35,256 nucleotides of DNA from NCBI GenBank assembly GCA_903927615.1, contig CAIYNU010000030.1, forward strand, positions 1-35,256, in the 5' to 3' direction. This DNA is from an uncultured Rhodospirillales bacterium (lineage in GTDB: Bacteria > Pseudomonadota > Alphaproteobacteria > Azospirillales > Azospirillaceae). Every line of letters begins with the position of its first letter. Position 1 is the stretch's first letter. Below the pieces are notes generated by a model. It was not told where the DNA came from. It saw only the letters and a program-made list of their open reading frames with translations, and searched no databases. Shown here one piece after another: positions 1 through 35,256 of this stretch. The position numbers and the translations under genes were made by a program.

Positions 1-502
1 CTAAGCAGCCATTCGTTTAAAATAAGCTGAAGCGGAATGTATAGCGTGGCATGACGGCCAATGTACACAATCAATTTAATAGCTATTTGTGCAAGGGCAC
101 TTAATCGACAGTGATATGATTTGCAGGCATTCCTGCAAATGAGTTGCTGCCGCTTCCAGCACCGCGATCCCGAAGCGGTTTCGTCGATTGTCATGACGCC
201 CCCATGGAATTAAGTTAATATCATTAAAATATATGGATATTTTGGTGAAATCAATACATATTAAATGTTATACGTGTAATAATGGTATAATAACCATCGT
301 ATAAATTGCATACATTTGTATGATAGCCGTGCGAATCCGTTGACCCGGCCTCTCGGTCCTGGGATGAGGGGGTTCGGACCAAAGCCGCAAAACCAGATGG
401 CTTGCTTGTATTGCGTAACGGGAGCAGATAACAGACGATCGATAGGTGTGATACTGGCCAGTCACGACAATGACACATTGTCGGTATCGGGCCACGCCGG
501 TC
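1..502. other. AT-rich gene-free stretch with inverted repeats
   Basis: No convincing gene is seen here. The first ~320 bases are much more AT-rich than the rest of the window and have no reading frame with the codon bias of the neighbours. They contain a perfect 9-bp inverted repeat (ATTTGCAGG/CCTGCAAAT, 119-140), a nested inverted repeat (TTATACG 268-274 with CGTATAA 298-304, enclosing ATGGT/ACCAT at 282-286 and 293-297) and CATACA/TGTATG at 309-322. Such structures fit operators, an attachment-type region or a 3' flank, but nothing identifies which. Bases 323-502 are GC-rich and end in the hairpin behind rsmA. Confidence 0.5.
465..483 (-). terminator. hairpin downstream of rsmA
   Basis: A perfect 8-bp stem, CGACAATG/CATTGTCG, with a 3-base loop lies about 20 bases behind the rsmA stop codon. 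There is no T-run, so it is either a weak or factor-assisted terminator or a 3'-end stabiliser for the lptG-surA-pdxA-rsmA transcript. Confidence 0.4.
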
Positions 503-1345
503 TCAGGCCGTTGGCGTCGGTGCCTCGCCGTCCCGGGCGGCCAGGGCCCGGGCCAAAGCTGCAAAGCCGGCCACGTCCACCTCCTCGGCGCGCAGGGTCG
601 GGGCGAGGCCGGCTTGGGCCAGGAGGTCTTCGGGGTTGCCGAGCACGCGCAGGCTGGCGCGCAGCATTTTGCGGCGCTGGCCAAAGGCGGCGGCGGTGAC
701 GCGCTCCAGGGTTGCCCAGGCGGCAGGCTCGGGCCGAAGCCGGGGGGTCAGCCGGACCACGGCCGAGTCGACCTTGGGCGGTGGCGTGAAGGCGCGGGCG
801 GGCAGGGTGAACAGGGTCTTGGTCTCGGCGCGCCAGCGGGTGATCACGGTCAGCCGGCCGTAGCTCTTGCTGCCCGGGGCGGCGGTCAGGCGCTCGGCGA
901 CTTCCTTCTGGAACATCAGGGTCAGGCTTTCGAAGCGGTCGAGCTGGCGCAGCCAGCCCAACAGCAACGGCGTCGCGATGTTGTAGGGCAGATTGGCGAC
1001 GATGGCCCGGGGGGCATCGGCCAGGGCCACAAGGTCGACGGCCAGGGCATCGCCGGCCACCACCCGCAACCGGCCCGCGGCGGCTTCTTCCAACTCGGCG
1101 AGCGCCGCCACGCACCGCTCGTCACGCTCCACCGCCACCACGCCGCGGGCGTCGGTGTCCAGCAAGGCCCGGGTAAGCCCGCCCGGTCCCGGGCCGACCT
1201 CGATCACCATGACCCCGGCCAGGTCACCGGCGGCGCGGGCAATGCGCGCGGTCAGATTGAGGTCCAGCAGGAAGTGCTGGCCCAATCCCTTGCGCGCCGA
1301 AAGGCCGTGCCGCGCAATGATGTCCCGTAACGGTGTGCCGTTCAT
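503..1345 (-). CDS. rsmA: 16S rRNA dimethyladenosine transferase RsmA (KsgA)
   Basis: The protein has 280 residues, the usual size for the KsgA/Dim1 family. This family uses S-adenosylmethionine to dimethylate the two adjacent adenines of the 3'-terminal 16S rRNA hairpin (helix 45) during 30S maturation. Visible are the N-terminal signature KGLGQHFL (19-26), the SAM-binding glycine motif EVGPGPGGLT (49-58), the acidic ribose-binding region, the catalytic NLPYNI (118-123) and the FQKEVAERL segment, followed by the small C-terminal helical domain. The ATG at 1345 overlaps the pdxA stop by four bases (ATGA), so translation is probably coupled. An in-frame extension further upstream lies inside pdxA and was not used. 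It is the last gene of the lptG-surA-pdxA-rsmA operon. Confidence 0.95.
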   Translation of the reverse strand: MNGTPLRDIIARHGLSARKGLGQHFLLDLNLTARIARAAGDLAGVMVIEVGPGPGGLTRALLDTDARGVVAVERDERCVAALAELEEAAAGRLRVVAGDALAVDLVALADAPRAIVANLPYNIATPLLLGWLRQLDRFESLTLMFQKEVAERLTAAPGSKSYGRLTVITRWRAETKTLFTLPARAFTPPPKVDSAVVRLTPRLRPEPAAWATLERVTAAAFGQRRKMLRASLRVLGNPEDLLAQAGLAPTLRAEEVDVAGFAALARALAARDGEAPTPTA

Positions 1346-2367
1346 GAAACTGTCGCGTTCCGATGTCTGGCCAGTCGGGCGGCCGTCAGGATCGCCGTGG
1401 CCAGACTGGCTTCGCTGGCCCGCCCGGTTCCGGCAATGTCGAAGGCGGTGCCGTGGTCGGGAGAGGTGCGGATGAAGGGCAATCCCAGCGTAATGTTCAC
1501 CCCGGTGTCGAAGGCCAGCGTTTTCAGGGGGATCAGGGCCTGGTCGTGCAGCATGCACAGCACGGCGTCATAGCCGGTGCGGGCCGCGGCATGGAACAAA
1601 GTATCGGCGGCGTGGGGACCGCTGGCGTCAATGCCCTCGGCGCACAGCCGCGCGATGGCCGGCGCAATGATCCGCGCCTCCTCGTCGCCCATGGCGCCCC
1701 CTTCTCCGGCATGGGGGTTCAGGGCGGCAATCGCCAGCCGTGGCCGGGCGATCCCGAAATCGCGAACCAGGGCGGCTGCGGTGACGCGGCCACACTGGAT
1801 GATGACGTCGGTGGACAACGCGTCCAACGCCCGACGCACCGACAGATGGCAGGTGACCGGCACCACCCGCAAGCCGCCGCCTTCCAGCATCATCACCGGG
1901 GCGGTATCGGGCGAGTGGGCGCCAACCAAAGCGCCAAGGTACTCGGTGTGGCCGGGATGGCGGAACCCGGCCTGATACAGGATGCCCTTGTGGATGGGAT
2001 TGGTCACGACTGCGGCGGCGGACCCGGCCATGGCCATGGCCACCGCCTGCCCGATGCTGGCCAGCACCGAACGGCCGTTGGCGGCATCGGGCCGGGCTGG
2101 CGCGACCGGCACGACCAGGGGGACCGGCAACACCGGCAATGCCGAGTCGAAGACGGCTGCCGCGGCTTGGGGGGTGGTCACCCGCCGGACCGGCACCGCC
2201 AGCCCCAAACGCGCGGCCAGCCCCTCGAGTCGCTCGGGGTCGTCCAGAACAACGAAGGGTGGCAAGCTCCAGGTGTGCCGTGCCGCCCAAGCCTTGAGGC
2301 TCAACTCACCACCGATCCCCGCCGGTTCACCCATGGTGACGGCAAGGATCGGGCTGGGGTTTGTCAC
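1342..2367 (-). CDS. pdxA: 4-hydroxythreonine-4-phosphate dehydrogenase PdxA
   Basis: The protein has 341 residues, normal for PdxA. The enzyme oxidises 4-phosphohydroxy-L-threonine with NAD+ to the aminoacetone-phosphate precursor that PdxJ turns into pyridoxine 5'-phosphate, and acts as a metal-dependent cytoplasmic dimer. Seen are the N-terminal MGEPAGIG (12-19), HPGHTEYL (137-144), and the three metal-ligand histidines in CHLSV (H174), NPHAGEGG (H219) and LHDQAL (H274). The start is GTG at 2367, overlapping the surA stop as GTGA. The ATG two bases upstream is out of frame. The family resemblance is unambiguous. The surA-pdxA-rsmA order is the standard proteobacterial arrangement, and the overlaps on both sides suggest one transcript with coupled translation. 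Confidence 0.95.
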   Translation of the reverse strand: MTNPSPILAVTMGEPAGIGGELSLKAWAARHTWSLPPFVVLDDPERLEGLAARLGLAVPVRRVTTPQAAAAVFDSALPVLPVPLVVPVAPARPDAANGRSVLASIGQAVAMAMAGSAAAVVTNPIHKGILYQAGFRHPGHTEYLGALVGAHSPDTAPVMMLEGGGLRVVPVTCHLSVRRALDALSTDVIIQCGRVTAAALVRDFGIARPRLAIAALNPHAGEGGAMGDEEARIIAPAIARLCAEGIDASGPHAADTLFHAAARTGYDAVLCMLHDQALIPLKTLAFDTGVNITLGLPFIRTSPDHGTAFDIAGTGRASEASLATAILTAARLARHRNATVS

Positions 2368-3671
2368 ATCCGAACGTCCACGTAGGCGGCGCGCTTCAGG
2401 TCGATCAGATAACGCCGTTGCAGCATGTCGAGGCGCTCGTTGATCAGGCTGACGGTGATGGCATCCCGATTGGGCAGGCTGCCGGCCGGGGCCTCACGGC
2501 TGCACACCACCACCACCACCACCTGCTTGTCGTTTCCGAACGGCGGGCTGACCTGTCCGATGGGCAGATCGACCACCAGGCGAGACAATTCGGGAGGCAT
2601 GTCGCCGGCGCGCAAGGTTCCGACGTCGCCCTTCTTGTCCTGGCCGGCGGCCCGCAACTCGGCGTCGAAGGCGGCGCAGCCCTGCACCCGGTGGCCGAAT
2701 TCGGTCGCGTGGGCGACCTGGGTCTTGCGGTCGGCCCCGGAGGTGATCGGGAACACCATCTGCTTCAGGTGGACCTGAGTTTCCCGCGGATCGCCCCCGT
2801 TGATGGTGCGTTGATCGCGCACCAGCAAAATATGGTAGCCGCCGGGGTCGCGGATCGGCGTGCTCAGTTGTCCCGGCCGCATTCCGGACAGCGCGTGGTC
2901 CAGTTCGTCGGACAATTGGCCGGGTTCGACCCAGCCGAGGTCGCCGCCATTGCCGGCCCCGGCCGCCTGTGAGAATTGCCGGGCCACGGCGGGGAACGGC
3001 GTGCCGTGACGAATCTCGTCGACCAGATGATCGGCGAACCGTTTCACCTCGTCGTCCTGAGAGGCTTGGTCGACCGCCAGGAAGATCTCGGCGGTCAGGT
3101 ATTCGGGTTTGCCGGCGTTGGCGCGCAGGCGTTCCAGAGTTCCATCGACTTCTTCTTCGCCAATCTGGATGGTGGGCCGTAGTTTGCGCTGGATCAGTTT
3201 GGTCCAGGCGATATTGGCCTTGATCTGGAACGTCAGCGCGTTGACCGGCACCCCGCGCTGGGTCAAAAAGCGGTCCAGTTCGGCGCGCGGCAGATGATTC
3301 TGCTCGGCGATGCGGGACAGCGCGGTTTCCAGTTCCTGATTGCTGGCCGAGACGCCCATGCGACCGGCTTCCTGAAGCTCAAGCTTTTCGTCGATGAGGG
3401 CGCGCAGCACCTGTGGCGCGAGCCGTTGCCGGGTTTCCGCCGAGTCCGGCAGACCCGACGTCAATTGTGCAAGCCGTAACCGTGCTTCCAGGTCCAGCAC
3501 CGAGATGGCGTCTTCGTTGACCACGGCGGCAATCCGCTCCGTCGCCCGGGGCGGTGCGTCGGACGGGGCGGGCGCCTTTCGGTCCTGGGCGAATGTCTGA
3601 GAAGTTGCGGTGAGGACGGCGAAGGCGCCTGCACCGATCAGCAGGGACCGAAGGGCCTTGGTCACGATCAT
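2364..3671 (-). CDS. surA: periplasmic peptidyl-prolyl isomerase / OMP chaperone SurA
   Basis: The protein has 435 residues. An N-terminal signal peptide (about 1-28, ending TFAQ-D) sends it to the periplasm, where SurA escorts unfolded outer-membrane proteins to the BAM complex. The SurA N-terminal helical domain (about 40-185, starting RIAAVVNEDAIS) is followed by a first parvulin domain (about 193-288, with GGDLGWVEPGQL and GGYHILLV) and a more degenerate second one (about 296-395, with GDVGTL and GQVSPP). The second domain ends in an unusual run of six valines. The gene is 145 bp from lptG; a -10-like TATACT (minus strand, 3729-3734) lies in that gap without a good -35, so a private promoter is possible. 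lptD, the usual upstream neighbour and a SurA client, is missing. Confidence 0.92.
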   Translation of the reverse strand: MIVTKALRSLLIGAGAFAVLTATSQTFAQDRKAPAPSDAPPRATERIAAVVNEDAISVLDLEARLRLAQLTSGLPDSAETRQRLAPQVLRALIDEKLELQEAGRMGVSASNQELETALSRIAEQNHLPRAELDRFLTQRGVPVNALTFQIKANIAWTKLIQRKLRPTIQIGEEEVDGTLERLRANAGKPEYLTAEIFLAVDQASQDDEVKRFADHLVDEIRHGTPFPAVARQFSQAAGAGNGGDLGWVEPGQLSDELDHALSGMRPGQLSTPIRDPGGYHILLVRDQRTINGGDPRETQVHLKQMVFPITSGADRKTQVAHATEFGHRVQGCAAFDAELRAAGQDKKGDVGTLRAGDMPPELSRLVVDLPIGQVSPPFGNDKQVVVVVVCSREAPAGSLPNRDAITVSLINERLDMLQRRYLIDLKRAAYVDVRM

Positions 3672-3816
3672 TGCCTTGTTTACTCCAAACCCGTTGCCAG
3701 CGGACGGCCAAAGGACGTCACCGCGTCAAGTATACCGATTTTGCGGGTGTAATCGAGACGTTCCCGCAGCCGTTTGCGTCAGTTTCGTCCGACCGTCCGG
3801 TTCGCCGGCTGCCCGG

Positions 3817-4911
3817 TCAGCCGTCTTCCAGGTGCAGCAACGCCGAAATACCGAGCAACAGCGTCACCGCGGCTGTGGTCCAGGCCGCCATCAGCACCGG
3901 AATGGTTTCGGAGACGCCGAGGGTGAGGACGATATCGGTGGTGATGAAGACGAAGAAGCCGGTGAGAATACCGCCCGTGACCATCATCATGGTCCCGCCG
4001 CGGCGGGTCTGGCGCAGGGAAAAGGCCGCCGCCATCAACACCATCGCGCAGTAGAGGAACGGCTGGGACAGCAGCGACTGGTAATGAAGACGATGTCGGA
4101 TCGCCGAAAACCCAGTGCTTTCCATGGTCTGGATAAAGCGGCTCAAGTCCCAGAACGAAATGGTTTCCGGCGGGGCAAAATTTTCTTCGATCCGGTCAAG
4201 CGTCAGCTCGGTCGGAATCTCCAGATATGGCATCGGTTGGGGCGGGCGATTGGGCTGGCGCAGAATGCCGTTCGGGATTTTCCAGGCACCGGGAACCAAT
4301 TGGGCTTTGGCGGCATCCAACCGGGACACGTAGCGATCGTTTTCGCCGAGCCGGTAAACCACCACCCGGTTCAGGAGGCCGGTGCCGGGAACCACCGAAT
4401 CGGCGTGGATCAGGTATTTGTCCTCGTCGGTGCCCTGCCGGACCCACAGCCCGGTGTGAGTGACGTCGAAGATGCTGCCGTGACGCTTGAGATAATAATC
4501 CTCCAGCCGATTGTACTCGGCGATCAGGCTGGCACTTAACGGGTTGATCGCCGCCACTTTGACCACCCCGATCAGGAACGCGCCCAGGATCATGGGCGTC
4601 ATGAACTGCCAGACCGAGACCCCGGCGGCCCGGGCCACCACGAGTTCATTATTGCGGGTCAGTCGCCAGAACGCGAACATTGCGCTGAACAACACCACGA
4701 ACGGAATTACCTGTTGCCCGACTTCGGGCAGTTTGAACAACGCCATGCGCATCACCAGGCCGATGGTGACATCGGGCTTGCCGGCGGCGCGGCGCAGCAG
4801 CTCTATGGTATCGATGACCAGGATCACCGCCAGCAGCATGCCAAGCAACATGACGAACCAAGTGATGAACTGGCGCCCGAAGTAACGCGACAACAGGGAA
4901 AAAGGGGACAT
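3817..4911 (-). CDS. lptG: LPS export permease LptG
   Basis: The protein has 364 residues of the LptF/LptG permease family. With LptF and the ATPase LptB2 these extract lipopolysaccharide from the inner membrane and push it into the LptC-LptA-LptD bridge. The pattern fits: RYFGRQF at the N-terminus, three N-terminal membrane helices (about 13-35, 60-85, 97-122), a periplasmic beta-jellyroll (about 135-265), and three C-terminal helices (about 275-357) with the cytoplasmic RRGGTMMM loop between them. LptG is preferred over LptF by sequence flavour and by proximity to surA. The ATG at 4911 is preceded by GAGG at good spacing; an upstream in-frame ATG at 4974 would add a non-membrane, arginine-rich leader and was rejected. 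No lptF lies upstream and no lptD downstream. Confidence 0.88.
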   Translation of the reverse strand: MSPFSLLSRYFGRQFITWFVMLLGMLLAVILVIDTIELLRRAAGKPDVTIGLVMRMALFKLPEVGQQVIPFVVLFSAMFAFWRLTRNNELVVARAAGVSVWQFMTPMILGAFLIGVVKVAAINPLSASLIAEYNRLEDYYLKRHGSIFDVTHTGLWVRQGTDEDKYLIHADSVVPGTGLLNRVVVYRLGENDRYVSRLDAAKAQLVPGAWKIPNGILRQPNRPPQPMPYLEIPTELTLDRIEENFAPPETISFWDLSRFIQTMESTGFSAIRHRLHYQSLLSQPFLYCAMVLMAAAFSLRQTRRGGTMMMVTGGILTGFFVFITTDIVLTLGVSETIPVLMAAWTTAAVTLLLGISALLHLEDG

Positions 4912-5393
4912 CGCGTTGGTACCTCGCGTATCGGTTCGGCTGGATCCGACCCGCCCGACTCCGTCGCCCGCCACCGGCGGCGCTTGGGGCCGGTGGCGTC
5001 GATAGCCATGGCGGGTTTCTTATCCCCTTTGCGCTCCCGGAACAAGGTCGGTGCAACGATCCTGCCGCAGCGCACCAACCCCGGGGTGGCGCGGGCGTCC
5101 AGGCGTCGGCTGGACGGCATTGAGGGGGCCGTGGACCGGCCGGTTTGACCCGGTTGTCCCGGTTTCCGCCCGATTATCATGCCCCTGCTGCCGGTCGAGA
5201 TTGCGACCCCGCGGGTTTTGAGTATACTCCCGGCCAGTCGCGGTTCTTCGCGGGCCGGTTCCGTGGCATATGTCGCTGCACCACCGGCGCATGTCACGCA
5301 CTCCGCGACAGGTCGCCGCAGTCCAGCTCCACGGCGTCCTGGTTCAGGGCACCTCATGTCGCGTGCAATTCGGAAGACGGAAGGCGAAAAAAG
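4912..5393. other. divergent intergenic region between lptG and the XRE-type gene
   Basis: The stretch of 482 bases separates two divergent genes. A plus-strand promoter candidate is annotated at 5201-5228. For lptG only weak minus-strand promoter matches are visible (for example a GATAAG box near 5020-5025). The open frames that cross it on both strands read as arginine/proline-rich composition artefacts. Confidence 0.4.
5201..5228 (+). promoter_or_regulatory. sigma70-type promoter candidate for the XRE-type gene
   Basis: TTGCGA (5201-5206), a 16-base spacer, then TATACT (5223-5228). This would start transcription about 160 bases before the ATG at 5394. The TTGCGN-N16/17-TATANN form recurs in front of the genes at 9464 and 9987, which supports it. 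Confidence 0.45.
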
Positions 5394-6188
5394 ATGGTGA
5401 AAGGCGTATCCGGAGCCCTGACCAGACTGGCGAAAGTCAAAAGCGCGTCGCCGCAGCGCAACGGTCCGGGTCCGAGCCAACCGTCCGGGCGTTCCCGCGC
5501 CGAGGCGAAAGATGATGATGATATTTTCTACTCGCCAGAAGACCTTGAGGCACTGAGCGCAAGCCAATACTTGAGGCGTCGCGCCGAGGCGGCGAAGGCC
5601 GAGCCGGTGCCGGCACCGGCCCCCGCACCGACTCTGGCCTCGGCACCGGCCCCCGCTCCGGCCGCGATTCGGCCGGATCCGGCACCGGTGTATGCCGACT
5701 CCGGTCAACGCCGCAGTGGTGGGGGGGGGCGCGTCGAGTCGGCCCCCTGGCGCGACGAGGACGAAGACGAGGAATCGGCTGGGGCCGCCCGGGGCGACGG
5801 TCGGGTGACCCAGCGGGTGCGCCGAATCAAGACCGCGCTTGCTGCTCGGATCGGTCGGGAGTCCGAACCGTCGCCGGTCGGCCGGGCTGATGCCCCGGCC
5901 AAAGGGCCGGGGCGCCAGCGGGCGATCGACATGGAGGACGACGGGGACGAAGAACCCGGTCACGCCGCCCGGGGCTCGTTCCGGCCCAAGCAACTGGCGC
6001 GGGCGCGACGCCGCTTGGGCATGACCCAGGCGGAGTTTGCCCGCTGCTTCGGCCTGGATACCGACGATGTGGTGCGGTGGGAAGCGGGAGGCCGGCCGTC
6101 ACGCACCGAGCGCGTGTTGCTGACCCTGATCATGCATGATCCCGAGGAGACCGCACGTCTCGTGGACGAGGCCATGCCCTTAAAGTAA
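5394..6188 (+). CDS. low-complexity protein with C-terminal XRE-type helix-turn-helix
   Basis: The protein has 264 residues. Residues 1-190 are low complexity: a basic start, an acidic DDDD segment (40-43), a proline/alanine stretch (70-98), an acidic DEDEDEE cluster (121-127) and further charged runs. The only recognisable domain is C-terminal (about 198-252). There QLARARRRLGMTQAEFARCF and the following VVRWEAG have the pattern of an XRE/Cro helix-turn-helix, so the protein probably binds DNA as a transcription regulator. The ATG at 5394 is preceded by GGAAGGCG at suitable spacing; the in-frame extension to 5145 carries no comparable site. It diverges from lptG and converges on a DUF2231 gene. 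A role in regulating the lpt operon is possible from position only. Target and family name are unknown. Confidence 0.75.
   Translation: MVKGVSGALTRLAKVKSASPQRNGPGPSQPSGRSRAEAKDDDDIFYSPEDLEALSASQYLRRRAEAAKAEPVPAPAPAPTLASAPAPAPAAIRPDPAPVYADSGQRRSGGGGRVESAPWRDEDEDEESAGAARGDGRVTQRVRRIKTALAARIGRESEPSPVGRADAPAKGPGRQRAIDMEDDGDEEPGHAARGSFRPKQLARARRRLGMTQAEFARCFGLDTDDVVRWEAGGRPSRTERVLLTLIMHDPEETARLVDEAMPLK
5611..5656 (+). repeat. 30-bp-period direct repeat coding for a Pro/Ala linker
   Basis: The 16-mer CGGCACCGGCCCCCGC occurs at 5611-5626 and again at 5641-5656, thirty bases (ten codons) apart. It encodes the alternating Ala-Pro linker of the XRE-type protein, so the linker appears to have grown by an in-frame duplication. 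Confidence 0.6.
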
Positions 6189-6210
6189 CGACGGTCGTTG
6201 ACGAGACGGC

Positions 6211-6235
6211 GTTCCAGGGGCAAGACCCCTGGAAC
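6211..6235. terminator. hairpin between convergent genes
   Basis: A perfect 10-bp stem GTTCCAGGGG/CCCCTGGAAC with a 5-base loop lies between the stop codons of the XRE-type gene (6188) and the DUF2231 gene (6245). With no T-run on either strand it would be a weak bidirectional terminator. Confidence 0.5.
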
Positions 6236-6244
6236 CGCCTGGAA

Positions 6245-6706
6245 TCAGGGTTTGACCAAGCTGACATTGACGCCGTGATCGTAGACCAGCGCGCCGCCGA
6301 AATAGGCGGTGGTGAGGAGCAGCCCGACTCCCGCCACCGTCAAGGCCGCGGCCCCGAGTCCGCGCGGACCATCAAGCACCAGACCAAAACGCGGTGCCGC
6401 GAAACGCAGGAGCGCCAGCACGGCGAAAACGCTGGCGGTGGTGACGCCGAGCCCTTCATGTTGCTCGATCAGGCTGTCAGAAAACCCTTTGTCCACAGCG
6501 ATGTCGTGGGCCAGGTAACCAAATCCGACGGCCGTGACCGCGGCGGCGGCGCCAGCCAACAACGAAAACCGCCCGACCAACGGCAGCACCCCGGCGCCGC
6601 TGAGACTGTCGCCGCGGGCGGTGACCAGGACATCAATCAACGCCGCCTGAATCAGCAGAACGATGGGAAAGTGGATGATCATCGGGTGAAGAAGCTCTAG
6701 GGGCAT
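6245..6706 (-). CDS. DUF2231-type four-helix membrane protein
   Basis: The protein has 153 residues and four predicted membrane helices (about 9-28, 43-63, 88-108, 118-138). The start LHPMIIHFPIVLL and the end GGALVYDHGVNV are the hallmarks of the DUF2231 family. The conserved histidines (H7, H12, H67, H83, H144) have been proposed as heme ligands in related proteins, but function here is not established. The ATG at 6706 has GGAG eight bases upstream. It is the last minus-strand gene of the ugpQ/NMO stretch, separated from it by 126 bp with hairpins, so it probably has its own transcript. Confidence 0.72.
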   Translation of the reverse strand: MPLELLHPMIIHFPIVLLIQAALIDVLVTARGDSLSGAGVLPLVGRFSLLAGAAAAVTAVGFGYLAHDIAVDKGFSDSLIEQHEGLGVTTASVFAVLALLRFAAPRFGLVLDGPRGLGAAALTVAGVGLLLTTAYFGGALVYDHGVNVSLVKP

Positions 6707-6774
6707 ATGATGGGCTCCGGGCCGTAAAGGGGTGAAGACCCGCCCCTTATCCGGCCTGGACCTTACCGCATCAT

Positions 6775-6805
6775 TACCCGACTGGTTTTGTCACCAATCG
6801 GGGTA
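6775..6805 (-). terminator. hairpin downstream of the nitronate monooxygenase-like gene
   Basis: The plus-strand arms TACCCGACTGGT (6775-6786) and ACCAATCGGGGTA (6793-6805) pair almost completely around a short T-rich loop, about 27 bases behind the gene's stop. A second imperfect hairpin (GGCCG...CGGCC, 6720-6756) follows. No strong T-run is present. Confidence 0.4.
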
Positions 6806-6832
6806 CGCCTTTTTCGAACCGCCGTTCCGACG

Positions 6833-8230
6833 TCAGTCCCCCGTACACAGGCGCTCCACCAATTCACGGACGGTGGGGATATGACCGTTGGCGTAGAACG
6901 GATCGCTGGCAAACTTAAACGCGTTATGACCCGCGAACATGAGCTGCTGTTCACAGTCGTCGGTGTGAGCCACCGCCTGGAGCGTTTTCTGGATACAGTA
7001 CGATCGGGCATCGGCTTTTTTACCGGTCGTCCCGTGTTCGTTCTGTGCCCAGTTCGAGAAGAGGCATGCGCTGAGGCAGCCCATGCAATTGACCTGATCC
7101 TGATGAATCTGGTCGGCGTCGTCGGGCGTGACGAAAATCAGGGTATTATCCGGGGTCTTGAGCGCGGTGGTGAAACCCTCGGCCGTCCAGGCTTGGGCAC
7201 GGATCTTGTCGGTATCGGACAGGTACACCGGCCGGCCCCGTGGTCCCACCGGGAATTCGGCGTGGTGCTCACCCACCGGCTTGCTCATGTAGGCAATTTG
7301 CCGCTCGGAGCGGGCGCGCAACTCCTGGATGAAGCCGTTATTGACCGCCGACGAATAAAAGCCGGTCGGCGAAAAACGATTCAGGAAGACATCGCCCTCT
7401 TTGAGGGTCAGCAACTTGCGCTTCCAGGACTCCAGCACCGGGCTTTCCTGGGTCAGCAACGGGCGGCTGCCGAACTGGAACGCCACCGGGCCAAGCTCCG
7501 GGTTGTCAATCCATTCGGCCCAGTCGCGCAGATACCAGACGCCGCCGGCCATGATGATCGGAGTGGTGTGCAGGCCAAAGCTATTCAGCATGGCGCGCAA
7601 CGCCTTGACCCGCGGCATCGGGTTTTCCGGCTGGTTTGGGTCCTCGCTGTTGGACAGGCCGTTGTGGCCGCCGGCCAGCCACGGGTCCTCGTAGACCACA
7701 CCACCAAGATTGGTGTGGAATTTACTGAAGGCCCGCAGCCACAGCGCGCGGAATGCCCGCGCCGATGACACAATGGGGTAGTAATGGCAGCCGTAGCGGG
7801 CGGTAATCTCGGCAACCCGGTAGGGCATGCCGGCACCGCAGGTTACGCCGTGGATCAGTCCCTTGGCGCCCTCCAGGATACCGTGCAGGATGTGTTCACA
7901 TCCGCCCATTTCCCACAGGACGTTCATATGGATGCGACCCTGGCCGTTGGATTGCTCGTGGGCAATCCGCGCCTGATGAATGCCGCCCCGAATGGAATGG
8001 GCGATCAACTCTTCGTGGCGCTCGCGGCGGGTCTTGCCATAGTAGCGTTGGGCGATCAGCCGACCCTGGTCGTCGTAACTGTCGGCATTCACTCCAGAAA
8101 AGGTACCGACCGCGCCCGCGGCGGCCCAAGCCCCGGAGCTTTCGCCGTTCGACACCGAAATCCCCTTGCCGCCTTCGACCAGCGGCAGCACCTCCCGACC
8201 GGAAATCAGCAACGGCCTCAGCGCCTTCAA
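6833..8230 (-). CDS. nitronate monooxygenase-like FMN oxidoreductase with C-terminal Cys cluster
   Basis: The protein has 465 residues and resembles the NAD(P)H-dependent flavin oxidoreductase / nitronate monooxygenase (2-nitropropane dioxygenase) TIM-barrel group. It carries the glycine-rich start GGKGISVSNG (20-29), WAAAGAVGTFSG (35-46) and IIMAGGVW (225-232) where the FMN phosphate is usually held. It is longer than the classic ~320-350-residue enzymes. The C-terminal part contains C382-x2-C385-x3-C389 followed by C412 and C426, recalling the Fe-S motif of 2,4-dienoyl-CoA-reductase-type flavoenzymes. True substrate unknown. The start is TTG at 8230, backed by GGGAGGG at close spacing and by the family-like MKALRPLLISGREVLP beginning; the only nearby ATG is out of frame. 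It lies downstream of ugpQ on the same strand. Confidence 0.78.
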   Translation of the reverse strand: MKALRPLLISGREVLPLVEGGKGISVSNGESSGAWAAAGAVGTFSGVNADSYDDQGRLIAQRYYGKTRRERHEELIAHSIRGGIHQARIAHEQSNGQGRIHMNVLWEMGGCEHILHGILEGAKGLIHGVTCGAGMPYRVAEITARYGCHYYPIVSSARAFRALWLRAFSKFHTNLGGVVYEDPWLAGGHNGLSNSEDPNQPENPMPRVKALRAMLNSFGLHTTPIIMAGGVWYLRDWAEWIDNPELGPVAFQFGSRPLLTQESPVLESWKRKLLTLKEGDVFLNRFSPTGFYSSAVNNGFIQELRARSERQIAYMSKPVGEHHAEFPVGPRGRPVYLSDTDKIRAQAWTAEGFTTALKTPDNTLIFVTPDDADQIHQDQVNCMGCLSACLFSNWAQNEHGTTGKKADARSYCIQKTLQAVAHTDDCEQQLMFAGHNAFKFASDPFYANGHIPTVRELVERLCTGD

Positions 8231-8286
8231 GGAACCCTCCCGATCATTGAGCCAGCCTCCGACGTTGCGGGGCCGGCTGCTTCATG

Positions 8287-8312
8287 CTGTGTGTTATGGC
8301 TGTGTGTTATGG
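8287..8312. repeat. 13-bp tandem duplication at the 3' end of the GDPD gene
   Basis: CTGTGTGTTATGG occurs at 8287-8299 and again immediately at 8300-8312 with no mismatch. The stop codon of the GDPD gene (TAA, 8296-8294) is created by the junction frame of the second copy. Because 13 is not a multiple of three, removing one copy shifts the frame and moves the stop to 8229-8227. Confidence 0.85.
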
Positions 8313-9202
8313 CCGTGGCCGCCGCACGATGTCACCATCGAACCATATATGAAGTTATTTTCCCCAAGACGAATCTTAGTGGCCATACCCATCGCCTTTG
8401 CCATTTCGGCATCGGGGCGGTCGGTTATGACGGCCGACACGCCCCAACGGCACAATTGTGCCGCCCGGTCCGGATCATTGACGGTGTAGGCCAGTACCGG
8501 CCGATCGTCGGTGGCCAACGCGGTCACGGTCTCGGGGGAGAGCACCAAGCGGTGGTCGACGATAACGGCGGCGGCATCGACCCGGCTGGCGTCTGCCTGC
8601 CATTCCGGGCGAATCTGGTCCAGCAGCAGGCCCCGCGGCCAATCCGGCGCGATTCGGGCCGCGGCTTCAAGCGCGCTTGGGGCAAAACTGGAGATCAACG
8701 GGGGGGGGTGGTTGGCGCCTGGGCCGCCGGGTTGCCACAGGGCCCGGGCCACCGTCAGTGCGACCTCGGCCACGGTCGCGGCGTCTTCGGGTGTGCCCTT
8801 CAGTTCAAGGTTAACCCCGACATCGTACTCCAGCGCGGCTTCCAGGAAGTCGGCCAGGGCTGGAACCGGTTCGCCTGCGAAGGCGGGGTCGAACGTCTCG
8901 CCGGCATCGAGTCGGCGCACGTCCGCCCACAGTGCTGCGGCAATCGATCCGCGGCCGTTGGTGGTTCGCTCCAAGGTCGAGTCGTGTAGCAGCACCGGCA
9001 CCCCGTCCGCGGTCAGTCTGACATCCACTTCCACCCAGGCCCGCACGGATGACGCTCCGGTCGTCCATGGGTCGCCGGATAACCCGGTTTCACAGGGCGC
9101 GCGCGCCGCCGCGGCCAGTTTCAACCCGGCCAGGGTGTTTTCTGGGGCTGAAGCCCGGGCGCAACGATGGCCAATGATGTGAGGCAGGGCGATCAGGGAC
9201 AT
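8294..9202 (-). CDS. ugpQ: glycerophosphodiester phosphodiesterase (GDPD/UgpQ family)
   Basis: The protein has 302 residues and a GDPD TIM barrel, which hydrolyses glycerophosphodiesters to glycerol 3-phosphate and an alcohol. It has the catalytic GHR (11-13), APENT (19-23), the metal-binding E58/D60 in WVEVDV, the second catalytic histidine HD (73-74) with ERTTNGRG, NLELKG, and the closing VLAYTVND and GVSAVITDRP. About twenty extra residues sit between APENT and WVEVDV (roughly 33-52). No signal peptide is seen, so it is probably cytoplasmic. The last ~30 residues run past the domain and end in a tandem duplication. The ATG at 9202 has only a weak ribosome-binding site. It heads a minus-strand pair with the flavoprotein gene. 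Gene symbol by family only. Confidence 0.85.
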   Translation of the reverse strand: MSLIALPHIIGHRCARASAPENTLAGLKLAAAARAPCETGLSGDPWTTGASSVRAWVEVDVRLTADGVPVLLHDSTLERTTNGRGSIAAALWADVRRLDAGETFDPAFAGEPVPALADFLEAALEYDVGVNLELKGTPEDAATVAEVALTVARALWQPGGPGANHPPPLISSFAPSALEAAARIAPDWPRGLLLDQIRPEWQADASRVDAAAVIVDHRLVLSPETVTALATDDRPVLAYTVNDPDRAAQLCRWGVSAVITDRPDAEMAKAMGMATKIRLGENNFIYGSMVTSCGGHGHNTQP

Positions 9203-9333
9203 GGAACAGGGCAGCAGCCAAGCAGACGATTTATGCCGTCTTCAGTACAGGGTTGCAGTCGGTCCCGCCATAGGCAAATTGAGCGCGGGGCGGCAAGTCG
9301 GCCGGTGTTTATGCCGGATAACGCCGGGGGCGT

Positions 9334-9364
9334 TTGCGGTACGATCAGGATGCACTATAGTGCA
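9334..9364 (+). promoter_or_regulatory. promoter with overlapping 14-bp palindrome
   Basis: TTGCGG (9334-9339), a 16-base spacer and TATAGT (9356-9361) form a sigma70-type promoter. The -10 box lies inside a perfect palindrome, TGCACTATAGTGCA (9351-9364), as expected for a repressor operator. It points to the gene at 9464. Confidence 0.5.
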
Positions 9365-9463
9365 AAGGGGTACGGCGCTCGGCTGTGCAGAGTGGTGGCC
9401 AGCGATGGGGCCACGATATGGGGCGTTCCGAAGGGGCGGCTTTCCTAGGGGGTCAGGAACACG

Positions 9464-9838
9464 ATGTCGTGGTTGGGAAAGATGATCGGGGGCAATGGGG
9501 CGGCGGCAACGGAGGTTGGCCGGGGCGGTAGCCTCGTGGCCGGGGCAAAGCTGATCATCGGCCGGCAGGAATATGGGCTTGCCGAGTTGGGAGTCAGGAC
9601 GTTCCGCATTCACCCCTATAGCGGCGAGTTGATCTGGAAGCAGAACTTTTCTTTCAATCTGGTTATTACGGTCGATAAAGAAGAGCATACCGGTGCGGGC
9701 TTTGGAGTGGTGCGGGAGCTGTCCGATAAGCGGGGTTTGGTTGCCCAGTTCGCACCGCCGCAGCCGGTCTTCGACAAAAAGCTGATGGAATTTCTGGCCC
9801 AACGCAGACTGGCGCAGAAGACGGTGAAACGGCGGTAG
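9464..9838 (+). CDS. short PilZ-like protein of unknown role
   Basis: The protein has 124 residues and no signal peptide or membrane segment. The central pattern ([46 protein letters not shown]) resembles the beta-barrel of small alphaproteobacterial PilZ-like proteins. The canonical c-di-GMP-binding RxxxR and DxSxxG motifs are not clearly present, so ligand binding is doubtful. The ATG at 9464 has AGGAA upstream at good spacing, and a promoter with an embedded palindrome lies about 100 bases upstream. It precedes rpmI-rplT but has its own promoter. The PilZ link is a resemblance by eye, not a firm assignment. Confidence 0.55.
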
Positions 9839-9864
9839 ACTCGGGCGCGAGGTATCGTTGACGC

Positions 9865-9893
9865 TTGCGTCGACGCCAGGCTCTGCGTATAAG
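9865..9893 (+). promoter_or_regulatory. promoter of rpmI-rplT
   Basis: TTGCGT (9865-9870), a 17-base spacer and TATAAG (9888-9893) make the best sigma70-like match in the window. It leaves an untranslated leader of roughly 85 bases before the rpmI ATG, room for translational feedback of the ribosomal-protein type, though no specific leader fold was identified. Confidence 0.6.
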
Positions 9894-9986
9894 ACGCCCT
9901 CTTCACGAGCGGCGAGGCCGGGTCGGTGGACCCCTAGGGCATGCCCAACCGCTCGGATCGGCAACCCTCAGCCCAAGGAACCGAAA

Positions 9987-10187
9987 ATGCCCAAGCTGAA
10001 AACCAAAAGCGGCGCTAAAAAGCGCTTCAAAGTGACTGCCAGCGGACACGTCAAAGCCCAGGCCGCCGGCAAGCGCCACGGCATGGTCAAGCGCACCCAA
10101 AAGATGAAGCGGAATGCCCGCGGTAATATGGTGCTGTGCGATTCCGACGCGCGGATCGTCCTTAAAAACTTCCTGCGCAACGCATAA
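9987..10187 (+). CDS. rpmI: 50S ribosomal protein L35
   Basis: The protein has 66 residues, highly basic, with the family start [14 protein letters not shown] and the central [13 protein letters not shown]35 is a late-assembling protein of the large subunit. The ATG at 9987 follows AAGGAACCGAAA; upstream in-frame codons belong to the leader and promoter. rplT follows after 15 bases. infC, which often precedes rpmI, is not in the window. Confidence 0.96.
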
Positions 10188-10202
10188 TCGGGAGAGCGCA
10201 CA

Positions 10203-10559
10203 ATGGCACGTGTCAAACGGGGTGTTACCACCCACGCCCGCCACCGTAAAATTCTTAAGCTTGCCAAGGGTTTTCGCGGTCGTAACAGCACCAACTTCCG
10301 CATTGCCATCGAGAAGGTCGAAAAGGCGCTTCGTTACGCCTATCGTGACCGTCGCAATCGCAAGCGTGATTTCCGCGGCTTGTGGATTCAACGCATCAAT
10401 GCCGGCGCCCGCCTGCATGGCGTCACTTATTCCAAGTTTATCCACGGTCTGAAGCGGGCCGGGATCGACCTGGACCGCAAAGTGCTTGCGGATATTGCTG
10501 CGCGGGACCCGCTGGCGTTTGCCGAGTTGGTCAAACAGAGTCAGGCGGCGCTCGCCTGA
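10203..10559 (+). CDS. rplT: 50S ribosomal protein L20
   Basis: The protein has 118 residues, the standard L20 length, starting [20 protein letters not shown] and containing the [11 protein letters not shown] helix and the C-terminal [13 protein letters not shown]20 binds 23S rRNA early in assembly, and in some bacteria represses its own operon. A GGGAGAG site precedes the ATG. Two tandem hairpins separate it from pheS. Confidence 0.97.
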
Positions 10560-10572
10560 ACGGCTAAAGACC

Positions 10573-10623
10573 GGTCAGGGCGCGTTGGCCCCCTGACCTG
10601 TTGCCGGGGCCGGATGGCCCCGG
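10573..10623 (+). terminator. tandem hairpins between rplT and pheS
   Basis: Two perfect stems follow the rplT stop: GGTCAGGG/CCCTGACC (10573-10598) and CCGGGGCC/GGCCCCGG (10604-10623, 4-base loop), the second followed by TCTTT. They could terminate or attenuate transcription into pheS-pheT. No leader peptide rich in Phe codons was found between them and pheS. Confidence 0.5.
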
Positions 10624-10643
10624 TCTTTCCCGGGACGGGATCC

Positions 10644-11714
10644 ATGGTTGATACCCTGAAAGCCGAAACGTTGCAGGCGATCGAGGCTGCCGCCGACCCG
10701 GCCGGCCTCGAAGAGGTGAGGGTTGCGGTCCTCGGCAAGAAAGGCCGGGTCACCGGCCTGATGAAGGACCTCGGCGGTCTCGATCCTGAGGAACGCAAGG
10801 CCCGCGGGGCGGCGCTCAATCGGTTGAAGGAAGAGATCACCGCGGCGCTGGACGCCCGTAAGGCGGAGTTGCAGGGCGGTGCGTTGGCCGCCCGGCTGGA
10901 AAGCGAGCGGCTTGATGTGACCCTGCCGGTCCGGCCGGCCTCCGAGGGGCGAATTCATCCGATCAGCCAGACCATCGATGAAATCACTGCGATTTTCGCC
11001 GATATGGGCTTCGTTGTGGCCGAAGGGCCGGACATTGAAAGCGACTTTTATAATTTTACCGCCCTGAACATCCCGCCCGAGCACCCGGCGCGGCAGATGC
11101 ACGATACCTTTTACCTCCCGGATGCGCCCGACGGCGGCCGACGGGTGCTGCGGACTCACACGTCGCCGGTGCAAATTCGGACCATGCGCTCGGTCAAGCC
11201 GCCGATTCGCATCATCGCGCCGGGCCGGACCTACCGCTCGGACTACGACATGACCCACACGCCGATGTTCCATCAGGTCGAGGCGCTGGTGGTGGACGAA
11301 GCGACTCACATGGGGCATCTCAAGGGCTGCATCATCGAGTTCTGCCGGGCGTTCTTCGACATTGACGATTTGCCGGTGCGCTTCCGCCCCAGCTTTTTCC
11401 CGTTTACCGAGCCGTCGGCGGAGGTGGACATCGGCTGTATGCGCTCGGGCGGTGAACTCAAGATCGGCGCCTATGGCGACTGGCTGGAAATCATGGGTTG
11501 TGGCATGGTCCACCCTAAAGTGCTGGACAATTGCGGGATCGATCCGTCCCGTTACCAGGGCTTTGCCTTCGGCATGGGGATCGAGCGGATCGCCATGTTG
11601 AAATACGGCATCCCCGATTTGCGGACCTTCTTCGAGGCCGATCTGCGCTGGCTGAAGCATTACGGCTTCGTGCCGCTGGACCAGCCGTCGCTGGCGGTGG
11701 GACTTTCCCGGTAA
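10644..11714 (+). CDS. pheS: phenylalanyl-tRNA synthetase alpha subunit
   Basis: The protein has 356 residues, normal for PheS. It forms the alpha2-beta2 enzyme with PheT and holds the catalytic core charging tRNA-Phe. The N-terminal coiled coil (about 1-85) is followed by the class II core (100-345), with [13 protein letters not shown], the [11 protein letters not shown] motif, motif 2 around [12 protein letters not shown] and motif 3 in [14 protein letters not shown]. The ATG at 10644 was chosen over the in-frame one at 10614 because the latter lies inside the second hairpin and its extra residues are not family-like. pheT starts 36 bases after its stop. Confidence 0.96.
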
Positions 11715-11750
11715 CACAAGGCCGTCGTGTCGTGTCGAGGACCTTCGAGA

Positions 11751-14162
11751 ATGAAATTCACCCTGTCCTGGCTCAAAGATCATCTGGAGACCGACGCCGG
11801 TGTCGACCGCCTTACGGCGAGTCTGACCGCGCTTGGGCTTGAGGTCGAGCGAATCACCGACCGCGCCAAGGCGCTGGCGCCATTCACCGTGGCCCATGTG
11901 CTCAAGGCCGAGCGGCACCCGAACGCCGACAAGCTCCAGGTCTGCACCGTCGACACTGGACATGGTCCGGTTCAGGTGGTGTGCGGCGCACCCAATGCCC
12001 GGACCGGTCTCAAGGTGGTGTTCGCGCCGGTGGGGACCCACATTCCGGGCAGCGATCTGGTGCTGAAGAAGGGGGTGATTCGAGGCGTCGACTCCGATGG
12101 CATGCTGGTGTCGGAACGCGAGTTGGGCCTGTCGGACGAACATACCGGAATCATCGAATTGCCCGACGACGCCCCGGTGGGGGCGTCCTTTGCCCGCCTG
12201 CGCGGTCTGGATGATCCGGTGATCGAGATTGGTCTGACCCCGGACCGGGCCGATTGCGCCGGCGTGCGCGGTATCGCCCGTGACCTGGCGGCCGCCGGGC
12301 TTGGCCGGTTGAAGCCGCTGACCGGCGGCCATTTGGACCAGGCGCCCGTCACCGGCTACGGTCCCAGCCCGATCGGCGTGGACATCGTCGCCCCGGCCGG
12401 GGCTTGCCCGCTGTTCGTCGGCCGCACCATCAGGGGGGTGCGGAACGGCGAAAGTCCGCGTTGGCTCCAGGATAAGCTGCGGGCGGTGGGCCTGCGACCG
12501 ATTTCGGCACTGGTGGACGTGACCAATTACCTGACGCTGGATGTGGCCCGGCCCCTTCATGTATTCGACGCCGACACTCTGGCGGGTGGCATCGTGGTGC
12601 GCCTGGCCCAGGCCGACGAGACCCTCAAGGCCCTGAACGGCAAAGAGTATCGACTCGACGAGGCCATGACCGTGATCGCCGACCACGACGGCGTGCTGGG
12701 CCTGGCCGGCGTCATCGGCGGTGAGGCTTCGGGGTGTACCGAGGAGACGGTGAACGTCTTTATCGAGTGTGCGCTGTTCGACCCGGTGCGGACCGCCGCC
12801 ACCGGCCGCAAGCTGGGCATCGACTCGGATGCCCGCTATCGATTCGAGCGGGGGGTCGATCCCGGCGCGGTGTTTGCGGGTCTGGAGCGCGTGACCAGGC
12901 TGATTCTCGAGATGTGCGGTGGGACGCCGTCCGAACGGGTGGTGGCCGGTGCCGAGCCCGATTGGCGGCGCACCCTGACGCTCAGGCCGGCCCGTGTCCA
13001 TCACCTGGGCGGCGTTGATGTGCCGGTGGCGGAGCAGGAACGGATTTTGACCGCTTTGGGATTTGCCCCCGGTTTGGGGGTCGACGGGCTGCTGTCGGTG
13101 GGCGTGCCGAGTTGGCGGGGCGACGTCGAGGGCGAAGCGGATCTGGTCGAAGAGGTTCTGCGCGTCCACGGTTACGACAACATTCCGGCGGTGCCGATCG
13201 CCCGGCCCCACGCGGTGACGCGGCCGGCGTTGTCGCCCCGCCAACGCCGGGCCGGTCAGGTTCGCCGGGTGTTGGCGGGGCGCGGTCTCGATGAGGCGGT
13301 GACGTGGTCGTTTCTGTCCTCGGCGGTGGCGGGTTTGTTCGGCGAGCCGTCGTCCGCCTTGCGTCTGGTCAACCCCATCAGCACCGACCTGGACGTGATG
13401 CGGCCGTCGCTGTTGCCCAACTTGATTCAGGCGGCCGGCCGCAACGCCGACCGCGGTTGGCCCGATGTCGGGCTGTTCGAAGTCGGACCGGCTTACCGGG
13501 ATGCAACGCCCGACGGCCAGGACTTGGTTGCCGCCGGGATTCGCGCCGGTGCCATGGTGCCGCGCCATTGGGCGGCGGCCACCCGGCCGGTGGATGTGTT
13601 CGACGCCAAGGCCGACGCGCTGGCTGCCTTGGAAGCGGCGGGAGCCCCGGTCGGCAGCCTCCAGGTGACCACCGACGCTCCGGTCTGGTACCATCCCGGG
13701 CGCTCCGGCGTGCTGCGGCTGGGGGCTATCGCCCTTGGTCGCTTCGGCGAGTTGCATCCGGGGGTGCTCGACCGGTTGGGGGTCAAGGGGCCGGTGGTCG
13801 GCTTCGAACTGGTTCTTGATGCCGTGGCGCTGCCCAAGAAAAAGGCCGGGACCGCACGGCCGTATCTCAAGCTGTCGCCGCTCCAGCCGATTCGGCGCGA
13901 CTTCGCCTTTGTGGTTGATCAGGGCGTCGAGGCCGATCGTCTGGTCCGCGCCGTCCGGGGCGCCGACAAGGCCCTGGTTCGTGACGTGGCGGTGTTCGAC
14001 CGCTATCAGGGGCCGGGGGTCGAGGCCGGCCGCAAGTCGTTGGCGCTTGCCGTCACGCTTCAGCCTCAAGAGCGGACCCTGACCGACGCCGAAATCGAAT
14101 CCGTGGCGGCAAAGATCGTCGCCGCGGTCGCCAAGGCAACCGGTGCGGTGCTGAGGGGGTAA
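11751..14162 (+). CDS. pheT: phenylalanyl-tRNA synthetase beta subunit
   Basis: The protein has 803 residues, full length for bacterial PheT. It starts MKFTLSWLKDHL and carries the EMAP/OB-type tRNA-binding domain (about 40-150, with VCGAPNARTGLKV), the B3/B4 editing domain (about 210-380), the B5 DNA-binding-like domain (about 400-475, YDNIPAVP), the catalytic-like core, and the C-terminal ferredoxin-fold anticodon-binding domain (about 710-803, LSPLQPIRRDFAFVVD). The editing domain removes mis-charged Tyr. The ATG at 11751 is the family start; the in-frame codon eight residues upstream is less likely. It shares an operon with pheS. Confidence 0.96.
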   Translation: MKFTLSWLKDHLETDAGVDRLTASLTALGLEVERITDRAKALAPFTVAHVLKAERHPNADKLQVCTVDTGHGPVQVVCGAPNARTGLKVVFAPVGTHIPGSDLVLKKGVIRGVDSDGMLVSERELGLSDEHTGIIELPDDAPVGASFARLRGLDDPVIEIGLTPDRADCAGVRGIARDLAAAGLGRLKPLTGGHLDQAPVTGYGPSPIGVDIVAPAGACPLFVGRTIRGVRNGESPRWLQDKLRAVGLRPISALVDVTNYLTLDVARPLHVFDADTLAGGIVVRLAQADETLKALNGKEYRLDEAMTVIADHDGVLGLAGVIGGEASGCTEETVNVFIECALFDPVRTAATGRKLGIDSDARYRFERGVDPGAVFAGLERVTRLILEMCGGTPSERVVAGAEPDWRRTLTLRPARVHHLGGVDVPVAEQERILTALGFAPGLGVDGLLSVGVPSWRGDVEGEADLVEEVLRVHGYDNIPAVPIARPHAVTRPALSPRQRRAGQVRRVLAGRGLDEAVTWSFLSSAVAGLFGEPSSALRLVNPISTDLDVMRPSLLPNLIQAAGRNADRGWPDVGLFEVGPAYRDATPDGQDLVAAGIRAGAMVPRHWAAATRPVDVFDAKADALAALEAAGAPVGSLQVTTDAPVWYHPGRSGVLRLGAIALGRFGELHPGVLDRLGVKGPVVGFELVLDAVALPKKKAGTARPYLKLSPLQPIRRDFAFVVDQGVEADRLVRAVRGADKALVRDVAVFDRYQGPGVEAGRKSLALAVTLQPQERTLTDAEIESVAAKIVAAVAKATGAVLRG

Positions 14163-14172
14163 GGTCGCCCAG

Positions 14173-14191
14173 GTCCGGCGCCTTGCCGGAC
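14173..14191 (+). terminator. hairpin behind pheT
   Basis: A perfect 7-bp stem GTCCGGC/GCCGGAC with a 5-base loop lies 11 bases after the pheT stop and just before the ribosome-binding site of the next gene. No T-run; it may be a weak terminator or a translational insulator. Confidence 0.4.
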
Positions 14192-14211
14192 GAATTGAGG
14201 AGCGAGGGGTG

Positions 14212-16821
14212 ATGGCGGTTCATGAGACAACAAATGGAGGGGATGGGTATCTGAGATTGAGGTTTTGTCCAGGCGCAGTAAAAACTCTTTTCAAAGGCCT
14301 GTTTGCCGGCTTGTTCCGACCGAATAGTAAAGTTCTATTTTATAGCGCCATTGTAACGATTAGTATTTTGTATGTCGTTCTGTGGGTGATGGTCGGGCCA
14401 TTATTTAAAATGGACGATGAGTTTTTCTGGAATTATGGATATTTAAGAGCTTTTGATCTTAGGATCGAAAATTTATTTCGGACTGGGGTCGATTATTCCC
14501 CCCGAGTGCAGGCGCTTTTGTTTTATCCGATATATTGGCTGCAAATAAAAATACCGATTTCAGATGCAGCCGGAATTATTCTTCATAATATTTATGAAAA
14601 TTTTTTGGCAATGAAGTATCTGGCAATTGTCTATGCCGGAATTGTGATTTTCACGTGCGGCTGGCTATTCTATCGGATCACCCATCATCTATGGATCAGT
14701 TTGATAGCGGTATGTTTTTTTGCGACCTCTCCGGATGTGGCGATCTGGGCCCCCCGATTGGATTCTAGAATCATTTGTTTAATCCCCTTTTTTATGGGCT
14801 TACACGTTTTGTTTGGCTCGTGGTGTCGCAAGGTGTCGATGGCACGGAGTTTATGGGCCGGAGTTTTGTTGGGATGCTCATTTATTGAGCAATATTCCGC
14901 AACCTATTTTACGGTTATTTTTCTCCCCATTTTCTTTGTCGCCTGGTTGATGGCGGCGCCGCGCCACTGGCCACGGATCGTGGCGTCGGGTTTGGTGCTG
15001 GCGCTGGGTTTGGGCATACCCTTAGGGGTGGTTCAGGCCATCGGGGTTGTTCTCCATCAAACCGACCCGAACGTGGTGCTGCCGCTCGACTCTTACATCA
15101 GCCAGTTCAGTCGGCACCAGAACCACGGGCCGTTGTCGGTGGACATGGTTTACCAACGGCTGCTGTCCTGGCAAAGCATGGTGCTGAACAGCGGGGGCGC
15201 TGTTCTGGTCTGTTTCGCCCTATCGGGCGCCGCGCTGATGCTCGTCGGCCGTGACCGGATCAAGACCGGTCCGTGCTGGAAGCGGCAAAGTCTGGTGGTG
15301 GCGGCTGTGGTCGGAGGGCCGCTCTTTTTTCTGGCGTCTTCAAGTCTCATCTTCTTGCGTCAAACCGTTGGCTTTCAACCGTTCTACTGTTTGTTCGCGG
15401 CGGTGGTCATTTGGGCGGTAGCGTCGCGGGTCAAGCCGATTTTTATCCAGGTCGCGGCCGGCCTGGGTTTGATGCTGTGGGCCGGCAGCCATCAAATCGC
15501 GACCACCGCGGAGATCTTTGGTGGCCACGCCGCAACGACTCAGGCCTTGCGCTGGCTTGATGATCAGCAGACCCGGGCAGCAGCACCGGCCCGCCCGGTC
15601 TATTGGGCGCAAGGATCAAGCTTTCGGGGCGGCGATTTGCTCCACTCGTGGTCCGATATCACCCGCCTTGAACCGGAGAGCTTCGTCCTGTTCGACGGGG
15701 CGAACCTGTCGGGGGCCAGTCAAATTGGCGATGAGAGTCCCGGCGGCGCGCTCCTGAGAGAGATCCAACCGCTATGGACCCGGGCGCATTTGGATCGCAG
15801 CGCGCTGACGGATGCCGAAAGCCTGATCAGTCCGGCGCGCTATGAGGTCACGTCGCTCAAGATCTATGGGGGCCACGATCTGTTGTCGCACATTCCGGAC
15901 CTTCATGTGGCGCGGGTGTCCTACCGCAGCGGGGAAAGCGGCCCGTTTATGCCGCTGTCGCCGGAGGCTGCGACGGACCTGTTTACCCGGAACGGCATCC
16001 GGCCCGGCGCAGCCGATCAACCGCTGGCGATGGAGATTGCCTTTGACCACCCTTATCCGTTGGCGTCCCTTCATTTCCAGGACTTCGCGTATGTTCACAC
16101 CAGTGGTTTTACCGTCGAACTGACGGTGGACGGGCGGACGGTGCGCTTGGATGGTTCAGACGTGAAACAGAACCATTGGGCGCCGATTCAGGGGGCGACG
16201 GACGCGAAATGGGCTGAACACAACGTATCCGCCGTCACGCTGATCGTCTCGGCGCAAGACAGCGTCATGGAACACTTTGTCACGCGAAAAGGAATCAAAG
16301 AGTTATCCTTTCCACCCTATCGGGTCGCCGATGTGGGTGGGGTGGCGGTTCCGCGCCTGGTCGGCGCGGCGGCGCCAGTCGACGTGGTTCGGATCGAGTG
16401 CAGTTCATTCCAAGGATTGGGCGAAGGGATAAAACCGTTCGATCAGGGCGTTACCCCTGATCTCGAATTTGCCTGGATGGCGAAGGCCGCGCCGCATCCG
16501 CTGTTCGAGTTTGAATTTTCGCGGGAGGTGCCGCTCTCCCGGTTAACGGTGGTTGATGCCGTCAATCGCCGGCTTGATGGCTTTGATCTTTTCGGCTGGG
16601 TCCAGGGTCGCTGGGTGCTTTTGGCCTCGCCGCGAGATCAGAAAGAAAATTCCGAAATCTTCGCAACCTTCCCGCGACAGGGTCTCAAGGCGATTCGGCT
16701 GACGAATTTTTCGGTGGCCCTGCCCCAGTCTCCGGGCGCCACGGTGGCCATCGACGAGATTGTGATTCCGGAGCAAAAGATTCTGGTCAAACGACCGGTG
16801 GGGAACTGCCAGCGCCGCTGA
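14212..16821 (+). CDS. large GT-C-like membrane protein with C-terminal beta domains
   Basis: The protein has 869 residues. About ten or more membrane helices fill residues 40-455, beginning LFYSAIVTISILYVVLW. The first loop carries an acidic DDEFFW (68-73), as in GT-C glycosyltransferases that use lipid-phosphate sugar donors, so an envelope glycosyltransferase is the best guess. Residues 470-869 are soluble and probably extracytoplasmic. Two segments (about 590-700 and 715-860) with alternating beta-strand patterns such as LHFQDFAYVHTSGFTVELTV look like carbohydrate-binding or discoidin-type sandwiches. Bases 14260-14940 are strikingly AT-rich compared with the rest of the gene. An AGGAG precedes a GTG (14209) and the adjacent ATG (14212); ATG was preferred. 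No close family was recognised. Confidence 0.7.
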   Translation: MAVHETTNGGDGYLRLRFCPGAVKTLFKGLFAGLFRPNSKVLFYSAIVTISILYVVLWVMVGPLFKMDDEFFWNYGYLRAFDLRIENLFRTGVDYSPRVQALLFYPIYWLQIKIPISDAAGIILHNIYENFLAMKYLAIVYAGIVIFTCGWLFYRITHHLWISLIAVCFFATSPDVAIWAPRLDSRIICLIPFFMGLHVLFGSWCRKVSMARSLWAGVLLGCSFIEQYSATYFTVIFLPIFFVAWLMAAPRHWPRIVASGLVLALGLGIPLGVVQAIGVVLHQTDPNVVLPLDSYISQFSRHQNHGPLSVDMVYQRLLSWQSMVLNSGGAVLVCFALSGAALMLVGRDRIKTGPCWKRQSLVVAAVVGGPLFFLASSSLIFLRQTVGFQPFYCLFAAVVIWAVASRVKPIFIQVAAGLGLMLWAGSHQIATTAEIFGGHAATTQALRWLDDQQTRAAAPARPVYWAQGSSFRGGDLLHSWSDITRLEPESFVLFDGANLSGASQIGDESPGGALLREIQPLWTRAHLDRSALTDAESLISPARYEVTSLKIYGGHDLLSHIPDLHVARVSYRSGESGPFMPLSPEAATDLFTRNGIRPGAADQPLAMEIAFDHPYPLASLHFQDFAYVHTSGFTVELTVDGRTVRLDGSDVKQNHWAPIQGATDAKWAEHNVSAVTLIVSAQDSVMEHFVTRKGIKELSFPPYRVADVGGVAVPRLVGAAAPVDVVRIECSSFQGLGEGIKPFDQGVTPDLEFAWMAKAAPHPLFEFEFSREVPLSRLTVVDAVNRRLDGFDLFGWVQGRWVLLASPRDQKENSEIFATFPRQGLKAIRLTNFSVALPQSPGATVAIDEIVIPEQKILVKRPVGNCQRR

Positions 16822-16859
16822 GGGCAGGGCGCCTCCGTTTGTATTGAAAGGAAAAATAA

Positions 16860-17654
16860 TTGAAAATCGCCACGTGGAATATTAACTCGGTACGGTTACG
16901 CATTGATTTGCTGATGCGATTGATGGACGAACAACGCCCGGACGTTATCTGCCTTCAGGAAACCAAGGTGGTCGACGACGCGTTTCCTCTGAAGCCACTG
17001 ATCGAGCGTGGGTATGCCCATACTCATATTGCCGGTATGAAGTCCTATAACGGCGTGGCGATTCTGTCCCGGTTACCGCTCTCCGATGTCGGTGTGGTGA
17101 ACTGGTGCGGGCGTCAGGACTGTCGGCATATTTATGCCGGATTGCCCGGCGGCCTCGAAATCCATAATATTTATCTGCCGTCGGGTGGGGATCTTCCCGA
17201 TCCGAAGGTGAATGAAAAATTCGACCACAAGCTCCGGTTCCTCGACGAAATGATCGAGTGGTGGCCATCTCAGCGATCAGGGTCGCGGCCGATGGTGATG
17301 GTGGGTGATCTCAACATTGCGCCGCTTGAAAATGACGTGTGGTCGCATGCACAGATGCGCGACGTGGTTTCTCATACGCCGGTGGAGGTCGCAAAACTGG
17401 AAGCTTTGCGACGCTCGTTGGGGTGGGTCGACGCCGTTCGGACCTTTGTCCCGGCCGAACGCAAACTGTATAGCTGGTGGAGTTATCGCGCCCAGAACTG
17501 GGCAGCATCGGATCGTGGCCGACGGCTTGATCATATTTGGGTGACACCGGCGCTTGTGGGAGCCCTGATAAGCGGTTTTCATTTAAAAGATGCTCGTGGT
17601 TGGGAGCCGAAGCCGTCTGATCATGTTCCGGTGATTGTGGAGCTGGCGGTCTGA
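16860..17654 (+). CDS. xthA: exodeoxyribonuclease III (Xth/ExoA family AP endonuclease)
   Basis: The protein has 264 residues, the usual size. It cuts DNA 5' of abasic sites and has 3'-phosphodiesterase/exonuclease activity in base-excision repair. Active-site residues are visible: N7 in TWNINSVR, E34 in LQETK, Y105 in HNIYLPSG, D150/N152 in GDLNIAP, D224 in RLDHIWVT and the pair D254-H255 in SDHVPV. The start is TTG at 16860, supported by AAAGGA eight bases upstream and by the family's invariant beginning MKIATWN; no ATG fits. Its stop overlaps the next start by one base (TGATG), suggesting coupled translation with a gene of unrelated look. Confidence 0.95.
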   Translation: MKIATWNINSVRLRIDLLMRLMDEQRPDVICLQETKVVDDAFPLKPLIERGYAHTHIAGMKSYNGVAILSRLPLSDVGVVNWCGRQDCRHIYAGLPGGLEIHNIYLPSGGDLPDPKVNEKFDHKLRFLDEMIEWWPSQRSGSRPMVMVGDLNIAPLENDVWSHAQMRDVVSHTPVEVAKLEALRRSLGWVDAVRTFVPAERKLYSWWSYRAQNWAASDRGRRLDHIWVTPALVGALISGFHLKDARGWEPKPSDHVPVIVELAV

Positions 17655-18925
17655 TGGTCACCGCCCGATGGGACCGTCATTTGGTTCGGGCGCGCGAACT
17701 GGAACGCACGGGGCGGGGGCCGGCGGCCATTGACGCCGCGTTTCGGGTCATTGCGGCCGATCCCCATCACGAGCCGGCGTGGATTTTCGCAGCGGCGGCT
17801 TGGTGCCGTCAGGACGGCGCCGCCGAGGTCCCGGCGATGGTCGATCGCTATCAGCAACTGTGCGGCCGTGGTCCGGTTCTCATCAAGGAGGTGATGAACG
17901 CATTGATGCGGGAAGACCGGCTGGCAGCGGTGGAGGCGTTGGCCGGCGCGTTTCCCGAAAGCCATGCGGGGCATGTGCTTGGGCTTTATTACCGCGGGTG
18001 CGCCCGTATGCAAGCCGGGGACGACCAGGCGGCCTTGGCGTTGTTCGCCCGTTTTCGGGACCAGGCCGATCGGTTTACCGGGATCATCCCGTTTTTGACC
18101 ACGCCGTTTTTCAACGTCATTTACCGGCAGGGGACACTGGTGGCGGGCAGCACGGCCTTTGCGCCCGACGCCGATCCGGGCCTGTCCGCCGACCCCGGCG
18201 AAGCGCCGATCTGGCTGGCGCCACCAACGGTGCCCCAGGGCCGACCGGTGCTGGTCTGCGCCGCCAACAACCTTTATTTCAACCAGTTCGCCCCAGGATT
18301 CGCCCAATCGGTGGTCGCTCTGGGGCTGCCGGTGGTGCTGCACTTCCACGTGATCAACCCTGATGACGCCAGCCGCCAGCTGATGACCGCGCTGGGGGCA
18401 GGGCAGGGGGCGGTGGTGATCGACTGCTCCACGGCGGTCCTTCCGCCGGGGGCTGGTGCGACATGGTTTGCGTGCAGCCGGTTTCTGGTGGCTCCGGCTT
18501 TGCTCCAGGCGTATGGGGCGCCCCTGTGGCTGTTTGACATCGATCTGGAGTTGACACCTAACCTCGCTATTATGGTGCAATCCATGATTAAAGGCCAATG
18601 CCCGGACGTGGCCGGTTTTGATACCGGTCGCCATGAGCCGGCCTCGCGCTACTGCGCCGCCACGGTGTTTCTGAACACCAGCCCCGGGGCCCGCCGCTTT
18701 CTCGCGCTGATGGATCGGTTCATGCGGCCACGGCTGCGATTGCCGATACAGGTGAACTGGATGCTTGATCAGGCCGCGCTCTATTCGGTCATCTGCCATT
18801 GCCGGCAGGCAGAACCGGCGATCACCATCGGTAACTTGCGGACGCTGACCGGGTTGAGCCAGGAGGATGTCTTTGTGTCGCTCCATCCCGGGGCGTTGAA
18901 GAATGCCATGCGGTGGAACCCGTAA
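17654..18925 (+). CDS. helical-repeat plus GT-A-like protein, paralog of the convergent gene
   Basis: The protein has 423 residues and no signal peptide or membrane helix. The first ~150 residues are helical and TPR-like (AAIDAAFRVIAADPHHEPAW). From about 197 a Rossmann-like segment begins (RPVLVCAANNLYFNQF), followed by VVLHFHVINP, a DxD-type motif in LWLFDIDLEL (D295, D297) and MLDQAALYS (370-378), in the order expected for a nucleotide-sugar-dependent GT-A glycosyltransferase. The gene on the opposite strand behind it (18953-20257) has the same domains, spacing and motifs, so the two are paralogs. The ATG at 17654 overlaps the xthA stop by one base. Acceptor and sugar are unknown; the glycosyltransferase call is an inference. 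Confidence 0.65.
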   Translation: MVTARWDRHLVRARELERTGRGPAAIDAAFRVIAADPHHEPAWIFAAAAWCRQDGAAEVPAMVDRYQQLCGRGPVLIKEVMNALMREDRLAAVEALAGAFPESHAGHVLGLYYRGCARMQAGDDQAALALFARFRDQADRFTGIIPFLTTPFFNVIYRQGTLVAGSTAFAPDADPGLSADPGEAPIWLAPPTVPQGRPVLVCAANNLYFNQFAPGFAQSVVALGLPVVLHFHVINPDDASRQLMTALGAGQGAVVIDCSTAVLPPGAGATWFACSRFLVAPALLQAYGAPLWLFDIDLELTPNLAIMVQSMIKGQCPDVAGFDTGRHEPASRYCAATVFLNTSPGARRFLALMDRFMRPRLRLPIQVNWMLDQAALYSVICHCRQAEPAITIGNLRTLTGLSQEDVFVSLHPGALKNAMRWNP

Positions 18926-18952
18926 GGTTCGGCCTGGCCGCTTTGCCCGGTG

Positions 18953-20257
18953 TTAATCCGCCGGTTCGTCGGGTTCGAACAGACCGGAGGCGGCCGTCAT
19001 GAGCCGGAGCTTGTCCTCGTTGCGACCGCACAGGGTCACGTAGTCTTCAATGGTCATGCCCAGCCGGTGGCTGAAGTCGGCGACCCGCAACCGCCCGGCC
19101 TGGTCCGCCAGCATGGTGACCGCGGAATAAAGCGAGGCCTGATCAATCAGCCACAACAAAGGCCGCTTGAGCGACATCTTCGAGAGGATCAGGTTTCCAA
19201 GCAGATCCGCCAGTTCCAGGCCGGCCGGGTTGGGCCGGAATCCGACGGCCGCGGCCGGGTAGACCGAGCCGGGATCCAGTCGATCGCGCCGGAAGCTGCC
19301 GAAGTCGGCATCGGCCATCGCCTGTTCCAGCCGCTCCAGCGGGTGGCGCAGTTCCATATCCACGTCGAACAGCAGAATGGGCCGCTGGTAGTGTCGCAGT
19401 AACGCCGGCATGCGGACGAACCGCGCCGATGCATAATACGCCGCGCACTTCAAGTCACCGCTTCGTTCCCAGGTTACCGCCAGGCGGTTGTGTTGGAGCG
19501 GCGGCAGTCGGCCCAAGGCCGGCGGTTCGGGCTCGGGGTCAAGAAAATGCAGGTGAACCAGTCGATGACAACAGCCGTGATCGACCGCAGCGAGAAAAGG
19601 CGCCAAAAACAGGTCGGCGTAGTGGCGGTCACAGGACACCATCACCACGGATTTCTGGGGGTCAGGGTCGGGGGGCTGCGCTTCGGCCCACTGTAACGGC
19701 CCCAGTCGGGCCTGATTGAGGGCCAGATTGTCCCGGTAATAGGGCTGCTGGAGGTAGCTTGCGTCATTGACCAGCAAGGCGTGCCGGAACAGAACCATGA
19801 AGCCGTCGCTGTCGGTGGTGGGCAGTGCGTCCAGATTGGCAAGGCCCCGGCCCCGGACCGTCGCCAGCAGGGCAAATCCTTCGTCGAACCGTCGCCGCTC
19901 CAACAAAACGCAGGCCGCGAAGTAGCCGGGGACGATGCTGAACAATGCGGCGCCGGGGGCCTTGGCGGCCGCGGCCAGAATGGTGTCGTGGGCTTTGATC
20001 CGGGCCAGGATCAGGAAGACGTCCTTGAGAAAGACGATGCCGTCGTCGCCGAACCGACGGCGGCGGAGCGGCAAAACCCGGCGGTAGACGATATCGGCCT
20101 GATCGTCAAGAAACAGCGCCAGCGCCTGAAGCAACCAACCCTCCAGCCGCTCGGGGGCGCTGGCCAGTAGGGTGCGACTGAGGGTCAGCAAGGCACCGGT
20201 CCGCCGTTGGGCCAGAGCCTGCCGCGCCTGGCCGATGACCGCCATCACATCCACCAT
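18953..20257 (-). CDS. helical-repeat plus GT-A-like protein, paralog of the convergent gene
   Basis: The protein has 434 residues. The helical N-terminal half (1-190) precedes SVVMVSCDRHYADLFLAPFL (203-222), LVHLHFLDPEPE, SARFVRMPALL, the DxD motif in ILLFDVDMEL (D298, D300) and LIDQASLYS (370-378). Every motif has a counterpart at nearly the same position in the neighbour at 17654-18925. Overall identity is low by eye, so the duplication is old. No signal peptide or transmembrane helix. The ATG at 20257 follows GGGGAC; an alternative ATG lies four codons in. The genes end only 27 bases apart, with no clear terminator between, so their transcripts may overlap. Likely cytoplasmic glycosyltransferase; target unknown. 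Confidence 0.65.
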   Translation of the reverse strand: MVDVMAVIGQARQALAQRRTGALLTLSRTLLASAPERLEGWLLQALALFLDDQADIVYRRVLPLRRRRFGDDGIVFLKDVFLILARIKAHDTILAAAAKAPGAALFSIVPGYFAACVLLERRRFDEGFALLATVRGRGLANLDALPTTDSDGFMVLFRHALLVNDASYLQQPYYRDNLALNQARLGPLQWAEAQPPDPDPQKSVVMVSCDRHYADLFLAPFLAAVDHGCCHRLVHLHFLDPEPEPPALGRLPPLQHNRLAVTWERSGDLKCAAYYASARFVRMPALLRHYQRPILLFDVDMELRHPLERLEQAMADADFGSFRRDRLDPGSVYPAAAVGFRPNPAGLELADLLGNLILSKMSLKRPLLWLIDQASLYSAVTMLADQAGRLRVADFSHRLGMTIEDYVTLCGRNEDKLRLMTAASGLFEPDEPAD

Positions 20258-21140
20258 GGTCGTCCCCGCTCTCGGCTTAAGATTCTACCACCCCAATGGT
20301 AAAGGTTCGGCCGGACAATTGGGATAGAGCGTGTTAACGGGTCAAAAAGGCGAGAGATCAGGACCGTATACGCCGACGATAGGTGCGACAAAGTGTCCTT
20401 TTTGATGAACGGGGTGCTTGGAGCAAGAGTACCTTAAGGTCTTGATAGCGGAATAGGGCTGTTGCATGAGCCAAAAAAAACGACGGCCGTGGGCTTTGGA
20501 GCCTGGACCGCCGGCAAGGGGGGAGAGTTACCATGATGCCGGAGAGTGGCAAGAGCAGGATGATCCTGGTTACAGAGGGCGGTCAGTCGGTGGTCGCGCC
20601 GACAAGTTTCGATCTTGAGGCCAATCCCGAGTGTCGATTTGACTTGGGGGTGCGCCGACTCTACCAGGCTGCGGTTAACCTGAATTGGGGCACGCGCTTT
20701 GGTGGGGGGGGCGACGGGTCGCGGCTGCATTGACCACCGGCACGCCGCCACCGGTACGCGGACGGTTGACGGCTGGTCTGGGGATGGCGCCGTTTCCCAG
20801 CGCCCTCCGGGTGTTGGTTTTTGAGGTGCCGGGAGAACCAAGTCTTCATTCGGGGGCGGCAAGACCATTTTGTGACTGGGTTGGCTCTTGACGACGGCGG
20901 CTGGCAAGATTACCTTTGGCTATGTAAGGACGAACCCACAGTATCGGGACCTTATGGATAGTGACCAGACCCAATGGCTGGTTGCTTATGCAGTCGGATC
21001 ATGAGCTGGCAAAGCGCCCGTCCTTTAAGGACGGTGTAAAACGCACTTTATGCCCATCCGGCTGAAGGGCGGCGGGACCAAACCTAGGTGGTTCCGTCGC
21101 CTGTTTGTTTGGCCAGACCTGGGGGACCGGGGCCCGATGT
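20258..21140. other. ~880-bp spacer without a convincing gene
   Basis: It lies between the start of the GT-A-like gene and the end of nagA. It contains a 9-bp inverted repeat TCAAAAAGG (20342-20350) / CCTTTTTGA (20397-20405), a run of eight A at 20472-20479 that on the minus strand follows a GGCT/AGCC hairpin and looks like an intrinsic terminator, and a palindrome CCGTCCTT-T-AAGGACGG (21018-21034). A plus-strand frame at 20533-20733 has a ribosome-binding-site-like GGGGAGAG but no recognisable product. An untranslated RNA or a decayed gene are both possible. Confidence 0.4.
21018..21034. repeat. 17-bp near-perfect palindrome
   Basis: CCGTCCTT and AAGGACGG are exact inverted copies around a single T. 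It is about 105 bases behind the nagA stop and could be a terminator hairpin core for nagA or a remnant of a mobile-element end. No T-run follows on the minus strand. Confidence 0.5.
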
Positions 21141-22271
21141 TCAGGGACGCCCCGCGATAAAGGTTTGTTGTACCTGATGTAACGGGTCGAGCGTCACGAA
21201 GTCGGCCACGTAGCCTGCGGCGATGCGGCCGTAACGCCGGTCCAATCCCAGGAACGCCGCAGGATAGAGGCTGGCCATGCGCAAGGCTTCATCGACGGCG
21301 ATGCCGATTCGGTCGATGCAGTGGCGTACCGCCGTTGCCATGTCCAGGGCCGAACCGGCCAGCCGTCCGTCGGCGGTGACGCACCGCCCCTGGGTGACGG
21401 CGATGCTCTGGCTGCCCAGGGTAAAGGTCGACAACGCCGAACCGACCGGCGGCATGGCGTCGGTGACCAGAAACAGCCGGCCCCGTCTTTTGCTGCGCCA
21501 GGCCAACCGGATCGTGGCGTCGTGGAGGTGGTGGCCGTCGGCGATGATGCCGCACCAGCTTTCGGTGTCCTCCAGGGCGGCCCCGGCAATCCCCGGTTCC
21601 CGACTCGTGATCGGCGGCATTGCGTTGAACAGGTGGGTAAATCCCGTGACGCCGGCAGCCAGCGCGGCCTGGGTGTCCCGGTAGCCGGCGGCGCTGTGAC
21701 CGGCCGAAACACGGACTCCGGCGTCGGTCAACCGCCGGATCAGATCATGCGGAACGGTTTCGGGTGCCAGCGTGACCATCATGCAGCCGCCCGGCAGGGG
21801 AGCCATCAACGCCGCGTCACAGGCCTCGGGCGGCGCCAGCCAGCGCGCGTCATGGACTCCCCGGCGTTCCGGGTTGAGGTGCGGACCTTCCAGATGCAGG
21901 CCCAGGATGCCGGGCAGACCGGAGGCCAGGGCGGCGGCGACGGCATCGCGGGCCTGCCGGCGCTTGTCGCGGCTGTCGCTGATCAGGGTCGGCAACAGGC
22001 CGGTGGTGCCGAATCGGCGATGGGCCGCGGCGATGGTGGCCAGCGCGGTCGGGCTGGGGTCATCGTTGAACAGTACGCCGCCGCCGCCATTGACCTGGAG
22101 GTCGATGAAGCCCGGGGCGAGAATGGCGCCGTCCAGGTCCCGGCGCCTGGCCCGTTGGGGGATCGCGGAAGCCTGGACAACGTCCATCACCAAGCCATGC
22201 TCGACCAGCACGGCGGCATCCCGTCTGACCTCGTCGCCGGTATGGAGGATGGCGTTGGTGAAGGCGTCCAT
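21141..22271 (-). CDS. nagA: N-acetylglucosamine-6-phosphate deacetylase
   Basis: The protein has 376 residues, normal for NagA, an amidohydrolase-fold enzyme that deacetylates GlcNAc-6-P to GlcN-6-P in amino-sugar and cell-wall recycling. Visible are APGFIDLQVNG (52-62), the metal ligand E128 in HLEGPH, H192 in SAGHS, H213 in THLFNAM, DGHH (246-249) and the catalytic D271 in VTDAMPP. The ATG at 22271 has GGAG seven bases upstream; the frame stays open upstream but the extra ~76 residues are proline-rich and not family-like. No nagB, kinase or transporter gene is adjacent, so it stands alone here. Confidence 0.93.
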   Translation of the reverse strand: MDAFTNAILHTGDEVRRDAAVLVEHGLVMDVVQASAIPQRARRRDLDGAILAPGFIDLQVNGGGGVLFNDDPSPTALATIAAAHRRFGTTGLLPTLISDSRDKRRQARDAVAAALASGLPGILGLHLEGPHLNPERRGVHDARWLAPPEACDAALMAPLPGGCMMVTLAPETVPHDLIRRLTDAGVRVSAGHSAAGYRDTQAALAAGVTGFTHLFNAMPPITSREPGIAGAALEDTESWCGIIADGHHLHDATIRLAWRSKRRGRLFLVTDAMPPVGSALSTFTLGSQSIAVTQGRCVTADGRLAGSALDMATAVRHCIDRIGIAVDEALRMASLYPAAFLGLDRRYGRIAAGYVADFVTLDPLHQVQQTFIAGRP

Positions 22272-22599
22272 TGGGGGACTCCGGAGTCGGGGTTGGGCGA
22301 TTGTCGAGTCGGGGGTATAGGGAACTGGAAAACGGCCGTCCAGGGTGTCGAGTCGGGTCACCGTCGGGCTTGAGCCCATCGCGGGGCCGGCCCGGGGCGG
22401 ATCCGGCCGTGCCAAATCATGTGACGTTCCAGGAGGTTCCGGTTCGGGTCGGTGGTGACCCGATGTTAGTGATTGTCGTCCTGAAGGCAAATGTGGCACA
22501 AAAATGTCGCCGAGCCTCCGTCATTCGACCGAAAAGAAGCGGCGAAGAGGTCGGCGAAGAGGTCGGGGCCGATCTTGAGGCGGGCAGAATGCGGCGGGC

Positions 22600-22683
22600 A
22601 AAAAAAAGAGGCCGCTGTTGCCAGCGGCCTGAGTTTAGGGAGGAAACGCCCAAGAAGGGCGAAGCAACAATCGCTTGCTGCAA
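22600..22683 (-). ncRNA. suhB / alpha-r8 (MmgR-like) small RNA
   Basis: The minus strand reads as a compact ~80-nt trans-acting sRNA: a 5' stem AGCAA/TTGCT (22679-22663), a second stem CGCCC-ttctt-GGGCG (22661-22647), an unpaired stretch TTTCCTCCCTAAACTC (22646-22631), and an intrinsic terminator AGGCCGCTG-gcaa-CAGCGGCCT (22630-22609) followed by CT8. The single-stranded CCTCCC is an anti-Shine-Dalgarno sequence. This arrangement and the UUUCCUCCCU core are, as I know them, those of the alphaproteobacterial suhB/alpha-r8 RNA family, including MmgR of Sinorhizobium, which limits polyhydroxybutyrate accumulation. The start is estimated from the 5' stem and family length, not from a clear promoter. 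It is transcribed toward nagA but terminates well before it. Confidence 0.65.
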
Positions 22684-22688
22684 CGCAA
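22675..22688 (-). promoter_or_regulatory. TTGC/GCAA palindrome at the sRNA start, possible PhaR/AniA site
   Basis: The minus strand reads TTGCGTTGCAGCAA, with TTGC and GCAA half-sites around a TGCA core, just at or before the predicted sRNA start. PhaR/AniA-type regulators of polyhydroxyalkanoate metabolism bind TTGC-N-GCAA-type sequences, and mmgR in Sinorhizobium is, as I recall, repressed by AniA. The assignment is by analogy. Confidence 0.35.
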
Positions 22689-22890
22689 CATTGGCATAGG
22701 GCATCCGCTGTTGCAAGAGTGAAGCGCGCCGTCGGCCCAAAAAATGCTCTCTATTTGTGGTCGCTGTTGCTCAGTGGGCACAGATTGGGGATCGGACGGC
22801 TTAGTAAGGCAAGTCCCACCCCTGTCTTTTGCATAAACCGGCATTCATCGGTTGTCCGACGCTGGCCAGTGATCCTGGCTGGCACCGATG

Positions 22891-22924
22891 GTGTTGAAGT
22901 CCCGGCGGGCCAGGACTTCAACAC
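22891..22924 (-). terminator. 12-bp inverted repeat behind the chemoreceptor gene
   Basis: GTGTTGAAGTCC (22891-22902) and GGACTTCAACAC (22913-22924) pair perfectly around a 10-base loop, starting 12 bases after the chemoreceptor stop codon. The long stem suggests transcript termination or 3'-end protection; there is no T-run. Confidence 0.55.
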
Positions 22925-22936
22925 GGCGATGGAAAA

Positions 22937-24364
22937 TCAGGCTTGCCGAACGGTGGCAATGAACTGGTCCACCTCGTGGGCGAGTTTTTCCGATTGGGTT
23001 CCGAGGGTGTTGGCGGCCGAAAGCGTTTCTCTGGCGCCCCGACCGACCTCTTGGGCGGCTTTGGAGACATCGGCGATATTCGCCGAAACCTCCTGTGTTC
23101 CGTGCGAGGCCTCGTTGACATTGCGAGCGATCTCGCGTGTCGCCGCGCCTTGTTCCTCCACGGCGGACGCGACGGCGGTTGAAATCTCACTCATGCGCCG
23201 AATCGTTCCCGTGATGCTCTTGATGGCCTCGACGCTGGTCCCGGTCACGCTCTGCATCTGCCCGACCTGCGCCTGGATGTCGTCGGTGGCTTTGGCGGTC
23301 TGATTGGCAAGATTTTTGACCTCGCTGGCGACCACCGCAAAGCCTTTGCCGGCTTCACCGGCACGCGCGGCTTCGATGGTGGCGTTGAGCGCGAGCAGGT
23401 TGGTCTGGCTGGCGATGTTATTGATCAGTTGGACGACGTCGCCGATTTTCTGGGCGGCTTCGGCCAGACCGTTGATGGTCGCGTTGGCCCGGTTGGCTTC
23501 GTCCACCGCCAGGATTCCGATTCTTGTGGATTCTGCGACCTGACGGGAAATTTCGGTGATCGAGCTGTTCAACTCGTCGGTGGCGGAGGCCACGGTCTGG
23601 ACGTTGGCCGAGGCCTGGGCTGCGGCGGCGGCCATGGCGGTGCTTTGGCGGTTGGTCTGGTCGGCTGTGACGGTCATGGATTCCGCATTGTGCTGTAACT
23701 GCCGCGCCGCAGCGGCCACCGCCGAGACCACATGTTTGACGTTGGCCTCGAAGGAGTCCGCCAACTGTTTCAGCGCGCTGCGTTTGCTCTCCTCAGCCTC
23801 CCGAATCTTGAGCCGGTCGCCAAGATCATGCCAGAAGCAGCACACGAGCGGCCGGTCATCGACCTTGAAGGCGACCAGGGTCACCAGGACATTGAAAACC
23901 GTGCCGTCAAGTTGGCAATGGGCCCATTCGAAGCGGTGATGACCGTTCTTGATCGCCATTCCGACCATTTCATTGGCCATGTCCCGGGAACGCCGGCCAT
24001 TGGGTTGGTATTCAGGGGAAAACTTGGCCGGGTGAATGCCTTCGATCTGTTCCCGGCGGGTTGCGCCCAGCATCCGCAGGGCTACGTCGTTACAGAACAG
24101 GATGCCGTTTTGGTCGAAGATGAATTGCCCGTCGACAGATGTGTCGAAGGTCGCGTTTAAAACCTGATCGCGAAAACTACGGTCAGCGAGACCATTCAAG
24201 CCGACCTGAAACAACCGGATCAGCATTGGGGCCAGACCCAACACGCTCGTGACTGTGCCAATCGCTACGGAAAACCATCCAAGATGGAGGTCGCCACTCA
24301 GCCAAACGGCGAAAAAAAAGGCCAAAGCTGCCAAGCCAGACCCGAACCGGAGAAGAATCCCCAT
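22937..24364 (-). CDS. PAS-containing methyl-accepting chemotaxis protein
   Basis: The protein has 475 residues. Two membrane helices (about 8-24 and 29-48) with almost no periplasmic loop anchor it. A PAS domain follows (about 63-182; [29 protein letters not shown]), then a long helical signalling domain (195-475) with the hairpin tip [20 protein letters not shown] (318-337) and [14 protein letters not shown] that contact CheA/CheW. Without an external sensing domain it probably senses an internal cue such as redox, energy or a small ligand via PAS. No HAMP domain and no C-terminal CheR/CheB pentapeptide is seen. The ATG at 24364 has AAGGG upstream; the in-frame start 23 codons earlier was rejected because it would precede the promoter. 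No che genes are adjacent. Confidence 0.88.
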
Positions 24365-24404
24365 GATGTTTAACCCTTCAAATGATATTTGACCAACTTG
24401 ACAT

Positions 24405-24433
24405 CTTGAACCACGGCGGCAAATTTCTGTCAA
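24405..24433 (-). promoter_or_regulatory. promoter candidate of the chemoreceptor gene
   Basis: On the minus strand TTGACA (24433-24428) is followed after 17 bases by TTCAAG (24410-24405). The -35 is perfect and the -10 poor, so an activator or different sigma factor may be involved. It sits about 40 bases upstream of the chosen ATG. Confidence 0.35.
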
Positions 24434-24557
24434 TGTGGGGCTGATGGGTTGGGTCGTGGCCCGAAATTCTGGAAAGATAATTAAGTATTTACTTGTCGTT
24501 CATTCAGCCACTCATGGATTTTGTGGCTCCTGGTCCGAGTCCTGATGGGTGTCGGCT

Positions 24558-25298
24558 TTAAACCGCGAGCCAGCTTTGGCGGGTGGTGGGATCGGCAAGC
24601 AGCGCCGTCATCGGCGCATGGTGGCGGATTTCGCCTTTTTCCATGATGTAGGCGCGGTCGGCGACGGCACCGGCCAGCGTCAGACTTTGTTCCGCGAGCA
24701 GGATGCCGACGCCCTCGCTTCGCAATCCCTGGAGCGTCTCACCGACGGTCTGAATCAGGCGCGGCGCCAGTCCTTCGGACGGCTCGTCCAGCATCAACAC
24801 CAACGGGTTCCCCATCAGGGCGCGGGCGAGCGCCAGCATCTGTTGTTCGCCGCCGCTCAGCCGACCGGCCTCGCTCCGGCGACTGGCGCCCAGGTTCGGA
24901 AACAGCGCGAACAGCCGCTCGGGCGTCCAGGGCGGCCGGCCCGGGCGTGGCGGCTGGCGGCCCATCTCCAGATTTTCCAGGACGGTAAGCTCGCCGAACA
25001 GTCGGCGATCTTCCGGGACGTAGCCAAGGCCGTAGCGGGCGATGCGGTGGGGCGACTCGGGGATCAGGGGGTGGTCCAGGAAACGAATTTGGCCCCGTCG
25101 GCGCGGCCCAAGCCCGAACACCGCGCGCAGTGTGGTGGTTTTGCCCGCCCCATTGCGCCCCAGCAGTGCCACAACTTCACCAGCCCCAACCTGGATGGTG
25201 ACACCCGACAGGATGCGGGCACCGCCGTACCAGGCGTCCAACGACTCAACCGCCAGCAGCGGGAGCGGGAGGGGGGAGGGCGGCAGGGCGCCGGTCAT
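24558..25298 (-). CDS. livF: branched-chain amino acid-type ABC transporter ATP-binding protein LivF
   Basis: The protein has 246 residues, typical of LivF, one of the two ATPases of the HAAT (LIV-I/urea) importer family. Walker A is GRNGAGKTT (47-55), the family motif YVPEDRRLFGELTVLENL follows, the signature is LSGGEQQMLALARAL, Walker B is LVLMLDEPSEGLAP, and the switch region reads LLAEQS. The ATG at 25298 overlaps the stop of the fused permease/ATPase gene by four bases (ATGA), so the two are co-translated. It pairs with the LivG domain of that fusion. Confidence 0.92.
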   Translation of the reverse strand: MTGALPPSPLPLPLLAVESLDAWYGGARILSGVTIQVGAGEVVALLGRNGAGKTTTLRAVFGLGPRRRGQIRFLDHPLIPESPHRIARYGLGYVPEDRRLFGELTVLENLEMGRQPPRPGRPPWTPERLFALFPNLGASRRSEAGRLSGGEQQMLALARALMGNPLVLMLDEPSEGLAPRLIQTVGETLQGLRSEGVGILLAEQSLTLAGAVADRAYIMEKGEIRHHAPMTALLADPTTRQSWLAV

Positions 25299-27982
25299 GG
25301 CGGGGGGCCCAGATAAATCGCCTGGACGCGCGTCGAGGCGCGCACCGCTGCGGGCGTGCCGTCGGCGACCACCTGCCCGTGGTTCAGCACCACCACCTGA
25401 TCGGCATGGCCAAAAACCACATCCATGTCATGCTCGGTAAACAGCACGGCCAGATTGAGCCGGTCCACCAGAGTCCGGACCAGGGCCATCAACGCCTGAC
25501 GCTCGTCGGGGGCCATGCCCGCGGTGGGTTCGTCCAGCAGCAGCAGGCGCGGCCGATGGGCCAGGGCCTGGGCCAGCTCCAGTCGCTTGAGGTCGCCGTA
25601 GGTGAGGGCCGCACACGGCCGGTCGGCCTGTTCGGCGAGGCCAACCGCGGCGAGCAGGGAGAGCGCCTGATGGCGGTAAAGCCTGGGGGCAGGGTGCCAG
25701 AGATGAAGCAGCCGCCGTCGGGAGGACAGCAGCACCAGTTGAACATTCTCCACCACCGAGAGGGAGCTGAAGGCCGCGGCGATTTGGAAGGTACGGCCGA
25801 CGCCTTGCCGCCACACCTGTTGGGGCGTCCGACCCAACAGTTCGACACCGTCAAGCCGGGCGCTGCCGCCATCGGCGCGCAGTTGGCCGCCCAGGAGATT
25901 GAAGCATGTGCTCTTGCCGGCGCCATTGGGGCCGATGAGTGCGGTCATCCGGCCGGTCCGGACGTGAAAGGTGACGCCCGCCACGGCGCGCAGGCCGCCG
26001 AAGGACTTGGTCAGGGCCGCCACTTGCAGCAAGGGGCCGTCGGCGACCAGGGACGTGACCCCCGGACCCCACCAGGGGGGGACGTCTTGGAATCCGTTCG
26101 GGCGTTGGGCAGCGGCGGGCGGGACGGGAACCGGCGGCGGCGACCCCGGCCGCCGAAGGCCGGTCAAGCCGCGCGGACAGGCCAGCACCAGTCCGATGAT
26201 GATCAGCCCCAACCAGAGCTGCCACAGATCGCTGTGGCGCATGATCTCGCCCTTGAGGCCCTGGAAGGCCCCCGCGCCCACCAGCGGCCCGGCCAGGGAC
26301 CCGAGGCCACCCAGGAGCACCATCACCAGTCCGTCCACCGAGGTGGTGACGCCCAGCACCGCCGGGAACACGCTACCCTTGGCGAAGGCCTGGAGCCCGC
26401 CGGCCAGACCGGCGGCGGTGCCCGCCACCACGAAGCCCAGCCATTGATGGCGGCGGACCGGAATTCCGATGCTGGCGGCGCGCCGTTCAGAGTCGCGGCC
26501 GGCACGCAGGGCCGCGCCGAACGGCGCGAAGGCCAGACGCCGGAGCGTCAGGATCGTGGTTGTCGCCAGCGCCAGGGTCAACCAGTAGAATCCGGCCCGG
26601 CTGGCGGCCCAGTCGGCCGGCCAGACGCCCAGGATGCCGTTGTCGCCGCCGGTCACGTCGGTCCACTGCATGGCCACCGACCAGAGAATCTCGGCGCAGG
26701 CCAGAGACAGCATGGCCAGGTAGACGCCGCTCCGGCGGACGCAAAACCAGCCGAACAGCGCCGCGCCCAAGGCCGCCGCCAGCACCGCCGCCGCCAGCGC
26801 CGGGATCATGGGCAGCGCGAAATGCCGTGTCGCCAGGGCGGCGCCGTAGGCCCCCAGGCCGAAATAGGCGGCATGGCCAAAAGACACCAGACCGGCAATC
26901 CCGATCAGGAAGTGCAGGCTCGCGGCAAACAAGCCAAGGATGGCAAGGTCGGTCAGCACGATCAGGCCATAGTCTCCGGTCCACCATGGCGCCGTCGCCA
27001 GGGCGGCCAGCAGCGTCAGACCCAGCACCCGGCCCCACCGTCCCGCCGCCGGCAGCGGTTCGGGCATCTGGCCGCCGTCGCCCGGATGCCCGGTCCGGTG
27101 CGCCCGGCCAAGCAGACCATGGGGCCGGACCACCAGCACCACCGCCATCACCAGGAACACCAGCACCAGCGTGATTTTGGGAAACAGCAGAATGCCGAAC
27201 GCCTGCAATTCTCCGATCAACAGCGCGGCCAGGAACGCCCCGGGAATGCTGCCCATGCCCCCGATCACCACCACCACGAACGCCTCGACGATGGTGGTCA
27301 GGCCCATATGCAGGGTCAGGGCCTCGCGCGGGACTTCCAAGGCGCCGCCAAGGCCGGCGAGGGCCGAGCCCAGCATCACCACCCCGGAAAACAGCCGGCC
27401 CTGGTCGATGCCCAGCACCGACATCATTTCGCGGTCTTCGGTGGCGGCCCGGACCTGGGTGCCCCAGCGGCTGCGGTAGAGCAGGAGCCACAGCAACCCC
27501 AGCACCAGCGGGCCGAGGGCGATCAGCACGAGATCATAAACCGGGAACGGCCGATCAAGGATGGTGACGAGTCCCGAAAAGCCGGGAACCCGGGGGCCAA
27601 GCAGGTCTTCGGGACCCCACAGCGCCAGCGTCGTGTCCTGAAGGACCAGAACCACGCCGAAGGTTGCGAGCAGGGAAAACAATTCGGGCGAGCGGTAAAG
27701 CCGGCGCAACAGCAACCGTTCCATCACCGCGCCGACCAGACCGACCGTGGCGGCGGCGGTCAAGACCGCCAGCCCGAAACCGGCCCCGCCGCCGGGCCAG
27801 CCGACCGCGCCGAGCCGCTGGGTCAGCGACCAGGCGAGGTAGGCGCCGAGCATGGTGAACGAGCCGTGGGCGAAATTGACGATGCGGGTGACGCCGAAGA
27901 TCAGCGACAGGCCGCTGGCCACCAGAAACAGCACCGATCCGGCGGCAAGGCCGCCCAGAAATTGGACGAGGAGAAAAGCCAT
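25295..27982 (-). CDS. LivH-LivM-LivG fusion: two permeases and an ATPase of a HAAT importer
   Basis: The protein has 895 residues in one uninterrupted frame. Residues 1-295 are a LivH-type permease (GLSLIFGVTRIVNFAHGSF, 24-42; GGMGSIPGAF, 241-250). Residues 315-610 are a LivM-type permease (GLVSFGHAAYFGLGAYGAAL, 364-383; GGLGSLAGPLVGA, 558-570). After a proline-rich linker (610-648), residues 650-895 are a LivG-type ATPase with Walker A GPNGAGKST (684-692), QIAAAFSSLSVVENV, LTYGDLKRLELAQAL, Walker B LLLLDEPTAGMAP and switch H851. These are usually three separate proteins. The ATG at 27982 has a weak ribosome-binding site; the frame upstream is open but overlaps the binding-protein gene. The substrate is probably an amino acid or related small molecule. 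Confidence 0.9.
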   Translation of the reverse strand: MAFLLVQFLGGLAAGSVLFLVASGLSLIFGVTRIVNFAHGSFTMLGAYLAWSLTQRLGAVGWPGGGAGFGLAVLTAAATVGLVGAVMERLLLRRLYRSPELFSLLATFGVVLVLQDTTLALWGPEDLLGPRVPGFSGLVTILDRPFPVYDLVLIALGPLVLGLLWLLLYRSRWGTQVRAATEDREMMSVLGIDQGRLFSGVVMLGSALAGLGGALEVPREALTLHMGLTTIVEAFVVVVIGGMGSIPGAFLAALLIGELQAFGILLFPKITLVLVFLVMAVVLVVRPHGLLGRAHRTGHPGDGGQMPEPLPAAGRWGRVLGLTLLAALATAPWWTGDYGLIVLTDLAILGLFAASLHFLIGIAGLVSFGHAAYFGLGAYGAALATRHFALPMIPALAAAVLAAALGAALFGWFCVRRSGVYLAMLSLACAEILWSVAMQWTDVTGGDNGILGVWPADWAASRAGFYWLTLALATTTILTLRRLAFAPFGAALRAGRDSERRAASIGIPVRRHQWLGFVVAGTAAGLAGGLQAFAKGSVFPAVLGVTTSVDGLVMVLLGGLGSLAGPLVGAGAFQGLKGEIMRHSDLWQLWLGLIIIGLVLACPRGLTGLRRPGSPPPVPVPPAAAQRPNGFQDVPPWWGPGVTSLVADGPLLQVAALTKSFGGLRAVAGVTFHVRTGRMTALIGPNGAGKSTCFNLLGGQLRADGGSARLDGVELLGRTPQQVWRQGVGRTFQIAAAFSSLSVVENVQLVLLSSRRRLLHLWHPAPRLYRHQALSLLAAVGLAEQADRPCAALTYGDLKRLELAQALAHRPRLLLLDEPTAGMAPDERQALMALVRTLVDRLNLAVLFTEHDMDVVFGHADQVVVLNHGQVVADGTPAAVRASTRVQAIYLGPPP

Positions 27983-28019
27983 GGCCCGCGCGCGCCCGGT
28001 GACCCTGCCTTGCCCCCGC

Positions 28020-29255
28020 TTAGTGTTGTGCCGCCGCGGGTCGCAGCGTCCGCACCTGTTCATCGGTGGGCAGGTAGGCGGCACCGTCGGCGTAATGCCA
28101 GTCGGCCATCGTACCGTGGCCGTCGGTCACCGCCACCCGGCCGACGAAAGCGCCCATGGTCGCCTGATGATCCAGCGCCCGGAAGCTGACCGGGCCGAAG
28201 GGGGAGGTCAGGGTGAGTCCGGCCAGCGCATCCACCACGGCTTCGGATTCGGTGGAACCGGCCTTGGTGATGGCGGCAGCGATCGCTTTAAAGGTGGTAT
28301 AACCGACCACCGACCCCAGCCGCGGCTCTTCGTGGAAGCGGGCGCGGTAGGCTTCGCGGAAGGCCTGATGCTCGGGGGTGGTCAATTGGGCGCCCGGATA
28401 GCCGGTGACGATCCAACCGGCGGGGGCTTCGTCCTTCAGCGGTTCCAGGTATTCGGGCTCGCCGGTGAGCAGACTGACCACGCTGCGGCCGGCAAAAAGT
28501 CCCCGCTGGGTGCCTTCGCGCACCAGCTTGGCCAGGTCGGCGCCGAACGTGACGTTGAACACGGCATCCGGTTCGGCCACGGCCAGTGCCTGTACGGTGG
28601 TTCCGGCCTCGATTCGGCCCAGCGCGGGCCATTGTTCGCCGACGAAGGTCACGTCCGGCCGTTTCTCGGTCAACAGGCGCTTGAACCATGCCACCGCCGA
28701 TTGTCCGTACTCGTAATTGGGCGCCACCGTGACCCAGCGTTTAGCCGGCAGCGCCGCCGCCTGTTCCACCAGCATGGCGGCTTGCATATAGGTGCTGGGA
28801 CGCAGGCGGAAGGTGTAGCGGTTGCCCTGACTCCAGGTCAGCGCATCGGACAGGGGCTCCGCCGCCAAAAAGGGAATCCGATTGTGCCGGGCGAAGTCCG
28901 CCACCGCCAGCCCGACATGGGAGAAGTAGGTGCCGGCCAATAGCGCCACCCGTTCACTGGCGACCAGTTCGCCGGCGACGCGGACGGCGTCGTCCGGGCG
29001 ACCGCCATCGTCGCGGGAAACCACCTCCAGCGGTCGGCCGCCCAACAGGCCACCGGCGGCATTGATTTCGGCGACGGCCAGTTCCCAGCCCTGGCGATAG
29101 GGCAGGGTGAAGGCCGGCAGACCGGTGTAGCTGTTGATTTCGCCAACTTTGATGGGGTCAACAGCACCCGGCCCGGCGGCCCGAGCCGTCGCCGCCGTCA
29201 ATGCAAGACATCCGACGAGACTCGCGCACGCGAGATAACGAAACAACTTGGTCAT
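28020..29255 (-). CDS. periplasmic substrate-binding protein of the HAAT importer
   Basis: The protein has 411 residues. A Sec signal peptide (about 1-29, ending TARA-AG) precedes a type I periplasmic-binding fold of the Leu/Ile/Val-binding group: PIKVGEINSYTG, YRQGWELAVAEINAAGG, LEVVSRDDGGRPDDAVRVA, GTYFSHVGLAVA, YGQSAVAWF. It delivers ligand to the LivHMG-LivF complex encoded 37 bases downstream. Ligand identity cannot be read; urea, amides and aromatic compounds are also handled by this family. The ATG at 29255 was preferred because the signal peptide begins directly after it; the open frame further upstream is not family-like. Confidence 0.88.
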   Translation of the reverse strand: MTKLFRYLACASLVGCLALTAATARAAGPGAVDPIKVGEINSYTGLPAFTLPYRQGWELAVAEINAAGGLLGGRPLEVVSRDDGGRPDDAVRVAGELVASERVALLAGTYFSHVGLAVADFARHNRIPFLAAEPLSDALTWSQGNRYTFRLRPSTYMQAAMLVEQAAALPAKRWVTVAPNYEYGQSAVAWFKRLLTEKRPDVTFVGEQWPALGRIEAGTTVQALAVAEPDAVFNVTFGADLAKLVREGTQRGLFAGRSVVSLLTGEPEYLEPLKDEAPAGWIVTGYPGAQLTTPEHQAFREAYRARFHEEPRLGSVVGYTTFKAIAAAITKAGSTESEAVVDALAGLTLTSPFGPVSFRALDHQATMGAFVGRVAVTDGHGTMADWHYADGAAYLPTDEQVRTLRPAAAQH

Positions 29256-29356
29256 GATAGCCCGCCGGTATCCGCTGAAAAGCCGGTCCGCGGCACGCTT
29301 CAATGCTGTCCGCGTATCACCAGTCTTAACAGATCCTGCCGGGAATGCGATGGATG

Positions 29357-29399
29357 GATTGGCGGGGGCGACAAAAACCGGTCCCCCAGCAAACCAATC
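29357..29399. other. two-part intergenic hairpin between the HTH gene and the transporter
   Basis: GATTGG/CCAATC (29357-29362, 29394-29399) encloses GGGGG/CCCCC. It lies in the 169-bp gap between the HTH gene and the binding-protein gene. An A8 run at 29403-29410 would be a T-run on the minus strand, but it lies upstream of this hairpin in transcription direction, so this is not a standard terminator. Confidence 0.3.
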
Positions 29400-29424
29400 T
29401 CCCAAAAAAAACACTCTCCCAGGG

Positions 29425-30171
29425 TCAGCGTTGGCGTGCGGCGCGGTGAGCCGGAACCGGAATCGGGCGCATCCCCTGTTCTTCGCGCCGGCTGGTGGAC
29501 AGATCGATTTCAATCCGGGCCAGCACTTTGCGCAAATCGTGGACGGCGTCATTCAAAGTCTGGACCGAAACCTCCCCTGGTCCCTGCCGCCAGCCGCGAT
29601 AGGCCACCAGACACGCCCGTGCGGTTTCCCGCAACCGGGCTTCGGTGGCGTCAACCGGTGGCGGCTGGTTTGGCCGGGCCGGGGGAGCATCTGCCCCCTG
29701 CGAACGGGGCGTTTCGGAGCCACCGCTTGCGGCGGCTGCGGCCGGCACCGGGGACACCGCCGGGGCCGGTTGACTCGCAGTCGGCGGGCTGCCGCCCACC
29801 GCGCCGTTTCCGGTTGGATTCGTGTCCGGCAGCGCAAGGGCCGGCCGGGGCGTGTTGCCCAAACGATTGGAAAGCGACAGTGTGTTGATGACGGGTGTGT
29901 TCATGATCGGTGTGTTCAGCAACGGCGCCGCGACCGGCTCGGGAGTCGGTTCGGCAATAGAATCGGTCGGCTCGACGCCGACGGCTTCAGCTTTGCGGAC
30001 GATGTAAGAAATCGCGCTCGGCGTGCAGTCAAACTCACGGGCAATGGCCGACAAAGTCGCTCCCGCCCGATGTCGTTGAAGAATCTGCGGCCATGCGGAC
30101 TGTGGAATTCGTCCGCGATGCCTTTTCGGTGATTCCGGCGAGTCCGACTCGTTGCCGGTTTCAGCGTTCAT
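29425..30171 (-). CDS. helix-turn-helix protein with repetitive, proline-rich linker
   Basis: The protein has 248 residues. A basic N-terminal block (KRHRGRIP) and a helix-turn-helix (about 22-62: WPQILQRHRAGATLSAIARE, then FDCTPSAISYIVRKAEA) look like a homeodomain-like/resolvase-type DNA-binding fold. The middle is low complexity, including three xxNTP-type pentapeptides (about 85-99) and an Ala/Pro-rich part. A C-terminal helical segment (about 175-225, EARLRETARACLVAYRGWRQ) may mediate oligomerisation. The ATG at 30171 has GAG upstream and was preferred to the ATG at 30207, which has no ribosome-binding site. It is upstream of and co-oriented with the transporter genes, so a regulatory link is possible but unproven. 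No family name was recognised. Confidence 0.68.
   Translation of the reverse strand: MNAETGNESDSPESPKRHRGRIPQSAWPQILQRHRAGATLSAIAREFDCTPSAISYIVRKAEAVGVEPTDSIAEPTPEPVAAPLLNTPIMNTPVINTLSLSNRLGNTPRPALALPDTNPTGNGAVGGSPPTASQPAPAVSPVPAAAAASGGSETPRSQGADAPPARPNQPPPVDATEARLRETARACLVAYRGWRQGPGEVSVQTLNDAVHDLRKVLARIEIDLSTSRREEQGMRPIPVPAHRAARQR
29881..29925 (-). repeat. three degenerate 15-bp repeats coding for xxNTP pentapeptides
   Basis: Three successive 15-base units each start GTGTT on the plus strand (29881, 29896, 29911) and encode LLNTP, IMNTP and VINTL on the minus strand. Short in-frame expansion within the HTH protein's linker is the likely origin. Confidence 0.5.
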
Positions 30172-30838
30172 GATGTCGCTCGGTTGCCAGAGTGTTGACC
30201 GTGTCATATCGAATTTGCTTAGTTATCCACCCTCGCGCACAAAGCCATAGCCGCCATGCTGATGGCGTCAGTCGAGGAGGGGTGTGGGACTTGCCAGCTA
30301 AGTATTGCTGTTGAAATCAGTAATACCATGCGCTCGACAAATTGCCAGCCCATTGTTAACCGAGGCCCTAAAAAAATAGCGGATTTCGCATCTGCCAGCG
30401 AGGCCTGCGGTCGGCGGGAGATAGCCATCGCCGATTTTAAAACAGGATCAGCCGGCGAAGCCTTGTAGATCCGAGTAGGTTGTAACCGAAGCGAGCGGGT
30501 TAACGCCGCTAACGTCCCTGGTGTGGTGGCAAGAGCAATTCTCGATTCGCAGTTTAGACCAGAATTTGGACCCAGGGTCTGAAAAAGGGTGGAAGCACGG
30601 TGGAAACGCGGCCGGGAGTCCAGAGTGACCCATGAAAACGGCGGCGGTGTGTCGGGCCTTGGCGACAGGCTTTTTTGTCTATTTTTTCGGCTACCGTTCG
30701 GATGGGCCTTGGGGTTAGGGTCGCCCTCAAACCGGATGACGCCGGTGCGGTCAGGAATCGTGGCACCGACAGGATCAATGGAGCTGGTGCCACGGACCGG
30801 GATTTGTCATCCGAGTCAAGACAGGGAGCCGGAGCTTC
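30172..30838. other. 667-bp intergenic region, divergent
   Basis: The first ~250 bases are less GC-rich than the flanks. No frame has a convincing product. A hairpin GCCT/AGGC followed by six T (about 30658-30676, plus strand) resembles a weak intrinsic terminator. No clear promoter for the glycosyltransferase cassette was found, though it must lie here. Confidence 0.35.
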
Positions 30839-31636
30839 GTGACCAAACCTGCGGCGCATCGGGAAGCGGTGCGATTGTCCATCGTCATCCCGGTCTTTAA
30901 CGAGGCCGATAACGTGTTGCCGCTGCTTGACGAGGTGGCGGCGGCGGTGGCTGGGCTCGGGCCTGCCGAGGTGGTGTTTGTCGATGACGGCAGTGACGAC
31001 GCCACCGTCGAGCGGTTGCAATCGCGGCTGAACGGGGGGGCTTTCAAGCCGCCGGCGGAACCGGGTGATGGACTTCGATTGCGCGTGGTCCGGCATCTTC
31101 GGCGGTCGGGGCAAAGTGCGGCGGTGCGGACCGGCGTCAAGGCGGCGCTGGGGCCATGGATTGCGACTCTTGACGGTGACGGCCAGAACGATCCCGCCGA
31201 CATTCCAAGCCTGTTGTCGGTGGTCGACAGCGGTTGCGCCAAAGACCAGCCCGGGGTCGGGCCGGCGTTGGTGGGTGGCGTGCGCGCCCGGCGGCGGGAC
31301 ACCCTGTCGAAAAGACTGGCGTCACGGTGTGCCAACCGCCTGCGACAGGCGTTGCTGCGGGATGGTGCGGTCGACACCGGCTGCGGATTAAAGCTGTTCC
31401 GGCGCGATGCTTTTCTGGAATTGCCGTTTTTTGGCGCCATGCATCGGTTTCTCCCGGCTTTGTTTCTGATGCATGGCCATCGGGTGACCTATGTTCCGGT
31501 CAATCATCGACCCCGCCGCCAGGGTGTCTCCAAGTATGGCAATCTGCGCCGGGCGCTGATCGGGCTGGTGGATCTGTTGGGGGTGTTCTGGCTGAAATGC
31601 CGGACGCCGATGCCGGCCCCTTGGGCCGAACTGTGA
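30839..31636 (+). CDS. family 2 glycosyltransferase (DPM1/ArnC-like)
   Basis: The protein has 265 residues of GT-A fold. SIVIPVFNEADNV (14-26), VVFVDDGSDD (45-54) and the metal-binding DGDGQNDP (112-119) are the signatures of polyprenyl-phosphate glycosyltransferases, which load a sugar on undecaprenyl or dolichyl phosphate. It lacks the two C-terminal membrane helices of ArnC/GtrB and is thus DPM1-like in length. The start is GTG at 30839 behind GGGAGCCGGAG. It begins a four-gene plus-strand cassette with a LAB_N protein, an ArnT-like transferase and a PAP2 phosphatase; it may make the lipid-linked sugar donor that the GT39 enzyme uses. Confidence 0.87.
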   Translation: MTKPAAHREAVRLSIVIPVFNEADNVLPLLDEVAAAVAGLGPAEVVFVDDGSDDATVERLQSRLNGGAFKPPAEPGDGLRLRVVRHLRRSGQSAAVRTGVKAALGPWIATLDGDGQNDPADIPSLLSVVDSGCAKDQPGVGPALVGGVRARRRDTLSKRLASRCANRLRQALLRDGAVDTGCGLKLFRRDAFLELPFFGAMHRFLPALFLMHGHRVTYVPVNHRPRRQGVSKYGNLRRALIGLVDLLGVFWLKCRTPMPAPWAEL

Positions 31637-31739
31637 CCGGCAGCAACCGGCCGGACAGAACAAGGTTGCGGAGTAGGCGGTTGCCATGGTGTCCTGGGTC
31701 TCGTGACATTTCCGGTGGCGACAGAGGCGGCGAGGTTCG

Positions 31740-32075
31740 ATGAGTTGGTTTCCTGACATATCTGTGACCGACGCGATTTGGATCGGGGTCGGTTTTGGTG
31801 GACAGTTCCTGTTCTCGATGCGCTTCCTGTATCAGTGGTTCAAAAGCGAACAGGTCAAACGAAGCGTCGTCCCCGAGGCTTTCTGGTATTTCAGCTTCTT
31901 AGGCGGCGTGACGCTGCTGGCCTATGCGGTCCATAAGCACGATCCCGTGTTCATCATCGGTCAGGCCAGCGGCCTGTTGATTTATGGTCGCAACATCTGG
32001 TTGATCTTGAATGAAAAGCGTCGCCAGGCTGAGGCGGTGACGGGTGGGGCGGTGACCGGCGCGGCGTCGTCGTGA
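31740..32075 (+). CDS. LAB_N (lipid A biosynthesis N-terminal) domain membrane protein
   Basis: The protein has 111 residues with about three membrane helices (10-28, 45-63, 70-90). It carries the LAB_N pattern: GQFLFSMRFLYQWFKSE (21-37), VVPEAFWYFSFLGGVTLL, and GQASGLLIYGRNIWLI (73-88). This domain occurs alone or fused to LpxB in envelope lipid loci; its biochemical role is not settled. It overlaps the next gene by four bases (GTGA), so the two are probably translated together. The gap of about 100 bases to the upstream glycosyltransferase has no clear terminator. Confidence 0.82.
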   Translation: MSWFPDISVTDAIWIGVGFGGQFLFSMRFLYQWFKSEQVKRSVVPEAFWYFSFLGGVTLLAYAVHKHDPVFIIGQASGLLIYGRNIWLILNEKRRQAEAVTGGAVTGAASS

Positions 32076-33757
32076 CCGCATCCGCAGCGGCGGTCGCCCC
32101 GGGCGCGGCACCGGCAGCCGGTCGCTTGCGCCCCTGGCAGTGGGGCGCGTTGCTGGTGTTGTGCCTGGCGTTGTATCTGCCGGGTTTCTTTACGCTGCCG
32201 CCGTTCGATCGCGACGAGGCGCGGTTTGCTCAGGCCACCCGCCAGATGGTGGCGAGTGGCGATTACGTCACCATTCGCTTTCAGGACGAAGCCCGGCTCA
32301 AGAAGCCGGTGGGCATTTACTGGTTGCAGGCCGCCAGTGTCCAGCTGTTGGGACCCGCCGACGGCTCTGAAATCTGGCCTTACCGGGTGCCGTCGTTGTT
32401 GGGGGCGATGCTGGCGGTTCTGGCCACCGCCTGGGCCGGAACGCGGCTGTTCGGTCCCGGCGTCGGCTTCGGCGCCGCGCTGGTGCTGGCCGGGTGCGTG
32501 GTGCTGGGGGTCGAGGCGCGCATGGCCAAGACCGACGCGGTGTTGCTGGCCACCGTGGTGCTGGCCCAGGGGGCGTTGGCCCGGCTGTGGCTGGACCGCG
32601 CGTCGAAAGAGCCGCCGGGATGGGGGCTGCCGCTGCTGTTCTGGGCGGCCTTGGGAGTCAGTCTTCTGATCAAGGGGCCGATCGGGCCGATGGTCAGTGC
32701 CCTGACGATCCTGACCTTGGGGGTGAGCGAACGCCGCTTCGGCTGGCTCGGGCGCTTGCGGCCGGGGCTGGGGCTGGCGGTGGTGGTGGTGGTGGCCGCG
32801 CCCTGGCTGATCGCCATTTCGATTGCGACACATGGTCAGTTCTTTGCCGAATCGTTGGGGCATGACCTGCTGGGCAAAGTGGCCTCGGGTCAGGAGGCCA
32901 AAGGCCTGCCGCCGGGCTATTTCCTCGGCACCTTCTGGATCACGTTCGCGCCGTTCGCACTGCCGGCGGCGCTGGCGGTGCCCTGGGTGTGGGCAAACCG
33001 GCGCGAGCCCGGGGTGATGTTCTGCCTGGCTTGGTTGATCCCAACCTGGCTGCTGTTCGAAGCGGTGCCGACCAAACTGTTGCACTACACCCTGCCCACC
33101 TTCCCGGCCATCGCCCTGTTGACCGTTCGTGCCGCTCAGGATCATTTCGGTCGGAGCGAGGCCGCGCCCCGGTGGCGGCTGTTCGGCGCGGCGGCGCTGG
33201 CGGCGGGGGCGGCGGCCCTGGTGTTGACCGGCGGAGTGGCGACGCTGCCTTGGCTGATTGATCACCGGTTGCTGACGGCCGGGCTGGTCGCGGCGGTGGC
33301 GGTGCCGGTGATGCTGGCGGTGGCCGGACTGTGGTGCTGGCAACGGCGGGAACGGCCGGCGTTGGCGCTGGCCCTGGCGGCCCTGGTGCTGTGGTCCGCC
33401 GCGACCTTTCAAGGGGTGTTGCCGCAGCTGGACGGCCTGTGGCTGAGCCGGCAGGCGGCGCTCCAGGTTACGGCGCTGCGGCCCTGTGCCACCACCACGG
33501 TGGTGACGGCCGACTATTCGGAGCCGAGTCTGGTTTTTCTGCTGGGCACCGACACCCGGACGGCGGGCGGCGACATCGCGGCCGATCATCTGCGGGCCGA
33601 TCCGGCCTGCGGGCTGGCCCTGGTCGAGGCGCGGGCCGAACCGCTGTTCCGGCACTCGTTGAACGGGTTGGCGGTGCGGCCGGTGGCGACCCTGACCGGC
33701 TTCAATTACTCCCGGGGCCGGCGGCAGACGCTGACCCTGTACCGGGCCGAGCCCTGA
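32072..33757 (+). CDS. ArnT-like family 39 glycosyltransferase
   Basis: The protein has 561 residues and about a dozen membrane helices. The first periplasmic loop holds DRDEARFAQ (46-54), and KKPVGIYWLQ follows (77-86), the standard signature of the ArnT/PMT GT-C group. These enzymes move a sugar from a polyprenyl phosphate to lipid A, protein or another glycolipid on the outer face of the inner membrane. KTDAVLLA, LIKGPIGP and the KLLHYTLPTFPA segment also fit. A soluble C-terminal part (about 455-561) follows the last helix. The start is GTG at 32072, overlapping the LAB_N stop. The donor is probably supplied by the GT2 enzyme of the same cassette; the sugar is unknown. Confidence 0.88.
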   Translation: MTASAAAVAPGAAPAAGRLRPWQWGALLVLCLALYLPGFFTLPPFDRDEARFAQATRQMVASGDYVTIRFQDEARLKKPVGIYWLQAASVQLLGPADGSEIWPYRVPSLLGAMLAVLATAWAGTRLFGPGVGFGAALVLAGCVVLGVEARMAKTDAVLLATVVLAQGALARLWLDRASKEPPGWGLPLLFWAALGVSLLIKGPIGPMVSALTILTLGVSERRFGWLGRLRPGLGLAVVVVVAAPWLIAISIATHGQFFAESLGHDLLGKVASGQEAKGLPPGYFLGTFWITFAPFALPAALAVPWVWANRREPGVMFCLAWLIPTWLLFEAVPTKLLHYTLPTFPAIALLTVRAAQDHFGRSEAAPRWRLFGAAALAAGAAALVLTGGVATLPWLIDHRLLTAGLVAAVAVPVMLAVAGLWCWQRRERPALALALAALVLWSAATFQGVLPQLDGLWLSRQAALQVTALRPCATTTVVTADYSEPSLVFLLGTDTRTAGGDIAADHLRADPACGLALVEARAEPLFRHSLNGLAVRPVATLTGFNYSRGRRQTLTLYRAEP

Positions 33758-33759
33758 TC

Positions 33760-34479
33760 ATGGCCGGGCTGCCGGAGGGTGCGGCGGGTCCGCGGTGGCT
33801 GTTGGCCGGGCTGTGGCTGGTGTGGGCGCTGTTGTGCTGCCTGCTGTCCATGCACGCCTTCGATGCCGGGCTGGCTGGCGCGGTGCGCGGCCTGCCGGAG
33901 TCGGTGCAGGCCTGGTTCCGGGCGGTGACGGTGGCCGGGTTGGGGCAATGGTACCTGTGGCCGTCGGGGCTGGGGGCGCTGGGACTGGCGGTGGCGGCGG
34001 TCCGTACCCGCGATCCCGGGCGGGCAGCCTGCTATCGCCGGTTGGCCTGGGCCTTGGCCTTCGTGTTCGCGGCGGTGGCGCTGTCGGGGCTGACGGCGGA
34101 TCTGATCAAAGTGCTGGTTGGCCGGGGGCGGCCGAAGCTGCTGGCCGAAAGCGGCTTCTATGGCTTTAAGCCCCTGTCCTTCGGCGGCGCCTCGTACCAG
34201 TCGTTTCCCTCGGGTCACGCCACCACCGCCGCGGCGCTGGCGCTGGCGGTCGGCTCGCTGGTGCCGCGCCTGCGCGGGGTGCTGGTAGCCTTCGTCCTGA
34301 TCATCGCCGCCAGCCGGGTGATCATCGATGCCCATTACTTGGGCGACGTGATCGGCGGCAGCGCCGTCGGCTGGTTCATCGCCTGGGCGGTACGGGAAGT
34401 CTTCGCCAGTCGCCGGGTGGTGTTCGAGTACGGGGAGGAGGGGCGGGTGGTGGTCAGGTCGGAGTCGCGGATGGTGTGA
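33760..34479 (+). CDS. PAP2-family membrane phosphatase (LpxE/undecaprenyl-PP phosphatase-like)
   Basis: The protein has 239 residues and about six membrane helices. All three PAP2 motifs are intact: KVLVGRGRP (117-125), SFPSGH (148-153), and SRVIIDAHYLGD (185-196, catalytic H192). Relatives dephosphorylate lipid A, undecaprenyl diphosphate or phosphatidylglycerol phosphate on the periplasmic side. Following the ArnT-like gene by only two bases, it probably acts in the same pathway, by removing a lipid A phosphate or recycling the undecaprenyl carrier. The C-terminal tail beyond 215 is charged and cytoplasmic. The frame is open upstream inside the ArnT-like gene, but the ATG at 33760 gives the family length. 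Confidence 0.87.
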   Translation: MAGLPEGAAGPRWLLAGLWLVWALLCCLLSMHAFDAGLAGAVRGLPESVQAWFRAVTVAGLGQWYLWPSGLGALGLAVAAVRTRDPGRAACYRRLAWALAFVFAAVALSGLTADLIKVLVGRGRPKLLAESGFYGFKPLSFGGASYQSFPSGHATTAAALALAVGSLVPRLRGVLVAFVLIIAASRVIIDAHYLGDVIGGSAVGWFIAWAVREVFASRRVVFEYGEEGRVVVRSESRMV

Positions 34480-34509
34480 CGTTGACCAGGCGCACGCGAT
34501 GACCTTGAG

Positions 34510-35055
34510 TTATCCGATGTCTTCCAGTCGCGCCCGAAGTCCGTAAGCGTCTTGCATCGCCTCGGTCAGCGGTATCGCCCAATCCTCTCGGAACCGCTGT
34601 TGACTATTACCTTGCTTATCGATATTGTGGAGTGACCGAATAAGATACTCGAGGAATTCATCGGAAATCCGCTCGCCATCTATACGTAATAAAACTTGAA
34701 TTATCCTCCAAGCGAAGTACGCATTGGCTATCGAAGCCTCCCAAGAAAGGGTCTTCTCGGTACCTGTTCGGATGGGGGCACGGTAAGCAACGATGAACGC
34801 TAATAAGGCAGCCACTTTAGAAGGCTGGATTCGTTCCGTCTGTTCATACCCGTTCTGGGTCTTATAATCAATTAGGCACTCCAGGTACTCATCGACGATC
34901 TCTTCTATCGATCTGGCAAGGTGCTTTTGATCAATGTGATCGGGCTCAAGATTGATACCGCAACTTTTAGCTCGTAAGATAAAACGCGTGGCCAGGCGAG
35001 TAACAAAAGAAAGTCTGTCACGTCGTATCCTTGCCCAATCTGCATTTAATGGCAT
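34510..35055 (-). CDS. unrecognised 181-residue protein in a lower-GC segment
   Basis: A soluble, mostly helical protein without signal peptide or membrane segment. It has a basic start (RIRRDRLSFVTRLATRFILR), an acidic helix (SIEEIVDEYLECLI), a hydrophobic helix (VAALLAFIVAYRA) and ends YGLRARLEDIG. No family was recognised. The DNA is visibly less GC-rich, with many A/T third positions, unlike the neighbouring cassette. The ATG at 35055 follows the stop of the upstream gene after two bases, so the two are likely co-translated. This points to an acquired two-gene unit, perhaps larger beyond the window. Confidence 0.6.
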   Translation of the reverse strand: MPLNADWARIRRDRLSFVTRLATRFILRAKSCGINLEPDHIDQKHLARSIEEIVDEYLECLIDYKTQNGYEQTERIQPSKVAALLAFIVAYRAPIRTGTEKTLSWEASIANAYFAWRIIQVLLRIDGERISDEFLEYLIRSLHNIDKQGNSQQRFREDWAIPLTEAMQDAYGLRARLEDIG

Positions 35056-35057
35056 GC

Positions 35058-35228
35058 TTACTTCTTCTCAACAATCTCTGGTTTTTCGACGATATTTTTA
35101 TGGATCCTGGTCAGTTGACGATAAAATCCATCTTCGGATTCAGCCTCGTAAGCGGACAGCTTCGCATCCGATAAGGTCCCTGAAAAATTTTTTATCGCCC
35201 AGTACCTTACCCGTTTGATAACGTCCAC
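35058..35228 (-). CDS. short unrecognised protein upstream of the 181-residue protein
   Basis: With the GTG at 35228 the product has 56 residues (MDVIKRVRYWAIKNFSG...), rich in charged residues and ending in KPEIVEKK. That GTG has GGAGG at ideal spacing, so it was preferred. The frame stays open to the edge of the window (TTG at 35252 and beyond), so a longer protein truncated here cannot be excluded. Composition matches the gene behind it. Function unknown. Confidence 0.5.
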   Translation of the reverse strand: MDVIKRVRYWAIKNFSGTLSDAKLSAYEAESEDGFYRQLTRIHKNIVEKPEIVEKK

Positions 35229-35256
35229 AACAGCTCCCTCCACCGATGCCAAGCAC

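Follow-up and report, generated by a model that had tools for sequence, protein, structure and literature searches.

A predicted alpha-r8 (suhB/MmgR) small RNA with a conserved PhaR/AniA-type promoter dyad, encoded upstream of nagA in a probably Azospirillaceae-like lineage

The small RNA MmgR of Sinorhizobium meliloti limits the accumulation of polyhydroxybutyrate (PHB). It is reportedly controlled by AniA and NtrC, as described in a paper of 2018. The effect of MmgR on PHB and phasins has been reviewed (PMC8401924). The palindrome described for S. meliloti PhaR/AniA is YGCRNYGCR with AT-rich arms, the mmgR site CAATTGTGCACCGCAGCATTA is bound efficiently by PhaR, and MmgR is overproduced without PhaR according to earlier work cited in the same article (PMC12542648). 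The RNAs SisA-D of Caulobacter crescentus, alpha-r8 according to their authors, share an anti-Shine-Dalgarno 10-mer through which SisA, with Hfq, was found experimentally to repress its targets; SisA is described as nearly constitutive and the SisA siblings as controlled by a sponge RNA, CrfA (PMC12559287). The family, the shared 10-mer, the occurrence of several copies and the control of one member by PhaR are already published (PMC12559287, PMC12542648). In a comparison with literature titles and abstract openings, none of the matches listed concerned alpha-r8 together with nagA, or alpha-r8 siblings with and without a PhaR dyad; the main mmgR papers lay outside this comparison and absence is claimed for neither subject. 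An unpaired CU-rich anti-Shine-Dalgarno loop is present in the CcsR/cuckoo RNAs. A DUF1127 gene is typical of CcsR loci (PMC10253847), and unpaired CU-rich anti-Shine-Dalgarno loops, two or three per RNA, are described for AbcR (alpha-r15, PMC7143759) and NfeR1 (alpha-r14, PMC10746234).

The window, meaning the whole stretch of 35,256 nucleotides analysed here, contains on the minus strand a predicted alpha-r8 RNA of ~82 nt (22600..22681). The Rfam model RF00519 (suhB, described there as mmgR) matched the locus end to end (model 1-77, minus strand 22667-22594) with 66.9 bits and E 7.2e-12 against a gathering score of 41, the sole match in the 35-kb window to reach any gathering score. An earlier note, made from the letters of the DNA, had proposed the suhB/alpha-r8 identity and expected a transcript of 75-85 nt; the covariance match near 22600 bears out the former, and the latter agrees with the 82 nt obtained from the start at 22681 that promoter spacing predicts. 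The minimum free energy (MFE) of the RNA from 22681 to 22600 was -37.0 kcal/mol compared with -21.6 ± 3.1 for shuffled sequences (n = 200; z -4.94), none of which equalled it. The MFE fold comprises three hairpins, of which the last is the intrinsic terminator, and a stretch of 16 unpaired nucleotides. Hairpin SL1 (GCAGCAA-GCGA-TTGTTGC, 22664..22681) has seven pairs in the MFE fold and is covered in part by the Rfam model, while SL2 (CGCCC-TTCTT-GGGCG, 22647..22661) is found in both the RF00519 match and the fold. The unpaired targeting stretch identified by alignment and fold is UUUCCUCCCUAAACUC (= TTTCCTCCCTAAACTC, 22631..22646); it includes the 10-mer UUUCCUCCCU (22646-22637), which is unpaired in the MFE fold. 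The terminator AGGCCGCTG-GCAA-CAGCGGCCT (22609..22630) has nine pairs and is followed by C and eight T residues (22608-22600), so that the two stems, unpaired stretch, 9-bp terminator and T-run are all present where the earlier note had read them. A scan of 1.5 kb found four terminator-like sites versus a mean of 1.6 in shuffled sequences, the small-RNA terminator having the most pairs. These results support the 82-nt RNA, for which transcription is predicted, as a new member of the alpha-r8 (suhB/MmgR) family. MmgR is like it in the full-length RF00519 match, the anti-Shine-Dalgarno core and the three hairpins.

The alpha-r8 RNA is described as single in S. meliloti (PMC12559287), whereas at least two copies are present here, the window copy being the one beside nagA. 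Two RF00519 matches above the cut-off were found in the own genome (104 contigs), the window locus and C3:1981-2055 (54.1 bits); matches on C96 and C38 (30.7 and 30.2 bits) were dropped for lack of the 10-mer. Among the matches listed, at least 44 of 59 genomes, the own genome included, had a match above the cut-off. A census of 60 loci with flanks, 54 of them with the 10-mer, distinguished subtype A, which has an SL2 of the GCCCTTCTTGGGC kind and variants and includes the window copy, from subtype B, which has the SL2 AACGCACTTCTTGGGCGTT and includes the copy on C3. Of 22 type B loci, among which are L144, L148, L150, L152 and L154, 17 have a glucokinase-like gene in divergent orientation. 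Type A preceded nagA in 5 of 20, with 12 of the 54 loci left unassigned and one of these 12 having a glucokinase-like gene. Six loci without the exact 10-mer (L145, L146, L158, L166, L194 and L196) were kept outside these type counts and outside the alignment, dyad and matrix counts below, although L158 was used as a locus of subtype C. The latter is defined by the core AUUCCUCCCU, and a search for its pattern across the family gave 71 places, spread over 68 of the 82 genomes, versus 4 for the pattern read backwards. Inspection of 34 of these places, three from the genus of the window included, located tag near 31, the gene not being found at L318, L334 and L338; the names tag and glucokinase were read from the sequences rather than from a family search. 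Thirty of the inspected loci (L324-L353) and L158 represent a third alpha-r8 subtype, usually near tag. When six typical loci of this subtype were scanned with RF00519, five scored below 41 bits (26.6-39.5). Subtype C therefore tends to escape the Rfam cut-off, and many of its loci may go unannotated since five of six fall below the gathering score.

A promoter of sigma-70 type is predicted from the sequence upstream of the RNA, with a -35 element TTGCAA (within CTTGCA, 22711..22716) 17 nt from a -10 element CAATGT (22688..22693) that was placed by eye through comparison with relatives. The CTTGCA is kept in the same-genus loci L147, L149, L151 and L153. A consensus promoter scan returned no sigma-70-like site in the small-RNA promoter region. 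Between the -10 element and the predicted start lies the PhaR/AniA-type dyad TGCGTTGCA (22679..22687), which conforms to the published motif YGCRNYGCR (PMC12542648). Such a dyad is common to both promoters, as CAATTGTGCACCGCAGCATTA in S. meliloti mmgR and CAATGTTGCGTTGCAGCAAGC here, and its position differs in that the dyad of the window touches SL1 whereas the S. meliloti site is reported to end 13 nt before the start (PMC12542648). Loci were drawn from the RF00519 matches listed across the genomes (97 places of a longer list, besides three further own-genome matches), and the stretch counted was 75 nt beginning 100 nt upstream of the 10-mer. YGCRNYGCR was present upstream in 86 of 97 alpha-r8 loci versus 243 of 4887 control stretches of equal length taken within those loci (nominal Fisher p 1.8e-93, uncorrected for relatedness), and the stricter TGC-N3-GCA in 46 of 97 versus 131 of 4887; L178, L197 and L199 were scored as dyad-free despite a TGC-N4-GCA form. 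Since the distance from its start to the 10-mer varies from 37 to 84 nt, the dyad does not belong to a single fixed portion of the RNA. Subtype C served as a natural control, with a dyad in 1 of 31 tag-linked loci when 85 nt were scanned. A matrix constructed from six S. meliloti PHB-gene sites, mmgR excluded, scored at least 8 in 49 of 59 loci. Scored with this matrix, the window's own site CAATGTTGCGTTGCAGCAAGC came seventh among all sites in the 35 kb, and its score was reached in 5 of 386 control stretches. It is a middling PhaR match whose weight comes from conservation, and the related loci are not independent.

The gene complement of the genome is consistent with a link to PHB storage. 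Matches were obtained for PhaR (158.3 bits), Hfq (111.8 bits) and a class I PHB synthase (792.2 bits), and five phasin matches were above the cut-off. In the 250 nt preceding each gene, TGC-N3-GCA dyads were found for three of five phasins, encoded on C55, on C59 and on C77, the last of these contigs carrying two phasin genes. The other C77 phasin gene, the C57 phasin match and phaC have none in that interval, and phaR has one ~155 nt upstream. The conserved promoter dyad together with the genes for PhaR, phasins and PHB synthase strengthens the link to PHB storage, and tuning of PHB by the RNA in this organism would follow by inference. From the family membership, the structure, the conserved dyad and the genes identified for PhaR, phasins, PHB synthase and Hfq, all computed here, we infer by analogy with the described systems that the RNA is transcribed, that PhaR and Hfq bind as they do there, and that it has mRNA targets and an effect on PHB. 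The probable reading is a trans-acting alpha-r8 RNA, an anti-Shine-Dalgarno repressor that depends on Hfq and is controlled by PhaR, with promoter activity, PhaR binding and targets as presumed parts of it. Transcription would run leftwards from a sigma-70-type promoter belonging to the RNA and stop at the RNA's own terminator before nagA. The unpaired UUUCCUCCCU, with Hfq, would pair with Shine-Dalgarno regions and repress translation of a set of mRNAs. PhaR (AniA) on the dyad between the -10 element and the start would set the level of the RNA. As PHB granules bind PhaR, the regulator would leave the dyad and the RNA would rise together with the phasins, whereupon the risen RNA may restrain phasins or other carbon genes.

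The best surviving alternative retains a trans-acting alpha-r8 RNA and dispenses with PhaR control, the dyad being an inherited 5'-end sequence (part of SL1) or the site of another regulator. The middling match of the window site is in keeping with this explanation, as is the overlap of the dyad in type A loci with the first three bases of SL1, and the promoters of the Caulobacter siblings are reported to have no common motif (PMC12559287), on account of which PhaR control is no rule for the whole family. However, in type B loci with a dyad it starts 51-76 nt before the 10-mer, farther upstream than in type A, and like dyads precede phasin genes of the same genome. On this evidence a dyad without PhaR is judged unlikely, a minority explanation that still deserves weight.

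The downstream neighbour of the RNA is nagA (N-acetylglucosamine-6-phosphate deacetylase; 21141..22271, minus strand; Pfam NagA_N and Amidohydro_1) and the upstream neighbour a gene for a methyl-accepting chemotaxis protein with a PAS domain (22937..24433, minus strand; Pfam), confirming the placement between nagA and a chemoreceptor gene that had been read from the sequence earlier. An FGase gene, which adjoins sisA and most single alpha-r8 copies (PMC12559287), is absent as an immediate neighbour here. From the nagA start at 22271 to the end of the T-run is 328 bp. In each of the five genus genomes compared (the own genome, L147, L149, L151 and L153) the RNA immediately precedes nagA, in the same orientation, and it does so in G006 and G027 as well. 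With coordinates compared by eye, at least 7 of the 37 genomes in which NagA was matched have the linkage. Eighteen named NagA loci, from 80 retrieved, were scanned; linkage was found in five, and these are the five best NagA matches (four Azospirillum records and one labelled Roseomonas, 59-61% identity). These relatives suggest that the lineage is Azospirillaceae-like. The upstream neighbour varies, with the chemotaxis gene here, ABC-transporter genes in L149 and seemingly one shared open reading frame, judged by eye, in L147, L151 and L153; no alignment of more than 150 aa to the chemotaxis protein was found within ~3 kb on each side in L147, L149, L151 and L153. Since the order of RNA and nagA persists while the upstream neighbour changes, the comparison of gene order indicates that the linkage is real in part of the family, and it is seldom seen elsewhere.

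Persistent linkage could also signify a cis-acting leader, with nagA controlled from the RNA promoter by partial read-through of the terminator. This explanation accounts for the same-strand position directly upstream of nagA in the five genus genomes, G006, G027 and the five named Azospirillum-type loci, and for the persistence of the linkage while the upstream gene differs. Against it, a strong terminator ends the RNA, and the distance from the 10-mer to the nagA start is long, 189-531 nt in 11 loci, of which ~47 nt is RNA. Most alpha-r8 copies with flanks are away from nagA (near it in 5 of 20 type A loci and 0 of 22 type B loci), and among NagA-bearing genomes the linkage was seen in the fraction given above, at least 7 of 37. 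Moreover, nagA start regions paired with the RNA no better than shuffled sequences, with 57 of 300 shuffles as good for the window and 23-298 of 300 across the 11 loci. The gap itself contains genus-conserved blocks that could be the promoter of nagA. A leader function was rejected for these reasons as improbable, and the trans-acting alpha-r8 RNA under PhaR control is retained as the preferred reading.

The gap between the two genes has features of its own. In 22272-22599, blocks of the CTTCTTTTCG and CGACATTTTTGTGCCACA kinds are kept in several same-genus loci and are perhaps a promoter or operator of nagA. In the Azospirillum-type loci L064, L065, L067 and L068, an inverted repeat of the CATAATCC...GGGTTATG kind is found in the gap before nagA, between the RNA and position 3501, and is a possible regulator site.

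The structure of subtype A was evaluated in an alignment of 52 loci (51 distinct rows), from which L149, which does not differ from the window in the part compared, and L066, missed by the pattern owing to one extra A, were left out. Rows were picked by the 10-mer and the dyad, the last three bases of which are the first three of SL1, and the invariance of the 10-mer and of part of the 5' arm of SL1 is partly the result of this selection. Changes on both sides of a pair were observed in 4 of 7 pairs of SL1, 5 of 9 pairs of the terminator stem and 0 of 5 pairs of SL2. In the given register 76.1% of SL2 cells pair, the remaining 24% departing because some relatives, as judged by eye, pair in another register. 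For all stems together 9 of 21 pairs were changed on both sides, a count reached by 7 of 500 shuffles but not one of independent events since the rows are related. The covariation score was 0.246 versus 0.145 when shuffled (0 of 500 as high), and slid versions gave 0.050-0.114. The alignment thus displays compensatory changes across relatives in the 5' hairpin SL1, of which the Rfam model includes just a part. A decayed, unexpressed alpha-r8 copy is very improbable given these compensatory stem changes, the intact promoter-like elements and terminator and the good fold, even though the genus probably has a diverged third copy. Equally remote is an RNA of the AbcR (alpha-r15) type, for which partial homology to RF00519 and anti-Shine-Dalgarno loops are reported, since AbcR1/2 are described as 114-120 nt with two CU-rich loops (PMC7143759) whereas the window RNA, at ~82 nt, has one CCUCCC loop and its RF00519 match, the only one at the cut-off, extends over the whole length.

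Taken with the gene neighbourhoods, the dyad counts allow a broader proposal, which we offer tentatively and with rather less than even confidence. Within the bacterial family the alpha-r8 RNAs would form three syntenic sibling lines (A, linked to nagA in some members of the family; B, in divergent orientation to glucokinase; C, close to tag), with the PhaR dyad in A and B and none in C. Through PhaR, the amount of stored PHB would govern a common pool of anti-Shine-Dalgarno RNAs that can replace one another, some of them beside sugar-entry genes, with subtype C outside this control. If true, two of the three siblings, all with the same targeting motif, would answer to PhaR. An RNA linked to PHB and known functionally from Sinorhizobium is now placed in what is probably an Azospirillaceae-like lineage, a finding that establishes no new principle.

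Target searches provided leads. A search of the own genome with TTTAGGGAGGAAA and up to two mismatches returned 41 places versus 28 for the backwards pattern, the two exact places being the two small-RNA genes. Exact AGGGAGGAAA-N1-10-ATG occurred at five sites in three of the five genus genomes. The pattern AGGGAGGA-N2-11-ATG gave 59 sites in the five genus genomes versus 15 for the backwards pattern, ATG starts alone being considered; all 59 were inspected and eight with reading frames shorter than 40 aa were dropped. Six similar pairs from different genomes were found with AGGGAGGA before ATG, none of which reached a third genome of the five, two additional pairs each being a single locus counted twice; the six pairs are leads only as putative targets. 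Pairing of the RNA with four phasin start regions was equalled by 37, 113, 174 and 87 of 300 shuffles, none of the four being outstanding.

A third locus in the own genome (G000:C13:7756-7769; L315 1000-1013; L317; relatives L318 and L319) has 22 nt identical to the core of the window RNA. Read in the opposite direction, TTTAGGGAGGAAG at this C13 locus is a 22-nt perfect complement of the window RNA, with relatives in G002 and G004, and that strand carries, downstream, the terminator-like GGCAAGCCGG-CGAT-CCGGCTTGCC-TTTTC (1 found versus 1.1 expected by chance). RF00519 had no match on the alpha-r8 strand of the C13 copy and a weak match on the opposite strand (25.5 bits, E 0.015), and matched the relative in G004 with 29.5 bits. 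A CrfA-like sponge was considered for C13 and set aside as the main reading, the terminator count being that of chance and most of the inspected pattern places elsewhere belonging to the third alpha-r8 subtype near tag; whereas CrfA controls the SisA siblings (PMC12559287), no sponge is established here. By comparison of the sequences, the locus is probably a diverged third alpha-r8 copy, the simpler reading. The bolder variant, in which the C13 copy would be read in antisense as a sponge for A and B, is retained as a less favoured alternative. A much larger number of copies was observed in genus g7 (G010, G019, G026, G030 and G034), where ten to fourteen alpha-r8 matches per genome at E 0.001, among the matches listed, represent an unusual expansion.
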